64,000 nucleotides of DNA. It comes from Anaerotruncus massiliensis (ex Togo et al. 2026). GTDB lineage: Bacteria; Bacillota; Clostridia; Oscillospirales; Ruminococcaceae. Shown piece by piece: positions 1 to 64,000 of the stretch. The stretch is from positions 1,783,501-1,847,500 of the forward strand of contig NZ_LT962687.1 in NCBI RefSeq assembly GCF_900199635.1, in the 5' to 3' direction. The stretch's first letter is position 1. The number at the start of each line of letters is the position of its first letter. Below the pieces are notes generated by a model. It was given only the letters and a program-made list of their open reading frames with translations, made no database searches and was not told the origin of the DNA. The position numbers and the translations under genes are program-made.

Positions 1-29
1 AAAACGCCGCCGGTTTCCCGGCGGCGTTT
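1..29 (-). terminator. Terminator of the hom-thrB-lysC operon
   Basis: A perfect 12-bp stem (2-13 with 18-29, loop TTTC on the plus strand) lies just past the lysC stop. Read on the minus strand it ends in TTTT at the window edge, so the U-tract may continue beyond the window. Confidence 0.8.
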
Positions 30-38
30 GTATCTCTC

Positions 39-1244
39 TCAGAGGTCGAAGGCGTCGTGGATGGCGCTGACGGCGCGTTCGCCGTCGGCGAGCGCCACGA
101 GCACCGAAATCTTGATCTCGCTCGTGGAGATCATCTGGATGTTGACGTTCGCTTCCGAGAGCGCCTCGAACATCTTGGAAGCGACGCCGGGATTGGACTG
201 CATCCCCGCGCCCACGATCGAGACTTTGGAGATGTTGTCGTCGCAGATGATGCCCTTGCCGCCGCAGCGCTCGTTGATGTCCTCCATCAGTTCGAGCGCG
301 AGCTGCTTGTTGGAGCGGTTGACGGTAAAGCTGATGTCCTTGGTATCGTCACGGCCGATCGACTGGAGGATGATGTCGACGTTAACCTTTTTCGCGGCAA
401 GCTGGGAGAAGATTTTGAACGCGATTCCGGGCTGGTCGGGCACCCCGATGATCGAAATGCGGGCCACGTCGTTATCGCGCGCCACCCCTCTGATGAGCAT
501 CTTTTCCACTTTGACAGCCTCCTTAATCTTGGTGCCGGGGTTCTTGGTGTAGCTGGAGAGCACCTCCAGGTTGACATTGTATTTTTTCGCCATCTCCACC
601 GAGCGGTTGTGGAGCACCCCCGCGCCGAGCGTCGCGAGCTCGAGCATCTCGTCGTAGGTGATCTCGTCGAGCTTATGCGCGCCGGGAACAAGCCGCGGGT
701 CGGCGGTGTACACGCCGTCGACGTCGGTGTAGATCTGGCAGAGGTCCGCGTGCAGCGCCGCCGCCAGCGCGACCGCGCTCGTATCCGAACCGCCGCGCCC
801 GAGGGTGGTGATATCGTCATAGCGGTTGATCCCCTGGAATCCCGCCACGATCACGATGTTGCGTTTGGCAAGCTCGTTGTCGAGCCGCTCCTTGTTGATG
901 CGGCGGATGCGCGCCGCGCCGTGGGTGGAATCGCTCAGGAAACCGGCCTGCCACCCCGTCAGCGAGATGACCGGCAGCCCCATCCGCTCGATGGCCATCG
1001 CCAGCAGCGACATGGAAATCTGCTCGCCCGTGGAGAGCAGAACGTCCATCTCCCGCTTGGATGCCATCGGATTGATCTCCTGCGCCTTGGCAATGAGGTC
1101 GTCGGTCGTGTCGCCCTGCGCGGACACCACCGCCACCACGTTGTTTCCCGCGCGGTAGGTGTCGGAGATGATCTGCGCCACGTTGAAGATGCGTTCGGAA
1201 TCCTTCACGGACGACCCGCCGAACTTCTGTACAACCAGGTTCAT
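39..1244 (-). CDS. lysC: Aspartate kinase
   Basis: Phosphorylates L-aspartate to 4-phospho-aspartate, the first step towards Lys, Thr and Met; cytosolic. The 401 residues are typical of a monofunctional aspartokinase: an N-terminal kinase domain opening with the KFGGSSVKD nucleotide-binding motif and containing GRGGSDTSA, then two ACT domains (about 265-401) for feedback by amino acids. The ATG follows GGAGG by 8 bases. It is last in a minus-strand run ACT protein, hom, thrB, lysC, which suggests threonine-branch regulation. A 224-base intergenic region with repeats separates it from thrB, so it may also have its own promoter. I see no lysine riboswitch there. Confidence 0.96.
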   Translation of the reverse strand: MNLVVQKFGGSSVKDSERIFNVAQIISDTYRAGNNVVAVVSAQGDTTDDLIAKAQEINPMASKREMDVLLSTGEQISMSLLAMAIERMGLPVISLTGWQAGFLSDSTHGAARIRRINKERLDNELAKRNIVIVAGFQGINRYDDITTLGRGGSDTSAVALAAALHADLCQIYTDVDGVYTADPRLVPGAHKLDEITYDEMLELATLGAGVLHNRSVEMAKKYNVNLEVLSSYTKNPGTKIKEAVKVEKMLIRGVARDNDVARISIIGVPDQPGIAFKIFSQLAAKKVNVDIILQSIGRDDTKDISFTVNRSNKQLALELMEDINERCGGKGIICDDNISKVSIVGAGMQSNPGVASKMFEALSEANVNIQMISTSEIKISVLVALADGERAVSAIHDAFDL

Positions 1245-1273
1245 ATGGTTTTCCTCCAGATCTATGTAGTACG

Positions 1274-1460
1274 CCCGGGGGAACTTTTGAAAAAGTTCCC
1301 CCGGGACCCCTTCAAAACTTTACGTCAGGCCGGCCGCCCTGCCTCAACAGCAGGCGCTGCCCGTGCTGAAAGCCGAAAGAAGCGCAACGCCCACAAAAGT
1401 CCCCCCCGGGACCCAAATCAGGCCGGCCGCCCCGCTTCGGGACGGGCGCCGCCCGTGTCC
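1274..1460. repeat. Palindromic, two-unit intergenic repeat between thrB and lysC
   Basis: Positions 1274-1305 form a perfect 15-bp inverted repeat around GA (CCCGGGGGAACTTTT and its complement). Two imperfect direct copies follow, each carrying AAAAGT, a C-run, CGGGACCC, then TCAGGCCGGCCGCCC and a GCCCGTG end (about 1291-1356 and 1395-1456). This looks like a dispersed intergenic repeat of the REP or MITE kind. No ORF is evident. In the minus-strand transcript it would fold strongly just ahead of lysC. Confidence 0.65.
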
Positions 1461-1468
1461 AAAAGCGA

Positions 1469-2362
1469 TTACACCCGTTCGATAACGGTTCCGGCATTAT
1501 CTATAGACAGTGTATGCACCTGCCAGCCGTCCAGTCCCAATTCCGGGAGCCGCCGGGCGATGCAGTCGCCGAAATCGCGCAGATTCGCGTCGACAATCGC
1601 CATGATGGTGGGCCCCGCGCCGCTCAGGTAGGCCGCGTAGGCACCGAGTTGAAAGCAGGCGTCCATCACTTCCCCGCCGCCCTTCACGAGCCCCATGCGG
1701 TAGGGCTGGTGCAGGCGGTCGTCCGCCGCGACGCGCAGGTTGTGGTAGTTTCCGCTGTAGAGGGAGACGGACATGAGCGCGGCGCGGGAGAGATTGAAGA
1801 CCCCGTCCCGGCGGGGCACCGTGTCGGGCAGGACGCCGCGCGCCTTCGCGGTCGACAGCTCAAAATCGGGGATGATCGCGACAAAGCGCAGGTCGTTTTT
1901 GATCTCCTGCTTGACGTACCACACCTTTTTTCCGTCGAAGACAGCGGTGACAAGCCCGCCGGTCAGCGCGGGGGTGGAGTTGTCGGGATGCCCCTCGATC
2001 CCGGCGGCGAGGTTCAGCAGCTCGTCGTCCGAGACGGGGTTCCCCATCAGGCGGTTCGCGCCCTTGAGCCCGGCGATCACGCAGGCGGAACTGGAGCCCA
2101 GCCCGCGCGTCAGCGGGATATTGTTGATCTGGCCGATTTTGAGCCCCCGGAAGGGCACGCCGCACAGCTCGTAGAGCCGTTTGGCGGTCGTATAGACGAG
2201 GTTCGTCTCGTCGGTGGGAATCTCCTTGCCGTCGAGCGATTCGATGGCAAGCCCGTCGTACTCCTCCAGCGTGACATAGTTATAGAGGCCGACCGCCAGC
2301 CCGATCGAGTCAAAGCCCGGCCCGATGTTGGCGCTGGTGGCCGGAATCCGCAACTTCAGCAT
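1469..2362 (-). CDS. thrB: Homoserine kinase
   Basis: Makes O-phospho-L-homoserine from homoserine and ATP in threonine synthesis. It is a GHMP kinase of 297 residues: the N-terminal PATSANIGPGFDSIG strand-loop and the ATP-binding LTRGLGSSSA loop (near residue 90) are both present. The ATG at 2362 overlaps the hom stop as TGATG, a translational-coupling arrangement, so I prefer it to the TTG one codon upstream. Threonine synthase is not in the window. Confidence 0.95.
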   Translation of the reverse strand: MLKLRIPATSANIGPGFDSIGLAVGLYNYVTLEEYDGLAIESLDGKEIPTDETNLVYTTAKRLYELCGVPFRGLKIGQINNIPLTRGLGSSSACVIAGLKGANRLMGNPVSDDELLNLAAGIEGHPDNSTPALTGGLVTAVFDGKKVWYVKQEIKNDLRFVAIIPDFELSTAKARGVLPDTVPRRDGVFNLSRAALMSVSLYSGNYHNLRVAADDRLHQPYRMGLVKGGGEVMDACFQLGAYAAYLSGAGPTIMAIVDANLRDFGDCIARRLPELGLDGWQVHTLSIDNAGTVIERV

Positions 2363-3606
2363 CAATAGTCGAGCACCCGGATCTTGCTGAGGATCGTCAC
2401 GCCCTTCTCCTCGAGCTTTTTGCAGGCGGCGTCGATCTCCCGCTCGGTCGCGGCGGGGGTGATGAAAGCGGCCTCGTTGGAGGGCTTGCCGTCGCGGGAG
2501 AGCGCCTTGACCTTGCCGAAGAGCTCCACCGCGTCCTCGAGCGAATTGCTCTCGAAGGAGCGGCAGCGCAGATACATCGCGGTGACGTTGTCCTCACGCG
2601 GGGCGACGTTGCCGCCGTTCGATTTCTCCCAGCGCAGCGAGGGGCTGGTATCGGTGGCCTTGGCGCACTCGATCACGTCCCCGACCACCGCCGAGGCGGT
2701 CGGGTATTTGCCCGCGCCCTTGCCGTAGAAGACCACGTCGCCCGTCGCGTCGCCGCGCACGAGGATGCCGTTGAAGACGTCGTCCACGTTGCCGAGCTGG
2801 CTGTCGTGGCTGACGAACGCGGGCGTCACCATGGCGGTGATGGGCGCGCCATTCACCCCCCGTTTGGCGCGGCCGATCAGCTTGATGACGCTGCCGCACC
2901 CGGCCGCGTAGGCCACGTCCTCCTGGGTGATCCGCGTGATCCCCTCGGCGTAGACGTCCCGCGGATAGACGTGGGAACCGAACGCCAGCGAGGCGAGGAT
3001 GCAGATTTTGCGGCAGGCGTCCTTGCCCTCGACATCGTCGGCGGGGTTGCGCTCGGCATAGCCGAGCTTCTGGGCGAGCGCGAGCGCGCTGTCAAAGGTG
3101 ACGCCCTCGCGGAACATCTTGGTCAGGATGAAGTTGGTGGTGCCGTTGAGGATGCCGGCGATCTCCTCGATGCGGTTGGCCGCCAGGCACATGTGCAGCG
3201 GGCGGATGATCGGGATGCCGCCGCCGACGCTCGCCTCAAAGAGGTAGTTGACATGGCGGCTGTGGGCGATGTCCAACAGCTCCGCGCCGTACTGCGCGAC
3301 CAGCTCCTTGTTGGAGGTGACCACGCTCTTGCCCCGCTCGAGGCAGGCACGGGTATATTCGTGGGCGGGCTCGAGCCCGCCGATCACCTCGACGACGATC
3401 GAAATGCTGTCGTCGTTCAGGATGACGTTGAAATCCTTGACGAACCGGTCGGCATAGAGGCTGTCGGGGAAATCGCGCACATCGAGGATGTACTTGAGAT
3501 CGAGCTCCTGTCCCGCCTTCCTTTCAAGACTCTCCTTATTTTTGAAAAACACGTCGACAACGCCGGAACCGACGGTGCCGCAGCCCAGAACCGCGATATT
3601 GATCAT
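2362..3606 (-). CDS. hom: Homoserine dehydrogenase
   Basis: Reduces aspartate-4-semialdehyde to homoserine with NAD(P)H. The 414 residues fit the long bacterial form: a Rossmann fold with GCGTVGSGV at the N-terminus, a central catalytic domain (GGIPIIRPL, GILNGTTNFIL), and a C-terminal ACT-like regulatory domain after about residue 340. The ATG is 9 bases from GGAGG. The next gene upstream encodes an ACT protein, 38 bases away; thrB overlaps its stop. Confidence 0.96.
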   Translation of the reverse strand: MINIAVLGCGTVGSGVVDVFFKNKESLERKAGQELDLKYILDVRDFPDSLYADRFVKDFNVILNDDSISIVVEVIGGLEPAHEYTRACLERGKSVVTSNKELVAQYGAELLDIAHSRHVNYLFEASVGGGIPIIRPLHMCLAANRIEEIAGILNGTTNFILTKMFREGVTFDSALALAQKLGYAERNPADDVEGKDACRKICILASLAFGSHVYPRDVYAEGITRITQEDVAYAAGCGSVIKLIGRAKRGVNGAPITAMVTPAFVSHDSQLGNVDDVFNGILVRGDATGDVVFYGKGAGKYPTASAVVGDVIECAKATDTSPSLRWEKSNGGNVAPREDNVTAMYLRCRSFESNSLEDAVELFGKVKALSRDGKPSNEAAFITPAATEREIDAACKKLEEKGVTILSKIRVLDY

Positions 3607-3644
3607 GACATGGTACCTCCAAACGTATTTTGACGGGAAAGGGA

Positions 3645-4079
3645 TCAGATCGTCTTGGCCTCGACGATTCCGTCGAGCGCGCCGAGCATTTCGATCATCT
3701 CCGAGCGGGAGAGGCTCGACTGGTTGGTGCGCACCGACACCGTCGCGATCGCCACGCCGTCGACCGGGATGTTCTGGTTGACGGTGATGATGTTCGCGCC
3801 GGCCTTGTAAAAGGAGCTCAGCAGCGAGGAGAGCACGCCGGGGCGGTCCTCGAGCGTCAGGTAGAAGGTCACGAGGTTCTCGTTCATCCGCTCGTCGTAC
3901 AGATAGATCGCGTCCTTATACTTATAAAACGCGCTGCGGGAAATGCCCGCCATCTGCGCCGCCTGCGAGGAGCTTTTGGCCTTGCCCTGCGCCAGCAGCA
4001 TCTTCGCCTGCACGACCTTGAGGAATACATCCGGCAAAACCTGCGCGTCGACCAGCAGGAATTTCAAATTTTCGGACAA
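3645..4079 (-). CDS. ACT domain protein of the PheB/UPF0735 family
   Basis: Resembles B. subtilis PheB (known of the family: a small ACT protein encoded beside amino-acid biosynthesis genes). It has an N-terminal helical region with SRSAFYKYKDAIYLYDE, which looks like a helix-turn-helix, then one ACT domain from about residue 70 (LEDRPGVLSSLLS). I place the start at TTG 4079, 8 bases from GAGGGG, because the ATG at 4097 has no ribosome site; the product is then 144 residues. First gene of the hom operon, so probably an amino-acid-sensing regulator of it (inference). Confidence 0.82.
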   Translation of the reverse strand: MSENLKFLLVDAQVLPDVFLKVVQAKMLLAQGKAKSSSQAAQMAGISRSAFYKYKDAIYLYDERMNENLVTFYLTLEDRPGVLSSLLSSFYKAGANIITVNQNIPVDGVAIATVSVRTNQSSLSRSEMIEMLGALDGIVEAKTI

Positions 4080-4120
4080 AGCGTCCACCCCTCGCATACT
4101 TTTGTATTACAGACAAATAC

Positions 4121-4149
4121 ACTATACCACACCTACCCGCCAAAGTAAA
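4121..4149 (-). promoter_or_regulatory. Sigma-A promoter of the ACT-hom-thrB-lysC operon
   Basis: Read on the minus strand: TTTACT, 17-base spacer, TATAGT, with a TGTG extension before the -10. Transcription would start near 4114, 35 bases ahead of the TTG start. Confidence 0.75.
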
Positions 4150-4342
4150 CCGTCACTTTGTCACAGATTCGCAGATTTTGCAGATCGGTTCTGGTGAAGA
4201 TGTCCATGGGAAACTGCTTGGCTGGATTTTTTCCATTCCGGCAGCAGTCCTGCCAATGTTTTCGCACCGTCCGAACCGGTGTTTTTTCGCCGCCGTCTGC
4301 ATACCCTTTATAGGGACCATTTTGTTGAAGGGAGGCGGTGGC

Positions 4343-5422
4343 GTGCAGGCGGACGACAAATTCCGTGTCGTGGTGGATATCCTCTATTATGCGGCGCTCG
4401 GCGCGGCGGTCTATTTTGCTGTGCGCTACCTGCTTTGCTGGACGCTGCCCTTCTTCCTGGGCGCGGGGGTGGCGGCGCTGCTGCGCCCCACGACGTTGAA
4501 ATTCGCAAAAAAAACGCGCATGAAGGAGTCCTGCGCCGCCGTCCTTGTGCTCCTCTTTTTCTACCTCGTGGCGGCGGGGATGCTCGCCCTCTTCCTTACC
4601 ATCCTGCTCGCCCAGCTCTACGAGCTGCTGCTCCGCCTGCCCGAGCTCTACGCCGAAAACGTCGCGCCGCTGTTCGATCAGCTCAGCGGCTGGTTCTACG
4701 GGCTCGCCGGGCGCTTCGGGGCCTCGGCGGAGGGCGGACTTGAGCAGTTTTCGGGCGCGGTGTCCGACACCATCCGCCAGGCGGCGGTCGACGGTTCCAC
4801 CCACCTCGTCAGCTGGGCCGCCGGGCTGGCGGCTAAATTGCCCATCCTGCTGATCGCGACGGTTTTCACCGTCGTGATCAGCATGCTCACCGCGACCGGC
4901 TACCGGCAGGTGGGCGCCTTCCTCTGCGGACTCTTCCCCGGCAAATGGGAGGAACGCCTACGCGGGCTCCAGCGGTTCGGGCGGGAGACGGTGTGGAAGA
5001 TGGTGCGCGCCTACACGGTCATCGTGGCGGTCACCTTCCTGGAACTGCTCGCCGGACTGTGGCTGCTCGGTTTCCAGTATGTGCTTCCGGTGGCCGCCGC
5101 CATCGCCCTGCTCGACATCCTGCCCCTCATCGGCACCGGCACCATCCTCGTCCCGTGGGGAATCGTACTGATCGCGGGGGGCGACCTTGTGGGCGGCGTG
5201 GGGCTCATCCTGCTCTTCGCGCTCATCGAGGTGCTGCGAAACATCCTCGAGCCGCGCATCGTGGGCAACCAAATCGGCCTGCACCCCATTGTGACGATCA
5301 CCGCCATGTATGCGGGACTCAAAATCGCGGGATTCTGGGGGATGCTTGCCGCGCCGGTCGCCGTGCTGCTCGGACGCTACCTGTGGACGGGAGCGGCCCC
5401 CGAACGGCGGGCCGAGGCTTAA
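4343..5422 (+). CDS. ytvI: Sporulation integral membrane protein YtvI (AI-2E transporter family)
   Basis: A polytopic protein of the AI-2E/PerM exporter superfamily and the YtvI subfamily, which is found in endospore formers. Hydrophobic segments lie near the N-terminus (two), then a soluble middle, then a C-terminal cluster with LDILPLIGTGTILVPWG and LEPRIVGNQIGLHP, the family's signature loops. The frame is open from 4178, but I choose GTG 4343: it sits 7 bases from GGGAGG and gives 359 residues, close to the family length. It converges on the HAD gene and overlaps its stop by 4 bases. Confidence 0.88.
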   Translation: MQADDKFRVVVDILYYAALGAAVYFAVRYLLCWTLPFFLGAGVAALLRPTTLKFAKKTRMKESCAAVLVLLFFYLVAAGMLALFLTILLAQLYELLLRLPELYAENVAPLFDQLSGWFYGLAGRFGASAEGGLEQFSGAVSDTIRQAAVDGSTHLVSWAAGLAAKLPILLIATVFTVVISMLTATGYRQVGAFLCGLFPGKWEERLRGLQRFGRETVWKMVRAYTVIVAVTFLELLAGLWLLGFQYVLPVAAAIALLDILPLIGTGTILVPWGIVLIAGGDLVGGVGLILLFALIEVLRNILEPRIVGNQIGLHPIVTITAMYAGLKIAGFWGMLAAPVAVLLGRYLWTGAAPERRAEA

Positions 5423-6054
5423 AGGGCGGTCAGCCGTTCGATCGCTTCGGGCAGCTCGCCCGCGCTTTTGACCTCCGCGTCCGCGCCCGTGACCTCCGCG
5501 GGAAACAGCCCGTAGAGGCAGCCGACGAAGGGAACCCCGTTTTCCCGCGCGGCCGTCCTGTCGAAGTGCCGGTCGCCCACCATGACGGCCGCGCCGGGGC
5601 GCTCGGTTTCGAGGATGTGGGCCAGCAGCTGCGGCTTGTCCCAGCCGTCCCGGCCCTCGGGCGTGCCGTCGAAGAGGGGCAGCAGCCCGATCTGTCCGAG
5701 GACGAGATCGGTATATTCGCGCCGCGCGTTGGAGCAGAGATAGATTTTATAGCCGAGCCTCCGGAGTTCCCGGAGGCTCTCTTCCACCCCCGGATAGGCG
5801 CGCGCCAGACCGGGGATCGTCTCCCGGATCGCCTGGACGACGTGGAAATTGAATTCCTCGTATGTCTCCATCGAGCCGTCGGGTGAGATCACCCTGGCGT
5901 TGTCGGCGGCGGTCCCGCCGATCAGCGTCAGCAGCAGGCTGTCCGGCAGAGGGTCGCGCCCGGTGAGCGCAAGCGCCTTGCGGTAGGCGGGCAGCAGGAA
6001 CCTGTCCGATTGGCTCAGGGTCCCGTCGAGATCGAATGCGGCCAGTTTTTTCAT
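5419..6054 (-). CDS. HAD-family phosphatase (phosphoglycolate phosphatase-like)
   Basis: A 211-residue HAD hydrolase with all motifs: DLDGTLSQS (nucleophile Asp), a motif II Ser in YLCSNARRE, a Lys in GWDKPQLL, and motif III in VMVGDRHFD. The alpha-helical cap between motifs I and II groups it with the Gph/PgmB type. I place the start at ATG 6054, 7 bases from GGAGGA; the upstream in-frame ATG lies over the ribosome site. Substrate unknown; it may clear phosphoglycolate or a sugar phosphate. Confidence 0.85.
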   Translation of the reverse strand: MKKLAAFDLDGTLSQSDRFLLPAYRKALALTGRDPLPDSLLLTLIGGTAADNARVISPDGSMETYEEFNFHVVQAIRETIPGLARAYPGVEESLRELRRLGYKIYLCSNARREYTDLVLGQIGLLPLFDGTPEGRDGWDKPQLLAHILETERPGAAVMVGDRHFDRTAARENGVPFVGCLYGLFPAEVTGADAEVKSAGELPEAIERLTAL

Positions 6055-6087
6055 CCATACATCCTCCATCCATATGATACCTGTTTT

Positions 6088-6093
6088 AGTATA
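6088..6093 (-). promoter_or_regulatory. Extended -10 promoter of the HAD phosphatase gene
   Basis: On the minus strand TGTGATATACT gives an extended -10 with TATACT. No good -35 is present at 17 bases, so recognition would rest on the TG extension. Confidence 0.5.
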
Positions 6094-6209
6094 TCACACA
6101 AAAAATCGGAATCATATTGTGCAACATCGAGAAATATTGCCGCGAAGCAAGGAATTTTTTGCCCACCCTCCCACGGATTTCCCCCGCACCGCTCCAATAA
6201 AATATTCCT

Positions 6210-6237
6210 TTGTTTTTTGGGGGGATCATGATATACT
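6210..6237 (+). promoter_or_regulatory. Sigma-A promoter of the DivIVA-like gene
   Basis: TTGTTT, 16-base spacer, TGATATACT (extended -10). It stands 50 bases ahead of the 6288 start. Confidence 0.65.
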
Positions 6238-6287
6238 GATAATATCTATCAGACCATTCCACGAACCATCGGAAAGGATGTCGAATT

Positions 6288-7061
6288 ATGGGAGAAGCGG
6301 GGACTTTTAAGACCACCACTTTTGGCGGCTTTGATAAGAAATCGGTGCTCAGCTATATTGATGCGCTCAACGAGCAGTTCCACGCCGCGGAGGCGGACTA
6401 TGCCGCAAAGCTGGAGGAATACGCGCGCGCGCAGGACTCGCAGGTCGCGCACATCAAAAAGCTGGAAGCCCAGCTCGCCGACCAGGAGGGCAAGCTGACC
6501 GCCGTGGCCGAGCAGCTGGAAAAGGAACGCGGCATCGCGCGGCAGGCGCAGGAGATGATCTCCGAGCTCGACACCCAGAACAAGGCCCTGCAAAAACAGC
6601 TTTCCGACAGCGAACGCGAGCTGCAGATCCAGATCGAACGCGGCCGCCAGCTCCAATTCAAGGCGGAGAGCCTCGACTATAAGAGCAAAAAATACGACGA
6701 GCTGTCCGGCCAGATCGGCGACGCGATGATCGAGGCGAAGCGAAACGCCGACCAGATCATCGCCGAGGCAAACGGCAAGGCCGCGCAGATCACCGACCAG
6801 GCGCACGCCTACATGCGCAACTTCTACAGCGAGCTCGGCAGCTTCAAGGGGGACGCGGCGCGCCTGCGCAAGTCGATCGAGGAGATCCTCTTCGTGCTCA
6901 ACGACCGCATCGACGTGATGCAGGAGGTCGTGCGGCAGGTCGAAAAGAAGTTTGGCGACGACACGCGGCTGGACTACACTGAGGAGCAGCCGCCCTTCTC
7001 CGAGCCCGCGGACGAAGCGGGATACCTGGGAGGTGCCGTGGATGAACACCTTCCGGATTGA
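6288..7061 (+). CDS. DivIVA-domain coiled-coil protein
   Basis: 257 residues. The N-terminal FGGFDKKSVLSYID resembles the membrane-curvature-sensing start of DivIVA/GpsB proteins. A long charged coiled coil follows (about 30-150), then a second helical stretch (about 150-230) and an acidic tail. DivIVA-family proteins organise cell poles and septa; a division or polar scaffold role is inferred. The ATG follows GGAAAGGA. The last 20 bases overlap the fumarase beta gene, so the two are probably translationally coupled although their functions look unrelated. Confidence 0.8.
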   Translation: MGEAGTFKTTTFGGFDKKSVLSYIDALNEQFHAAEADYAAKLEEYARAQDSQVAHIKKLEAQLADQEGKLTAVAEQLEKERGIARQAQEMISELDTQNKALQKQLSDSERELQIQIERGRQLQFKAESLDYKSKKYDELSGQIGDAMIEAKRNADQIIAEANGKAAQITDQAHAYMRNFYSELGSFKGDAARLRKSIEEILFVLNDRIDVMQEVVRQVEKKFGDDTRLDYTEEQPPFSEPADEAGYLGGAVDEHLPD

Positions 7062-7599
7062 TGCCTCCGCGCTCTCCGAAAAGGCCCCGGAGCTGCGCGC
7101 GGGCGACCGCGTCCTGCTGTCGGGCACCATCTACACCGCGCGCGATGCGGCGCACAAACGGATGATGGCCGCGCTCAGGGCCGGGGAGCCGCTCCCCTTT
7201 CCGCTTGAAGGCGCGTGCATCTACTTCGCGGGGCCGACCCCCGCGCCCGCCGGTATGGCGATCGGCTCCTGCGGGCCCACCACCTCGGGACGCATGGACC
7301 CCTACACCCCCGCGCTGATGGACCGGGGGCTGACCGCCACCATCGGCAAGGGCGGCCGCTCGCGGGAGGTCTATGACGCGATCGTCCGCAACCGCGGCGT
7401 CTATCTCTGCGCGATCGGCGGGGCCGGCGCGCTCGCGGCGCAGTGCATCACCTCCTGCGAGGTCATCGCCTACGAGGATTTGGGGTGCGAATCGGTCAAG
7501 CGCCTCACCGTCCGCGGCTTCCCCCTCATCGTCGCGGCGGACTGCGCCGGTCAAAACCTCTTTGACGCGGGGCGCGCCGCATACCGCAAAGAAGCGTAG
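7042..7599 (+). CDS. Fumarate hydratase class I, beta subunit-like (Fe-S hydro-lyase C-terminal domain)
   Basis: 185 residues covering exactly the beta (C-terminal) domain of class I fumarase or tartrate dehydratase: GPTPAP near residue 66, then GSCGPTTSGRMD and IGKGG. In two-subunit enzymes this chain completes the active site whose [4Fe-4S] cluster is held by the alpha subunit. No alpha gene is in the window; the upstream gene is DivIVA-like. The ATG at 7042 follows GGGAGG and lies inside the preceding gene. The substrate could be fumarate/malate, tartrate or a related hydroxy acid. Confidence 0.88.
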   Translation: MNTFRIDASALSEKAPELRAGDRVLLSGTIYTARDAAHKRMMAALRAGEPLPFPLEGACIYFAGPTPAPAGMAIGSCGPTTSGRMDPYTPALMDRGLTATIGKGGRSREVYDAIVRNRGVYLCAIGGAGALAAQCITSCEVIAYEDLGCESVKRLTVRGFPLIVAADCAGQNLFDAGRAAYRKEA

Positions 7600-7604
7600 C
7601 GCAC

Positions 7605-7639
7605 GAGCGCCGGAGACGAAAGTCTCCGGCGCTCTTTTT
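7605..7639 (+). terminator. Terminator after the fumarase beta gene
   Basis: A perfect 13-bp stem (7605-7617 with 7622-7634), GAAA loop, then TTTTT, five bases past the stop codon. Confidence 0.93.
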
Positions 7640-7714
7640 GCGTCCTGAAGCCGCGAGGCGCGCCGCTGGGGGCGAGGCTCGGGGGGCGGGATGCGCCGTC
7701 CCGCGGACGGTGCG

Positions 7715-7753
7715 GGCGGGCTCCGCCCGCCTCGCCCTGCCTGCGGCAGGGCG
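7715..7753. repeat. Two adjacent GC hairpins between convergent genes
   Basis: A 7-bp stem at 7715-7731 and a 9-bp stem at 7733-7753, both perfect with 3-base loops and without U-tracts. They sit in the 190-base GC-rich gap between convergent genes. They may act as mRNA 3' ends or be relics of a repeat; nothing else is recognisable in 7640-7828. Confidence 0.55.
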
Positions 7754-7828
7754 GTCCCGCCCCCGGCCCGTCTTTCCCGCCGCGCCAAAAAGGCAGGCCG
7801 CTCACGCGGCCCGCCCGATATTTCCCGT

Positions 7829-8587
7829 CTATGGTTCCGCGCGCTCCCCGGCGGCAAAGAGCCCGCCGAGCTCGAGCCCCGCGCGCCGTGCCATCTCGGA
7901 GGCGAGCGCGGCGTCCTCCGCGAGCTCCCCGGCGGAAAAGCCGGGCAAGCCGCCCCCGAGCTCCGCGAGCGGGTCGGCGACCCGCTCAAAGGCCGCGAGC
8001 GCGGAGATGAACGCCTCCCGCCCAACGCCGAAGGAGGCGGCGAGCGCGGCGGCCTCGCCGACGCCCCGCATGAGCTGCGCAGCAAGCGCCCGGCAGATGA
8101 CGCGCATCGCGCGCCCGCGGCCGGGCGGGCCCGCGTAGTGGCAGTCGGGCGCGAAGCAGCGGATGAGCGGCAGCGCCGCGGCGAACGCCTCGCTGTCGCC
8201 CCCCGCGAAGAGGATGAACGGCCCGTCGAGCCCCTCCCGGCCGAACACGCCGCAGTCGATATAGGCCGCGCCGAGGCGGCGCATCCCGTTTGCGGCCGCG
8301 TGAGCGAGCGCGGGGGAGGTGTCGGTGAGGTCGATAAAGATCTGCCCCGGACGCACGAAAGGCGCGATGCTGTTGCAAAGGCGCGTCAGGTCGGCGGAGG
8401 CGTCAAGCGCGACCACGATTCGATCGCAGCGGTCGCAGAGCTCGGCCGCCGTGGCGCAGACGTTTACGGCGCGGCGGACGCTCCTGCCGTCCGGGTCGTA
8501 GACCGAGAGGTTCCGCGCCGTCTTTTCAAGCAGCTGTCCGACGACCGCGCGGCCGTTACCGCCCAGCCCGATCACGCCGATCTCCAT
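7829..8587 (-). CDS. NAD(P)-binding protein of the beta-hydroxyacid dehydrogenase family, active site altered
   Basis: 252 residues with an N-terminal Rossmann motif GVIGLGGNG and a C-terminal helical domain, as in 3-hydroxyisobutyrate and tartronate semialdehyde reductases. The catalytic helix normally reads G-x-G-x-x-x-K with Asn 3-4 residues later. Here it is GRGRAMRVICR, so the Lys is Arg and the Asn is lost. The C-terminal domain is also shorter than the usual ~290-residue proteins. It may be a changed reductase or a non-catalytic binding protein. Single gene; ATG 7 bases from AAGGGG. Confidence 0.75.
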   Translation of the reverse strand: MEIGVIGLGGNGRAVVGQLLEKTARNLSVYDPDGRSVRRAVNVCATAAELCDRCDRIVVALDASADLTRLCNSIAPFVRPGQIFIDLTDTSPALAHAAANGMRRLGAAYIDCGVFGREGLDGPFILFAGGDSEAFAAALPLIRCFAPDCHYAGPPGRGRAMRVICRALAAQLMRGVGEAAALAASFGVGREAFISALAAFERVADPLAELGGGLPGFSAGELAEDAALASEMARRAGLELGGLFAAGERAEP

Positions 8588-8647
8588 GCGCGCACCCCTT
8601 CCGCTTTGATGGTTTCATTATAACAAAATCCCCGAAAGATTGCCACA

Positions 8648-8682
8648 GGAAATAAATATCCCCCGGCAGGGCCGGGGGATAT
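8648..8682 (-). terminator. Terminator of guaB
   Basis: A perfect 12-bp stem (8656-8667 with 8671-8682). On the minus strand it is followed by the T-rich TTATTTCC. Confidence 0.8.
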
Positions 8683-8688
8683 TGGAGA

Positions 8689-10209
<1,521 letters not shown>

Positions 10210-10222
10210 TTATATTTTTACT

Positions 10223-10251
10223 ATCATAGCACTTATCCCTGACGCAATCAA
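10223..10251 (-). promoter_or_regulatory. Sigma-A promoter of guaB
   Basis: Minus strand: TTGATT, 17-base spacer, TATGAT preceded by TGC. The first base of the transcript would lie near 10216, leaving a 55-base leader with no riboswitch visible. Confidence 0.8.
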
Positions 10252-10467
10252 TAGCCTTTATTGCTAAATTTTGCACCCCGGAGCACTAAATCCTGTATGC
10301 GGTGCACTGCGGCGGTTCTGTACGCCGGGGAAATACAAAGGATGCCGCGGACGGCGGCTCCTGCCGGTCGTCCGCCTCCCTCCACCCCGGCGGAACAGCG
10401 CCGTATTGTCCGCTGCCGGCAGGCAGCTCCACCCCACCCGGACCAGCCGCGGAGGACGCGGAGCCGG

Positions 10468-10496
10468 TTGACCGCGCGCCCGGCGCATGATAGAAT
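10468..10496 (+). promoter_or_regulatory. Sigma-A promoter of the 10535 lipoprotein gene
   Basis: TTGACC, 17-base spacer, TAGAAT. The 216 bases between this and the guaB promoter (10252-10467) hold only GC-rich sequence with no gene or clear signal. Confidence 0.8.
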
Positions 10497-10534
10497 AGGT
10501 CCAGATAGAAATGACGACGTCAGGAGGCGTTTTA

Positions 10535-11251
10535 ATGAAAAGGTTTTTGACCGGCACGCTCTGCGTGCTTCTGATCCTGTCGCTGGCCCTGTCGGGCTGC
10601 GCTTCGCGGGAGGCCTCCCCCGTCCCCGAGGAGGAACCGGCTTCCCAGAGCGAGCCGGAGGAACCCGCCAGCGAACCGGAGGAGCCGGAGCCCCAGTCGT
10701 CCGAGCCGGACGAGCAGGAGCCGGAATACCCCCTGCCCGAATTGACCGACGCGGACATGAAGCTCATCAACCAGTCGCTGAACCAGTTCCTCAACTATTT
10801 CGGCGGCACGGAGAGCCTCTCCTCCACCTCCGAGCTGGACCCCGACCGCGTGCTCTTCTTCTGTCAGATGGAGGCGTTCCGGATGAAGGACCTGCTCGGC
10901 TATTTCTTCGACCAGGACGACAAGGGCAACTACCTCATCCCCGACACGGTGATCGACGATATGGCCCAGCGCCTCTTCGGCATCGAGGGCTTCTCCTTCA
11001 CCGAGTCCCCCCGCTACGACCCGGACATGCAGACCTACGGCTACACCCTCGGCTATGAGGGGGAGCTGCAAAACTTCGCGACCTCCGAGCCGAAGGGCGC
11101 GCCCGACGGCGGCATCGCCTACGACGTCGACTTCTTCGAGGAGGGGGACACCTCCTTCCTGACCCCCGTGCGCGCCTCCCTCTTCACCTTCCGCGTCAAC
11201 CGCCTCAACGGAATGCCCTTCCTCCAGCTCGTCTCGATCGAAGCGAAATAA
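10535..11251 (+). CDS. Lipoprotein of unknown function
   Basis: 238 residues beginning with a lipoprotein signal peptide that ends in LSGC (lipid-anchored Cys 22). A linker of about 45 residues rich in Glu, Pro and Ser follows, then a globular domain I do not recognise (YFGGTESLS; GIEGFSFTESPRYD). It would sit on the outer face of the membrane. The chosen ATG is 7 bases from CAGGAGG; the ATG at 10511 has no ribosome site. Single-gene unit with its own promoter and terminator. Confidence 0.78.
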   Translation: MKRFLTGTLCVLLILSLALSGCASREASPVPEEEPASQSEPEEPASEPEEPEPQSSEPDEQEPEYPLPELTDADMKLINQSLNQFLNYFGGTESLSSTSELDPDRVLFFCQMEAFRMKDLLGYFFDQDDKGNYLIPDTVIDDMAQRLFGIEGFSFTESPRYDPDMQTYGYTLGYEGELQNFATSEPKGAPDGGIAYDVDFFEEGDTSFLTPVRASLFTFRVNRLNGMPFLQLVSIEAK

Positions 11252-11263
11252 TCCCGTTTGAAG

Positions 11264-11306
11264 AAGCCGGCCCCGCTTTCTCGTTTAAGAAAGCGGGGCC
11301 GGCTTT
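11264..11306. terminator. Bidirectional terminator between convergent genes
   Basis: A perfect 18-bp stem (11264-11281 with 11288-11305), loop CGTTTA. It serves the lipoprotein gene on plus and the 11314 gene on minus; U-tracts are short on both sides. Confidence 0.78.
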
Positions 11307-11313
11307 GCGATCT

Positions 11314-11808
11314 TTATTTTGCAACATAACCAAAATCCTTTTCCAGGATCCCCCATTCTCCAAGCCGTTTTTCCTTGTGATATTCTTTCCCATAGACATC
11401 ATGGAACGAGATCGACACCTCCACTCCGGTCAGAGCGTCCTTAACCGCCTGCCGTATGGATTCACTCTTAGGATTAATGGCAATGAGGACGATTTCCTGC
11501 GTAGGCAGGATCGTCCGTCCTTCAATCTCGAGGGAAAAGCCCTCCCACTTCTGCTTGACCTTGGGCATCATCTCGATCAAATTGCCATGGACCTCTTCTC
11601 CACGCGTCATCATGGCCTTGTCAATTGTCATCGCGCCCAAACCCAGGTTCCTGATCAAAACCGCAAGATTCCCTTCATGGCATTTTTCCACAATAAAGCA
11701 TATCGGCAAGATACTGATCCGGTCATGTTTTTTCTGGATATATGCCGTAAAAACGGAAACAAAGAGCGCACAAGCCGCGATAACCACACTGCAAATTTCA
11801 ACAATCAT
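11314..11808 (-). CDS. Hypothetical membrane-anchored protein, low GC
   Basis: 164 residues: one N-terminal membrane segment (about 5-24), then a soluble, beta-rich domain (NLAVLIRNLGLGAMTIDKA; EIVLIAINPKSESIRQA; VEVSISFHDVYGKEY). I do not recognise the family. By eye the gene is clearly more AT-rich than its neighbours, with AAA and ATT codons common, which hints at recent acquisition. It lies 41 bases downstream of the DUF3810 gene, same strand; the ATG follows GGAGAGGG. Confidence 0.7.
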   Translation of the reverse strand: MIVEICSVVIAACALFVSVFTAYIQKKHDRISILPICFIVEKCHEGNLAVLIRNLGLGAMTIDKAMMTRGEEVHGNLIEMMPKVKQKWEGFSLEIEGRTILPTQEIVLIAINPKSESIRQAVKDALTGVEVSISFHDVYGKEYHKEKRLGEWGILEKDFGYVAK

Positions 11809-11849
11809 GAAACCCTCTCCTTGCTACGGCGTCCAAGATGCATTCGCGA

Positions 11850-12986
11850 TCATTCCATTCCGTGCCGCTGCCGGTAATCGGCGAGCAGCAGGTCGACCAT
11901 CCGGCCGTAGCTCTTGACGCCGTCCGACTGGTTGTTGGCGCGCAGGTAGGTGTTGTTGACCGCAGTGCTGACCTCGGCGACCGGGCCCTCAAACCGCGCC
12001 CAGTAGGCGTTGTTCGCCGCGAAGTCGCGCCGCACCCCGTCGGAAAGCAGCGCGTCCACCTGGAAAAAGAGCTCCCTGTCGGCGGCGTAGAGCCGGTTCT
12101 CGGCGTGCACCAGCGCGAGCATCACGCCGCTGTAGCGGAATTCGGAAGAATCGCTCTTCCGGCAGGCGAGGTATCCGATGAAGTTCGCCTCGTCCTCCCG
12201 CATGAACCCCCGCGTGTGCGCAAGCTCGTGGCACATCGTGGCGGGCACCGAGTAGTCGGGCGCAAGGGTGTTGATGTTCGCCTCAAAGGTGAGCAGGGTG
12301 AATTCCCCGGTGATCTGCGCCATCGACATCAGGGTGGAGTTGAGCACCGGCTTGGGGGTGATCGCAAAGGCCGGGAGGACATTGTAATCCTCCTCCAGCC
12401 TCGCGAAATCCGCCCGCGCCCGCGCAGCGTTTCCCGAAAAATCCTCTGTGAGCCGCATGACGCCGGATGCGTCCTCGGGCAATCCCTCGCGCAGGGCGTT
12501 CGCCTCCAGCGCGAGCTCGCCGCAGAGCGCGGCCAGCTCCTCCGCGGAGGAGTCGCGCACCGCCAGTCCGCTGAACGCGGCGAACTCGGGGCGGTAGTAA
12601 TTGAGCCCGCAGGTGGTGACGAAGAGGAAAAAGAGGATGCTCAGCCCGTTGACGAGCAGCCACAGCGTCTTCCCGAACCGGGGCGGCTCTCCCCTTCCGC
12701 GCAGGAAGCGCGCGAGCCGGAAGATTCCCCGTCCGATCCACAGAAGCGCGGCGGCCAGCAGGACGATCACGCCCATCTCGAAGAGGGAGAAGGGCAGCAG
12801 CGAGGTCAGCGCGCCGACGGGGCGCGCGAGCAGCGGATAGAGCCCCTCGGAAAAGAGGCGCTCGGTCCCCCACGGGTCCCGCCTCGCGAGCCAGACGAGC
12901 AGAAGCCCGGCCGGCGTCAGAAGCACCGGCCACCAGCGGCGCAGCAGCCCGCGCGGGCGCAGCCGTTCCCGGACGGCGGCGCGCAT
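11850..12986 (-). CDS. DUF3810 membrane protein with zinc-metalloprotease motif
   Basis: 378 residues. Three hydrophobic segments lie in the first 130 (about 18-35, 70-88, 108-126). The soluble part contains HELAH at 253-257 followed by EDE near 264, a gluzincin-like HExxH...E layout expected to bind zinc. The DUF3810 family has no firmly assigned substrate known to me. Its start overlaps the Smr gene stop (TGATG), so it is coupled to Smr and the aldo/keto reductase upstream. Confidence 0.82.
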   Translation of the reverse strand: MRAAVRERLRPRGLLRRWWPVLLTPAGLLLVWLARRDPWGTERLFSEGLYPLLARPVGALTSLLPFSLFEMGVIVLLAAALLWIGRGIFRLARFLRGRGEPPRFGKTLWLLVNGLSILFFLFVTTCGLNYYRPEFAAFSGLAVRDSSAEELAALCGELALEANALREGLPEDASGVMRLTEDFSGNAARARADFARLEEDYNVLPAFAITPKPVLNSTLMSMAQITGEFTLLTFEANINTLAPDYSVPATMCHELAHTRGFMREDEANFIGYLACRKSDSSEFRYSGVMLALVHAENRLYAADRELFFQVDALLSDGVRRDFAANNAYWARFEGPVAEVSTAVNNTYLRANNQSDGVKSYGRMVDLLLADYRQRHGME

Positions 12987-13324
12987 CAGAGCACCACCAG
13001 CGTGACGCCCCGGTTTTCACGGGCGAAATCGCGGTCGCGGGAGAGCTCCGGGCAGAGCGCGAGCGCATTGCGCGCCTGCTGCGAAAAGGGGGAAAATTCC
13101 TCCCCCGGGACAAATTCCCGGATTTTGCCCTGCGACTTCATCCGGGCGAGATGGCTATGTACGCCGTCGTGGATCGCGCCGCCCCGGCCGCTGCTTCCGT
13201 AGCCGTGGATGAGGCGCACTGCGGCCGCATGCCGCATCCGCGCGTCGGAGAGCCCCAGCTCGAGCCGCCGGAGCGCAATCTCCACCGTGGGCATGCCCGC
13301 CTCGAGATTTACCGCCGCCACCAT
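12986..13324 (-). CDS. Smr-domain protein
   Basis: 112 residues, essentially one Smr domain: VEIALRRLE at the N-terminal side, then the signature IHGYGSSGRGGAIHDGV near residue 40. Smr domains at the C-terminus of MutS2 and in stand-alone proteins are nucleases acting on branched DNA or on mRNA at stalled ribosomes. Which applies here is unknown. One base separates it from the aldo/keto reductase stop and it overlaps the DUF3810 start, so the three genes form one operon. Confidence 0.82.
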   Translation of the reverse strand: MVAAVNLEAGMPTVEIALRRLELGLSDARMRHAAAVRLIHGYGSSGRGGAIHDGVHSHLARMKSQGKIREFVPGEEFSPFSQQARNALALCPELSRDRDFARENRGVTLVVL

Positions 13325-13325
13325 C

Positions 13326-14294
13326 TCACTGCTCCAGCGCGGCGATGTCCGCCTCGCTGAGGGTGAGGTCGCAGGCGGACATGCTGTCCTCGAGCTGTTC
13401 GAGCGTCGAGCAGCCGATCACCGCACTGCCCGGCAGCCTGTTCGAGGTGATATAGCCCAGCAGCACCGCCGCCGGCGACGCGCCGGTGCGCGCGCAGATC
13501 TCCCGGAGCGCCGCGAGCCTGCGGCGGTTCTTCGGGCCGTCGTACCGCTCGGCGAACTTGGGCTGGAGCGGCTCGCCCGAAATCATTTTGGAAAAATCCC
13601 CGCCCGCCTGCGGCGAAAACGCCATGACGGGGATGCCGAGCGCGAGATAGCCCGCGTACTCCTCCGGGGTCATGCTCACTAGGGTCGGGTCGGGCCACGC
13701 GCCCGGCTTCACGTAGGCGACGCCCCACTGGATCTGGGACACCGTAAAGGGCGTTTTCCCGTTCGCGCGGGCGTAGGCGTTCGCCTCCGCGATGCGCGCG
13801 CAGGTCCAGTTGGAGGCGCCCAGCGCACGGACCCTGCCCGCCTTCACATGCCGGTCGAGCGCGTCCATGATCTCCGAAACCGGCTTTTCCGGGTCATCTC
13901 GGTGGAGGAAGTAGATGTCCACGCTGTCCACCCCCAGCTCGCGCAGGGAGGTTTCCAGGTCGCTGTCGATGCAGGCGCGGTTCACCCGCTTTTGCGACGG
14001 GTCCTCCATCACATGGTGCGCGCCCTTGGTGATGAGCACCACCCTGTCGCGCGTCCCGCGTGATTTGAGCCACCGCCCGACGATCGGCTCGCTGTTGGAA
14101 TAGGACGCGTCGCGGGCCTCCGCGCGCCCGTAGATGCGGGCGGTGTCGATGACGTTGCCGCCCAGCTCGAGGTAGCGGTCCATCAGGGAAAACGCCCGTT
14201 CCTCGGGGATGCGCACCCCGAAATAATCGGCCCCGCGCGCGATTTTCGCAAGTTTCAGCGTGCCTCCGGCGGCCTGCACGTCCATGAATTTCAT
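13326..14294 (-). CDS. Aldo/keto reductase
   Basis: 322-residue TIM-barrel oxidoreductase. The AKR tetrad can be seen as Asp and Tyr in NVIDTARIYGR, Lys in VLITKGAHH and His in IYFLHRDD. SNWTCARIAEA and the C-terminal VIGCSTLEQLEDSM segment match NADPH-binding AKRs. Physiological substrate unknown. First gene of the AKR-Smr-DUF3810 operon; ATG 7 bases from AAGGAGG, with a strong promoter just upstream. Confidence 0.88.
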   Translation of the reverse strand: MKFMDVQAAGGTLKLAKIARGADYFGVRIPEERAFSLMDRYLELGGNVIDTARIYGRAEARDASYSNSEPIVGRWLKSRGTRDRVVLITKGAHHVMEDPSQKRVNRACIDSDLETSLRELGVDSVDIYFLHRDDPEKPVSEIMDALDRHVKAGRVRALGASNWTCARIAEANAYARANGKTPFTVSQIQWGVAYVKPGAWPDPTLVSMTPEEYAGYLALGIPVMAFSPQAGGDFSKMISGEPLQPKFAERYDGPKNRRRLAALREICARTGASPAAVLLGYITSNRLPGSAVIGCSTLEQLEDSMSACDLTLSEADIAALEQ

Positions 14295-14356
14295 CCGAAG
14301 CCCTCCTTGTTCGTCCGCATATTCAGCCCTGCGCGGCAGGGAAATTCTTTATGGAC

Positions 14357-14385
14357 ATTATATCGAAATTTTGCCTTTTTTACAA
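14357..14385 (-). promoter_or_regulatory. Sigma-A promoter of the AKR-Smr-DUF3810 operon
   Basis: Minus strand: TTGTAA, 17-base spacer, TATAAT (perfect -10). Confidence 0.82.
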
Positions 14386-14477
14386 GCGCGTGTCGGGATT
14401 TGGCGCTGCCAAAGTCAGGCGGATTCCCTTCCTCATTTTACATGCGCGTGGAAACGGCAGATTTACATCCGACCGCA

Positions 14478-14506
14478 TTGAATTGCTCAAACTAAGGTGT
14501 TACAAT
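14478..14506 (+). promoter_or_regulatory. Sigma-A promoter of the EEP-family gene
   Basis: TTGAAT, 17-base spacer, TACAAT, ending 31 bases before the start codon at 14538. Confidence 0.75.
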
Positions 14507-14537
14507 AAACTACAGAACTTCTGATACAGGTGATAGC

Positions 14538-15389
14538 ATGAACGGCAACGATCTGATCCGCGTGATCTCCTTCAACCTCAAGCGGGACTTCGGCCTCCCG
14601 CTGAACCGCTCTCATAAATGGTCGGAACGGCGCGCCCTCGCCGCGCAGTACATCCGCGAGAGCGGCGCGACGATCATCGGCGTGCAGGAGCTGCTCCCAA
14701 ATATGCGCGAGGACGTCAGCCGCCTGCTCGACGTCGACTACAGCGTCCTCGGCTTCGGCCGCTATTCGGGCATCCGGCCCCAAAGCGACGAGCACAGCGA
14801 CATCATCATCAAAAACGACAGCGCCAAGGTGAATCTGATCAAGACCTTCTGGCTCTCCAAGGAGCCCGAGCACCTCTCGCGCGCCTATTACGCCATCTTC
14901 CCGCGCATCTGCACCGTCGCGGAGATCTACCTCAAGGATCTCGGGCGTTCGATCCGCGTCTTCAACACTCACCTCGACCACATCTGCGGCATCGCCCGCA
15001 CGCTGGGCATCCGCGTCATCCTCGGCTATATGGAGCGCTTCAACGAGGAGCGCGCGCTACCGACCGTGCTGATGGGCGACTTCAACGCCAAGCCGGGCAG
15101 CCGCCCGGTCCGGATGCTCCACAGCCAGCTCGAGGAGTTCCCCGGCATCCACCTCACCGACGTCTACTCCCGCTTCGAGCCTTCGGAGGTCCACAACACC
15201 CTCCACAACTTCAGCGGACGGGTGAAGCCGGGCTCCCAGCCGATCGACTACATCTTCGTCTCCGACGAGTTTGAGATCGTCGAGAGCCACGTGGTCACCG
15301 ACCCGATCGACGGCCGCTACCCGTCCGACCACTACCCGCTCGAGGCCACCCTCCGCCTGCGCGCCGAGGCGCGCACCTGCACCGCATGA
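14538..15389 (+). CDS. Endonuclease/exonuclease/phosphatase family protein
   Basis: 283-residue EEP-fold protein with the metal and catalytic residues in order: Asn in ISFNLKRD, Glu in GVQELL, NTHLDH, GDFNAKPGS, DYIFVS and the final SDHYPLEA. The fold covers DNA repair nucleases, phosphodiesterases and sphingomyelinase-like enzymes; no signal peptide is seen, so it is probably cytosolic. The exact substrate cannot be read from sequence. Single gene with its own promoter and terminator. Confidence 0.86.
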   Translation: MNGNDLIRVISFNLKRDFGLPLNRSHKWSERRALAAQYIRESGATIIGVQELLPNMREDVSRLLDVDYSVLGFGRYSGIRPQSDEHSDIIIKNDSAKVNLIKTFWLSKEPEHLSRAYYAIFPRICTVAEIYLKDLGRSIRVFNTHLDHICGIARTLGIRVILGYMERFNEERALPTVLMGDFNAKPGSRPVRMLHSQLEEFPGIHLTDVYSRFEPSEVHNTLHNFSGRVKPGSQPIDYIFVSDEFEIVESHVVTDPIDGRYPSDHYPLEATLRLRAEARTCTA

Positions 15390-15407
15390 CCGCGTCCATA
15401 CCGAAAT

Positions 15408-15443
15408 AAAAAACGTCCGTGGCGATTCGCCGCGGACGTTTTT
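15408..15443 (+). terminator. Terminator between the EEP gene and the DUF1540 gene
   Basis: A 13-bp stem with one G-U pair (15412-15424 with 15428-15440), flanked by A-run and T-run, so it can work in both directions for the convergent pair. Confidence 0.85.
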
Positions 15444-15455
15444 CACCGGGTTCCT

Positions 15456-15623
15456 TTACTTGCACTGAAAGGACAGGCAGTCGGTGCACTGATCCATGGT
15501 CGGGTTCATCTCGTGGGTGCCGACGCGGATGCGGTCCAGCGCGCAGAAGTTGGAAGTCTCGCAGTGGTTCCGGCACTGGGTGACGGTGCACTCGATGCAC
15601 TTGTTCGCTTTGCAGTTGTCCAT
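15456..15623 (-). CDS. DUF1540 small Cys-rich protein
   Basis: 55 residues with eight Cys in the DUF1540 pattern (CKANKCIECTVTQCRNHC, then C-ALDRIRVGTHE, and DQCTDCLSFQC). Such spacing suggests metal binding or disulfides; the family has no assigned function known to me. I choose ATG 15623, nine bases from AAGGAGG; the longer frame to 15677 has no ribosome site. It lies downstream of spo0A but carries its own sigma-G-like promoter, which suggests a forespore role (inference). Confidence 0.85.
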   Translation of the reverse strand: MDNCKANKCIECTVTQCRNHCETSNFCALDRIRVGTHEMNPTMDQCTDCLSFQCK

Positions 15624-15663
15624 GAAAAAACGCCTCCTTAAATTCTCGCACGTGTTGCAAACG

Positions 15664-15690
15664 GGGACGTAACCCATCTTGTTACGTCCC
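15664..15690 (-). promoter_or_regulatory. Leader hairpin of the DUF1540 gene
   Basis: A perfect 10-bp stem (GGGACGTAAC with its complement, 7-base loop) just inside the predicted 5' end of the transcript. It may stabilise the mRNA; there is no U-tract, so it is not a terminator. Confidence 0.5.
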
Positions 15691-15693
15691 GAT

Positions 15694-15722
15694 TAGTATG
15701 TCCCGCGCGCGCGAAAATATGA
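15694..15722 (-). promoter_or_regulatory. Sigma-G-like promoter of the DUF1540 gene
   Basis: Minus strand: TCATA, 17-base spacer, CATACTA. The -10 is an exact match to the known sigma-G preference and the -35 differs from GHATR by one base. No TTGACA/TATAAT pair is present in this gap. Confidence 0.5.
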
Positions 15723-15735
15723 ATCGGGCAACTGG

Positions 15736-15774
15736 AAAAACAAATCCGCCCCGGCCGGACGGCCGGGGCGGATT
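15736..15774 (-). terminator. Terminator of spo0A
   Basis: A perfect 14-bp stem (15743-15756 with 15761-15774), followed on the minus strand by TTTGTTTTT. Confidence 0.9.
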
Positions 15775-15784
15775 CGCGGGAAAG

Positions 15785-16564
15785 TCAGTTTGCGTTTTTC
15801 AGACGGAGCCGCAGCTTGTCGGCGATCATCGCGACGAATTCGCTGTTGGTCGGCTTGCCGCGGCCGTTGTGGATCGTATATCCAAAGTAGCTGTTGAGGG
15901 TGTCGACGTCTCCGCGGTCCCACGCGACCTCGATCGCGTGGCGGATCGCGCGTTCAACGCGCGAGGCGGTGGTGCCGAACTTTTTGGCGACGGTGGGATA
16001 GAGCAGCTTTGTGACCGAGTTGATGATCTCGGGCGTCTGGACCGCCAGCATGATCGACTCCCGGACATAGTGGTAGCCCTTGATGTGCGCCGGGACGCCG
16101 ATCTGGTGGATGATCTCCGTGACCATGAGTTCGAGGTTCGGTTCCCCGCCGGCAGCGTGTTCCGCGCCCGCGCCGATCGGCGCGGAGGGAACGCCCGCCA
16201 GCTTGACAATCCGCTCCACCATCACCTCCGGATCGAACGGCATGAGGAAGAAGTAGCAGGCGCCTGCGGACATCAGTTCGTTTTCCAGCATCTGGTTGCT
16301 GAAGGTCGAGGTGACCATGAAGCGCGGCTCGTAGCCGAGCCCCATCTCCTTGACCGAGTTCATGACCCCGATGGCGTCGAGCCTCGGCATGAACACATCC
16401 ATCAAAACCACCTTGGGACGGGTTTCCCCGATCAGCTGCGCGACGGCCAGTCCGTCTTTGGGCGCGACCACCGTGTCGAATCCGTAGGTTTTCAGGAGAG
16501 ACGCGCATTTCGCGCAATATTCTCCGCCACCCTCCACGATTAGCACTTTTGTCTGATCCTTCAC
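15785..16564 (-). CDS. spo0A: Sporulation master regulator Spo0A, receiver domain degenerate
   Basis: 259 residues: receiver domain (1-120), linker, and C-terminal DNA-binding domain with the near-invariant [15 protein letters not shown] recognition helix and [11 protein letters not shown] end. The phospho-acceptor Asp56 is kept (VVLMDVFMP). The acidic pair at B. subtilis D10/D11 is Glu-Gly, however, and the conserved Lys at 108 is Met (FFLMPFDP). These residues normally bind Mg2+ and stabilise the phosphorylated state, so activation may differ from the classical phosphorelay. spoIVB lies directly upstream, the usual order in endospore formers. Confidence 0.96.
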
Positions 16565-16597
16565 TTACTAATACGCCTCCATGTCCTCCCGTTTCCC

Positions 16598-16633
16598 TGA
16601 TAAGATCTTATCACTTTTTGGAAATTATGACAA
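16598..16633 (-). promoter_or_regulatory. Sigma-A promoter of spo0A with overlapping 16-base palindrome
   Basis: Minus strand: TTGTCA (16628-16633), 17-base spacer, TAAGAT (16605-16610). The perfect palindrome TGATAAGATCTTATCA (16598-16613) covers the -10 and the expected transcription start, where a repressor would block polymerase. Further upstream, TTTGACGAAG (0A-box like, core 16651-16657) could serve autoregulation. Confidence 0.72.
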
Positions 16634-16703
16634 CCATTTTCCCGTAAGTTTGACGAAGAAATCCGCGCCCGAAATTGTTAAAAGTTTGTTGAATTTCCCG
16701 GTG

Positions 16704-17921
16704 TCATTCCCGCCCTCTTTCGACGGATGACGACATCTTTTCCATGTTTTCCGCAAAAATTCCGTAGCCTCGAGTCGGATCGTTGACGAAAACATGCGTC
16801 ACAGCGCCCACCAGCTTGCCGTTTTGCAGGATCGGGCTGCCACTCATTCCCTGCACAATCCCGCCGGTTTTTGCCAGAAGCTCTGAATCGACCACGCGGA
16901 TTACCATATTTTTGGTCGGATTGTTTTCCCCGATACTGACTTTTTCGATGTTTATCGCGTACTCCTTCGGCCCGCTGTCGTCAAGGGTGCAGCGGATGGT
17001 CGCCGGGCCCTCGACCACCTCGTAGCGCAGCGCCAGCGGCACCGGCTCGGCCCCCGCGGACGGCTGCCCGCCGGTCCCGAAGATCCCCACCTGCGAGTTG
17101 ATCAGCAGCTCGCCCGTCCGGGAGCCGGTGAAGCTGCCGCGCAGCTCGCCGGGCGCGCCGCTCTCCCCCTTGTGCACGCCGGTGATGCTCACGTCGACGA
17201 TCTCGCCCGAGTGCAGCGGCATGATGTTGCCCGTGTCCACGTCGCAGATCGCGTGTCCCAGACCCGCAAACACGTCGCTCGACGGGTTATAATAGGTGAG
17301 GGTGCCGATGCCCGCGGACGAGTCGCGCACCCAGATGCCCGCGCGGTAGCTGCCGTCGTCGCTCTTGACCGGCGTCATGCTGCAGGAGAGCTCCTGCCCG
17401 CTGCGCTGGAATTCGATGCTGACCGGCTTTCCGCCGCTGGCCGTCACGACCGCTCCGACGTCCTCGTTGGTCTGTACCGCGTGCCCGTCCATCGCGGTGA
17501 TGATGTCGCCCACCTTGACGCCCGCCTCCTTGGCGGGATTGCGGCTTTCGCCGCCGCAGGGAATGTCGCTCATGCCGACGACGATGACGCCCTCGGTGAA
17601 CATTTTAATGCCGAACGGCGTGCCGCCCGGGACCACCATCGAGCGGTCGACCACCTGGACCTGGACCTGCTTGATCTCGATGCCGTAAGGGAGCTTGAGG
17701 TCCACATTATAACTGTTGCCCGCGGTGGAATAGGCTTCGACGGGCAGGCTGTCGCCCGAGGATTCCGTCGTGATGGGCAGCGTGGAATTGATCGTGAGGG
17801 TCTCGCCCGCCGCCACATAATAGTGGTCGGGCAGGACCGCCTGTGTATAGAGCGCGAGCGATTGTACGGCGACGACCGCCAGGCAGAGTGCTCCCGCGAC
17901 TTTTTGTATCAGCTTTCTCAT
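16704..17921 (-). CDS. spoIVB: Stage IV sporulation protein B (SpoIVB, S55 serine peptidase)
   Basis: Secreted from the forespore, it signals across the intermembrane space to activate sigma-K processing (known in B. subtilis). The 405 residues have an N-terminal signal or anchor segment (7-30), a PDZ domain (about 100-190) and the S55 peptidase domain. The catalytic triad is visible: His in FAGLGHAICD, Asp in VVDSELL and Ser in GIVQGMSGSPI, with the Asp-to-Ser distance of 15 residues as in B. subtilis. The ATG follows GGGGG. I could not find a convincing sigma-G promoter in the gap upstream. Confidence 0.95.
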   Translation of the reverse strand: MRKLIQKVAGALCLAVVAVQSLALYTQAVLPDHYYVAAGETLTINSTLPITTESSGDSLPVEAYSTAGNSYNVDLKLPYGIEIKQVQVQVVDRSMVVPGGTPFGIKMFTEGVIVVGMSDIPCGGESRNPAKEAGVKVGDIITAMDGHAVQTNEDVGAVVTASGGKPVSIEFQRSGQELSCSMTPVKSDDGSYRAGIWVRDSSAGIGTLTYYNPSSDVFAGLGHAICDVDTGNIMPLHSGEIVDVSITGVHKGESGAPGELRGSFTGSRTGELLINSQVGIFGTGGQPSAGAEPVPLALRYEVVEGPATIRCTLDDSGPKEYAINIEKVSIGENNPTKNMVIRVVDSELLAKTGGIVQGMSGSPILQNGKLVGAVTHVFVNDPTRGYGIFAENMEKMSSSVERGRE

Positions 17922-18111
17922 TGGAATAATCCCCCTGTATTCATCAAATTCAAAAAAGAAATTTCACGCTTTTACTGTTCCACCGGATAATCTGAATATT
18001 GCGGGGAATAACTTCAATGATTTTTGGGAGCAAAAAATATTTGAGCCCGAACGCCCGCGCCGCCGCGCGCCCTGATTTTGCCTGCGCACGGTGGTAAAAA
18101 GTTCCGGTATC

Positions 18112-18120
18112 TGCTATACT
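18112..18120 (+). promoter_or_regulatory. Extended -10 promoter of the SLOG gene
   Basis: TGCTATACT, with only a weak -35 (TGGTAA) 17 bases upstream. The rest of the 260-base gap to spoIVB is AT-rich near 17940-18050 and otherwise shows nothing. Confidence 0.5.
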
Positions 18121-18181
18121 GGATCTGGGTGGAGCGCCGCCGGTTTTTTTGAAAAAAAGGCAGCGGAAAGGACGGATGGAA

Positions 18182-18523
18182 ATGCGGGTGGCAATCATCG
18201 GGTCCCGGGAAATTTACGGATACGGCCTGGACGAGCTCATCTCCCACATCCCGCAGAACGCCTCCGAGCTGGTGAGCGGCGGCGCCGCGGGCGTGGACGC
18301 GCTCGCCGAGCAGGCCGCCGGGCGGCTAGGGCTGCCGATCCGCGTCTTCCGGCCCGATTATGATCGGGACGGGCGCTTCGCTCCGCTCGTGCGCAACAGC
18401 GAGATCGTCGGGTACGCCGACCTTGTGCTCGCCTTCTGGGACGGCCGGTCGCGCGGCACGGCGGACACCCTGCGCAAATGCGTTGAAACGGGCACGCCCT
18501 TCCGGATCATCCACATTCCATAA
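18182..18523 (+). CDS. SLOG-family (DUF2493/YspA-like) protein
   Basis: 113 residues with a small Rossmann-like fold: VAIIGSREI at the first strand, ELVSGGAAGVDALAEQ and a late ADLVLAFWDGRSRGTADT motif, as in SLOG proteins related to DprA and to TIR/SLOG nucleotide-binding domains. These bind nucleotides or nucleotide derivatives; the role here is unknown. Of two close ATGs I choose 18182, which sits 9 bases from AAGGA. Stand-alone gene between spoIVB and the gerA operon. Confidence 0.8.
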   Translation: MRVAIIGSREIYGYGLDELISHIPQNASELVSGGAAGVDALAEQAAGRLGLPIRVFRPDYDRDGRFAPLVRNSEIVGYADLVLAFWDGRSRGTADTLRKCVETGTPFRIIHIP

Positions 18524-18586
18524 TTCCCAATTTTTCGATAAAATTTTTTTAAAATAGTCATATGACGGTAACAATACATAAAAGTC

Positions 18587-18622
18587 GAGTCGGCTCTCTG
18601 ACGAGCGCCGACCCGGCTTTTT
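18587..18622 (+). terminator. Terminator of the SLOG gene
   Basis: An imperfect stem (GTCGG 18589-18593 with CCGAC 18608-18612, inner CTC/GAG pairs) followed by GGCTTTTT. Confidence 0.55.
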
Positions 18623-18637
18623 CTTCCGCGCAAGCGC

Positions 18638-19846
18638 TTATCTGTTACCGGCGCCCGTCCGGTCGATCTCGCAGGAGACCGCCACGTTGTACCCGCAGGA
18701 GGCGAGCGCCTCCCCCCAGTTCTCCCGGTGCGCCTCGTAGTAAGCGGGGTACCGCTGGCGCATCAGGCGGGAGAGCCCGAGCAGATCGTATCCCCGGCGC
18801 AGGGAGGACGCCACCATCTCCTCGATCTCCGCGCGAATTTTGATCTCCTGCAGGGCGGAGGCGTACCGGCGCGTCCGGTCGTCGAAGCCGCCCGAGAGAA
18901 GGCGGCTCTCCAGCGCGGTGCTGCGCACCTCCAGCCGGATGTCGAAGACGGGGACCTCCCCCGACATCTCGACGGTGATCTTCGCCTTCTGCCGGTGGGT
19001 CACCGCGGCCACCTCGCCGAGCTGGCCGTCCCCCACCGAGAGGACGCACGCCTTCGCGCGGTTCTGGGTCCACTCGAGCCCGCACGCCGCCGCCGGGCTG
19101 ATGGAGGCTTCCATCCGGTGCCCCACGAAAACCGCGGCCCCGCCGAGCGAGAGCTTTTTTTCAGGCGTCTTCTCCGCCGCCTGCCGCGCCTCGGAGCCCG
19201 TCCCGCTTTCCTCAGACGACGCCTCCGAAGACGGCGACCCGCTTTTCGGCGGATCGGGGGCGCTGTAGCGCAGCAGCGTGACCGCGCCCGCGGCGTTCTC
19301 GGCGTTCGCCGCGCCCATCAGGTCCTTGAGGCGGCTGGGCGGCGAAAAGCCGCCCTTGCCCGCGCTTTCGAGCACGTCCGCCAGCCCCTCCGCCGAGAGG
19401 GCGGGGTCCTTTTCGCCCGCGCGGATGAGCTCCCCCGCCTCTCCCTCCGCCACCGCGACGAGGGTTGCCGGGGATATCTGGTGGTTGGAGTTGAAGAACC
19501 CGAGCGGTCCCTCCGCCCCCGCGCGCGCGGCCTCCTGCCCAAACACGATCACCCGGACGCTCCCCAAAAAGAGCTGCCGCCCCTGCGTCGCCGAGGCGCG
19601 GGCGAGCAGTTCGGTCATCGTCGCGCCCGTCTCCTCGACCAGCACGGTTTTGGCGTCCTCGGGCGACTGGTTCGCGCCCGCCGCCGCGCCGACCGCCTCG
19701 CGCACCTGCATCGTCGCGCGGTAGCCGCCCTCCTCCGCGAGGTCGATGCCGATCGCCTGCACGACTCCCCGCTCGTTGAGCCGCACGCTCGGGACGCACC
19801 CGGCCAGCAGAACCAAAATTGCGCAAAGCGCGGCGATCCGTCTCAT
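18638..19846 (-). CDS. gerAC: Spore germination lipoprotein GerAC-type
   Basis: C subunit of a Ger(A/B/K)-type germinant receptor in the spore inner membrane. 402 residues with a lipoprotein signal ending LLAGC, the family start VVQAIGIDL, and the C-terminal domain (about 230-400) ending in helices as in PF05504. A Ser/Glu/Pro-rich insert (about residues 205-235) interrupts the middle. The ATG at 19846 overlaps the gerAB stop (ATGA). The same frame stays open upstream to 20575, but that part only shadows gerAB. Confidence 0.92.
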   Translation of the reverse strand: MRRIAALCAILVLLAGCVPSVRLNERGVVQAIGIDLAEEGGYRATMQVREAVGAAAGANQSPEDAKTVLVEETGATMTELLARASATQGRQLFLGSVRVIVFGQEAARAGAEGPLGFFNSNHQISPATLVAVAEGEAGELIRAGEKDPALSAEGLADVLESAGKGGFSPPSRLKDLMGAANAENAAGAVTLLRYSAPDPPKSGSPSSEASSEESGTGSEARQAAEKTPEKKLSLGGAAVFVGHRMEASISPAAACGLEWTQNRAKACVLSVGDGQLGEVAAVTHRQKAKITVEMSGEVPVFDIRLEVRSTALESRLLSGGFDDRTRRYASALQEIKIRAEIEEMVASSLRRGYDLLGLSRLMRQRYPAYYEAHRENWGEALASCGYNVAVSCEIDRTGAGNR

Positions 19847-20931
19847 TGCGCGGCCTCCTTTCCATCCTCCACGGGGCTTTTTGCGCGCGGGAAGCAGAGG
19901 GTCACAAGCGGCGCCGCGACCGCCAGCAGCAGAAGCGGCACGCCGCTTTCCCACGCGGAACCGGCCGCCTCCCACAGCGGCGCCGCGGCTACCGCGGCGA
20001 TTCCCGCCGCCAGGGCGCAGAGCGCGGAAGCCGCGCCCATCCGCACCTTCGGGAAGAGCCGCCGCAGGCAGGTACAGCCGCAGTAAAGCCACGCGGCGGC
20101 GCGCAGGAAGGCGGTAATGATCCACACGGTGATGTGCACGAGGTCCATCCGCCCAAAGACCGACAGGTTCGCCACGGCGGCGGCGGTCTGAAGCGGGAAA
20201 AGGCGGGTGCCCGCATAGTCCCCGAGCGCCGTCAGAACGAAGAAGCAGAGCACCCACCACACCGCCGCGGTGAGCGCCACCCACCAGAATCCGGTCTTTC
20301 CGCTCCCGCCGCGCACCCGCGGGAAGAGCAGCAGGAAAAGCAGGATATCCGCGTTGCCGGCCACGCCGCGAAGCGTCCCCGCGGCAAGCGCGCCGGGATC
20401 CAAAAAGGGGTTCGCGAGGTTCGCGAGGTCGACCTCGGGCAGCAGCGCGAAGAGCAGGAGCGCCCCCGCCGCCATCGCCGCCGCGAAAAAGAAGCCGCCC
20501 GCGCGGGAAAACGCCTCCAGCCCGAGGGCAGCGGCATAGGCGGCCGCCAGCAGGAAAAGGAGGACGAACACCCACTGCTTTGCATTCTGGTAGACGGTGC
20601 TCACGAGGAAAAAGCTGAAGTGCCCGGCCGTCGAAGCGGCCATGTAGACGCAGAAGAGCCCGCAGGCGGCGGTGAGCGCGGCGCCGAACGGCCTGCCGAC
20701 CCGCCAGAAGGCGGTGAGCATGTCGCTGCCCGCCTTCCGCCGCAGCAGGAAGAAGGGCAGCAGCATCAGCAGCGCGCCGGCCGCCGCGAGCGGCACGGCC
20801 GCCAGTACCGCCGGCCCGGAGAGGTTGTTTTCGGAGCGGGAGGTATAGGTGAAGAGGACAAAAAGACGGCAGAGCAGGAGCAGCATGACGAGCTGCGCCG
20901 GAGAGATGTCGCGCGGACGGCTACCGGTCAT
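19843..20931 (-). CDS. gerAB: Spore germination permease GerAB-type
   Basis: B subunit of the germinant receptor, an amino-acid-permease-like (APC superfamily, PF03845) protein of 362 residues with about ten membrane segments. It begins with a short polar lead and ISPAQLVMLLLLC, then FTYTSRSENNLSG. In B. subtilis the B subunit binds the germinant, so this protein sets which molecule wakes the spore. Its start overlaps gerAA by 11 bases and its end overlaps gerAC by 4. Confidence 0.92.
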   Translation of the reverse strand: MTGSRPRDISPAQLVMLLLLCRLFVLFTYTSRSENNLSGPAVLAAVPLAAAGALLMLLPFFLLRRKAGSDMLTAFWRVGRPFGAALTAACGLFCVYMAASTAGHFSFFLVSTVYQNAKQWVFVLLFLLAAAYAAALGLEAFSRAGGFFFAAAMAAGALLLFALLPEVDLANLANPFLDPGALAAGTLRGVAGNADILLFLLLFPRVRGGSGKTGFWWVALTAAVWWVLCFFVLTALGDYAGTRLFPLQTAAAVANLSVFGRMDLVHITVWIITAFLRAAAWLYCGCTCLRRLFPKVRMGAASALCALAAGIAAVAAAPLWEAAGSAWESGVPLLLLAVAAPLVTLCFPRAKSPVEDGKEAAQ

Positions 20932-22474
20932 CTGCGGTCCCCTCCCCTCGGATGTCGCTTCCCGCCAGATCCTGCACCCGCAAGTCCTCCTTTGCCAGCG
21001 TGCGCCATCCCCAGCGGAAGAGCACGTCCCGCATCGGGTAGAGGGAGAAGGGGGTGGCGGGCGAGGTCGCGGGGACGCCGAGCGGGTTCACGGCGCAGAG
21101 GTTGACGATCACGGCGCACAGCGCCAGCACGACGCCGAAGACGCCCGACAGCCCGCCGATCAGGATAAAGGCGAAGCGAAGCACCGTCACCGGCTCGTAG
21201 AGGCTCGGCACGACAAATGAGCTGATCGCGGTGACGGCGACGACGATGACCATCGGCGCGCCGATGATGCCCGCGTTGACCGCCGCGTCTCCGATGACGA
21301 GCGCGCCGACGATGCTCACCGCGTGGCCGACCGCCTGCGGCATCCGCAGCCCCGCCTCCCGCACGATCTCATAGATGAAAAAGACGGCCAGCGCCTCGAA
21401 CATCAGCGGGAAGGGGGTCGTCTCCTCACTGACAACGAGGCTCGTCAGGATCGTCGCGGGCAGCAGCTCGGGGTGGAAGGAGCCGACCGCGACATAGAGC
21501 CCCGGCAGCAGGATGGAGAGGGCGAAGGCCGCGTATTTGAGCCAGCGGATGAAGGTGGCGAAATAGGGCCGGTGGGAGTAGTCGTCGAGGCTCTGGAAGT
21601 TTTCGGCAAAGAGATAGGGCACGATGAGCGCGTAGGGAGTGCCGTCGACGAGCAGGCCGACGCGCCCCTCCGCGACCTTGGCGCAGAGGGTGTCGGGCCG
21701 CTCGGTGACGCCCACCCCCGAAAAGAGGGAGAGCGGCTTCGAATCGAGGAAGGGCTGAAGGTAGCCGCTTTCGAGCACCACGTCGATCTTCACCTTGGAG
21801 AGGCGGTATTTGACCTCGCGCAGCAGCTCGTCCGACACCGCGCCGCGCAGGTAGACGAGGGTGCAGTCGGTGCGGCTCTTGTCCCCGAAGACGGTCATCT
21901 CGAAGATCAGATCGGGAGATTTGAACCGCCGCCGCAGCAGCGACATGTTGGGCCGCAGCATCTCGGAAAATCCCTCGCGGGAGCCGCGCACGTTGGTCTC
22001 CCCCGCCGGTTCGCCGACCGAGCGGCCGGAGAAGCCCTGGATGCCGAAGACCGAACCGCCCGCGATCCCGTCGATGAGCAGTACGACAAAGCCGGACATC
22101 ATGAACCGGAAGAGCTCGCCGAAGGTGTGGATCTCCTTCTGGTCGGGCGCGAGCAGAGACTGGTGGCGCACCCAGTCGAGCACCGAATCGGGGCCGGGCT
22201 TTTCGAGTCTCAGGCGGGTGAGCGGCTCCGCGAACATCTCCGAAAAGGTCTGGGTGTTCACCATGCCCTCGCACATCAGCACGGCGCAGGGCACGCCGCA
22301 CACCTGCACCTCGTGGATGATGAGGTCCCCGGAGTCGGTGAACATCGCGCGCACCCCGATCAGGTTGTCGAGCAGCGCGCTCCCCAGCTTTTTGTCCGCG
22401 CCCTCGTCCGGGCGCGGCGGCGCGTAGGCGGGCGGCGGTGCGAACAGCCCCTTCAGATAACGGATGACACCCAT
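20921..22474 (-). CDS. gerAA: Spore germination protein GerAA-type
   Basis: A subunit of the germinant receptor, 517 residues. A large N-terminal soluble domain (about 30-290: MCEGMVNTQTF, GFSGRSVGEPAGETNVRG, KSRTDCTLVYLRG) is followed by a membrane domain of four to five helices and a C-terminal tail, the PF03323 layout. Recent work on the B. subtilis A subunit points to an oligomeric ion channel. The second of two nearby ATGs is chosen because it lies 7 bases from GGGAGG. First gene of the A-B-C operon. Confidence 0.94.
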   Translation of the reverse strand: MGVIRYLKGLFAPPPAYAPPRPDEGADKKLGSALLDNLIGVRAMFTDSGDLIIHEVQVCGVPCAVLMCEGMVNTQTFSEMFAEPLTRLRLEKPGPDSVLDWVRHQSLLAPDQKEIHTFGELFRFMMSGFVVLLIDGIAGGSVFGIQGFSGRSVGEPAGETNVRGSREGFSEMLRPNMSLLRRRFKSPDLIFEMTVFGDKSRTDCTLVYLRGAVSDELLREVKYRLSKVKIDVVLESGYLQPFLDSKPLSLFSGVGVTERPDTLCAKVAEGRVGLLVDGTPYALIVPYLFAENFQSLDDYSHRPYFATFIRWLKYAAFALSILLPGLYVAVGSFHPELLPATILTSLVVSEETTPFPLMFEALAVFFIYEIVREAGLRMPQAVGHAVSIVGALVIGDAAVNAGIIGAPMVIVVAVTAISSFVVPSLYEPVTVLRFAFILIGGLSGVFGVVLALCAVIVNLCAVNPLGVPATSPATPFSLYPMRDVLFRWGWRTLAKEDLRVQDLAGSDIRGEGTADDR

Positions 22475-22509
22475 TCCCATTCCTCCCGTTTTACAGTTTG
22501 ATACAGCGT

Positions 22510-22540
22510 TAGTATTGCCAGCAAAGCGGCGGGAATATCC
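22510..22540 (-). promoter_or_regulatory. Sigma-G-like promoter candidate of the gerA operon
   Basis: Minus strand: GGATA, 19-base spacer, AATACTA (6 of 7 to CATACTA). Its -35 overlaps that of the divergent DUF421 promoter. The fit is imperfect but no sigma-A promoter is present. Confidence 0.38.
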
Positions 22541-22561
22541 ATTCGCTTTCCGGCCAGACTA
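22533..22561 (+). promoter_or_regulatory. Sigma-G-like promoter candidate of DUF421-DUF4363
   Basis: GAATA (perfect GHATR), 17-base spacer, CAGACTA (one mismatch to CATACTA). It puts the transcript start near 22568, which leaves no room for a ribosome site before ATG 22578. Confidence 0.42.
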
Positions 22562-22595
22562 AGAGTCAGTAAAATCGATGGAGGTTCGATGGCTT

Positions 22596-23306
22596 TTGTA
22601 TATTGTATTCATCCGCGTGCTGATCATCTATGCGCTGATCATTCTGAGCCTTCGGCTGATGGGCAAACGTCAGATCGGCCAGCTCCAGCCCTCCGAGCTG
22701 GTCGTCACCATCCTGGTCTCCAACATCGCGACAATGGCGATCGAGGACAGCAACGTGCCGCTGATCGGCGGCATCATCCCCATCCTCACGCTGGTTTCCT
22801 TCGACGTTCTCATCTCCGCGATGACCCTGCGCTATAAAAAGATGCGCCGCATCGTCTCGGGTACGCCGCGCGTCATCATCCGCGACGGCAAGATCGACCA
22901 GAAGCAGCTCAAGGAGCTGCGCTTCACGATCGACGACATGATGGAGGAGCTGCGCGGCAAGGATATCTTCGACGTGCGCGACGTGGCGTTCGCGATCGTC
23001 GAAACGACCGGCTCCCTCTCGGTCTACCCCAAATTCACCGCCCAGCCCGCCACCGCCGGGATGCTCAATCTCCAGGCCCCTCCCGGCGCGGACGCGCCGC
23101 CCGTCGTGCTCATCGCGGACGGGGTCGTGATCGACAGCGCGCTTGGCTACTGCAACCTCAAATATGAGTGGCTCGAAAAAACGATCACCGACAACGGCTA
23201 TACCACACAGGACATCTTCCTGATGACCTGCAACCGCCAGGCCGACTACCTGATCGTGCCCAAAGCACAGCTCAAGCTCAAGGACCGGAAGGAGGATGCG
23301 TCATGA
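22596..23306 (+). CDS. DUF421 (YetF-type) membrane protein
   Basis: About 236 residues: three N-terminal membrane helices, then the RLMGKRQIGQLQPSELVVTILVSNIA signature in two parts (MGKRQIGQLQP; ELVVTILVSNIA), and a cytosolic alpha/beta domain (PRVIIRDGKID, FTIDDMMEELR). YetF-type proteins are frequent in spores. I choose TTG 22596, preceded by GGAGG (22580-22584); ATG 22578 is in frame but has no ribosome site. The stop overlaps the next gene (ATGA). Confidence 0.85.
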   Translation: MYIVFIRVLIIYALIILSLRLMGKRQIGQLQPSELVVTILVSNIATMAIEDSNVPLIGGIIPILTLVSFDVLISAMTLRYKKMRRIVSGTPRVIIRDGKIDQKQLKELRFTIDDMMEELRGKDIFDVRDVAFAIVETTGSLSVYPKFTAQPATAGMLNLQAPPGADAPPVVLIADGVVIDSALGYCNLKYEWLEKTITDNGYTTQDIFLMTCNRQADYLIVPKAQLKLKDRKEDAS

Positions 23307-23683
23307 AACGGGTCGTCGCAGTCTGCGTCATCATCGCGCTCATCCTCGCGGCGAGCACGGCCGCGCTCATGCACCTGCTGCGCGTGTCGGACGAGATGGA
23401 GGCCTCCCTCTCCGCCATTGCGGACGCCATCGACCGGGACGACATGCCGCGGGCCGCGCGGCTCACCGACGAGTTCCACGAGCAGTGGGAGCGCAACGAA
23501 ACGGTCATGACGCGCTATATCCACCACGACGAGCTCGACACGATCACCGGCATCGTGGCGCGCCTGCCCATGCTCGCGAAATACGGCGAAACCGCCGAAT
23601 ACGCGGCGGAGGTGGCGCGCCTGCGCCACCTGATCTCCCACATCCGCGACGCGGAGATCCCCACGCTGCCGAATATCTTTTAG
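23303..23683 (+). CDS. DUF4363 membrane-anchored protein
   Basis: 126 residues with one N-terminal membrane segment (about 4-24) and a helical extracytoplasmic domain rich in charged residues (MTRYIHHDELDTITGIVARL). DUF4363 genes commonly follow DUF421 genes in clostridial spore formers, as here, where the ATGA overlap implies coupled translation. Function unknown; a spore inner-membrane partner of the DUF421 protein is likely. Confidence 0.82.
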   Translation: MKRVVAVCVIIALILAASTAALMHLLRVSDEMEASLSAIADAIDRDDMPRAARLTDEFHEQWERNETVMTRYIHHDELDTITGIVARLPMLAKYGETAEYAAEVARLRHLISHIRDAEIPTLPNIF

Positions 23684-23694
23684 CGCGGGCACAA

Positions 23695-23734
23695 AAAAGA
23701 GGGCCCATCCGGATTTCCGGATGGGCCCTCTTTT
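23695..23734. terminator. Bidirectional terminator between DUF4363 and nrdR
   Basis: A perfect 15-bp GC stem (23699-23713 with 23716-23730) flanked by an A-run and TTTT, serving both convergent genes. Confidence 0.93.
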
Positions 23735-23743
23735 CGTTTCAAA

Positions 23744-24214
23744 TCATTTTCCGTCCCCGTCGCGGGAGCTCAGCAGGGTCTGGAGCTCCTTCATGAACGA
23801 GTCGATGTCCTTGAACTGCCGGTAGACCGACGCGAAGCGCACGTAGGCAACCTCGTCGATGCCGCGTAGCTTCTCCATGGCGAGCTCGCCGATCTTGTAG
23901 GAGGGGACCTCCTTTTCCAGCGAGTTGCGCAGCGTCATCTCGATGTCCCGCACCGCCTCCTCGAGCACGTCGAGCGGCACCGGGCGCTTTTCGCAGGCGC
24001 GCACCATGCCGCCGAGCACCTTGCCCGCGTCGAACTCCTCGCGCGACTTGTCCTTCTTGATGACGATCAGCGGGGTGGTCTCGATGACCTCATAGGTGGT
24101 GAACCGCCGCCCGCACTTGATGCACTCGCGGCGGCGGCGGATGCGCTCCGACTCGTCGGTCGGACGGGAATCGATGACTTTGCTTTCGACATATCCACAG
24201 TATGGGCACTTCAC
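23744..24214 (-). CDS. nrdR: Transcriptional repressor NrdR
   Basis: 156 residues: an N-terminal zinc ribbon (CPYC at 3-6 and CIKC near 31) and an ATP-cone (about 49-139) that senses ATP/dATP. NrdR represses ribonucleotide reductase operons when dATP is high. No nrd gene is in the window. The C-terminus ([15 protein letters not shown]) is normal. Single gene converging on DUF4363. Confidence 0.96.
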
Positions 24215-24305
24215 AGGACCATCTCCCTCATTCTGTTGGGGCGCTTGTTTATACTATCTGTATTACCCGTATCATAACATAAAACGCCCCGCAAAACAAG
24301 GAATT

Positions 24306-25094
24306 TTAACCATTTTCCGCGTGGATCGCCGCAAGAATCCGTGCATAACTGTCATCGAGCTCCCCATACCCGCCGTAGCTGTCGCGGTAAAGCTCGAGCA
24401 TCACGCCGCCGTCGAAGCCGTACCCGCGCACCCTTCCGAGCAGCGCGGCAAGGTCGAGCTCCCCCGCCCCGAGCGGCAGGCAGTCGCCGCGCGCGCCGTG
24501 GTCGCTCACGTGCAGATGGACAAGGCCCTCCCCCATCGCGCCGGCCATCTCGGCGGGCGAATAGCCCGCCCGCACGCACTGCTTGATGTCGAGGACGAAC
24601 CGCGCGCCGGGGAGATAAGCGCGCATGTCGGTGAAGAAATCGGGGCAGTAGCCCGCGCAGCGCGGGACGTTCTCCTGCGCGACGGTGACCCCCATCCGCC
24701 TCCCCGCCTCGCAGAGCTCCGCGAACCGGTCGAAATAAAACCGGCGGGAGCGGGTGGTGTTCCTGCGGTCGCCGTGGAAGACGAAGAGCTTCGCGCCAAG
24801 CAGGTTGGCGGCGTGGAAGTACCGCTGGTAGAAGGCGATCCCGTCCGCGAAGCGGCGTCGGTAGTCGGAGAAGAAGAGCAGCGGCTCGAGCCCCGAGGTG
24901 AACGGATGCACCGAGAGGATGCGGGTGCCGCCGCCGTCCGCCGTCCGGCGCAGCTCGCGCAGGTAGCCGTCGTCCAGCTCGCTCGGCGCGTTAAAAAAGA
25001 CCTCCGCCGCCTGCGCGCCCAGGCCCGCGATATAGGAAAGCCCCCGCTCGGTGAGCTCGGGATAGAAACACGCGGTGGATATTCCGGCCAGCAT
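24306..25094 (-). CDS. Sugar phosphate isomerase/epimerase-type TIM-barrel protein
   Basis: 262 residues of the AP endonuclease 2/xylose isomerase-like family. The likely metal ligands line up: VFHGDRR, Glu in AQENVPR, Asp in VLDIKQ, His in HLHVSDHG and Glu in VMLELYRDS. These proteins bind a divalent metal and isomerise or epimerise sugars, inosose or hydroxypyruvate. No neighbour reveals the substrate. Has its own promoter downstream of the secF terminator. Confidence 0.82.
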   Translation of the reverse strand: MLAGISTACFYPELTERGLSYIAGLGAQAAEVFFNAPSELDDGYLRELRRTADGGGTRILSVHPFTSGLEPLLFFSDYRRRFADGIAFYQRYFHAANLLGAKLFVFHGDRRNTTRSRRFYFDRFAELCEAGRRMGVTVAQENVPRCAGYCPDFFTDMRAYLPGARFVLDIKQCVRAGYSPAEMAGAMGEGLVHLHVSDHGARGDCLPLGAGELDLAALLGRVRGYGFDGGVMLELYRDSYGGYGELDDSYARILAAIHAENG

Positions 25095-25135
25095 CGGCCT
25101 TCCCCCTTCCGCCCCGCGGGGCAGTGACTTTTTCC

Positions 25136-25165
25136 ATGATATGCGCGCCGTCCGCGCGCTGTCAA
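25136..25165 (-). promoter_or_regulatory. Sigma-A promoter of the TIM-barrel gene
   Basis: Minus strand: TTGACA (perfect), 18-base spacer, TATCAT. The spacer holds the inverted repeat GCGCGC-GGACG-GCGCGC, a possible operator. Confidence 0.75.
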
Positions 25166-25174
25166 AATGGAGAT

Positions 25175-25199
25175 GGGCCGCCGGCAGTGCCGGCGGCCC
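25175..25199 (-). terminator. Terminator-like hairpin after secF
   Basis: A perfect 11-bp GC stem (25175-25185 with 25189-25199). The downstream tract on the minus strand (ATCTCCATTTT) is poor in U, so termination may be partial. Confidence 0.55.
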
Positions 25200-25214
25200 A
25201 AGAATGGCCCAGCC

Positions 25215-26135
25215 TTACTTTTTCGCGAGCTTGTGCTCCTGCCAGAGCGTCCAGAGGGAGCCGGAAATGAACATCGAGGAGAAGAATCCGGCGAACATGC
25301 CCACCAGAAGCGGGAAGGAGAAGGTCAGGATCGAGCTGACGTTATAGACGAGCGACATCACGCACACGCAACCGACCGCGATGACGGTCGAAACGGTGGT
25401 GTTGATCGAACGGGACATCGACTGGTTGACCGAAATGTTGACCAGGTCCTTGTAGGAGGTCTTGACCGGCAGCAGCCTGCGGTTCTCACGGATGCGGTCG
25501 TAGACGATGATCGTGTTGTTGATCGAGTAACCCAGGATGGTCAGCATGACCGCGATGAAGCTGTCGTTGAGCGGGAAGCCGCAGACGACGAACGCGCCGT
25601 AGGCGATGATCAAGTCGTGGACGAGCGCGGCCACCGCGATGACGCCCGCCGACCAGCCGTTCATCTTGCGGAACCGGAAGGCGATATAGACGATCATCAG
25701 GATGGAGGCCACGGCGACCGCGACCACCGATTTGAGCAGGAAGTCGCGCCCGATCGACGGGTCGACGTTGCTGATGCTGGCGGTCTGGATGTCCGCGCCG
25801 GGGAACTTCTCGTTGAGCGCCGTGTTGACCGCGATCTGCTGGTCCGGCGTGACGCCTGACTTGGAGTTGAGGGTAATCACGTAGTTGGTGGCGCCGGTGT
25901 TGACGTCGTTCTGCTCGCGCAGCGTGACCTTCTGGCCCAGCGAGTTTTCGATGGAGCTCTGGAACTCGCCCTTGTCGAGGTCGCCGTTAAAGGAGTAAGT
26001 GACGATCGTGCCGCCGCTGAACTGGATGTCCAGCTTCACGCCGGGGAAGAAGGAGGCCAGGATGGCGATGACAATCAGGACAATCGAAATTGTGAACCAA
26101 ATCTTTCTGCGTCCGACAATATCAATCTGTTTCAT
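25215..26135 (-). CDS. secF: Protein translocase subunit SecF
   Basis: 306 residues. With SecD it uses the proton gradient to pull secreted proteins through SecYEG. It has one N-terminal helix, the FSGGTIVTYSF periplasmic entry, and five C-terminal helices with the conserved GYSINNTIIVYDRIREN motif. Start and secD stop overlap (TAATG), so the two are translated together. Confidence 0.96.
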   Translation of the reverse strand: MKQIDIVGRRKIWFTISIVLIVIAILASFFPGVKLDIQFSGGTIVTYSFNGDLDKGEFQSSIENSLGQKVTLREQNDVNTGATNYVITLNSKSGVTPDQQIAVNTALNEKFPGADIQTASISNVDPSIGRDFLLKSVVAVAVASILMIVYIAFRFRKMNGWSAGVIAVAALVHDLIIAYGAFVVCGFPLNDSFIAVMLTILGYSINNTIIVYDRIRENRRLLPVKTSYKDLVNISVNQSMSRSINTTVSTVIAVGCVCVMSLVYNVSSILTFSFPLLVGMFAGFFSSMFISGSLWTLWQEHKLAKK

Positions 26136-27493
26136 TATTTGTCACCTCCATACAGCCACGCCTTTTTAAAGGGCTTGAATTTGGAGATCGACTTGAGCAT
26201 CAGGCGGGAAGCGGTGACGCCCATGATGAAGTTGAAGATGACGCCGACGATCAGCGTATAGCCGAAGGAGTAGATCGCGCCGGTGGCGGAGGCGCCGAAC
26301 CAGCGGAAGATGGGGCTGAAGATGGTGCCGAAGATCGAGCTCGGCGGTCCGAACGCGCCCATCAGGATGATCGCGACGAGCACCATCGTGATGTTGCCGT
26401 CGAAGATGGCCGCGAAGGTGCGCTGGAAGCCCGAATCGATCGCGCCGTCCAGCGTCTTGCCGTTGCGGAGCTCCTCCTTGATGCGCTCGGAGGTGATGAC
26501 GTTCGCGTCGACGCCCATGCCGATCGAGAGGATGATACCGGCGATGCCCGGCAGGGTGAGCGTAAAGGAGGGGAACGGCGCGAAGAAGCCGGTGAGGCAG
26601 GCGATCATGCCCGCCACCTGGCCGACCAGCGCGATCGTGGCGACCACGCCGCTCATGCGGTAGATCAGGATGATGAAGAGCGCGACCAGGATGAAGGCGA
26701 TCACGCCCGCGGTGACCATCGCGTCACGCGCGCCGAGGCCGAGCGTCGGGGAGATCGAGGAGAAGTTCTCGGTCTCGAGCTTGAAGGGCAGCGCGCCGGC
26801 GTTGATCTTTTCAGCGAGGTCCTGCGCGCCCTTGACGTCGAAGCCGCCCGAAATGGTGGCCACGCCGTTGGGGATCTGGGTCTTGACGGTCGCCGAGCTG
26901 ATGCGGTTCTCGTCCATCCAGATGGAGATCGGCTGCCCGACCAGGCGGCCGGTCGCCTCGGAGAAGAGCTGGGCGCCCTCGGTGTTGAGGTTCAGTTCGA
27001 CCATCGGCTCGTTGGTCTGGGAGTTGAGGACGGCGCGCGCCGAGGTGACGTGCTTGCCCTCGATGACCACGGGGCCGGTGTACTCGTTGCCCTCGCGGAA
27101 GGTCAGCAGCGCGGTTTCACCGAGCTCCTTGACCGCCTGCTCGGGGTTGAAGTCCGACTCGCCCTGCTTCCAGGGGAAACGGACGATGATGCGGTCCTTG
27201 CTGTCGTCCACGTAGGTCTCGTAGTCGGTGATGTTCTGGGAGACCATACGGACCTTGATAATGGATTCCGCGGCCGCCATCTCCTCGGGAGAGGCATCAT
27301 AGTCCGCGGGCGGGGTAAATGTGACGTCCACGCCGCCGCGGATGTCGATGCCCCAGCGGATATCGTCCACACCTTTGATGTAGGTGTGGGTGTTATCCCC
27401 GTAGGCGGTCGACACGCCGAAGAACGACAGCGCGGTAAACGCGGCGATCAATATCAGTACGACAAAGAACACCGGTTTTCCAACCTTTTTCAT
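26135..27493 (-). CDS. secD: Protein translocase subunit SecD
   Basis: 452 residues, shorter than Gram-negative SecD and typical of clostridia: an N-terminal helix, the WGIDIRGGVDV entry motif, periplasmic P1 domain (about 40-270), then five helices with MGVDANVITSERIKEELRNG in the RND-like core (shown as two motifs, MGVDANVI and ERIKEEL). I choose ATG 27493, 8 bases from AAGGAGG. It heads the secD-secF pair behind a long leader. Confidence 0.95.
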   Translation of the reverse strand: MKKVGKPVFFVVLILIAAFTALSFFGVSTAYGDNTHTYIKGVDDIRWGIDIRGGVDVTFTPPADYDASPEEMAAAESIIKVRMVSQNITDYETYVDDSKDRIIVRFPWKQGESDFNPEQAVKELGETALLTFREGNEYTGPVVIEGKHVTSARAVLNSQTNEPMVELNLNTEGAQLFSEATGRLVGQPISIWMDENRISSATVKTQIPNGVATISGGFDVKGAQDLAEKINAGALPFKLETENFSSISPTLGLGARDAMVTAGVIAFILVALFIILIYRMSGVVATIALVGQVAGMIACLTGFFAPFPSFTLTLPGIAGIILSIGMGVDANVITSERIKEELRNGKTLDGAIDSGFQRTFAAIFDGNITMVLVAIILMGAFGPPSSIFGTIFSPIFRWFGASATGAIYSFGYTLIVGVIFNFIMGVTASRLMLKSISKFKPFKKAWLYGGDK

Positions 27494-27718
27494 CTGCTTG
27501 TCCTCCTTGCAAAACCACAACTGCAAAAACAGCCGGCAGCCGCTGCGCGGCTGCCCGTGGTTTTCCTCTGGCCTCCCCCGGCCGTCCGCACGGCGGCCCG
27601 GACAACTTCACGCCGCGCATCCTCCGCGGCCTGAAACTGCCCGCCCCGCCGGGCTTTCCCCCGGGTTTCCGGCCATGCCAAACATCCGCCGGGACGCGCC
27701 CGGCCGCAATGCGGCACT
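27494..27718 (-). promoter_or_regulatory. Long structured leader of secDF
   Basis: About 225 nt between the promoter and the secD start. On the minus strand it contains a hairpin with TTCA-GCCGCG arms closing on CGCGGC-TGAA (7-base loop), a GCCGCC/GGCGGC-type stem, and finally GGCAGCCGC-GCA-GCGGCTGCC followed by GGCTGTTTTTG, which looks like an attenuator or terminator. I match it to no known riboswitch. A frame starting at GTG 27614 behind GGAGG reads across the secD start out of frame. Confidence 0.45.
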
Positions 27719-27724
27719 TTTTTA

Positions 27725-27753
27725 ATTATATTGGATATGAACGGAAAAGTCAA
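27725..27753 (-). promoter_or_regulatory. Sigma-A promoter of secDF
   Basis: Minus strand: TTGACT, 17-base spacer, TATAAT. It lies 26 bases past the purB stop, so secDF is transcribed separately from purB. Confidence 0.85.
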
Positions 27754-27778
27754 TCGGTTTTTGCCGCGCGGGCGCGGA

Positions 27779-29212
27779 TTATACCGAAAGCTGCGCCCGC
27801 TCGCCGAGCAGGGAGCGGTTCGCTTCCAGCACCGGGCTCACCACATCGCGCAGGTATTCCTCCACCTGCTCGGCGCTGCGGCCGGTAAAGCGGGCCGGGT
27901 CGAGGATCGCGTCGACCTCTTCCCTCCGGAGCCCGAACGCCGGGTCGGCGCAGACGCGCTCGATCAGGTCGTTGTCGCCGCCCTCCTCCTTGACGTGCCG
28001 CGCGGCCGCCATCGAGTGCTCCCGCAGCCGCTCGTGCAGCTCCTGCCGGTCGCCGCCGCGGCGCACCGCGTCCATCATGATGTTTTCGGTCGCCATGAAG
28101 GGCAGCTCCTTCATCACCCGCTGGCGCACCACCTTGGGATAGACGACCAGCCCGTCGCAGACGTTGAGCATGATCCCCAAAATCGCGTCGGTGGCGAGGA
28201 ACGCCTCCGCCACGGCGACCCGCTTGTTGGCGCTGTCGTCGAGGGTGCGCTCGAACCACTGGGTCGCGGCGGTGAACGCCGGGTTGAGGGAGTCGGTCAT
28301 CACATAGCGCGCGAGCGCGGTGATCCGCTCGCTGCGCATCGGGTTGCGCTTGTAGGGCATCGCCGACGAGCCGATCTGGTGGGCCTCGAACGGCTCCTCC
28401 ATCTCCTTGAAGTTCTGGAGGATGCGCAGGTCGTTGGAGAACTTGCTCGCGCTCTGGGCGATGCCCGCGAGGACGCCGACCACCATGCTGTCCACCTTGC
28501 GCGAGTAGGTCTGCCCCGAGACGGGCACGACCGCGTCAAAGCCCATCTCCCGCGCGATGTCCTCCTCGACCGCCCGGATCTTCGCGCTGTCCCCGTCGAA
28601 GAGCTCGACGAAGCTCGCCTGGGTGCCGGTGGTGCCCTTGCTGCCCAGCAGCTTCAGGGAGGCGATGCGGTGCTCGAGCTCCCCGTAGTCGAGCATCAGC
28701 TCGTTGAGCCAGAGGGTCGCGCGCTTGCCGACGGTGGTGAGCTGCGCGGGCTGCAAATGGGTGTAGGCGAGCGCGGGCATGTCCTTGTAGCGGTCCGCGA
28801 AATCCGCCAGCAGCGAAACGACGTTGAGGAGCTTGCGGCGGATGATCCGCAGGCCCTCCCGCATGACGATCACGTCGGTGTTGTCGCCGACGTAGCAGCT
28901 CGTCGCGCCCAGGTGGATGATCCCCTTCGCCGAGGGGCACTGCACCCCGTAGGCGTAGACATGGCTCATCACATCGTGACGGACCTCCTTCTCCCGCGCC
29001 TCGGCGACGTCGTAGTTGATGTCGTCCGCGTGGGCCTCCAGCTCGGCGATCTGCGCGTCGGTGATCGGGAGGCCCTGCCTCTGCTCCGCCCTGGCCAGGG
29101 CGATCCACAGCTTCCGCCAGGTTTTGAACTTGTGGTCGGCGGAAAAAACGTATTGCATTTCATCGCTCGCGTAACGGGTGCAAAAGGGGCTTTCGTATCT
29201 ATCGTGGGCCAT
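27779..29212 (-). CDS. purB: Adenylosuccinate lyase
   Basis: Cleaves SAICAR and adenylosuccinate, two steps of purine synthesis. 477 residues of the fumarase/aspartase superfamily with the signature SSAMPYKRNP near residue 295 and GATSCYVGDNTD near 110. The length matches the long PurB form of clostridia. I start at ATG 29212, five bases from GGAAGGA; the upstream extension to 29314 crosses the hairpin region and has no ribosome site. Confidence 0.95.
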   Translation of the reverse strand: MAHDRYESPFCTRYASDEMQYVFSADHKFKTWRKLWIALARAEQRQGLPITDAQIAELEAHADDINYDVAEAREKEVRHDVMSHVYAYGVQCPSAKGIIHLGATSCYVGDNTDVIVMREGLRIIRRKLLNVVSLLADFADRYKDMPALAYTHLQPAQLTTVGKRATLWLNELMLDYGELEHRIASLKLLGSKGTTGTQASFVELFDGDSAKIRAVEEDIAREMGFDAVVPVSGQTYSRKVDSMVVGVLAGIAQSASKFSNDLRILQNFKEMEEPFEAHQIGSSAMPYKRNPMRSERITALARYVMTDSLNPAFTAATQWFERTLDDSANKRVAVAEAFLATDAILGIMLNVCDGLVVYPKVVRQRVMKELPFMATENIMMDAVRRGGDRQELHERLREHSMAAARHVKEEGGDNDLIERVCADPAFGLRREEVDAILDPARFTGRSAEQVEEYLRDVVSPVLEANRSLLGERAQLSV

Positions 29213-29281
29213 CTTTGTCCTTCCTCTCCGGTTTCTGATTCCGTCCCTGCCGGGATGATGCAATGTGATTAGTATAACACA

Positions 29282-29310
29282 GGGCGGGCAATTGAAACAA
29301 TTGCCCGCCC
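29282..29310. repeat. Inverted repeat between the aminotransferase gene and purB
   Basis: A perfect 13-bp stem, GGGCGGGCAATTG, with a 3-base loop. It may end the aminotransferase transcript, though the following TGTGTTAT is not a U-tract. A TATACT lies 10 bases beyond, so it may also overlap the purB promoter. Confidence 0.55.
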
Positions 29311-29335
29311 GCATTTTCTGTAAATTTTTCCCCTT

Positions 29336-30622
29336 TTACGCGGCCAGCAGCTTTTCCACCGCCGCGAGCTGCACGCTGATGCAGAGCAGCTCGACCGCCT
29401 GTTCGAGCTCGGGGACGGTCGGGTAGGTCGGCGCGACGCGGATGTTGCGGTCGCGCGGGTCCTTCTTGTAGGGATAGGTGGCGCCCGCGCCCGTCAGCAC
29501 GACCCCCGCCTCCTTGCAGAGCCGGACCACCCGCCTGGCGCAGCCGTCCATCACGTCGAGCGAGATGAAATAGCCGCCGTTGGGGGCGAGCCATTCGGCG
29601 ATCCCCTTGCCCGCGAGCTCCCGGTCGAATGCGTCGAGCACCGCCGCAAACTTGGGCCGCAGGAGCTCCGCCTGCTTATCCATGTGGCGCATGACGCCGT
29701 CGAGGTCCCCGAAGTACCGCGCGTGGCGCAGCATGTTGAGCTTGTCAAAGCCGATCGTCTGGAAGGAGAGCAGCTCCTTCATCCGCTTCATGACGGCCTC
29801 CGAGCAGGCGAACACCGCGATGCCCGCGCCCGCATAGGAGATTTTCGAGGTGGAGGCGAAGATCATGACCCGGTCGGGATCGCCCGCCTTCTTGCACTCG
29901 TCGAGAATGTTGAGCAGCGTGTCGCGGCGGTCGGGATAGAGGTCGTGGACCGCGTAGGCGTTATCCCACATGATCATGAAATCGTCCGCGGCGGTCTTCA
30001 TCCGCGCGAACCGGCGCACCGTCTCGTCGGAATAGGTGATGCCCTGCGGGTTGGAGTACTTCGGCACGCACCAGATGCCCTTGATCGACGGGTCGGAGCC
30101 CACCAGGCGCTCGACCGTGTCCATGTCCGGGCCGTCGGGGGTCATCTCGATGGGAACCATTTCGATGCCGTAGAGCTCGGTAATTGCAAAATGGCGGTCG
30201 TAGCCGGGCGCCGGGCAGAGAAATTTCACCTTGTCGAGATAGCGCCACGGCTTCGCGCCCGGGCGCACGCCGAGCAGCATCATCTTGCCGATCGCGTCGT
30301 ACATGACCGACAGGCTTGAGTTGCCGCAGACGAAAAGCTCCTCCGGCGCGACGCCGAGCATGTCGCAGAAAATCTTCTTGCACTCGGGGATGCCGTCGAA
30401 ATCGCCGTAGTTGCGGCAGTCCGCCCCGTCCTCCGCCCTGGTGGACGACTGGGAGGTCACCGTGTCAAGCAGCCCGGAAACCAGGTCGAACTGGTCGGCG
30501 GCCGGCTTGCCGCGCGACATGTCGAGCCTCAGCCCCTTCGCCTTGAACGCCTCGTACCGCCCGAGCAGCTCCCCGTGCAGCGCCTCGAGCTCCTCACGGG
30601 AAAGCTCCGCATATCCTGACAT
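29336..30622 (-). CDS. Aminotransferase of the aspartate aminotransferase subgroup (PF12897-like)
   Basis: 428 residues, fold-type I PLP enzyme. Seen: RLDMSRGKPA at the N-terminus, a GIPECKKIF segment, WCVPKYSNPQG, Asp-Tyr in IMWDNAYAVHDLY, the PLP Lys in FASTSKISYAG, and IRVAPTYPTVPELEQA. This matches the unusual aspartate aminotransferase group rather than AspC. It probably makes aspartate or alanine from the oxo-acid. The GTG-ATG start region is resolved by AGGAGG 8 bases before ATG 30622. Confidence 0.85.
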   Translation of the reverse strand: MSGYAELSREELEALHGELLGRYEAFKAKGLRLDMSRGKPAADQFDLVSGLLDTVTSQSSTRAEDGADCRNYGDFDGIPECKKIFCDMLGVAPEELFVCGNSSLSVMYDAIGKMMLLGVRPGAKPWRYLDKVKFLCPAPGYDRHFAITELYGIEMVPIEMTPDGPDMDTVERLVGSDPSIKGIWCVPKYSNPQGITYSDETVRRFARMKTAADDFMIMWDNAYAVHDLYPDRRDTLLNILDECKKAGDPDRVMIFASTSKISYAGAGIAVFACSEAVMKRMKELLSFQTIGFDKLNMLRHARYFGDLDGVMRHMDKQAELLRPKFAAVLDAFDRELAGKGIAEWLAPNGGYFISLDVMDGCARRVVRLCKEAGVVLTGAGATYPYKKDPRDRNIRVAPTYPTVPELEQAVELLCISVQLAAVEKLLAA

Positions 30623-30758
30623 CACCGCTACCTCCTGCGCCTCGCGGGAAACCCCGCGTTCATTTGCCATCATTGTCAAAACACCCGCCTATATCATATG
30701 TAATGGAAAGTTTGTCATACGCCCGCGCGGCTTTCCCGCCGTTTGGACCCTACGCTAT

Positions 30759-30816
30759 AGTATATGCCAATTTCGCCCGTTTTGCAAGATGAATTTTTGA
30801 ATCCTGCAAAATTCAT
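30759..30816 (-). promoter_or_regulatory. Sigma-A promoter of the aminotransferase gene with upstream inverted repeat
   Basis: Minus strand: TTGCAA (30782-30787), 17-base spacer, TATACT (30759-30764). Just upstream, ATGAATTTT and AAAATTCAT (30789-30797 and 30808-30816) form a 9-bp inverted repeat abutting the -35, a possible operator. The rest of the 341-base gap holds the asnS terminator and nothing else clear. Confidence 0.7.
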
Positions 30817-30914
30817 GATTCCGCACCAAAACAGGCCCCCGTAAACAGGGGAAATCTGGTCGATCGGCACAGGATTTTCCGGATAAGCTGCATCGTTTCC
30901 CGCACCCGGGCGCA

Positions 30915-30950
30915 GAAAAAATCCGCCGCGGGCCAGTGCCCGCGGCGGAT
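30915..30950 (-). terminator. Terminator of asnS
   Basis: A perfect 13-bp stem (30921-30933 with 30938-30950), CAGT loop on plus, followed by TTTTT on the minus strand. Confidence 0.92.
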
Positions 30951-30963
30951 CCGTGTTCTTTTT

Positions 30964-32358
<1,395 letters not shown>

Positions 32359-32423
32359 AATACTACCTCTTTCCAGATGATATTCACTCCACTAATATAC
32401 CACAGGATGCCCCGGATTTGCAA

Positions 32424-32454
32424 TAAAAAACCAATCAAACGGAACCGTCCCGTT
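32424..32454 (-). terminator. Probable terminator of the RHH-EFR1 operon
   Basis: A 7-bp stem with one wobble (32438-32454) overlapping the EFR1 stop, followed on the minus strand by TGATTGGTTTTTT. Confidence 0.5.
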
Positions 32455-33230
32455 CAGAGGACCCACTCGGGTTCCCGGCGCAGGCTGTTTTTCTTCGCGA
32501 ACGGCTTTTCCGCCACCGACAGCATGAGGCCGTTCACCCTGCGCGCCCCCGCCGGGCAGACCTTGACGCACCGCATGCAGGAGATGCAGCGGCTGTTGTC
32601 CGTTTTGGAGGGGTCGTCCGCCGGGATCGCCCCGGCGGGGCAGTTTTCGGCGCAGACGCCGCATTTCATGCACTTTCTGTCCGCCTGGGGCTTGAGCGGC
32701 ACGCCGGAAAATTCCCGGTAGGGCCGGTTCCCCTTGACGGCAAGCGGGCCGAACTCCCCCGCCCCCGCCGCCCGGGCGAGCTTCTCCCTCGCCAGCCCGG
32801 CGAACGTCCGGACCGCCTCCAAATCCGCCGCGTCGGGACGGCCGCGCGCGACCGAATGGAAGATCGAGTGCTCGGCGAGGAAGGCCCCCGCCCCCGCCGG
32901 GCGAAAGCCATTTTCCTCCGCGAGGTCGCAGAGCTCGAGCAGCGCGTCATCGTAGTCCCGGTTACCATAAACCGCGACGAGCAGCGCGGGGGTATCGGTC
33001 CCCTTCATCCGCGCGAACCGCTTCGCCGCAGGCGCGGGAATCCGCCCGCCGTAGACCGGCGCGGCGAAGAGGACGAGCTCGTCCGGGCCGAAGCGCTCCT
33101 CCTCCGCGTCCGCGCAGGTCAGGTCGACGATGTGCGCGCCGGGCAGAAGCGCCTCCGCCAGCGGCTTCGCGACCGCCGCCGTCGTGCCCGTGGGACTGAA
33201 AATGAACGCCGTCAATTTGGTGATCTCCAT
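32454..33230 (-). CDS. EFR1-type flavodoxin-ferredoxin fusion protein
   Basis: 258 residues in two parts. A flavodoxin-like domain (about 1-165) starts with FIFSPTGTT for FMN phosphate binding and contains APVYGGRIPAPAA and VAVYGNRDYDD. A C-terminal bacterial ferredoxin domain has two [4Fe-4S] motifs, CMKCGVCAENCP and CISCMRCVKVCP. EFR1 proteins are presumed electron carriers in anaerobes; the partner is unknown. The ATG is 8 bases from GGAGG. A 20-base gap follows the small RHH gene, so the two share an operon and operator. Confidence 0.88.
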   Translation of the reverse strand: MEITKLTAFIFSPTGTTAAVAKPLAEALLPGAHIVDLTCADAEEERFGPDELVLFAAPVYGGRIPAPAAKRFARMKGTDTPALLVAVYGNRDYDDALLELCDLAEENGFRPAGAGAFLAEHSIFHSVARGRPDAADLEAVRTFAGLAREKLARAAGAGEFGPLAVKGNRPYREFSGVPLKPQADRKCMKCGVCAENCPAGAIPADDPSKTDNSRCISCMRCVKVCPAGARRVNGLMLSVAEKPFAKKNSLRREPEWVL

Positions 33231-33250
33231 AGTAGGTACCTCCACTTTCT

Positions 33251-33463
33251 TTACGGTCTTAGCGGTTCCTCCGCCCTTTCCAGTTCCTCTACGCCGAACG
33301 CGATCATGCTGACGATTACGCGGTTGACGCTCACGTTCTCCCGCCATGCGATGCGTTCCACTGCCTCGATAAGCCGCTCCGGCAGATAGATCGACCGGTA
33401 GACCGACGGGTCCCTCCGCACACCACGAATCTCCAACGGCACGGCAACCACCTCTTCACGCAT
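33251..33463 (-). CDS. Small ribbon-helix-helix-like protein
   Basis: 70 residues. After a polar lead, RSIYLPERLIEAVERIAW and ENVSVNRVIVSMIAFGVEEL read as the beta strand, helix and helix of a ribbon-helix-helix (CopG/Arc type) regulator. It precedes the EFR1 gene by 20 bases. The ATG at 33463 lies at the edge of a perfect palindrome, as expected of an autoregulator. A GTG seven codons later, 8 bases from AAGAGG, is an alternative start. Confidence 0.7.
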   Translation of the reverse strand: MREEVVAVPLEIRGVRRDPSVYRSIYLPERLIEAVERIAWRENVSVNRVIVSMIAFGVEELERAEEPLRP

Positions 33464-33485
33464 TGTGCTATCAGGATAGCACAAT
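33462..33485. promoter_or_regulatory. Palindromic operator at the RHH-EFR1 start
   Basis: A perfect 11-bp inverted repeat, ATTGTGCTATC, with a two-base centre. It includes two bases of the RHH start codon. RHH dimers typically bind such palindromes, so autorepression of the RHH-EFR1 operon is likely (inference). Its size also allows a translation-blocking hairpin. Confidence 0.65.
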
Positions 33486-33578
33486 TGCCAATGATATGTC
33501 GTCGGTATTCCGTTGGGTTTTCGATGTTTCTGCAAACAGAGGTTGCGTTTGGAACGGCAACCGCCGCTTCGTTTCTCT

Positions 33579-33956
33579 TTACGCCGCCCGCGCCGCGCAG
33601 AGCTTCCCCGCCGCCGCGCCCGCGAGGCAGAAAACCACGCTCAGCAGGACGTTCGCCGCCGCCATCCACGGCCGGCCCGCCTGGAAGAGGTTCACCGTCT
33701 CAAGGCTGAAGGTGGAAAAGGTCGTGAAGCCGCCCATAACGCCCGTCGTCAAGAAGAGGCGCAGCCGGTTCCGGTCGGGGCAGGCACGCGCGAGCAGCTC
33801 CGACAGGAACCCGATCAGGAACGCCCCGGCCAAATTGACCGCGAAGGTCCCCAGCGGGAAGCCCCGGGTATCGAGCCGCCCCGCCGCCAGCGAGACGAGG
33901 TAGCGCGCCGACGCGCCCAGAAAGCCGCCGCAGCCGACGGCCAGAAGATTTCCCAT
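33579..33956 (-). CDS. crcB: Fluoride exporter CrcB/Fluc
   Basis: 125 residues and four membrane helices. The family signatures are visible: GGFLGASARY near the N-terminus, the polar-track Asn in FAVNLAGAFLIG, and GFTTFSTFS with the central Na+-binding turn and selectivity Phe residues. Fluc channels are dual-topology dimers that expel fluoride. Only one crcB gene is here, so a homodimer is possible unless a second copy lies elsewhere. The ATG is 5 bases from GGAAGGA. I could not identify a fluoride riboswitch upstream. Confidence 0.92.
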   Translation of the reverse strand: MGNLLAVGCGGFLGASARYLVSLAAGRLDTRGFPLGTFAVNLAGAFLIGFLSELLARACPDRNRLRLFLTTGVMGGFTTFSTFSLETVNLFQAGRPWMAAANVLLSVVFCLAGAAAGKLCAARAA

Positions 33957-33975
33957 GCCGCTCCTTCCTTCCTCG

Positions 33976-34024
33976 AAAAAATAGACGCACGCGCACCTGC
34001 CCTCCATTCGGAGGGCAGGTGCGC
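33976..34024 (-). terminator. Strong terminator hairpin between hinT and crcB
   Basis: A perfect 15-bp stem (33991-34005 with 34010-34024, ATTC loop on plus), then on the minus strand GTGCGTCTATTTTTT. It lies only 20 bases before the crcB start, so it ends the HIT transcript or attenuates crcB. Confidence 0.75.
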
Positions 34025-34052
34025 GCAAAGGGCGCCCCGCCGGGGTGGGGCA

Positions 34053-34155
34053 CACGGGGAGGGGCGGCCCGCCCCTCCCCGTGAGGCGCATCGAGCGGGC
34101 GTCGCGCGAAGCGGTCCCGCGAGCGGGGGCGCTTTGGTCGGGACGCCAAAGCGCC
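34053..34155. repeat. GC-rich hairpin array between hinT and crcB
   Basis: Two further perfect inverted repeats without U-tracts: CACGGGGAGGGGCGG around one base (34053-34083) and GGCGCTTTGG with CCAAAGCGCC (34128-34137 and 34146-34155). With the terminator they form three stacked hairpins in about 170 bases. Confidence 0.55.
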
Positions 34156-34163
34156 ATGCGCCT

Positions 34164-34505
34164 TTAACCCGGAGGCCAGGTCATATCGCGGCCCGCCAGC
34201 ACGTGGAAATGCAGGTGGCCGACCGTCTGGCCAGCCTTGGGGCCGCAGTTGGTGACGACGCGGTAGTCGTCGCCCGCGCCGAGCTCGGCGGCGACCTTCG
34301 CGATCACCGCGAAGATGTGCCCGACGAGGGGCGCGTTCTCCTCGGTGATCCGGTTCGCGCCGGTGATGTGCTCCTTGGGAATCACGAGGAAGTGCACCGG
34401 CGCCTTGGGGTCGATGTCGTGGAACGCGTAGCAGCGCTCATCCTCATAGATTTTCCTGCTGGGGATTTCGCCCGCGATGATCTTGCAGAAGATGCAGTCG
34501 CTCAT
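34164..34505 (-). CDS. HIT-family (HinT-like) purine nucleotide hydrolase
   Basis: 113 residues. The histidine triad is HLHFHVLAG near the C-terminus, and the N-terminus DCIFCKIIAGEIPS carries the usual Cys pair. HinT enzymes hydrolyse AMP-lysine and other purine phosphoramidates, including adenylates released by aminoacyl-tRNA synthetases, which fits its place 30 bases after alaS. The ATG is 7 bases from AAGGAGG. Confidence 0.93.
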   Translation of the reverse strand: MSDCIFCKIIAGEIPSRKIYEDERCYAFHDIDPKAPVHFLVIPKEHITGANRITEENAPLVGHIFAVIAKVAAELGAGDDYRVVTNCGPKAGQTVGHLHFHVLAGRDMTWPPG

Positions 34506-34535
34506 GGTATGCCCTCCTTCCCGTATGGTGCGTGT

Positions 34536-37175
<2,640 letters not shown>

Positions 37176-37210
37176 TGTTTTCAATCGCTCCTTTAACCTT
37201 TTCCGGCGGA

Positions 37211-37447
37211 AATACAAAAAGATGCTCCTCGCCCCAAAAGTTGGGACGAAAAGCATCTGCCTTCCGCGGTACCACCCAAATTGCGCGGGAAACCCCCGCG
37301 CCGCTCGCTGCGGTTAACGCCCGCCTGCGTCCGGCTCGTCGCCGGAAGGCTCCGGGGCGGCGCCCGCCTCTTCCGCGGCGCGCTCCCACCAGCCGCGCGC
37401 CTCTCTGTGCCGGAATCCACGGATTGACCCCATCTTCGCCGTTATCT
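37211..37447 (-). promoter_or_regulatory. T-box leader of alaS
   Basis: On the minus strand the conserved TGGGTGGTACCGCGG sequence (37261-37280) is followed by a terminator hairpin with AGATGCT arms and a U-run (37258 to 37215). Upstream, AGAGAGG and a 7-bp Stem III-like hairpin (GGCGCGC/GCGCGCC) are present. Uncharged tRNA-Ala should bind and favour antitermination. Only about 40 nt precede AGAGAGG, so Stem I looks short; I do not assign the specifier codon. Confidence 0.88.
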
Positions 37448-37453
37448 CTTTGT

Positions 37454-37482
37454 AGTATACCCTCCCGCGCGCCCGATGTCAA
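37454..37482 (-). promoter_or_regulatory. Sigma-A promoter of the alaS T-box transcript
   Basis: Minus strand: TTGACA, 17-base spacer, TATACT. Confidence 0.9.
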
Positions 37483-37507
37483 CCGCAAAAACGCACGGGA
37501 AGCGGGT

Positions 37508-38068
37508 TTACGCGGCCTGCCCGCGCGGGGCGGGGCCCGGCGGCTCCTCCGCGAGCGCGGCCGAGGCGGCGATCGCGTCGAACCCGGCGTGCTCCGCCTC
37601 GAAGGCCGCCGCCGGGCAGGTCATCACCGCCACCGCGAACCGCCCCGAGTAGCCGGAAAATTCGATCAGCGTGAAATAGTAGGCGGTTCCTCCCGCCTCT
37701 AACAGCACCGACGTAAAGGAGTGTCCCCCGTCGGCGCGCTCCTCCTTTCCGCCCGGCTCCCCCGCGTCCTCCAGCCGGGCGCAAAAGTCCTCCACGTGGA
37801 AGTCGAGTGCCTCGGACGGCTCGAACGGCATTGCCGCGCCCTCGCGCGTGTAGGAGAACACGCCCGCCGAGAGCTCCCGCGCCTCGTCGCGGCAGACGAG
37901 GTCGAAGGCGCGGCTTTCGGCGTCCGCCGTCCAGCCCGCCGGGAACGTGAAGGTCATCCGCCCGTCCTCCGTGGCGAAAAGCGCGCTCCCCGCGTCCGCG
38001 GGCTGTGCGGCGCAGCCGCAGCAGACCAGCAGGGCCGCCAGCGCGGCCATTCCCCGTCTCCTGTTCAT
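37508..38068 (-). CDS. Small lipoprotein of unknown function
   Basis: 186 residues with a signal peptide ending in LVCCGC (the lipid-modified Cys is probably the last). The mature part (MTFTFPAGWTAD; FHVEDFCARLEDA; YYFTLIEFSGYSGRF) resembles small secreted beta-rich PsbP- or DUF-like domains, but I cannot name it. It follows the 38090 lipoprotein gene by 21 bases with GGAGG before its ATG, so the pair is probably co-transcribed. Confidence 0.72.
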   Translation of the reverse strand: MNRRRGMAALAALLVCCGCAAQPADAGSALFATEDGRMTFTFPAGWTADAESRAFDLVCRDEARELSAGVFSYTREGAAMPFEPSEALDFHVEDFCARLEDAGEPGGKEERADGGHSFTSVLLEAGGTAYYFTLIEFSGYSGRFAVAVMTCPAAAFEAEHAGFDAIAASAALAEEPPGPAPRGQAA

Positions 38069-38089
38069 CCGTATCCTCCAAACCGTCGT

Positions 38090-39235
38090 CTATCCCCCGG
38101 CGCCCGGCTCCACCCGGTTGCCGAGATAGTTCCAGCTTCCGTCCTCTCCGGGCAGGACGGTCAGGTAATACCGTCCCGACCAGTCGTCCGGGCGAACCCA
38201 GTCGACCCGCAGCGTCATGCTGCCGTCGGGGTGATCGGTTTTATCCGTCACTTCCAGGTCCCCGCCCACAAAGGTGCCGCTTCCCTGGAAATACTGCATC
38301 CGGTAGGTCTGTGTGTCCGGGCGGTAGTTGGGCAGCGCCCGCAGTTCCTCCGCGGTGACCGGGAAATATCCCGTCAGCAGCCCTTCCACGTCGGCGGCGG
38401 GCACCTCGTAGGTGTCATAGGCGTCCTCCACCGCTTCATAGGTATCGGAAAGCTCCTTCCCTACGCCGCTCGAGAGCGAGACGAACACGAATTCCCACCA
38501 CACGTCGCCGTGGTTTTCCGCGTCCCAGTCGCGCGTCAGCACGTTGCTGTGGTCCCCGGCGACGGGCATGACGTATTTTTCGCAGAGACCCCAAAGCTCC
38601 TTCGGCAGCGGGACGATCCGCTCCTGCTCCGGGAGCTCGTCCGGGGAACGGCTCCATTCGATCCAGCCGTCCTCCCGGAATTTGACGCCGGACAGCGTCT
38701 CCACCGTCGTGGAATCCGCCGAGGGCGACGGGTCCCCGAATTTCCAGCACCGGTATTCCCGGGAGAGCGTCCCGTCCGCCGCCGTCATCCGGTACTGCGC
38801 GGCCTCTTCGGCGCCGACCCAGTACCAGGCGGTTTCGGCGTCCTCGCCGCGCCGGAAGGCCTCGCAGAACTCCGCAATTGCCTGCCAGCCCTCGATCCCG
38901 CGCTCGCTGTTCCCGTAGTCCCACAGCTTCGCGGGGACGCCCAGCGCCGTTACCGCCGTGAGCAGCCGTTCCCGTTCCGCCTCGGGGAACGCCGCGATTA
39001 CCTCCCCGTACTCCGCCGTAATCTCCCGGGCGGCCGGAGCGGCGGCCTCCACCACTCGGGCGAACTCCTCATCCACGGCGGGCGCTTCCTCCGTGGGAAC
39101 GCTCACGGATTCCGGAGCGGCGGGCGGCACGGAGGATTCCGGCGCGGCGGGCGCGGGAGCCTTCCCGCAGGACGCCAGCATCAGGCAGCAGAGCAGCGCG
39201 CACACCGCGCGCAGGGATTTTCCATTCATCATCAT
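38090..39235 (-). CDS. Large lipoprotein of unknown function
   Basis: 381 residues: signal peptide ending in LASC, an Ala/Pro/Glu-rich linker (about 25-60), then a globular extracytoplasmic domain with many Trp and Tyr (WYWVGAEEAAQYRM; GDVWWEFVFVSLSSGVG; GRYYLTVLPGEDGSWNYLGN). No family recognised. Of several close ATGs I choose 39235, 6 bases from GGAGG. Probably in an operon with the 37508 lipoprotein, behind the bioY terminator. Confidence 0.72.
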   Translation of the reverse strand: MMMNGKSLRAVCALLCCLMLASCGKAPAPAAPESSVPPAAPESVSVPTEEAPAVDEEFARVVEAAAPAAREITAEYGEVIAAFPEAERERLLTAVTALGVPAKLWDYGNSERGIEGWQAIAEFCEAFRRGEDAETAWYWVGAEEAAQYRMTAADGTLSREYRCWKFGDPSPSADSTTVETLSGVKFREDGWIEWSRSPDELPEQERIVPLPKELWGLCEKYVMPVAGDHSNVLTRDWDAENHGDVWWEFVFVSLSSGVGKELSDTYEAVEDAYDTYEVPAADVEGLLTGYFPVTAEELRALPNYRPDTQTYRMQYFQGSGTFVGGDLEVTDKTDHPDGSMTLRVDWVRPDDWSGRYYLTVLPGEDGSWNYLGNRVEPGAGG

Positions 39236-39293
39236 CCTTCGCCTCCATACCATACCAAACCATCCGCGGCGGAAGAACGGGACAAAACTGCAG

Positions 39294-39321
39294 AAAACGG
39301 GGCGGGCGTTCCGCCCGCCCC
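39294..39321 (-). terminator. Terminator of the Asp23-DAK2-bioY operon
   Basis: A 10-bp GC stem (39299-39308 with 39312-39321) followed by GTTTTC on the minus strand. Confidence 0.75.
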
Positions 39322-39335
39322 GGATGGGCTTTCGT

Positions 39336-39893
39336 TTATATGCCAGTCCCGAGCAGCCGCGCCTTACCGAGCGCGCGGGAAAGCGCGCTGGCGAGCGCCG
39401 CGGAAAGCAGGATCTTGACGGCGTCCATCGGAACGAAGGGCGCCACACAGGCCACCAGCGAGGCGGCGAGCCCGGTGTTCGACACAAACATGAACCACGC
39501 GGTTCCCACCGCGTAGCAGAGTGCAAGCGCCATCGTCATCGCGGCGCAGTATTTGAAGAAGCCGCGCCCCCAGCGGCGCGTGACGGCCGAAACCGTCAGC
39601 GCCATGAGCGGATAGACGAAGAGGTAGCCCCCCGTGGGCCCGGCGAGCTTGTGCAGGCCGCCGGAGAAGTAGGAGAAGACCGGCGCGCCGGCCGCGCCGG
39701 CCAGCAGGTAGGCGAGCTGGGAAAAGAAGGCCGTCCGCGGATCGAGCAGCGCCCCGCACAGGTAGATCGCGATCATCGCGCAGGAGAAGGGCACCGGCGT
39801 GAAGCCGAGCGGGAAAATGATCTGGGAGGCCACGGCGGTGATTGCCGCGAACATCGCGGCGAGCACCATCCGGGTGACTTTCTGATGCCGCAT
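39336..39893 (-). CDS. bioY: Biotin transporter S component BioY
   Basis: 185 residues, six membrane helices. It has the BioY hallmarks PLGFTPVPFSC, a GAAGAPVFSYFSGG loop and GPTGGYLFVYP. As an ECF S-component it captures biotin and docks to a shared energy-coupling module, which is not encoded nearby. It starts 16 bases after the DAK2 stop as GTG-ATG; I take the ATG. Co-transcription with the DAK2 gene is likely. Confidence 0.93.
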   Translation of the reverse strand: MRHQKVTRMVLAAMFAAITAVASQIIFPLGFTPVPFSCAMIAIYLCGALLDPRTAFFSQLAYLLAGAAGAPVFSYFSGGLHKLAGPTGGYLFVYPLMALTVSAVTRRWGRGFFKYCAAMTMALALCYAVGTAWFMFVSNTGLAASLVACVAPFVPMDAVKILLSAALASALSRALGKARLLGTGI

Positions 39894-39909
39894 CACGAAC
39901 GCCCCCGGG

Positions 39910-41571
39910 TCATTCGACCGAGATGATGAAGTAGTAAACCGGCTGCCCGCCCTTGATGAGCGCGACCTCGACGTCGTCGGGCAGCTTGTCGGCCACCGCC
40001 TCGCGCACGCTCTCGGCCAGCCCGTCCTCGATCTCCTCGCCGTAGAGCAGCGTCACGAAGCTGCTGTCCCGGTGGGTGAGGGCCTTGGCCAGCCGCACGA
40101 CCGCGCGGGTGAGGTCCTTCTCGGTGAAGGCGAGCCTGCCGTTTTCCAGCGCGAGCAGTTCGCCCTCCTTAATCTTGTGGCCGTCGAAGTCGCTGTCCCG
40201 CGCCGCGAAGGTCACCTGGCCGGTCCCGACCCGCTCGAACGCCTTCTGCATCGCGAGCTGGTTGGCCGTCGCGTCGGCGTCGGGGTCGAAGGCGAGCATC
40301 GCCGACAGGCCCTGCGGGATCGTGCGGGTCTGGAGCACCACCACCCTGCGGTCGGCCAGCTTGGTCGCCTGCTCGGCGGCCATGATGATGTTCTTGTTGT
40401 TGGGCAGCACGAAGACCGTCTTGGCCGGGGTCGCGTGCACCGCCGAGAGGATGTCGTCAGTAGACGGATTCATCGTCTGGCCGCCGCTCACGATGTTGTC
40501 GACGCCGAGGTCCTCGAAGAGCTTCTGCACCCCTTCGCCCGCGGCGACCGCAACAAAGCCGTATTCGCGCGACGGGTCGACAGCCGCGTATTTGAAGCCG
40601 GCGTCGCTCTCCGGCTCCACGATGCTCGCCTTCTGCGCCTCGTACTGCTCGCGCATGTTCTCGATCTTGAGGCTGGTCAGCTGTGCGCCGTTGGCGCCCG
40701 CCTTTTCGAGCGCCTGGCCGGGATGGTCGGTGTGCACGTGGCATTTGATGATGTCGTCGTCGTCGACCACCACCACGCAGTCGCCGATCGATTCGAGGAA
40801 CTCGCGCAGATCCTGCGGGTCGATCGAGTTTTCCGTCTTTTTGACGAGGAACTCGGTGCAGTAGGTGTGGGTGATCTCCCCCACGTATTCGCCCGCCGCG
40901 TTGCGGTCGGGATGGATCGAATCGCCGTCGGCCGGCTTCTCCTCGCCCGGCTCGACGCCCGGGCGGCCGTGGAAGACCTCGGCCATGCCCTCGAAGACGA
41001 CGATTAGCCCCTGCCCTCCCGCGTCGACGACGCCGGCCTTTTTGAGCACCGGCAGCAGCTCGGGGGTCTCGGCAAGCGCCTCCCTGCCGGCCTCGAGGAT
41101 GACGTCCCAGATCTCCTCGGTGGTGGTGTCGGCGTGGAGCTCCTCGCGCGCCCTCATCGCGGCGACGCGCGCCACGGTAAGGATGGTGCCCTCGGTGGGC
41201 TTCATGACCGCCTTATAGGCCGATTCCACGCCCTTTTCCAGCGCGCGCACGATGTGCTCGGCGTCCGCCTCGGTCTCGTTTTTGAGCCCGCGGGAGAAGC
41301 CGCGGAAGAGCAGCGAAAGGATGACGCCCGAGTTGCCGCGCGCGCCGCGCAGCAGCGCCGAGGCGCACACGTCCGCCACGCGGGAAACGGTCGCGTCGTC
41401 GGGGATCCGCTTGAGCTCCCGCCTGGCCGCCGAGGCGGACATCGACATATTGGTTCCCGTATCGCCGTCCGGCACCGGGAAGACGTTGAGCGCGTCGACC
41501 GCCTGCCGCTGGTTGGAAATGTTGTTTGCTCCCGAGATAAACGCATCCCTGAGCATCCGTCCTGTAATCAC
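39910..41571 (-). CDS. DAK2-domain protein (YloV/FakA-like)
   Basis: 553 residues. The N-terminal DhaL/DAK2 domain has LNVFPVPDGDTGTNMS for metal-ATP and RGARGNSGVILS. A middle domain and a C-terminal DegV-like region follow. In staphylococci the homologue FakA with FakB phosphorylates exogenous fatty acids, so a fatty-acid kinase role is likely. GTG 41571 gives the family-like start ITGRMLRDAFISGAN. It follows an Asp23 gene, the conserved yloU-yloV order. Confidence 0.88.
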   Translation of the reverse strand: MITGRMLRDAFISGANNISNQRQAVDALNVFPVPDGDTGTNMSMSASAARRELKRIPDDATVSRVADVCASALLRGARGNSGVILSLLFRGFSRGLKNETEADAEHIVRALEKGVESAYKAVMKPTEGTILTVARVAAMRAREELHADTTTEEIWDVILEAGREALAETPELLPVLKKAGVVDAGGQGLIVVFEGMAEVFHGRPGVEPGEEKPADGDSIHPDRNAAGEYVGEITHTYCTEFLVKKTENSIDPQDLREFLESIGDCVVVVDDDDIIKCHVHTDHPGQALEKAGANGAQLTSLKIENMREQYEAQKASIVEPESDAGFKYAAVDPSREYGFVAVAAGEGVQKLFEDLGVDNIVSGGQTMNPSTDDILSAVHATPAKTVFVLPNNKNIIMAAEQATKLADRRVVVLQTRTIPQGLSAMLAFDPDADATANQLAMQKAFERVGTGQVTFAARDSDFDGHKIKEGELLALENGRLAFTEKDLTRAVVRLAKALTHRDSSFVTLLYGEEIEDGLAESVREAVADKLPDDVEVALIKGGQPVYYFIISVE

Positions 41572-41607
41572 GATCTTATGACCCCCATCTCAGAAGTTTT
41601 GCATCCG

Positions 41608-41964
41608 TTATGCGTTCTCGGTTTTCATCGCGTCGACAAAGACGTTGACCTTTGCCACCTCGAGCCCGGTGGCCTGCTCCACCGTATAGCGCACCCGGTT
41701 GACGATGCTGCGGGTGACCGCCGCGATATTCATGCCGTAGATGACCACGATGTGCAGGTCGACGATGAGCCCGCCGCCCGAGGTGCGCACGCGCACCCCC
41801 TCGTCGGGGGTCTTTTTGCCGCGGATGGCGGCGCGCAGCCCCTGCGCGGGGGAACTGACCATGCCCACGACGCCGAAGCACTCGGACGCCGCCTTCCCGA
41901 CCAGGTTGGAAAAATACTCCTGGGAGATCTCCACCGTGCCGTATTGGTTCTCGATGCTGATCAA
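41608..41964 (-). CDS. Asp23/Gls24 (YloU-like) protein
   Basis: 118 residues, one Asp23/Gls24 domain (GTVEISQEYFSNLVGKAA, VDLHIVVIYGMNIAAVT, VNVFVDAMKTE). These small proteins sit at the membrane and are linked to envelope stress. The start is TTG 41964, nine bases from GGAGG; the ATG 11 codons upstream has no ribosome site. It directly precedes the DAK2 gene. Confidence 0.85.
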   Translation of the reverse strand: MISIENQYGTVEISQEYFSNLVGKAASECFGVVGMVSSPAQGLRAAIRGKKTPDEGVRVRTSGGGLIVDLHIVVIYGMNIAAVTRSIVNRVRYTVEQATGLEVAKVNVFVDAMKTENA

Positions 41965-42024
41965 AACGTAAAACCTCCATTCTATCTGCCAGCGCAATGT
42001 TACGAAATCACGCGGGGTAAAGTT

Positions 42025-43569
42025 CTACCATTCCATTATATTATAGAAAATATCCTGCTCCGTTGCAAGGATTTCCGCCTGGAAGGCCCGTTCGAACGAG
42101 ACCGCCCCCTGCCGGAAGACGAGCGGGATGAAGGGCGTCTGGGCGGAGAACGCCTCGCAGAGCGTCCCCACGCCGGTCCCCGTCGCGCGGTAGGCGCGCG
42201 CCAGGTCGCTCAGGTACTCGCTGTAGGGGGCCGCGTAGCCGAGGGCCCCGCCGTTTAAGAGCAGGGAAAAATCCATGTTGTCCATCAGCCGCGTCTCGCC
42301 GATATAGAGATCGTAGTTGTAGCCGGCGAGGCTCGACTGGTACTGGGAAAACGACTGGGACACGACCTCCACCCTGATCCCCAGCCGCGCGAGCTGCTCG
42401 GCGATCAGCGCGGCCGCCGCGGTGCGCGCGGCGTTCTCGCTGTTGACGAGCAGGCGCAGGGTGACGGGCGCGCCGTAGCGCAGCCGCCAGCCGTCGTCGT
42501 CCTTCTGCCGCAGCCCGAGTTCATCGAGCAGCTCCCCGGCCCTGGTCAGGTCGCGCGGCGCGGAGAGCTCGATCGACTCCATGCGGTAGAAATCGGGGTT
42601 CAGCGGGTACATCGTCGCCCGCGCGCGGGAGACGTACGCCTTCTGCACCAGCTCGTCGCGGTTGACCGCCAGCGAGAGCGCCTGCCGGAAGGTCGGCTCC
42701 GCCAGTAGGCCGCGGCTCCCGTTGATCCCGACATAGACGAGGTTGTTGAGGGATACGGGCGCGCTCTGGGCGGAGAGGTTCGAGAGCTCGGGGTCGCTCA
42801 GGTCGGAGTAGACGAGGTCCACATCCCCCGTACGCAGGCTGAAGCCGAGCGCGCCCGGGTCGGACACCCCCACCAGCAGTACCTTTTTGATGCTGCCCGC
42901 CTCCTGCCAGTAGAGGGGGTTCTGCTCGAGGACGACCCCCTGCCGCCAGGTGCCCGAGACGTAATACTTGCTGACGCCGACGGGAAAGTCCTCCCCCGCC
43001 GTGCCCTCCTTGACGATTGGGAAGGAGAGCAGCGCGGGGAAATCCGCGTCGGCGGAATAGAGCCGGAAGACGACGTCGCCGTCGCTGTTGACTGAGCAGC
43101 CCGACACGTTCTGAAGCATCTGCTTCCAGTTGGAGTCGGAGGCGACCGCAGTCGTGAACGAGTAGATGACGTCCTTGCCGTCCAGGCGGGTGCCGTCCCA
43201 GAAGAGCGCATCCCCGCGCAGCTTCACGACGTACTGCTTGCCGTCCGTCTGCGTGATCTCCCGCGCCAGCAGGTTTTCCGGCCGCCAGGTCTTGTCGGGC
43301 CGGGTGAGGCTGTCGTAGAGCAGCGGAACGAGCTGCCGGTTGAGCTGGGAGGTCATCGTATAGGGGTTGAGGGAATCCGAGGGGTCGTAGGCCACGCGCA
43401 CCTCGCCTTCGACGGGCGCGGCGGATTCCTCCGCCTCCGTCGCGGACGGGGCGGACTCCTGCAGTTGGCCCGTAATATCCACCTGCTGCTGGTCGCTCAA
43501 ATCGACGGGGGCGCAGCCGCCCAAAAGGACCGCCAGCGCCGCCAGCAGCGCATAAAACCGTTTTTTCAT
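42025..43569 (-). CDS. Peptide/nickel-type ABC transporter substrate-binding lipoprotein
   Basis: 514 residues, family 5 solute-binding protein: lipoprotein signal ending LLGGC, then the typical YDPSDSLNPYTM opening, YDSLTRPDKTW and LSLAVNRDELVQKAY. It would capture an oligopeptide or similar ligand outside the cell. No permease or ATPase lies next to it, so it must use a system encoded elsewhere. The ATG is 6 bases from GGGAG. Confidence 0.88.
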   Translation of the reverse strand: MKKRFYALLAALAVLLGGCAPVDLSDQQQVDITGQLQESAPSATEAEESAAPVEGEVRVAYDPSDSLNPYTMTSQLNRQLVPLLYDSLTRPDKTWRPENLLAREITQTDGKQYVVKLRGDALFWDGTRLDGKDVIYSFTTAVASDSNWKQMLQNVSGCSVNSDGDVVFRLYSADADFPALLSFPIVKEGTAGEDFPVGVSKYYVSGTWRQGVVLEQNPLYWQEAGSIKKVLLVGVSDPGALGFSLRTGDVDLVYSDLSDPELSNLSAQSAPVSLNNLVYVGINGSRGLLAEPTFRQALSLAVNRDELVQKAYVSRARATMYPLNPDFYRMESIELSAPRDLTRAGELLDELGLRQKDDDGWRLRYGAPVTLRLLVNSENAARTAAAALIAEQLARLGIRVEVVSQSFSQYQSSLAGYNYDLYIGETRLMDNMDFSLLLNGGALGYAAPYSEYLSDLARAYRATGTGVGTLCEAFSAQTPFIPLVFRQGAVSFERAFQAEILATEQDIFYNIMEW

Positions 43570-43641
43570 CCCGCACTCCCATGCCATCGTCCCGGCGGCC
43601 TGCGGCCGCCCAACGGATTCCGCTTCATGTAAATCCTAAAT

Positions 43642-43670
43642 ATTATACCCCATAGGCCGTATAATTTCAA
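43642..43670 (-). promoter_or_regulatory. Sigma-A promoter of the peptide-binding lipoprotein gene
   Basis: Minus strand: TTGAAA, 17-base spacer, TATAAT. Confidence 0.87.
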
Positions 43671-43696
43671 CGCAGCTTTGTGAACATTCGTAAAAA

Positions 43697-43737
43697 ACGA
43701 AAAATCCCCCGCGGCCGGCAGGGCCGCGGGGGATTTT
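43697..43737 (-). terminator. Terminator of ymdB
   Basis: A perfect 16-bp stem (43701-43716 with 43722-43737) with A/T tracts on both sides. Confidence 0.93.
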
Positions 43738-43758
43738 TATCCGGTTTTCCATTCTTCG

Positions 43759-44529
43759 TCAGGGGACCCGGACCCGTTCGATCCGCTCGACCTTCCCGGG
43801 CGTCTTCCCGAACACGAGCAGCACGCCGCACAGTTCGATCTGTTCCGGGTCGTTCTGGAAGCGCACCGGCAGCCCGGTGCGCAGCCGTTCGATCGCCCGT
43901 TCCTTCTCCACCCCAAGGATCGAGTCCCTCCCGCCGCACATCCCCGCGTCGGTGATGTAGGCGGTCCCCCGCGGCAGCAGGCGCTCGTCGGCGGTCTGCA
44001 CATGGGTGTGGGTGCCGATCACCGCCGACACCCGGCCGTCGAGGTAGTGGCCGAGCGCGAGCATCTCCGCCGTCGCCTCCGCGTGGAAATCCACGAGGAT
44101 GTTGGGGCAATCGATTTGGGAGAGCAGCGCGTCCGCCGTGTCGAAGGGACTTGCGAGCGGCGGGTCCATATAGACGCGCCCCTGCAGGTTCACCACCGCG
44201 AGCGGGAAGGCGGGATTGTCGTGGAGGAACCAGCCCTTCCCCGGCGCGGACGGATGGAAATTCGCGGGGCGCACGATGCCGTTCCCCTCCTCGAGCAGGT
44301 CGTAGACGTCGCGGCGGCGCAGCGCGTGGTTGCCCGTCGTGAGCACGTCCACCCCGCTCGCGAAGAGATGCTGCGCGCTGTAGGGGGTGATCCCGTTGCC
44401 CTCGGCGGAATTTTCCCCGTTGGCGACCACGATCCCGGCGGACAGCTCTTTTTTCAGCCGCGGCAGCTCGCGGCGGACCTTTTCACAGCCCGCCTGGCCC
44501 ACCACGTCCCCCAAAAACAGTACGTTCAT
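43759..44529 (-). CDS. ymdB: YmdB-type metallophosphoesterase (TIGR00282)
   Basis: 256 residues. Metal-site motifs: LFLGDVVG, VANGENSA, TGNHALRRRD, VDFHAEATAE and IGTHTHVQTADE. B. subtilis YmdB is a phosphodiesterase, active on 2',3'-cyclic nucleotides, that influences biofilm and motility decisions. It lies downstream of the amino-acid ABC operon but after a terminator. The ATG is four bases from GGAGG. Confidence 0.93.
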   Translation of the reverse strand: MNVLFLGDVVGQAGCEKVRRELPRLKKELSAGIVVANGENSAEGNGITPYSAQHLFASGVDVLTTGNHALRRRDVYDLLEEGNGIVRPANFHPSAPGKGWFLHDNPAFPLAVVNLQGRVYMDPPLASPFDTADALLSQIDCPNILVDFHAEATAEMLALGHYLDGRVSAVIGTHTHVQTADERLLPRGTAYITDAGMCGGRDSILGVEKERAIERLRTGLPVRFQNDPEQIELCGVLLVFGKTPGKVERIERVRVP

Positions 44530-44546
44530 AGTGCCTCCATCCGGCG

Positions 44547-44579
44547 AAAATTCCGCAGGGGCGCGCGGCGCCCCTGCGG
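44547..44579 (-). terminator. Terminator of the amino-acid ABC operon
   Basis: A perfect 12-bp stem (44553-44564 with 44568-44579), followed on the minus strand by AATTTTCG. Confidence 0.78.
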
Positions 44580-44592
44580 TCAGTCGGCAATC

Positions 44593-45315
44593 CTATAGAA
44601 TCTTGGACAAAAAGTCCCTTGTGCGCGGGTTCTGCGGGTTCGCGAAGAACTCCTTGGGCGTGTTCTGCTCGAGGATCTGCCCCTCGTCCATGAAGAGCAC
44701 GCGGGTCCCCACCTCGCGCGCGAAGCCCATCTCGTGGGTGACGACGACCATCGTCATCCCCTCCTCCGCGAGCTGGATCATCAAATCGAGCACCTCGCCG
44801 ACCATCTCGGGGTCGAGGGCGGAGGTCGGCTCGTCGAAGAGCATCACGTCGGGGTTCATCGCCAGCGCCCGCACGATCGCGATCCGCTGTTGCTGGCCGC
44901 CCGAAAGCTGGCTCGGATAGGCGTTAGCCTTTTCCGCCAGCCCGATGCGGTTCAAAAGCTGCATCGCCTTCTCGTCCGCCTCGGCGGGGGTCATGATCTT
45001 GAGCTTGGTGGGCGCCAGGGTGATGTTCTCCTTGACCGACAGGTGCGCGAAGAGGTTGAACTGCTGGAACACCATGCCCATCTTCTGGCGCAGGCGGTTG
45101 ATGTTGCACTTGGGGTCGCAGATGTTGATCCCCTCGAACCAGATCTCGCCCCCCGACGGCTCCTCGAGCCGGTTGAGGCAGCGCAGGAAGGTGGATTTGC
45201 CCGAACCGGACGGCCCGACGACCACCACCTTTTCTCCCTTGGCGATCGTCTCGTTGATGCCGCGGAGCACCTCGAGACCCTTGAAGGACTTGCGGAGATT
45301 TTTAACCTCGATCAC
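44593..45315 (-). CDS. glnQ: Polar amino-acid ABC transporter ATP-binding protein
   Basis: 240 residues. Walker [11 protein letters not shown]-loop at MVFQQFNLF, signature LSGGQQQR, Walker [13 protein letters not shown] and the switch His in VVTHEMGF. It belongs to the GlnQ/HisP group, which serves polar amino-acid importers. Its start overlaps the permease gene by 14 bases. Confidence 0.95.
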
Positions 45316-45967
45316 TGCGCGCCAGCCTCCTTTCCAGCCGTGCGAAGAGGCTCGACAGCCCCAGCGTCAGGCAGAGATAGATCACCGCCGCGGAGAGCAG
45401 CGGCACCCACGCGTTGAAGGTCGCGTTGCGGATCATGTCGCTGGCCTTGGTCAGGTCCATGAGCGCGATGTAGCTGGCGACCGCCGTCTCCTTGATGAGC
45501 ACGACGAACTCGTTGGTGTAGGTGGGGAGCACCGCCTTGACCGCCTGCGGGATGACGATCGACCACATGGTCTGCGCCCTGCCCAGCCCGAGCGACCGCC
45601 CGGCCTCCGTCTGCCCGAGCGGGACTCCCTGGATGCCCGCGCGGAAGATCTCCGCGCAGTAGGCGCCCGAGTTCACGCCGAAGCTGACGATCGCGATCGC
45701 GAGCTTCGGCATGCCGGTGGGGGCGAAGATGATGAAGTTGAAGATCATCAGCTGGGTCACCATCGGGATCCCGCGGATGACCGTGATGTAGCCCCTGGCG
45801 ATGCCGCCGAGGACCCGGTTGCCCGACACCCGCATGAGCGCCATGGCGGCGCCGATCAGGGTGCCGATCACGATCGCGCCCAGCGCGATGATGATCGTGT
45901 TGCCCAGGCCCTCGAGGATCAGCTTCCAGCGGTCCATGGCAATCAGGTTTTGATAGATCGCATGCAT
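45302..45967 (-). CDS. Polar amino-acid ABC transporter permease
   Basis: 221 residues with five membrane helices and the EAA-type loop [20 protein letters not shown] that contacts the ATPase. HisMQ/GlnP group; a single permease gene means a homodimer. The ATG is 7 bases from GGGAGG. It lies between the binding protein (75 bases upstream) and the ATPase. Confidence 0.94.
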
Positions 45968-46042
45968 TGGCGTTCCTCCCTAAACAGGAGCGGGGCGGGG
46001 CCGAAAGGCCCCACCCGGCATCCCCGTATCGATTCTTACTGC

Positions 46043-46819
46043 TTATTTGCGGACGATGACGACCTGCTTGGAGGAGTAGTAGGGCTCGGAGAAGTCGACG
46101 CTCTGGCGGCGCTCCTCGGTGGCGGTCATGCCGGCGGCGACAAAGTCGATCGTGCCGGTGTCAAGCGCGGAAAGCAGGCTGTCGAACGCCATGTCCTCGA
46201 CCTGGAGCTTCCTGCCCATGTCCTTAGCCACGTTCTGCGCCATCGAGATGTCGAAGCCGACGATCTCGGAGCCCTCGGCGTACTCAAAGGGCTTGAAGGC
46301 CGCGTTGGTGCCCATCTTGATCACGTCGCCCGTGGTCTCAAGCGCCTCGGGGACCTTGATCGCTTCCTCGCCCTCGGCGGGCATGAAGGCGTTCACGAGC
46401 GCCTCATAGGAGCCGTCGCCCTGCATCCGGGCGATCGTCGCGTTGATCGCGTCGAGCAGCTCGGTGTTGCCCTTCTTGACGGCGATCGCGTACTCCTCGG
46501 GCTCGAGGTTGAAGTCGATGATCGTCAGGTCGTCGTTCTGCGCGACGATCGATTTGGCCGGGAGCTCGTCGAGCATGACCGCGTCGAGCTTGCCGTTCTT
46601 GAGGTCGAGCGCCGCGTCCATGCCGGACTTGTAGCTGCCGAGCTGGGCGTCGGTGACGTTTTCCTGCACGTAGATTTCGCCGGTGGTTCCCGCCTGGACG
46701 CCGATCTTCTTGCCGTTCAGGTCCTCGACAGAGTTGATGGCGACCTGCGCCTTTTTGCCGCACGCCGCGAGGGAAAGCACCATCAGGGCCGCGAGGGCCA
46801 GAGCCATTACCTTTTTCAT
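46043..46819 (-). CDS. Polar amino-acid ABC transporter substrate-binding lipoprotein
   Basis: 258 residues, family 3 solute-binding protein. The signal peptide ends in LAAC. Ligand-binding landmarks include VIKMGTNAAFKPFEYAEG (as GTNAAFKPFEY), VGFDISMAQNVAKDMG and FVAAGMTATEERRQSVDFS (as AAGMTATEERR). The order is unusual: the GTNAAFKPFEY entry motif lies in the second half, after a first lobe that normally follows it, so the two lobes look circularly permuted. The ATG is 8 bases from GGGAGG. Confidence 0.9.
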   Translation of the reverse strand: MKKVMALALAALMVLSLAACGKKAQVAINSVEDLNGKKIGVQAGTTGEIYVQENVTDAQLGSYKSGMDAALDLKNGKLDAVMLDELPAKSIVAQNDDLTIIDFNLEPEEYAIAVKKGNTELLDAINATIARMQGDGSYEALVNAFMPAEGEEAIKVPEALETTGDVIKMGTNAAFKPFEYAEGSEIVGFDISMAQNVAKDMGRKLQVEDMAFDSLLSALDTGTIDFVAAGMTATEERRQSVDFSEPYYSSKQVVIVRK

Positions 46820-46841
46820 TTTCCGTTCCTCCCAATCTGAT

Positions 46842-46912
46842 CCCGCGTATGTCACGCGGGCGCTGTTCTGTATATCGTGTTATAATTATACATCTGTTCC
46901 CCTATTTTGCAA
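46842..46912 (-). promoter_or_regulatory. Promoter and leader hairpin of the amino-acid ABC operon
   Basis: Minus strand: TTGCAA (46907-46912), 16-base spacer, TATAAT (46885-46890). In the short leader CCCGCGT and ACGCGGG (46842-46860) form a 7-bp hairpin just before the ribosome site. Confidence 0.8.
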
Positions 46913-46958
46913 GGGGTTTTTTCAAGAAATATGCACTCTCCGCAATTTTCATACATAT

Positions 46959-47846
46959 TCACCATGTTTGCACACAATCGGGCGCCAACTTTTGCATATC
47001 TTTTGGGACGGGCGCGCGCACGGTGAGCGAAACGCCGCTCACCGGATGGGTGAAGGAGACGCCCGCGCAGTGCAGCGCGTGCCGCCCGATAAGCGCCCGG
47101 TCCCCGCCGTAGAGGGCGTCCCCGAGCAGCGGGCAGCCGATGTGGGCCATGTGCACACGGATCTGGTGGGTGCGCCCTGTCCCGAGGGTGCAGCGCACGA
47201 GGCTGTAGCCGGGAAACGCCGCGAGCGTCTCATAGTGCGTCACGGCGGGCTTGCCGTCCGGCGTGACCCGGCGGCGCGGGTCCGCCCGGTCGGGCTGCCC
47301 GACCGGCGCGTCGACCGTCCCCGCCCGGGGCTCCGGCGCGCCCGTCACGAGCGCGAGGTAGGTCTTCTCCACCTGCCCGGTGAGCGCGGCGGCCGCAAAC
47401 GCGTTCTTCGCGATCACCACCGCGCCCGACGTGTCCCGGTCGAGCCGGCCCATCAGCCGGCAGACCGCCTCCTGCCCCCGCGCGCGGCAGTCGCGCGCGA
47501 AGACGTTGGCGAGCGTCCCGCTCTGCATGCCGCGCACCGGGTGGCAGGCCATCCCGGCGGGCTTGTCATAGACGGCGATATCGTCGTCCTCATAGAGGAG
47601 CGGCACGGACGGCGTGCCGTCCGGTTCCGCCCCGCCCATGCCGTCGCGCAGCGTGATCGCCAGCCGGTCGCCCGCCCGCAGGCGGTCGATCGTGCGGGCG
47701 CGCGCGCCGTTCAAGAGGATGCCGTCCTCCTTCGTTTTGAGGGAGCGCACGAGCGTATAGGAGCACCCCGCCTCCCCGCGCAGGAAGTGGACGACCTTGC
47801 GCCCGTCATAGGCGGGCGGCACGGTGAATTCAAGCCTCCGCGTCAT
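46959..47846 (-). CDS. RluA-family pseudouridine synthase
   Basis: 295 residues: an N-terminal S4-like segment (about 15-75), then the RluA catalytic domain with the Asp in GRLDRDTSG and RTHQIRVHMAHIGCPLLGD (as RTHQIRVHMAHIG). It converts uridines in rRNA or tRNA to pseudouridine; the site is not predictable. ATG 47846 lies inside the end of the small upstream ORF, so translation is probably coupled. It may be a source of the pseudouridine handled by the 53-63 kb cluster only in the trivial sense that all cells make it. Confidence 0.92.
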   Translation of the reverse strand: MTRRLEFTVPPAYDGRKVVHFLRGEAGCSYTLVRSLKTKEDGILLNGARARTIDRLRAGDRLAITLRDGMGGAEPDGTPSVPLLYEDDDIAVYDKPAGMACHPVRGMQSGTLANVFARDCRARGQEAVCRLMGRLDRDTSGAVVIAKNAFAAAALTGQVEKTYLALVTGAPEPRAGTVDAPVGQPDRADPRRRVTPDGKPAVTHYETLAAFPGYSLVRCTLGTGRTHQIRVHMAHIGCPLLGDALYGGDRALIGRHALHCAGVSFTHPVSGVSLTVRAPVPKDMQKLAPDCVQTW

Positions 47847-47994
47847 CGTCCCCGGCGTCCCGGCCGGTCCCGGTGTAAATGGTGTTGTCATTGCCGCAGA
47901 CAATGCCCGCCTTGATCGGCGCGATCAGAAAGCCGATCACCATGCCGATGCATAAAAATACAGACGCCCACAAGAATTTCTCAGATTTCCGCAT
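47830..47994 (-). CDS. Small single-span membrane protein, 54 residues
   Basis: A short frame between the GNAT and RluA genes. It starts at ATG 47994, 7 bases from GAGGG, within the last codons of the GNAT gene, and its TGA lies 17 bases inside the RluA gene. It has a hydrophobic segment (about 8-27: FLWASVFLCIGMVIGFLIAP), one Cys in GIVCGND, and an acidic tail. The overlaps at both ends argue that it is real and coupled. Function unknown. Confidence 0.68.
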   Translation of the reverse strand: MRKSEKFLWASVFLCIGMVIGFLIAPIKAGIVCGNDNTIYTGTGRDAGDDDAEA

Positions 47995-48541
47995 AAATAT
48001 TCCCTCTTTCCCGCTTCATCGATTCGTAGCGTTCCTTTGTGATCCGGTAGATGAGATGGGGCATTTCCCTCCCGCGGTAGATCTTCACGAACGCCCCCGC
48101 CTCCTCCATGCCGAGCGCGGCCGCGACCCGGCGGGAGGCGGCGTTTTCCGGGCGGATGTCGGCGGCCGCCTCGGGCGCGCCGAGCGCCTCGAGGACATGC
48201 CGCACACAGGCGGCCGCGCCCTCGCGGGCGAAGCCCTCCCCCCAGCGGTCCCGGCGGAGGATATAGCCGACGCTCCACGCCTCGCGGTCCCCCATCGGTT
48301 CCCACACCGGGCCGATCGTGCCGACAAAGTCCCCCGACGCGCGCTCGATTGCCGCGAGGTGGCCCGCGCCCTCCCGCGCATAACGCGCCCGGCTTCGGGT
48401 GATCCAGTCCCGCACCTCGGCGTCGCCGAAGCCGTGCTCCCACGCGTACATCACCCGCGGATCGCCGAGGATTTTTTGCAGCGCGGAAAAGTCGGCCTGC
48501 TCCAGCGGGCGCAGGAGCAGGCGCCTGGTTTCGATCCGCAT
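47981..48541 (-). CDS. GNAT N-acetyltransferase
   Basis: 186 residues of the RimJ/RimL-like group: ETRRLLLRPLEQADF at the start, GYILRRDRWGEGFAREG for acetyl-CoA binding, and IRPENAASRRVAAALGM. Such enzymes acetylate protein N-termini or small amines. The ATG is 8 bases from GGAGG. First gene of a three-gene overlap with the small membrane protein and the pseudouridine synthase. Confidence 0.87.
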   Translation of the reverse strand: MRIETRRLLLRPLEQADFSALQKILGDPRVMYAWEHGFGDAEVRDWITRSRARYAREGAGHLAAIERASGDFVGTIGPVWEPMGDREAWSVGYILRRDRWGEGFAREGAAACVRHVLEALGAPEAAADIRPENAASRRVAAALGMEEAGAFVKIYRGREMPHLIYRITKERYESMKRERGNIYAEI

Positions 48542-48564
48542 CAGCCGCGCCTCCTTCCGGATAC

Positions 48565-48595
48565 AAAAAACGCAGCCGCGGTTTCCGCGGCTGCG
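48565..48595 (-). terminator. Terminator of rpmE
   Basis: A perfect 11-bp stem (48571-48581 with 48585-48595) and TTTTTT on the minus strand. Confidence 0.92.
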
Positions 48596-48610
48596 CACTT
48601 TGCAGCAAAC

Positions 48611-48814
48611 TTACTTGTCCATGCCAAAACGCTTTTTGAACCTGTCAACGCGTCCGCCCGTATCGACCAGCTTCTGACGGCCGGTGAAGAAAGGATGGCA
48701 CTTGGAGCAGATTTCAACGCGGATGTTCTCCCTCGTCGAGCGCGTATGGATCACTTCGCCGCAGGCGCAGGTGATCGTCGTATCCACATACTTGGGATGG
48801 ATTCCCTCTTTCAT
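48611..48814 (-). CDS. rpmE: 50S ribosomal protein L31
   Basis: 67 residues with the zinc-binding (C+) pattern: Cys-Ala-Cys near residue 16 and [10 protein letters not shown] near 36. The start MKEGIHPKY is typical; the ATG lies 8 bases from AGAGG, and the GTG three codons upstream overlaps the ribosome site. A zinc-free paralogue, if any, is elsewhere. Confidence 0.96.
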
Positions 48815-48867
48815 TTGTTTCACCTCTTTCTGACATCGGAGATAGATGCCATAAATGCAACATTAAA

Positions 48868-48896
48868 ACTATACCACACGTCTCTCGCGATTGCAA
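48868..48896 (-). promoter_or_regulatory. Sigma-A promoter of rpmE
   Basis: Minus strand: TTGCAA, 17-base spacer, TATAGT. A short GCGGTTT/AAACCGC inverted repeat sits just upstream, past the phosphohexomutase stop. Confidence 0.82.
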
Positions 48897-48949
48897 GCGG
48901 TTTTTTACGGAAACCGCAGGATTTTGCGTATTTTCCCTATTTTGCCCGC

Positions 48950-50659
48950 TCAGACGCCCATGATGCGCTTGACGTCCGCGCCCATCGCGGCGGCGCGCGC
49001 GTCGATTTCGGCCATGTCCCTGCCGACGACCGACAGGTAGAGCTTGATCTTCGGCTCGGTGCCCGAGGGGCGCACGATGGCGGTGCAGCCGTCGGCGAGC
49101 GCGTATTCGAGCACGTTCGATTTCGGCAGGTCGATCGGAGCGGTCTTCCCGCCGCAGATGGAAACGGAGCGCTCGTAGTCGCTCACGCAGGTGACCTTCT
49201 GCCCGGCAATCTCGGCGGGCGGGTTCTCCCGCAGCTTCTCCATCATGCCGGCCATGATCTTCATGCCCTCGGCGCCCTCGAACTGGAAGTTGGAGACGCT
49301 CTCGCGGCAGATGCCGAACCGTTTGTAGAGGTCGCCGAGCGCGTCGACGAGGCTCATGCCCCTCTGCTTATACCAGGAGGCCATCTCGACGATGAGCATC
49401 GAGCCGACGACCGCGTCCTTGTCGCGGACGTAGGTGCCCGACAGGTAGCCGTAGCTCTCCTCGAAACCGAAGAGGAACCGCTCGGGATGTCCGGCGGATT
49501 CAAGCAGCGCGATCTGCTCGCCGATGTACTTGAAGCCGGTCAGCACGCTGCGCACCTCGACGCCGTAGGCCTTGCCGATCATCTGGGTGAGCTTGGTGGA
49601 GACGATCGTCGTCACCGCGACGGGGTCCCTGGGCATCGTGCCGTTTTCGGTGCGGCAGCGGCAGATGTAGTCGAAGAGCAGCGCGCCCACATGGTTTCCG
49701 GTGAGCAGGGTGTAGTCCTCCCCCTCCTTCACCGCGATGCCGACCCGGTCGCAGTCGGGGTCGGTGGCGAGCATGAGGTCCGCGCCCGTTTCGCGCGCGA
49801 GCTCGAGCCCCTTGGCGAGCGCCTCTTTGATCTCAGGGTTCGGGAAGGGGCAGGTCGGGAAGTTGCCGTCGGGGTGCTCCTGCTCGGGCACGACGGTCAC
49901 GTCCCGCGCGCCGATCGCGGCGAGCACGCGGCGCACCGGCTTGTTGCCCGCGCCGTTGAGGGGGGAATAGACGAGCCTGAGGCCCGCTTTTTCGCAGACG
50001 CCCGGATTGACCTGCTGGGCAAGGACGTTGTCGATAAAGCGGTCGACGACCTCCTCGGGGATGTAGGAGACGATCCCGGAGGCGAGCGCGTCCTCGAACT
50101 TCATCGTCTTCGCGCCGGTGAGCACGTCGAGGCTGTTGATCTCTTTGAGGACGGCGTCGGCGGCGTTCTCGGTCATCTGGCAGCCGTCGCTGCCGTAGAC
50201 CTTGTAGCCGTTATATTTGGCGGGGTTGTGGGAGGCGGTGACCATGATGCCCGCGTCGCAGCGAAGCTCGCGGGTCGCGAAGGAGAGCGCCGGGACGGGC
50301 ATCAGCTCCCGGTAGATCGACACCCGGACGCCGTTGGCGGCCAGCACCCCCGCCGCTTCCCGTGAGAAGAGGTCGGATTTGATGCGGCTGTCGTAGGAGA
50401 TCGCGACGTGCGGCTCCTCCGACTGGGCGAGCAGGTAGTTGGCGAGACCCTGAGTCGCGCGGCGGATGGTATAGATGTTCATGCGGTTGTTGCCCGCGCC
50501 GATCACCCCGCGCAGCCCCGCGGTTCCAAAGGCGAGGTCGCGGTAAAAACGGTCGAGGATTTCGGCGTCCCGCCCCTTGATCGACCGAAGCTCCGCGGTC
50601 AGGTCGGGGTCCTCGAGGGACGCGGCCAGCCAGCGCTCATACAGCTCGTTATGGTTCAT
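48950..50659 (-). CDS. pgcA: Phosphoglucomutase/phosphomannomutase
   Basis: 569 residues, alpha-D-phosphohexomutase superfamily. All four active-site loops are seen: phosphoserine MVTASHNPAKYNGYK, metal loop DPDCDR, sugar loop GFEESYGY and phosphate loop RPSGTEPK. It interconverts glucose-1- and glucose-6-phosphate (or mannose forms) for cell-wall and polymer synthesis; the long PgcA-like group also acts on deoxyribose or ribose phosphates in some species. ATG 50659 is 7 bases from GGGAGG. Its own promoter lies upstream. Confidence 0.94.
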   Translation of the reverse strand: MNHNELYERWLAASLEDPDLTAELRSIKGRDAEILDRFYRDLAFGTAGLRGVIGAGNNRMNIYTIRRATQGLANYLLAQSEEPHVAISYDSRIKSDLFSREAAGVLAANGVRVSIYRELMPVPALSFATRELRCDAGIMVTASHNPAKYNGYKVYGSDGCQMTENAADAVLKEINSLDVLTGAKTMKFEDALASGIVSYIPEEVVDRFIDNVLAQQVNPGVCEKAGLRLVYSPLNGAGNKPVRRVLAAIGARDVTVVPEQEHPDGNFPTCPFPNPEIKEALAKGLELARETGADLMLATDPDCDRVGIAVKEGEDYTLLTGNHVGALLFDYICRCRTENGTMPRDPVAVTTIVSTKLTQMIGKAYGVEVRSVLTGFKYIGEQIALLESAGHPERFLFGFEESYGYLSGTYVRDKDAVVGSMLIVEMASWYKQRGMSLVDALGDLYKRFGICRESVSNFQFEGAEGMKIMAGMMEKLRENPPAEIAGQKVTCVSDYERSVSICGGKTAPIDLPKSNVLEYALADGCTAIVRPSGTEPKIKLYLSVVGRDMAEIDARAAAMGADVKRIMGV

Positions 50660-50716
50660 ATAACTTCCTCCCGTCACATATATACTTTCATGGGGATTGT
50701 TCATTTTCCTGTTATC

Positions 50717-50745
50717 ATGATACCCGTACAGGCTGTCAAAGTCAA
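50717..50745 (-). promoter_or_regulatory. Sigma-A promoter of the phosphohexomutase gene
   Basis: Minus strand: TTGACT, 17-base spacer, TATCAT. A second TTGACA overlaps the spacer. Confidence 0.78.
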
Positions 50746-50805
50746 CCGATTACTGGGGAGAAATGGAAGCGTCCGGAAAAATTCTCCCGAAACGCCGCCC
50801 GGCTC

Positions 50806-50834
50806 TTGCATCGGGCGGACGGGCATGTTATACT
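50806..50834 (+). promoter_or_regulatory. Sigma-A promoter of the manganese riboswitch-mntP transcript
   Basis: TTGCAT, 17-base spacer, TATACT, 16 bases before the riboswitch. Confidence 0.87.
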
Positions 50835-50849
50835 GGGCTAAGATTTCCG

Positions 50850-50978
50850 CATGGGGGAGTAGTTTGCGCGCATTCCGGCGCGTGGCAAGTCAACATAATG
50901 GCCTCACGGCCTGGCTTGCCTGAAAGAACAAGACTCATGGACGGGCCCGAAGAGCCATGTCCGTGGGTCTTTCGTTTT
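50850..50978 (+). promoter_or_regulatory. yybP-ykoY manganese riboswitch with terminator
   Basis: Aptamer 50850-50939. The conserved GGGGAGTAG lies at the 5' side, GTCAACATAATGG and CCTGGCTTGCCTGA in the middle, and AACAAGACTCAT at the 3' side. P1 pairs CATGGG with CTCATG. The 3' strand can instead pair as AGACTCATGGAC with GTCCGTGGGTCT (50931-50970) to form a terminator followed by TTTCGTTTT. Mn2+ binding should free read-through into mntP. Confidence 0.93.
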
Positions 50979-51091
50979 GCCGGGGCGGGCGCGCCCCCAC
51001 GGAAGCCGCGCTCCGTCCGGGGGCGGCCGCGGGCCCCGGGGCGCGAACGCATCCGGGTTACTGTAACAACATGGCAAGGGGGATTCTTCCT

Positions 51092-51661
51092 ATGGGAACG
51101 CCGACACTTTTTCTGATCGCGCTGGGGCTGTCGATGGACGCCTTCGCGGTATCCATCTCCAACGGCATGTGCTACCGGGGCTTCGGCCGGAAGCAGGCGG
51201 CGGCCGCCGCCTTTTCCTTCGGCCTCTTCCAGATGCTCATGCCGATCATCGGCTATCTCGCCGGGCGGACCTTCAGCGACGCGATCTCCGCCGCCGACCA
51301 CTGGATCGCTCTTCTGCTGCTCGGGTTCATCGGGGGGAAGATGGTCTTCGACGGCGTCCGTGAGCTGCGCCATCCCGAGGGCTGCTCCCCCGACCATCTC
51401 TTCACCTTCAAGGTCCTCGCCGTGCAGGCGGTGGCCACGAGCATCGACGCGCTCGCCGTCGGGGTCGGGTTCGCGGTCATGCAGGTCAACATCGTCACGG
51501 CCGCGGCCTTCATCGGCGTGGTGACCTTCCTCTGCTGTATCGTCGGCTCCATGCTCGGCAGGCAGTTCGGGCTGCTGCTCGGCAGCCGCGCGCAGGTGCT
51601 CGGCGGGGTCATCCTCGTGGGCATCGGGCTGAAAATCTTTGTCGAGCACATGTTCGGCTGA
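51092..51661 (+). CDS. mntP: Manganese exporter MntP
   Basis: 189 residues, six membrane helices in two repeats carrying the paired motifs SMDAFAVSIS and SIDALAVGVGF, whose Asp residues are needed for Mn2+ export in E. coli. I start at ATG 51092, nine bases from GGGGG. About 110 nt of GC-rich leader separate it from the riboswitch terminator. Manganese control by the upstream riboswitch is consistent with this product. Confidence 0.95.
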   Translation: MGTPTLFLIALGLSMDAFAVSISNGMCYRGFGRKQAAAAAFSFGLFQMLMPIIGYLAGRTFSDAISAADHWIALLLLGFIGGKMVFDGVRELRHPEGCSPDHLFTFKVLAVQAVATSIDALAVGVGFAVMQVNIVTAAAFIGVVTFLCCIVGSMLGRQFGLLLGSRAQVLGGVILVGIGLKIFVEHMFG

Positions 51662-51680
51662 TCAAATACGCGCCCTGTTT

Positions 51681-51724
51681 TCGACCTGTTTCGACAAAAT
51701 TTGCCGAAACAGGTCGATTTTGCT
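51681..51724 (+). terminator. Terminator of mntP, with a 0A-box-like loop
   Basis: A perfect 13-bp stem (51681-51693 with 51705-51717) with an 11-base loop, then TTTTGCTTT. On the minus strand TTTTGTCGAAA spans the loop and stem edge and matches the Spo0A-box core by sequence. Confidence 0.75.
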
Positions 51725-51770
51725 TTCCGGATATGGTATCCTTTTCCTATCAGAGGGGAGGAACGCCGCC

Positions 51771-53309
51771 ATGCTGTCCACGATCCAGAGCCTGGGAATC
51801 CTGGGAATCGATCCCTATCCCGTCACCGTCGAGGTGAACGTCGCCCGGGCGATGCCCGCCTTCGACATCGTCGGCCTGCCCGACGCGGCGGTGCGCGAAT
51901 CGCGCGAGCGGGTGCGTTCCGTCCTCTCCAACTGCGGCTATCCCTTCCCCGACGGACGCATCGTCGTCAACCTGGCGCCCGCCGACGTAAAGAAGGCGGG
52001 CTCCCTCTACGACCTGCCCATCCTCGTCGGGCTGCTCGCCGCGCAGGGGCTCCTGCCCGAAAACGCCCCGCTTGCGGATTCCGCCTTCATCGGCGAGGTC
52101 TCCCTCTCGGGCGGGCTGCGCCGGGTGTGCGGGGTGCTGCCCATGCTGCTCGGCGCGGCCGGGACGGGGATGCGCCGCGCCTTCATCCCCGCCGCCAACG
52201 CCGCCGAGGCGTCGGCCGTGCGGGGGATCGAGGTCTTCCCGGTCGGCTCGGTCGGAGAGCTCGTCTCCCACCTGCGCGGGGAATGCGCCCTCCCGCCAGC
52301 CGGGACGGCCCGCTTTGACGGCGGGCCGCAGCCGCCCCTGCCCGACTTCGCCGACGTGAAGGGGCAGGGCCCCGCCAAACGGGCGCTCGAGGTCGCGGCG
52401 GCGGGCGGACACAACCTGCTGATGATCGGCGCGCCCGGCACCGGCAAGAGCATGCTCGCCAAGCGCCTGCCCTCCATCCTGCCCGACATGACCGAGGAGG
52501 AGTCGATCGAGACGACGAAGATCTATTCCGCCTGCGGGATGCTCGCGCCCGACCTGCCGCTCATCCGGACACGGCCCTTCCGGGCGCCGCACCACACCGT
52601 CTCACCCGCGGGGCTCTGCGGGGGCGGCCCGGTGCCCCGGCCGGGCGAGGTATCCCTCGCCCACAACGGCGTCCTCTTTCTCGACGAGCTGCCCGAGTTC
52701 CAGCGGCAGGCGATGGAGGCCCTGCGCCAACCGCTGGAGGACGGCGTCCTCACGATCGCGCGGGCGGGCGCGCGGCTGAGCTATCCCAGCCGTTTCATGC
52801 TCGTGGCCGCGATGAATCCCTGCCCCTGCGGCTATTTCGGCCACCCCACCCGGCGCTGCTCCTGCCCGCCCTCCCGCGTGTCCTCCTATCTGGGGCGGGT
52901 GTCGGGGCCGCTGCTCGACCGCATCGACCTGAACGTCGAGGTCTCCCCCGTCACCTACGCCCAGCTGTCCGCGCGGCGGGACGCGGAGGAATCCTCCGCC
53001 GCGGTCCGCCTCCGCGTGCAGGCGGCGCGCGAACGCCAAAACGCCCGCTATGCCGGGACCGGCGTCTCCTGCAACGCCCGGCTCGACCCGTCGATGCTCG
53101 CCGAAGCCTGCCCGCTCGACCCCGAGGCGGAGCGGATGCTCGGGCTGGTGTTTGAAAAGCTCGGCCTCTCGGGGCGCGCCTACGACCGCATCCTCAAGGT
53201 GGCGCGCACGATCGCCGATCTCGGCGGGAGCGAACGCATCCGCGCGCCCCACCTCTCCGAGGCGGTGCAGTACCGCTCCCTCGACCGCAAATACTGGAAC
53301 CGCGGATAA
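51771..53309 (+). CDS. YifB/ComM-type Mg-chelatase-like AAA+ ATPase
   Basis: 512 residues. An N-terminal S5-fold/Lon-like domain (about 1-165: TVEVNVARAMPAFDIVGLPD given as MPAFDIVGLPD) precedes the AAA+ core with Walker A GAPGTGKSM and Walker B VLFLDELPEF, then a C-terminal Mg-chelatase helical domain. Cys in NPCPCGYFG and RRCSCPP may bind a metal. The homologue ComM is a branch-migration helicase in natural transformation. ATG 51771 is 9 bases from GGGAGG. Confidence 0.93.
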   Translation: MLSTIQSLGILGIDPYPVTVEVNVARAMPAFDIVGLPDAAVRESRERVRSVLSNCGYPFPDGRIVVNLAPADVKKAGSLYDLPILVGLLAAQGLLPENAPLADSAFIGEVSLSGGLRRVCGVLPMLLGAAGTGMRRAFIPAANAAEASAVRGIEVFPVGSVGELVSHLRGECALPPAGTARFDGGPQPPLPDFADVKGQGPAKRALEVAAAGGHNLLMIGAPGTGKSMLAKRLPSILPDMTEEESIETTKIYSACGMLAPDLPLIRTRPFRAPHHTVSPAGLCGGGPVPRPGEVSLAHNGVLFLDELPEFQRQAMEALRQPLEDGVLTIARAGARLSYPSRFMLVAAMNPCPCGYFGHPTRRCSCPPSRVSSYLGRVSGPLLDRIDLNVEVSPVTYAQLSARRDAEESSAAVRLRVQAARERQNARYAGTGVSCNARLDPSMLAEACPLDPEAERMLGLVFEKLGLSGRAYDRILKVARTIADLGGSERIRAPHLSEAVQYRSLDRKYWNRG

Positions 53310-53318
53310 TTTCAAAAC

Positions 53319-53364
53319 GCGCACGCCCCCGCCCCGGAAACTCCGGGACGGGGGCGCGTTTTTT
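53319..53364. terminator. Bidirectional terminator between yifB and the PTS operon
   Basis: A long GC stem (CGCCCCCG-CCCGG around AAACT, one mismatch) at 53324-53355 with TTTTTT on plus and AAAA on the far side; it overlaps the stop of the convergent HAD gene. Confidence 0.82.
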
Positions 53365-54187
53365 ACCCCACCGGGAAGAGGGCCCTGAGCGCGTGCGCGA
53401 GCGGGTCCCGCCCGCAGCGCGCGGTCACGCGCGCGCCCGGCAGCCTGCCCGAGATCGCCGAGCCCTCCGGCACGAAGGGATGCCCGCAGATTTCCAGCAT
53501 GGAAAGGTCGTTTTCCTCGTCCCCCAGCGCGAGGGTCCCCGCGAGGGAAAACCCCTCCCGGCGGCAGTATTCCCGCAGGGCCGCGCCCTTGGAAACGCCC
53601 GCGCCGCAGAGGTCGACGCAGCTTCCGCTCGACGAGACCAGCCGCACCCCCTCCATCCGGCCGGCGAGCGCCCGCAGCGCCTCCGCCGCCTCGGATGGAA
53701 CCCCCGGGAGCAGCAGGTCTGCGATCTCCCGCCCGCCGAAGTCCGCGCTGTCCCGGCAGTAAACCGGCTTATGGCGGAAACGGGACCCGCACCGCGAAAA
53801 ATGCACTTCGTAAAAATTTCCCGCCTCCCACGCGCCGGCCAGCAGGATCGCGTCGGCGGCATAGGCCGCGTAGGGCGCGCCGAGCCGGTCGAGCAGGCGG
53901 CAGGCCCGGTAGGCTTCCTCCCCGGGCATGTATTCGACCGCACGGTAGGCCCCGGCCGCAAAATCATAGACCGCCGCGCCGTTCATGCAGATGGCGGCGG
54001 GATGGCATCCCGCGAGACGGACCGGCCACTCCGCGATGTGGGGATGCCGCCCCGTGACGGCGATGACCCGGATCCCTGCGGCGGACAGCGCGCGGACGGC
54101 GGCGCGGTCCGCCTCCCCCGGCAATCCGTCGGGGCCGAGCAGCGTCCCGTCCAGGTCGGCCGCGACACATTCGAGTCCGCCGAACAC
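53363..54187 (-). CDS. Cof-type HAD phosphatase at the end of the PTS-psuG operon
   Basis: 274 residues from a GTG start, 6-7 bases after GGGAGG, which itself lies at the end of the preceding gene. Motifs: VAADLDGTLLGPDG (nucleophile Asp), VTGRHPHIAEW, a Lys in GVSKGAAL and the metal-binding ALGDEENDLSML. The C2 cap is that of Cof/YbiV-type sugar-phosphate or nucleotide phosphatases. By position it may dephosphorylate a product or overflow intermediate of the pathway (inference). Confidence 0.82.
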   Translation of the reverse strand: MFGGLECVAADLDGTLLGPDGLPGEADRAAVRALSAAGIRVIAVTGRHPHIAEWPVRLAGCHPAAICMNGAAVYDFAAGAYRAVEYMPGEEAYRACRLLDRLGAPYAAYAADAILLAGAWEAGNFYEVHFSRCGSRFRHKPVYCRDSADFGGREIADLLLPGVPSEAAEALRALAGRMEGVRLVSSSGSCVDLCGAGVSKGAALREYCRREGFSLAGTLALGDEENDLSMLEICGHPFVPEGSAISGRLPGARVTARCGRDPLAHALRALFPVG

Positions 54188-54191
54188 CCCC

Positions 54192-54731
54192 CTACCTCCC
54201 ATCCGCGGGAGCTTCCAGGCTCCCCGCGCGGCAGGGGGCACCGGACCCGCTCTCTTTTCCCGTCCCGGCCTCCCGTTCCTTTGCGCGCTGCTCGCGCCCG
54301 GCGTGCACCTGCGCGGCGCACGCCTCGTCGAGGATGCCTCCCGTCACCGTGATCCCCATCTCCGCGTAGCTTCCCGCCGTTTTCATGAGGAGCGCCGGGA
54401 AATCCGGCGCGGCGGAGCCGATGTAGATTTCCCGGATGCCCGCCTGCACCATCGCGGCCGCGCACATCGGGCAGGGCCGGTAGTTGCAGACGAGCAGGCA
54501 GTCCGACAGGTCGTTCCTCCCCAGCTTCGCGCAGGCCTCACGGATGAGCACCATCTCGGCGTGCGCGCAGGGGTTTCGTTCGGTATTTTCGCGGTTGCCG
54601 TCCCGCACGAGGACGCGGCCCTCCCGGTCGGCGATGACGCCGCCGTAGGGGTCGTCCCCCCGCGCGAGCGCGGCGGCCGCCTCCTCCATCGCCATGCGCA
54701 CGAGCGCCTCGGCCCGTTTTCGTCCGAGCAT
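54192..54731 (-). CDS. Zinc-dependent deaminase of the cytidine/guanine deaminase superfamily
   Basis: 179 residues. The zinc site is HAE (NPCAHAEMVLIREA) and PCPMC (NYRPCPMCAAAM), the proton-shuttling Glu being in HAE. The sequence resembles GuaD/TadA-type base or nucleoside deaminases more than CdaA, with a long, polar C-terminal tail. It overlaps the Enzyme I stop (TGATG). Lying in a nucleoside-phosphate pathway operon, it probably deaminates a base or nucleoside coming through it; substrate unproved. Confidence 0.82.
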   Translation of the reverse strand: MLGRKRAEALVRMAMEEAAAALARGDDPYGGVIADREGRVLVRDGNRENTERNPCAHAEMVLIREACAKLGRNDLSDCLLVCNYRPCPMCAAAMVQAGIREIYIGSAAPDFPALLMKTAGSYAEMGITVTGGILDEACAAQVHAGREQRAKEREAGTGKESGSGAPCRAGSLEAPADGR

Positions 54732-56395
54732 CACTCCACCTCCCCGAGCGCGCGGGCAAGCGTGGCCCGCGCCTCCTCCATATCGAGCGACCGGACCCGT
54801 TCGCGCGCCTCCGGCAGCGCGGCAGGCGACATCGAAAGCTCGGTGATTCCCATCGCGAGATAGAGCGGGATGAGCGCCGGGTCGGCGGCCGACTCGCCGC
54901 ACACCCCCGTCCAGACGCCGTTTTTCCGGGCGTTCTCCGCCGTCAGCTTCATGAGCCGCAGGACGGCCGGGTCCGCCGGGCGGTAGTACCCGGCGATCCG
55001 CTCGTTCATCCGGTCGGCGGCCAGCGTATACTGGGTGAGGTCGTTGGTGCCGATGCTGAAAAAGTCCGCCTCACGCGCGAGCAGGTCGCTGAGGACTGCC
55101 GCCGCGGGCGTCTCGATCATGACCCCGACCTCCACGGAAGCGGTCTCCGTCCCCTCCGTCTCAAGCTCCGCGCGCGCCTCCCCGAGCAGTTTCCGGGCGC
55201 AGCGCAGTTCCTGGAGGGAGGCGATCATCGGGAACATGACTGCGAGCCTTCCGTGGACGGAGGCGCGCAGCAGCGCGCGCAGCTGGGTCCGGAAGAGCTC
55301 CCGCCGGTCCAGACAAATGCGGATCGCCCGCCAGCCGAGCGCCGGATTTTCCTCCCGCCCCGTGTCGAGACAGGGGGCGCGCTTGTCCGAGCCGATGTCG
55401 ACGGTGCGCACAATCACCCGCCTGCCCTCCATCCGTTCGAGGGCCTCCCGGTAGGCGAGATACTGCGTCTCCTCGTCGGGCGGCGTCTCCCGCCCGAGGT
55501 AGAGAAACTCGCTGCGGAAAAGGCCCACCGCCTCCCCGCCGTTTTCCAGAACCACCCGCGCCTCCCCGGGCGCGCCGATGTTCCCGGCCAGCTCCACCCG
55601 GATTCCGCCGCGCGTTTCGGCGGGCGGGAACCCGCCGGCCCGCAGCCGCCCGAGGCGGCGCGCCGCCGCCCTCCGGCGGCTTCGCGCCTCCGAGAGCGCG
55701 GCCTCGTCCGGGTCGACCGTCACCCTGCCCGCGTCTCCGTCAACGGCCAGCAGCCTCCCCTCGAGCTCCGGGGCCGCCGCGATCCCCACGACGGCGGGGA
55801 TCCCCATCGCGCGGGCGAGGATGGACACATGGGAGGCCGCAGACCCGCGCCGGGTGACGAACCCCGCCACCTGCGAGCGGTCGAGCGAGAGGGTGTCGCT
55901 CGGGGTCAGCTCGTCCGCGACCAGCACGACGGGGCCGTCCGGCTCCCCCTCCCCGGAAAGCCCCCCTCCGCCGCCGAGCGCCGAAAGCAGCCGGCGGGAC
56001 ACGTCGCGGATATCCGCCGCGCGTTCGCGGATGTTGGGGTCCCCGAGCGCCTCGAACTCCGCCGCGAGGGCCTCCCCCGCACGGCGCACCGCCGTCTCCG
56101 CCGCCGCGCCCCCGTCGAGCTGCCGCTGGATTTCCCCGGTGAAATCCGGGTCGTCGAGCAGCAGCGCATGGATTTCAAAGATCTGCGCCTCCGCCTCACC
56201 GGCGGCTTCGACCGCCCGCTCCCGCAGGCCGCGCAGCTCCCGCCGGACGGCGTCGGCGGCCTCGCGGCATCGGCGCGCCTCCTCCCGCGCGCCTTTTCCG
56301 GGGATTTCCTCCTCCACCGCGGAGGGCGCGGCCAGCAGCCGTGCCCTCCCGACAGCGATTCCTCCGGAGGTTCCCGTTCCTTCCAGAATCTTCAT
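54731..56395 (-). CDS. ptsI: PTS Enzyme I (phosphoenolpyruvate-protein phosphotransferase)
   Basis: 554 residues. Takes phosphate from PEP onto its active-site His, which falls at position 189 as in E. coli (RRGSAASHVSILAR), and passes it to HPr. The PEP-binding barrel follows (GLFRSEFLYLGR, ENPALGWRAIR, GTNDLTQY, and the catalytic Cys in TGVCGESA). The His neighbourhood reads GSAASH rather than the common GGRTSH. Enzyme I is normally a central housekeeping gene; here it is inside an operon with one EII system. ATG is 6 bases from AAGGGAG. Confidence 0.93.
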   Translation of the reverse strand: MKILEGTGTSGGIAVGRARLLAAPSAVEEEIPGKGAREEARRCREAADAVRRELRGLRERAVEAAGEAEAQIFEIHALLLDDPDFTGEIQRQLDGGAAAETAVRRAGEALAAEFEALGDPNIRERAADIRDVSRRLLSALGGGGGLSGEGEPDGPVVLVADELTPSDTLSLDRSQVAGFVTRRGSAASHVSILARAMGIPAVVGIAAAPELEGRLLAVDGDAGRVTVDPDEAALSEARSRRRAAARRLGRLRAGGFPPAETRGGIRVELAGNIGAPGEARVVLENGGEAVGLFRSEFLYLGRETPPDEETQYLAYREALERMEGRRVIVRTVDIGSDKRAPCLDTGREENPALGWRAIRICLDRRELFRTQLRALLRASVHGRLAVMFPMIASLQELRCARKLLGEARAELETEGTETASVEVGVMIETPAAAVLSDLLAREADFFSIGTNDLTQYTLAADRMNERIAGYYRPADPAVLRLMKLTAENARKNGVWTGVCGESAADPALIPLYLAMGITELSMSPAALPEARERVRSLDMEEARATLARALGEVE

Positions 56396-56412
56396 GTTGT
56401 TCTCCCTTCCGC

Positions 56413-56670
56413 TCACAGGCTTTCGGTACAGAAGGCGCGCATCGCCTCACACGCGGCCTGCTCGTCCTCGCCGTCCACCGTGAAGGTCACCGTCTCCCCC
56501 GCCGCCGCGCAGAGGGCCATCACCCGCAGCAGGCGGGTGCAGTCGGCCTCCCGGTCCCCCCGGCGGATGGTCACCCGGCTTTTGAAGGCCGCCGCCTGCC
56601 TGACGAGCTGTCCGGCCGGCCGGGCGTGCAGGCCCATCGGGTCGCTGATCGTATAGTCAAACTGCTGCAT
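56413..56670 (-). CDS. PTS phosphocarrier HPr, Ser46 replaced
   Basis: 85 residues. His15 sits in MGLHARPAG, at exactly the E. coli and B. subtilis position. The regulatory site, Ser46 in low-GC Gram-positives, is Arg (TRLLRVMAL in place of KSIMGVMSL), so HPr kinase could not phosphorylate it and it should not serve CcpA-type catabolite control. This fits an HPr dedicated to transport. ATG 56670 is chosen over the GTG four codons upstream; 25 bases after psuG, 17 before Enzyme I. Confidence 0.9.
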   Translation of the reverse strand: MQQFDYTISDPMGLHARPAGQLVRQAAAFKSRVTIRRGDREADCTRLLRVMALCAAAGETVTFTVDGEDEQAACEAMRAFCTESL

Positions 56671-56695
56671 AAAGCCCCTCACAAACCCCTTCCGC

Positions 56696-57628
56696 TCACA
56701 GCGCGTGGTATTCCCGCGCGATGACCGCCGCGACGCGCGCGTTATTGCGGATGATTTCCACGTTGGCCGCGAGGCTCGCGCCCCCGGTCAGCTCATTGAC
56801 TTTGGAGAGCAGGAACGGCGTGTTCTTTTCGCCCGCGATCCCCTCCTCCTTCGCCATCTCGACCGCCCGGGCGATCGCCGCGTCGATGACCTCCTCCGCG
56901 ATCGCGAACCGTTCGGGGATCGGGTTTGAGAGGATCGCCGCGCCCTCGAAGCCCAGCTCCCACTTCGCCTTGAGAAACCGGGCCACCATATGGTAGTCGT
57001 CGATCCGGTAGTCGATGCGATACCGGCTGTGCGGGGTGAAGAAGGCGGGGAAGGAATCGGTGCCCATGCCGATGACGGGCACGTCCTTGGTTTCGAGGTA
57101 CTCCTTGGTGCGGCCGATGTCGAGGATCGACTTGCAGCCCGCGCTGATGACCCCGACGCTCGTGCGGCCGAACTCCTCGAGGTCGGCGGAGACGTCCATC
57201 GACAGCTCCCCGCCCTTGCTGACCCCGCCGATGCCTCCGGTCGCCATGAACCGGATGCCCGCGATCGACGCGCACCGCAAGATCGCCGCGATCGTGAAGC
57301 CCGCGTTGAGCCCGTTCACGATGGCGTAGGGGATGCCCTTGACCGACGCCTTCATCGCCCTGGAGGCGGGGTCCGCCGGGTTGTTGGCGAGCGCGCCGAC
57401 CTGTTCCCGGTCGAGCCCCACGACGATCTTCCCCTTGTAAACGCCGATGGTCGCGGGCACCGCGCCGTACTCCCGCACCGTCTCCTCCGCCATGAGGGCG
57501 GTCTCGACGTTGGTCGGGTAGGGCATGCCGTGCGAGATGATCGAGCTTTCAAGCGCGACGACCGGCTCGCCGTTTTGGACCGCCTCCCGCACGCGGGGGG
57601 CGACGGTCAGATATGGTTCGATATTCAT
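56696..57628 (-). CDS. psuG: Pseudouridine-5'-phosphate glycosidase
   Basis: 310 residues, the usual length. It shows the family opening VVALESSIISHGMPYPTNVE, the VGLDREQVGAL region, and GGIGGVSKGGELSMDVSADL (as GGIGGVSKGG). PsuG reversibly cleaves the C-C bond of pseudouridine-5'-phosphate to uracil and ribose-5-phosphate (established for E. coli YeiN). Normally a kinase, PsuK, supplies the phosphate ester; none is here. The gene sits between PTS IID and HPr, so the PTS may make the phosphorylated substrate during uptake (inference). Confidence 0.94.
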   Translation of the reverse strand: MNIEPYLTVAPRVREAVQNGEPVVALESSIISHGMPYPTNVETALMAEETVREYGAVPATIGVYKGKIVVGLDREQVGALANNPADPASRAMKASVKGIPYAIVNGLNAGFTIAAILRCASIAGIRFMATGGIGGVSKGGELSMDVSADLEEFGRTSVGVISAGCKSILDIGRTKEYLETKDVPVIGMGTDSFPAFFTPHSRYRIDYRIDDYHMVARFLKAKWELGFEGAAILSNPIPERFAIAEEVIDAAIARAVEMAKEEGIAGEKNTPFLLSKVNELTGGASLAANVEIIRNNARVAAVIAREYHAL

Positions 57629-57648
57629 TCGTCAGCTTCTCCTTCTCA

Positions 57649-58488
57649 TTATATAATGTGCAGCAGGCTGAGCGCCACGACGCCCACCGCAAGGATTCCC
57701 ATGATCTTGATCGCGCCCTTGCCCTTCTTGACCAGCCAGAAGCAGACGAGCGTCACCGCGAGCGGGAGCATCTTGGGCATGAGCTGGTCGAGGAAATCGG
57801 CCTGCAGGCTGATGGCCTGCTCGCCGCTGCCGTAGGTGAGGGTGGTGGACAGGCTCACATAGGTGGCGGTCAGCGCGCCGAGCACGCCGCATCCGACGAT
57901 GCCCGCCGCGTGGACGATGCGGTCCATGAGCCCGCCCTTCAGGATTTTGGAGACCGCGTCCTTGCCGAGGCGGTAGCCGTAGTTGACGAAATAGATGCTC
58001 TGGGCGGCCATGGCCGCGACGACGAGTACGCAGTAGATGACGACGCCCGCGACGCCGAGGTTGTTTTCCAGCACGAGCGCGACGGAGAAGGCGAGCAGGA
58101 TGGGGTAGATGATCGCCTGGTTGAGGGTGTCGCCGATGCCCGCCAGCGGGCCCATGAGGCCGGTCTTGACCGCGGTGATCGCCTCGCCCGAGACGCTGCC
58201 GTCCTTGGCGCGCTGTTCCTCCATCGCCACGCTGATGCCCATGATGACGATGCCGATGTAGGGCTCGGTGTTGAAGAACTCCTGATGCCGCTCGAGCGCC
58301 TCGCTCAGGTCCTCCTTGGAGGGGTAGAGTTTGGCGAGGATGTGGCTGATCGCGTTGGTGAAGCCGAGGCTCTCAAACCGCTCGTAGTTGATGCAGCAGT
58401 GGGAAAAAATGAACCACTTAAACCAGGCGTAAAGCAGGTCCTTTTTAGTGACGATCGACTGGACGACGCCGGTTTTCTCCTTTGCCAT
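57649..58488 (-). CDS. PTS mannose-family transporter subunit IID
   Basis: 279 residues. Recognised by KWFIFSHCCINYERFESLGF (as SHCCINYERF), GLMGPLAGIGDTLNQAIIYP (as GPLAGIGDTL), and C-terminal membrane segments. IID and IIC form the membrane translocator that carries the substrate while IIB phosphorylates it. It starts on the base after the IIC stop, with GGAGG 8 bases upstream. Confidence 0.95.
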   Translation of the reverse strand: MAKEKTGVVQSIVTKKDLLYAWFKWFIFSHCCINYERFESLGFTNAISHILAKLYPSKEDLSEALERHQEFFNTEPYIGIVIMGISVAMEEQRAKDGSVSGEAITAVKTGLMGPLAGIGDTLNQAIIYPILLAFSVALVLENNLGVAGVVIYCVLVVAAMAAQSIYFVNYGYRLGKDAVSKILKGGLMDRIVHAAGIVGCGVLGALTATYVSLSTTLTYGSGEQAISLQADFLDQLMPKMLPLAVTLVCFWLVKKGKGAIKIMGILAVGVVALSLLHII

Positions 58489-59232
58489 TTAAGCCACCTC
58501 CGCTTTCTGCATGTCGTTGAAGAGATAGAGCGCCGCCGCCGCGATCGCGAAGGCCGCCACGCCCATCATCGTCATGCCCAGGTAGGACACGAGGAAAAAG
58601 CCCATGAAGAAATAGGGCGCCACGCTCTTTTTCATGATCACCTTGAGGTTGAGCGCGATGCCGACCGCCGGGAGCACGCCGCCGATGAGGGTGAGGATGC
58701 CGAGCACGCGGGTGCCGAGGAAATCGAGCGCGCTCTGGACGAACTCGGGCCCGAAGTAGGCGGCGAGCGCGACGGGCAGCACGGTCATGAGCAGCAGGAC
58801 CGGCTGCGGATAGAGCACGTTCACCCGCCAGATGCCGCGGGTGTTCGCCTCGCGGGTGGGCTTGTCCGCCATGTGGGAGATGACGACGTTGAAGGTGTTG
58901 CGTCCGACCCACACGAAGGTGCCCAGCATGCCGAGCGGGACCGACAGGGTGAGCGCGACGCCCGTGTCGAGATTGGAGGCGATGGCCAGCGCCGTGGCCA
59001 GCGTCCCGGCGAGCGCCGGGTCGGAGGGCTGGGAGCCGCCGACCGACATCCAGCCCAGGTAGATCAGCTGGATGGTCGCGCCCATGATCGCGCCCTCCGC
59101 AGGCGCGCCGAGGATGCAGCCGACCAGCGTGCCGGCGACGAGCGGCTTGCAGACGGTGAGGTAGCCGATGGCCCACGGCGCGCTCCCCAGGTAGTAGACG
59201 ACCCCGATCAGAATCGCTTGCAGAACAGTCAT
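58489..59232 (-). CDS. PTS mannose-family transporter subunit IIC
   Basis: 247 residues, largely hydrophobic with about seven to eight segments; AILIGVVYYLGSAPWAIGYL and PAEGAIMGATIQLIYLGWM are diagnostic regions (motifs APWAIGYL and IQLIYLGWMS). It forms the substrate channel with IID. ATG 59232 is 7 bases from GGAGG; the frame's earlier ATG has no ribosome site. 13 bases follow the IIB stop. Confidence 0.94.
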   Translation of the reverse strand: MTVLQAILIGVVYYLGSAPWAIGYLTVCKPLVAGTLVGCILGAPAEGAIMGATIQLIYLGWMSVGGSQPSDPALAGTLATALAIASNLDTGVALTLSVPLGMLGTFVWVGRNTFNVVISHMADKPTREANTRGIWRVNVLYPQPVLLLMTVLPVALAAYFGPEFVQSALDFLGTRVLGILTLIGGVLPAVGIALNLKVIMKKSVAPYFFMGFFLVSYLGMTMMGVAAFAIAAAALYLFNDMQKAEVA

Positions 59233-59245
59233 TGTCCTTCCTCCT

Positions 59246-59719
59246 CTATAACACTTTGTCGATTTCCATTTCCTTGTCCTCCGGCACCACCTGCACATAG
59301 ACGCGCACGCCGCGCTTCTGCAGGCGCAGGAGGGTCTCGTTCTCCGCCGGGGAGGAGGAGATGTTGCGGTAGAGGGTCGACCGGCCCGCGCGCTTGCACA
59401 TGCCGCCCACGTTGAGCGCGCGGATCTCGACGCCGCGGTCCACGAGCGCCTCCACCGTTTCGGGCACCTTCACCAGCATGAGGATGCGTTCCTCCCCCGC
59501 CTCCTGCAGCAGGTATTCCGCCGCCCTGTCCACATCGGCCACCACGGCCTTGAACTCCTTGGGCACCGCCATCAGCAGCACCTCGGTCATAAACGAATCC
59601 CGGCAGGTCTCGTCGTCGACCACCATGATCTCGGTCGGGCTGTAAAGCCGCGACCACTGGGTCATGATCTGCCCGTGGATGAGCCGGTCGTCGATCCGCA
59701 CCAATACGATATTTTTCAT
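59246..59719 (-). CDS. PTS mannose-family subunit IIB
   Basis: 157 residues. Active-site His15 in RIDDRLIHGQI accepts phosphate from IIA and passes it to the incoming substrate. VDDETCRDSFM and VPETVEALVDRGVEIRALNVGGM (as RALNVGGM) match the family. ATG 59719 is 7 bases from GGGGAGG. Confidence 0.95.
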   Translation of the reverse strand: MKNIVLVRIDDRLIHGQIMTQWSRLYSPTEIMVVDDETCRDSFMTEVLLMAVPKEFKAVVADVDRAAEYLLQEAGEERILMLVKVPETVEALVDRGVEIRALNVGGMCKRAGRSTLYRNISSSPAENETLLRLQKRGVRVYVQVVPEDKEMEIDKVL

Positions 59720-59732
59720 CTGCCTTCCTCCC

Positions 59733-60128
59733 CTACTGGTAAATTTCACGCAGGTTCCGGATCGACTCCCGCGCCGATTCGAGCGCGGCGTCCCGGATTT
59801 CGGCCGCGGTGCGGCCCTCCCGCATCGAGATCGCCTCGATGAGCATCGCGAGGTTCGCCCCGCTCACGCACTCGTACCCGAGGCCGCGGATGTTGCGGGC
59901 CGCCACGTTGCAGGGGGTCCCCGCGTACATGTCGGCCAGCACGAGCACGCCGCTGCCGTCGTCAAGCGCGCGCACCCGGCTGCAAAACCGCTCGTTGAAG
60001 GCGTCCATATCCACGCCCGGCTCGAGCGAAACCGCCTCGACCCGCTCGCTCTTCCCGGCGATCAGCTCGCTGGCTCTGACCATCGCCTCCGCCAGCCCCC
60101 CGTGGGACACCACCAGTATTCCAACCAT
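59733..60128 (-). CDS. PTS mannose-family subunit IIA
   Basis: 131 residues, a separate IIA as in fructose/sorbose-type systems rather than the fused IIAB of E. coli ManX. His9 (VVSHGGLAE) receives phosphate from HPr. LADMYAGTPCNVAARN and SGANLAMLIEA are family motifs. It starts 21 bases after the regulator's stop, with no terminator between, so regulator and transporter are co-transcribed. Confidence 0.95.
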   Translation of the reverse strand: MVGILVVSHGGLAEAMVRASELIAGKSERVEAVSLEPGVDMDAFNERFCSRVRALDDGSGVLVLADMYAGTPCNVAARNIRGLGYECVSGANLAMLIEAISMREGRTAAEIRDAALESARESIRNLREIYQ

Positions 60129-60149
60129 ACCCGTTCTTCCTTTCTTTTG

Positions 60150-62876
60150 TCAGTCCTCGTAATCCAGCGCGACGAGCTGGTAGATGTAAGCGATCTCGCT
60201 GACGGGGATTTCCACCGCGTAGTGGCTCGTCAGGAAGTGGAACGCCTCCTTGACCTGCGCCACGAACCGCTCTTTCTCCCGCAGGAACCCCTCCGTCTCG
60301 GGATACTGTTCGATGGGGGTCCGGGTGATCAGCCGCTCGATCAGGCAGCTGATGTGGATGTAGAGCGCGATGGTCACCCGGTTGCTGAACCGCTTGCCGG
60401 TGATGCCGCGCAGCCGGGTCACCGCCTCCTGCACGTACCCCATCAGCTTTTCGGGGTTGAGGATGGTGAGGTGCTTGACCACGTTGAGCAGCGAAAAATC
60501 CTTGAGCAGGTTCTTGTTGAAGGCGTCGAGCTCGGCCGCGTCGAGCCCGCCCGACAGCGCCGCGTCGATCCTGCCGAGCCCCTCCGCCGTGATCATGTCG
60601 CCGATCGCCAAAAAGGGGATGCCCTCGAAGCCGGGGTCCATCGCGCCGATCAGCAGCTTCACGTCGTACCGCCCAAACAGCTCGTCCTCCTCGCGGCTCT
60701 GGATCAGCCGGTAGTAGTCATAGGCGATCACCGCCGTTTCGATCGGGCGCGGCAGGCTGCCGCTGAAAAGGTCGATCATCCGTTCGGCCACGCCGGTGTC
60801 GGCGTCGCTCATAAAGACGACCGCCTCCTGCTTGCGCCGGCTGGCGAGCACCCGGCAGCCGGGCGCCGCGTCCCCGCAGGCGCTCTTGAGGATCGTGCCG
60901 ATCTCCTGCCCGCTCCAGATGCCCCTGCCGACCGCAAGCGCCAGCGCGGTGGAGACGTTGTCCGCCAGCCCGAGCCGGATGTTCGCGATCCCGCCCACCC
61001 CCTCGCCGACCGCCTCCATCGACCCGGTGTCGAAGAGCAGGATGAACGCCCGGCACGTCGGCCGCCTGCGGATGTACTTCCCCAGCCGCACCGCGAGGTC
61101 CGCCTCGCCGGCGTTCACCGGCAGGTCGATCGCGTCGAAGGTGTGCCGCCCGATCAGCTTGTTGACCGTCTCGGCCATGCTGCTGGCCGTGGCGTAGCCG
61201 CGGCAGGCGATCACGCCGCGGATGGCGCTCACCTGCACTCCCTTGTTGCTGTACTTGATGTTGAGCGCCAGCAGCAGCAGATCCATCTTGGAGATGCGCA
61301 GGTCCATGTTCTGCCCGATGAGCTCGGACGCCTCGAGCGCGATGGTCATCTCCCCGGGCGAGGTCCTCCGCAGCGTCCCCAGCGCGCCTTCCAACTCGGC
61401 GTCCCGCCGCTCCAGCCACCGCTGGAGGGTGAGGTTGCGCTGCATCTGGGCGTGGAGCCCGCGCGATATGAGGAACCCGCAGTGGACGGGGAGCACGGCG
61501 TGGTACTTCTCCGACACGGCCTCCAGCACCCCGTCCACCACCTGCTTGATCGCGTTGAACCGGCTGTTGGTGTGCTTTTTATCGAAGTAGAGGTAGTCCA
61601 TAAAGCTGTTGATATAGGCGTAGCAGCGCTCGAACACGCCGCCGAGCGACGCCTCCTCCCCCGCCTGCCGGGCAAAGCACCCAAGGATCGAATCGTAAAA
61701 GCGCACGAAGATGTCCACCGCGTCCAGCTTCTCGTACTCGTTGATGCTGATGAGGCTCTCCTGCTCGTTCTCGGCGGCAGGGTCCGCGCGGGAGGCCGCC
61801 AGAATCTCCTCCGGCAGGTGGTACTGGTAGACGTAGAGGCTTTCCGCGTCCGCGTCGCTGTAGAGGAAGGCGTTGGCGCAGCAGCTGCGCACGCAGTTTT
61901 TGAGCTGCGCGACGTTCCCCGCGTAGACATAGTCCATCATCCGGTGGAAAACGCTCGTGCCGATAAAGATCTTGCGCCCGTTTTTGCGGGCCTCCCGCTT
62001 GAAGAAATAGAGCAGCAGTTCCTTTTTCTCCTCGGGGGTGCGCTCCTCAAGCGGCGGGACGCTCACCGAAACGGGGATCAGGCGCTGCAGCGCCCGGTCG
62101 AGCGCGCGCCCCGGCTCGGCGGAAACGGTGAAGACGAGGCGGACGTCCGCCGTACGCACGGCGTCCTCCCCGCAGCGGGAATAGCGCCCGGTCTGCATGA
62201 ACTGTAAGAGCCTCTCCTGGCACTCGCTTCCGAGGGCTCCCGCCTCGTCGAGCAGCAGCATCCCGCCGTCCGCGGCGGCAAGGCAGCCGGGGGCGTCCCC
62301 CCGGCGCACGTCGCCGAAAATCTGGGCGAGCGCCTCCCCGTCGCTGCGGTATTCGGCGCAGCCGGCGGCGACCAGCCGCCCGGGCGGCAGCACCCCCTCG
62401 TCCGCCGCGTACTCGTACATCAGCCGCGCGAGCAGCTTTTTGCCGGTCCCGGGCTGTCCCGCCAGCAGCACCGGCAGGCCGTGGGGCGGATATTTCACCG
62501 CCGCCTTGAGCTGCTCGATGCAGTCGCTGATGCTGCGCGTGCTGCCAATCGCCTTTTGAAAATTGCGCAGCCGGTTTTTTTCACGGTTCAGGTGCGCCGC
62601 CAGCTCCCGCAGGCTGTCGAAGGCGGGCTGGGCGACCGTCGCGTCGTACTGCGCCTCGAGCATCCCCTTGTGGAAGAAGTAGACCGGGCGCAGGTTCGCT
62701 TTGACGAGCAGCCCGTCCTTGACAAGCTCATTGAGATACTGGCTTGTAAGGTTCCTGCTGACGTTCAGCCGGGCGCTGATGGCCGACGCGGTGAACCGCT
62801 CCGGCTCCTCTCCCCGGAAGCCGTCGGTCAGTCCCTTGATGTATTCCAGCAGTTCCTCTTTTGTTTTGACAAACAT
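60150..62876 (-). CDS. LevR-like PTS-controlled AAA+ transcriptional regulator, GAFTGA loop missing
   Basis: 908 residues with the LevR layout: N-terminal winged helix (about 25-75, ISARLNVSRNLTSQYL), AAA+ domain (about 110-340; Walker A GQPGTGKK, Walker B GGMLLLDEAG), PRD1 (about 395-500), an EIIA-mannose-like domain (about 560-690) and C-terminal PRD2 (HISCLIERL). Between the Walker motifs, where sigma-54 activators carry GAFTGA, it reads GDVRRGDAPGCLAAADGG. The EIIA active site is CRGYATASSM, with Arg in place of His. It should still sense PTS state through its PRDs, but is probably not a sigma-54 activator. Confidence 0.9.
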   Translation of the reverse strand: MFVKTKEELLEYIKGLTDGFRGEEPERFTASAISARLNVSRNLTSQYLNELVKDGLLVKANLRPVYFFHKGMLEAQYDATVAQPAFDSLRELAAHLNREKNRLRNFQKAIGSTRSISDCIEQLKAAVKYPPHGLPVLLAGQPGTGKKLLARLMYEYAADEGVLPPGRLVAAGCAEYRSDGEALAQIFGDVRRGDAPGCLAAADGGMLLLDEAGALGSECQERLLQFMQTGRYSRCGEDAVRTADVRLVFTVSAEPGRALDRALQRLIPVSVSVPPLEERTPEEKKELLLYFFKREARKNGRKIFIGTSVFHRMMDYVYAGNVAQLKNCVRSCCANAFLYSDADAESLYVYQYHLPEEILAASRADPAAENEQESLISINEYEKLDAVDIFVRFYDSILGCFARQAGEEASLGGVFERCYAYINSFMDYLYFDKKHTNSRFNAIKQVVDGVLEAVSEKYHAVLPVHCGFLISRGLHAQMQRNLTLQRWLERRDAELEGALGTLRRTSPGEMTIALEASELIGQNMDLRISKMDLLLLALNIKYSNKGVQVSAIRGVIACRGYATASSMAETVNKLIGRHTFDAIDLPVNAGEADLAVRLGKYIRRRPTCRAFILLFDTGSMEAVGEGVGGIANIRLGLADNVSTALALAVGRGIWSGQEIGTILKSACGDAAPGCRVLASRRKQEAVVFMSDADTGVAERMIDLFSGSLPRPIETAVIAYDYYRLIQSREEDELFGRYDVKLLIGAMDPGFEGIPFLAIGDMITAEGLGRIDAALSGGLDAAELDAFNKNLLKDFSLLNVVKHLTILNPEKLMGYVQEAVTRLRGITGKRFSNRVTIALYIHISCLIERLITRTPIEQYPETEGFLREKERFVAQVKEAFHFLTSHYAVEIPVSEIAYIYQLVALDYED

Positions 62877-62899
62877 GTTGGCGCCCTCCCGTTGAAATG

Positions 62900-62928
62900 A
62901 TCATAACCCCGCGCCCCGGGCGCGTAAA
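62900..62928 (-). promoter_or_regulatory. Sigma-A-like promoter of the LevR-PTS-psuG operon
   Basis: Minus strand: TTTACG, 17-base spacer, TATGAT. The spacer is almost wholly the palindrome CGCGCCC-C-GGGCGCG (62910-62924), a possible operator for the GntR protein or the LevR-like protein. No -24/-12 sigma-54 element is visible. Confidence 0.65.
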
Positions 62929-62943
62929 TAGATTTTGCGAAGG

Positions 62944-63063
62944 TTCGACACAGCGGCGTGATTTCCGTCAGTCTTGTGGGGTTTTTCCAGTTTATCCCCC
63001 GTTATGTCGACGTTTTTCAGGCACATTCCCTCATCCGCCCGGCCGTTTTTGGTCCCTTCGACA
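62944..63063 (-). promoter_or_regulatory. Spo0A-box-like heptamers upstream of the PTS operon
   Basis: On the minus strand TGTCGAA occurs exactly at 62944-62950 and 63057-63063, with TGTCGAC (one mismatch) at 63005-63011. The first lies 15 bases upstream of the -35. Apart from the levR promoter and the gntR terminator, the 348-base gap shows nothing else. Confidence 0.4.
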
Positions 63064-63150
63064 GATTTTCACACCGTCCATGATACCATGCGCGCGCGGG
63101 AAAAGGACCCTTTCCGGCGCATCTCCAGTTATTTCCTCCCGCCGCCGCAG

Positions 63151-63194
63151 AAAAAGACAGCCCCCGCTCCGGGACCCGGAGCGGGGGCTGTCTT
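63151..63194 (-). terminator. Terminator of the GntR gene
   Basis: A perfect 19-bp stem (63154-63172 with 63176-63194) and TTTTT on the minus strand. It separates the regulator gene from the PTS operon. Confidence 0.94.
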
Positions 63195-63224
63195 CGGCAA
63201 TTTCCTATGTGGGAAGGTAAAGCG

Positions 63225-63956
63225 TTATAAGCGGAAGTTGATATCGTAATCCTCGGGCAGGAAGTAGAACTTGCAGCGGGCGATCCCCTCCTTCTGGGAA
63301 CCGTAGAGGATCTCCTCGATGTAGATGATCGGCGTCTCGTTCTCCACCTGCAAAAAGGCGGTGACGTTGTCCTCCGCGGGGACGACCTTGAAGGAGAGCT
63401 CGGCGGAACTCGCCAGCTCGAAAATCCTCCGGTTGACCAGCGCGTAGGCCTCGTCCTCGTTGTTGAGGTCGACGTCGAGCTCGTTGACATACCGCACGGG
63501 GATCTGCACGAACGAATGCCCGATCGGGCGGCCGCCCGAATAGTAGACGTTGTTGCTCGCCATGACGATCTCGCTGACGCGGATGCCCAGCCGGTGCTGG
63601 GCGATCTCGGTGGGCGGGCCGTAGTTATAGGAGATCTTGATCTCGGTGATCTCCCGGCGCGCGCATTCGATGACCGGGTTCACGATCCGGCTGGCGGGCG
63701 CGCCACGCCCGGGGTCGTAGGTGATGAAGGTCCCCTTGCCCTGCTGCTTCGCGATGAGGTGGTCCTCATTGAGGATGGTCAGCGCCTGCCGTAGCGTGTT
63801 GCGGCTGACCCCGTACTTTTCGGCGAGCACCGGCTCGCTCGGCAGCTGGGAGCCGTTTTTGTAGACGCCGTCGACGATGTCGGAGTAGATCTGGTTGTAG
63901 ATCGAAACATAGGAAGGGATTTTGTTGTCGTTGAGGCTTGTGATCTTCTTATTCAT
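63225..63956 (-). CDS. GntR-family (HutC/UTRA) transcriptional regulator
   Basis: 243 residues: N-terminal winged helix (about 12-78, PSYVSIYNQIYSDIVDG; LPSEPVLAEKYGVSRNTLRQAL, given as GVSRNTLRQAL) and a C-terminal UTRA ligand domain (about 90-240) of the kind that binds sugar phosphates or small acids. It lies immediately upstream of the PTS-psuG operon on the same strand, so it probably represses it until a pathway intermediate appears (inference). The ATG is 9 bases from AAAGGA. Confidence 0.9.
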   Translation of the reverse strand: MNKKITSLNDNKIPSYVSIYNQIYSDIVDGVYKNGSQLPSEPVLAEKYGVSRNTLRQALTILNEDHLIAKQQGKGTFITYDPGRGAPASRIVNPVIECARREITEIKISYNYGPPTEIAQHRLGIRVSEIVMASNNVYYSGGRPIGHSFVQIPVRYVNELDVDLNNEDEAYALVNRRIFELASSAELSFKVVPAEDNVTAFLQVENETPIIYIEEILYGSQKEGIARCKFYFLPEDYDINFRL

Positions 63957-64000
63957 CGATTCCCGTCCTTTCCACCGCCTCCAAAGTCGCCCAGCCCCCC

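Follow-up and report, generated by a model that had tools for sequence, protein, structure and literature searches.

Organization of the Locus

Ten genes are located on the minus strand at positions 53363-62876 of the window, the whole stretch of 64,000 nucleotides that was analyzed. Each of them was identified by profile search, which confirmed the gene content given in a preliminary description of this DNA (IIA, IIB, IIC, IID, HPr, and Enzyme I of the PTS, psuG, a zinc deaminase, a HAD phosphatase, and a LevR-like regulator). In gene order, the features are:

62900-62928, minus strand: weak candidate for a sigma-70-like promoter (9 of 12) directly upstream of the regulator; a 15 kb stretch contains 5 such matches vs. 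1.5 expected
60150-62876, minus strand: LevR/DgaR-like PTS-controlled regulator with HTH, AAA+, and PRD (profile matches Sigma54_activat and PRD)
59733-60128, minus strand: mannose-family IIA (profile), phospho-His kept
59246-59719, minus strand: mannose/sorbose-family IIB (profile), from an inner ATG; His of DDRLIHGQ kept
58489-59232, minus strand: mannose/sorbose-family IIC (profile), from an inner ATG
57649-58488, minus strand: mannose-family IID (profile)
56696-57628, minus strand: PsuG-family C-glycosidase of a divergent clade (PF04227, 375.7 bits)
56413-56670, minus strand: HPr (profile), from ATG; His15 kept
54731-56395, minus strand: PTS Enzyme I (profile), from ATG; active His and Cys kept
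54192-54731, minus strand: zinc deaminase of the cytidine deaminase fold, TadA/GuaD-like (PF00383)
53363-54202, minus strand: predicted Cof-type HAD phosphatase (PF08282), from ATG

The reading frames are open throughout the run, and the start codons were chosen by us among the open reading frames. With these starts, the intergenic gaps from the regulator onward are 21, 13, 13, 0, 20, 25, and 17 nt; at the last two junctions the genes overlap, by 1 nt (Enzyme I/deaminase) and 11 nt (deaminase/HAD). The putative operon is one compact run, since its genes are separated by 0-25 nt or overlap, and psuG is located between IID and HPr. No dehydrogenase, isomerase, aldolase, kinase, or other sugar-catabolic enzyme was found among the ten genes by profile search. 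A GntR gene upstream, at 63225-63956, is separated from the run by 348 nt and was for this reason not counted as part of the operon. No structured RNA reached the Rfam gathering scores between 53 and 64 kb.

Regulator and PTS Proteins

The regulator has an AAA+ domain and a C-terminal PRD, of which Pfam finds one. It lacks the GAFTGA sigma-54 contact loop that is present in all six relatives compared (in one as GSFTGA). The His of the IIA-like segment is also missing, while the two PRD histidines aligned with those of the relatives are kept. Its score against the NCBIfam model DagR was 321.2 vs. 1400 bits, below the curated cut-off. A sigma-54 promoter upstream of the regulator was rejected, as no -24/-12 match with up to two mismatches was found there; in the whole window there were 17 sigma-54 matches vs. 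38 expected. The genome contains one rpoN match, at 23.2 bits vs. a cut-off of 22.8, with an internal stop.

IIA, IIB, IIC, and IID are all encoded, with a phosphorylatable His on both IIA and IIB, as in the mannose family of the PTS. In alignments with the E. coli K-12 proteins, the residues that we take to be the phosphorylation sites of Enzyme I, HPr, IIA, and IIB are kept. The IID is the sole one in this genome at E ≤ 1e-20; the genome has five HPr-family matches and three matches to the Enzyme I N-domain, counting those of the run.

Thirteen related PTS loci were examined (12 of the 29 non-self matches and 1 of 341 plasmid records), and their gene contexts were read by eye, except for L163. 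The nearest IID relatives (37-47% identical) belong to loci that we named polyol-type by their context, i.e., L163 of L. salivarius pMP118 and L165-L169. The GDTxxQ motif of the window IID is found in 7 of the 13 loci, including L163 and L165-L168, and L169 has GDPLWQ instead. A LevR-like regulator is also encoded in L165-L168, and Enzyme I and HPr of its own in L169, as in the window; five of the 13 loci have their own Enzyme I. However, the polyol-type loci contain dehydrogenase, aldolase, transketolase, or epimerase genes and differ in this from the ten-gene run. In 10 of the 13 loci, a zinc dehydrogenase match lies no more than 7 kb away from IID, and the ten-gene run has none. PsuG was found in none of the 13, the polyol-type loci included. 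The best-ranked plasmid relative has rpe, fsa, and tkt as neighbors. In the IID tree, the PTS branch is weakly supported (83/89), and the window protein falls in no well-supported set. PMC6717177 cites Bourand 2013 as reporting an L. casei PTS of the mannose type that serves ribitol.

A Divergent PsuG and Its Sister Locus

The PsuG of the run matched PF04227 (Indigoidine_A/PsuG fold) with 375.7 bits vs. a curated cut-off of 25.2, and its best solved relative is E. coli PsuG (E 1.7e-87). An AlphaFold model agrees with this fold (mean pLDDT 88.8; residues 141-150 poor, at 55). The catalytic Glu31, Lys166, and Asp149 (E. coli numbering; the last is presumably catalytic in PsuG) and the uracil-bonding Asn289 are all kept. 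In the available part of PMC7722734, Lys166 of E. coli YeiN forms the Schiff base, Asn289 bonds the uracil O2, a role of Glu31 is also described, and the enzyme works in reverse.

Three conserved positions are changed in the window protein (D98G, T111F, and H137S). Across 84 PsuG rows (72 distinct), D98 is present in 82, T111 in 81, and H137 in 71; G98, F111, and S137 occur only in the window and in Clostridia bacterium MS499-83 (BNUG01000053.1, locus L046). These two proteins are 70% identical and form a 100/100 pair in the tree, with a stem of 0.99. A contig scan yielded 41 loci, of which all but L046 (70%) reached at most 48%. No further members of the clade were found among 395 other genomes of the family or 397 other genomes of the phylum, the best other matches being 51% and 52%, respectively.

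L046 carries a BMP-like ABC transporter in place of the PTS, which indicates that the clade of the window PsuG does not need a PTS. Among NCBIfam models, the ABC parts best match those for putative vitamin B6 transporters, in each case without reaching the cut-off, so the cargo of L046 is itself unsure. The locus additionally contains SDR, zinc dehydrogenase, isomerase-like, FGGY kinase, and MtaA-like genes, also all below NCBIfam cut-offs, and no PfkB match. Methylated bases, hinted at by the MtaA-like gene, were dropped as unsupported substrates.

The window deaminase has HAE and PCxxC, which we take to be the zinc motif of TadA and the guanine/cytosine deaminases, and its 57.2 bits do not reach the TadA equivalog cut-off of NCBIfam (150 bits). 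Its nearest solved relatives act on tRNA adenosine, guanine, guanosine, or cytosine, so the deaminase could serve ordinary bases. The same rare subtype is encoded by two genes in L046 (55% and 53% identical), and apart from L046 it was found in none of 390 other sampled genomes of the class (E ≤ 1e-25). The deaminase common to both loci points to a PsuG substrate whose base would carry an amino group.

Pseudouridine Genes Elsewhere and Conservation of the Linkage

The preliminary description had stated that no PsuK is encoded. This holds for the operon, but not for the genome, in which PfkB genes 35% identical to K-12 PsuK are located at C7:709818, beside another psuG, and at C7:1322919. Four further PsuG genes occur with ABC transporters, and a BMP/PnrA-type binding protein was confirmed by Pfam in two of these loci. 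One of them, L087, combines a BMP-type binding protein, ABC genes, a PsuK-like kinase, and psuG, and is thus classical equipment already present in the genome. The presence of kinase and transporter genes elsewhere had been named beforehand as evidence against the proposal, and so had a lack of conserved IIABCD-psuG neighborhoods; both apply in part. No IIA-IID match was found at 55 other psuG loci, and among 149 sampled genomes, this one included, no other has psuG next to IID. The PTS-psuG linkage therefore rests on one genome. Among 66 plasmid records that match psuG, three gene contexts were inspected, and none provided a PTS partner: the stretches with E. coli psuK-psuG-CNT and Salmonella psuK-psuG contain no PTS, and the psuG of Vibrio is surrounded by unrelated genes.

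Proposed Function

The E. coli operon psuK-psuG-psuT (yeiC-yeiN-yeiM) also encodes a PsuG-family C-glycosidase with a Schiff-base lysine, and it serves the purpose proposed here, namely to take up and cleave a C-nucleoside. However, the window operon has a PTS instead of the PfkB-type pseudouridine kinase and the CNT transporter, its PsuG belongs to a different clade, and a deaminase and a HAD enzyme are added. A parallel in logic is provided by Salmonella gfrABCDEF, which in the available excerpts comprises the GfrABCD PTS and the deglycases GfrE/F for fructoselysine/glucoselysine, under a LevR-like regulator. In gfr and dgaABCDEF alike, these excerpts describe a mannose-family PTS that imports and phosphorylates an unusual substrate and dedicated enzymes that process the phosphate, by splitting it in Gfr, as may be the case in the window. 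The resemblance is one of logic only. Gfr handles hexose adducts with deglycases, whereas the window encodes a C-glycosidase, and no deglycase-type family (GfrE/GfrF) was found among the ten genes; both Salmonella systems are described as sigma-54 dependent, and the excerpts mention no Enzyme I or HPr of their own.

The PTS operon around psuG is complete and intact, brings its own HPr and Enzyme I, and has neither a kinase nor another sugar-catabolic enzyme, so the 5'-phosphate is most simply explained as being delivered by the PTS. As the run has no other sugar-processing enzyme, the product of the PTS most plausibly goes to PsuG. This part of the earlier proposal is favored by the gene context and the Gfr precedent, while pseudouridine as the substrate is disfavored by the other PsuG and PsuK-like genes, the divergence of PsuG at D98, T111, and H137, and the rare deaminase. 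We give roughly an even chance to PEP-driven uptake and cleavage of a ribose C-glycoside other than plain pseudouridine. Its observed basis is the gene order, the open frames, the active-site residues of the PTS and PsuG, the PsuG clade, and the shared deaminase. In this predicted C-riboside route, phosphate would run from the operon's own Enzyme I and HPr via IIA and IIB, and IIC/IID would take up the compound and phosphorylate it at the primary (5') hydroxyl. With a Schiff base formed via Lys166, the PsuG variant would then split the C-C bond to give ribose-5-phosphate and the base. The zinc deaminase may take the amino group off the base or nucleoside, the HAD enzyme may remove surplus sugar phosphate, and the LevR-like protein may sense PTS traffic through its PRD histidines without sigma-54.

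Sugars, polyols, and amino-sugar relatives are the known substrates of the PTS, and the locus suggests that a PTS may import a nucleoside-like compound. Somewhat more tentatively, a mannose-family PTS akin to the polyol type might have been re-aimed at an amino-bearing C-riboside and feed a new PsuG subfamily with its own deaminase, group translocation replacing a nucleoside transporter and a nucleoside kinase. If true, nucleoside-like molecules would join the cargo of the PTS, with transport and the kinase step merged into one, a PsuG branch acting on another base would be defined, and an unrecognised amino-bearing C-riboside would be hinted at as a nutrient. No nucleoside PTS is named in the excerpts of the open-licence papers found, an absence of little weight.

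It is rather unlikely that, as originally proposed, the PTS imports free pseudouridine and PsuG receives pseudouridine-5'-phosphate from it and splits this into uracil and ribose-5-phosphate. Family membership at 375.7 bits, the retention of Lys166, Glu31, and the uracil-bonding Asn289, and the lack of a kinase in the operon are consistent with this. However, L087 already holds the classical equipment, the window PsuG is the lowest-scoring of the five in the genome (375 vs. 431-447 bits) with changes at conserved residues common only to L046, and uracil needs no deaminase.

An ordinary pentitol, pentose, or hexose PTS, with psuG, the deaminase, and the HAD gene as passengers with separate duties, seems unlikely. 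Most of the related loci adjoin dehydrogenase, transketolase, epimerase, or aldolase genes, as mostly read by eye from the sequence, and five of the 13 have their own Enzyme I. Against it, psuG is placed between IID and HPr with gaps of 20 and 25 nt, and the dehydrogenase of 10 of the 13 loci is missing from the operon. A reverse operon making a C-nucleoside, in which the PTS brings in a pentose as 5-phosphate, PsuG joins the base, the HAD enzyme removes the phosphate, and the deaminase finishes the base, is highly improbable: it has precedents in the reversibility of YeiN (excerpt of PMC7722734) and in minimycin biosynthesis, where the available excerpts pair the YeiN-like MinB, called a C-glycosynthase, with the HAD phosphatase domain of MinC, as in the window, but with an NRPS and no PTS named; yet neither a base-making enzyme nor an exporter occurs in the run, a PTS-sensing regulator fits catabolism, and the sister locus L046 adjoins import-type ABC genes.

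Organization of the operon

The preliminary description placed an operon at 53363-62876 of the window (G000:C7:1783501-1847500, within the 3.15 Mb genome of A. massiliensis), and our analysis confirmed it on the minus strand, with open frames and families assigned by profile search.

Gene order of the operon, from frames and family matches
53363-62876, minus strand: LevR/DgaR-like regulator, IIA, IIB, IIC, IID, PsuG, HPr, Enzyme I, zinc deaminase, Cof-type HAD

When starts are taken at inner ATGs, the intergenic gaps are 21, 13, 13, 0, 20, 25, and 17 nt in order, followed by overlaps of 1 nt (Enzyme I/deaminase) and 11 nt (deaminase/HAD). The phosphorylation residues are intact in HPr, Enzyme I (His and Cys), IIA, and IIB when aligned with E. 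coli K-12. Three Enzyme I N-domain matches, one of them within a short frame of 263 aa, and five HPr matches were found genome-wide, the window copies included, so the operon Enzyme I and HPr are extra copies. The window IID is the only IID of its genome at E<=1e-20.

A divergent PsuG and its deaminase

The catalytic residues Glu31, Asp149, Lys166, and Asn289 (E. coli numbering) are intact in the aligned window PsuG. Its closest relative in the named-genome scan, at 70% identity, is that of L046, a psuG locus of Clostridia bacterium MS499-83, and the runner-up reached 48%. Elsewhere, the best match reached 51% among 395 additional family genomes and 52% among 397 additional phylum genomes, each set being an even draw from a larger group. 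In a 73-row tree whose bootstrap was not fully settled, the window and L046 proteins paired at 100/100, with a stem length of 0.99 changes per column, apart from the genome's four other PsuG proteins. Both read G, F, and S at positions 98, 111, and 137, where most others read D, T, and H. Over 84 rows (72 distinct), D98 occurred in 82, T111 in 81, and H137 in 71, the last being absent from 13 in all; G98, F111, and S137 were confined to this pair. AlnA (u62236) retains D, T, and H. In addition, divergent PsuG-family proteins with open frames from two related genomes (L039 in G082, L040 in G071) lack the catalytic lysine in the alignment.

The deaminase has the cytidine deaminase fold, and its nearest solved relatives include TadA and guanine, guanosine, and cytosine deaminases. 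This type was found only in its own genome among 391 class genomes (E<=1e-25), and all 139 matching plasmid records fell below 60% identity, 138 of them covering less than 80% of the protein. Among 55 other psuG loci it occurred only in L046, which encodes two copies (55% and 53% identity); L063 gave a weak match (27%) near psuG on the opposite strand. The same PsuG and deaminase types are thus paired in two different genomes whose transporters differ, namely the PTS in the window and BMP-like ABC genes in L046, for which the best NCBIfam names, below cut-off, were putative vitamin B6 transporter parts. We infer that PsuG and the deaminase act on a common substrate and that its base bears an amino group.

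Proposed pathway

Phosphate would pass from PEP through Enzyme I, HPr, and IIA to IIB, and IIC/IID would phosphorylate the 5'-hydroxyl during entry. PsuG would cleave the 5'-phosphorylated import, the deaminase would then work on the base, and the HAD protein would remove phosphate. A precedent for this import-phosphorylate-split logic is the Gfr system: fructoselysine and glucoselysine enter through GfrABCD, which phosphorylates them, and the resulting 6-phosphates are cleaved by the deglycases GfrE/F (PMC4987338, PMC12675984). E. coli YeiN couples pentose 5-phosphates to uracil and some analogues, including 6-aminouracil, and adenine and guanine were inactive (PMC7722734). No nucleoside PTS was found in searches of open-licence papers, which is weak evidence of absence; as far as this literature goes, the parts belong to known families and their combination is new. 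Delivery by the PTS to a PsuG-type enzyme, as previously suggested, is likely, if unproved, while plain pseudouridine as the substrate is an option that we do not favor.

Linkage of psuG with the PTS

The 55 psuG loci comprised 41 from a named-genome scan with the window PsuG and 14 further loci, four of them from the window genome. Searching them by tblastn with the window proteins (E<=1e-3; the shorter loci span as little as 4 kb) yielded no IIA, IIB, IIC, or IID in any. One locus (L078) carries Enzyme I and HPr about 5.5-7 kb from psuG on the opposite strand, with no EII. Among 149 genomes, that of the window included, PsuG was present in 28, IID (E<=1e-20) in 11, and both in three: the window genome, G082 (on different contigs), and G087 (about 50 kb apart). 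Since psuG adjoins IID in the window genome alone, the linkage was observed in a single genome.

Other PsuG and PsuK copies

The genome holds five PsuG-family genes, of which the one in the window has the lowest score (375 bits vs 431-447).

Further psuG loci of the same genome
L087, G000:C7 near 710 kb: BMP-type binding protein (Pfam), ABC genes, PsuK-like kinase (search), psuG; rest by sequence reading
L088, G000:C7 near 1149 kb: ABC genes, BMP protein (Pfam), GntR regulator, psuG; rest by sequence reading
L089, G000:C7 near 1327 kb: PsuK-like kinase (search), ribose-type ABC set (binding protein by Pfam), psuG, nucleoside phosphorylase (Pfam), PfkB kinase (search); rest by sequence reading
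L090, G000:C7 near 2604 kb: ABC genes (permease by Pfam), SDR genes, psuG, PfkB kinase (search); rest by sequence reading

Five proteins were Pfam-confirmed: the BMP proteins of L087 and L088, the binding protein and phosphorylase of L089, and the permease of L090. All four loci carry BMP- or ribose-type ABC genes, partly by sequence reading. Two kinases (L004, L008) are each 35% identical to K-12 PsuK, and 41% and 37% identical, respectively, to YeiI. The absence of PsuK thus holds for the operon but not for the genome, which has such PsuK-like kinases elsewhere. A psuK with a nucleoside transporter elsewhere, and an unconserved linkage, had been named as findings that would refute PTS uptake; both were found in part, and a separate PTS route is compatible with them. 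Of the 28 PsuG-bearing genomes, none but this one shows more than two PsuG copies. PfkB kinases usually carry a GAGD motif; the PsuK-like kinase at L089:3743-4861 reads GARD and may be altered or inactive.

Relatives of the PTS

The four nearest IID proteins in 391 class genomes are 43-47% identical. Thirteen related PTS loci were examined: 12 of 29 non-self IID matches (L165-L176) and one of 341 plasmid records (L163, L. salivarius pMP118). PsuG was found in none of the 13. A zinc dehydrogenase match lies within 7 kb of IID in 10; the other three carry transketolase-like genes (L167, L168) or other genes (L170). Enzyme I matches recur close by in five (L169, L172, L173, L174, L175). "Polyol-type" is a label given from neighbor genes, and the only annotated locus is L163 (rpe, fsa, tkt). 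The IID motif GDTxxQ is shared by the window and seven of the 13 (L163, L165-L168, L171, L176), whereas ManZ reads GDPIFW at this site. In the IID tree, support for the grouping was just 83/89, and the window row fell in no well-supported set. Chemically, C-nucleosides are 1-substituted anhydro-ribitols, which makes a pentitol-type PTS a reasonable ancestor of the operon PTS. A mannose-type PTS for ribitol has been cited (PMC6717177).

Regulation and minor observations

The Walker motifs and two PRD histidines of the regulator, aligned with relatives, are intact. GAFTGA is absent from it and present in all six relatives (GSFTGA in one of them). In the IIA-like segment, the regulator carries R at a position that is H in all six. 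No -24/-12 site was found upstream of the regulator, and a sigma-70-like match lies at 62928-62900. The only sigma-54 match in the genome (G000:C7:896461-896709) is weak, scoring 23.2 bits (cut-off 22.8), with one internal stop. Control of the operon is probably sigma-54-independent. The regulator (60150-62876) might be a sigma-54 activator re-wired after sigma-54 loss, given its missing GAFTGA and the interrupted sigma-54 match.

Past the right end of the window, upstream of a GntR gene, a SAM hydroxide adenosyltransferase adjoins genes for an ECF transporter (CbiQ, ATPases, and S component) at L189:4802-8842; this set may concern adenosine. Finally, an E. coli IncHI1A-type plasmid (L161, NZ_CP063342.1) carries psuK and psuG together with a CNT transporter gene, close to IS elements.
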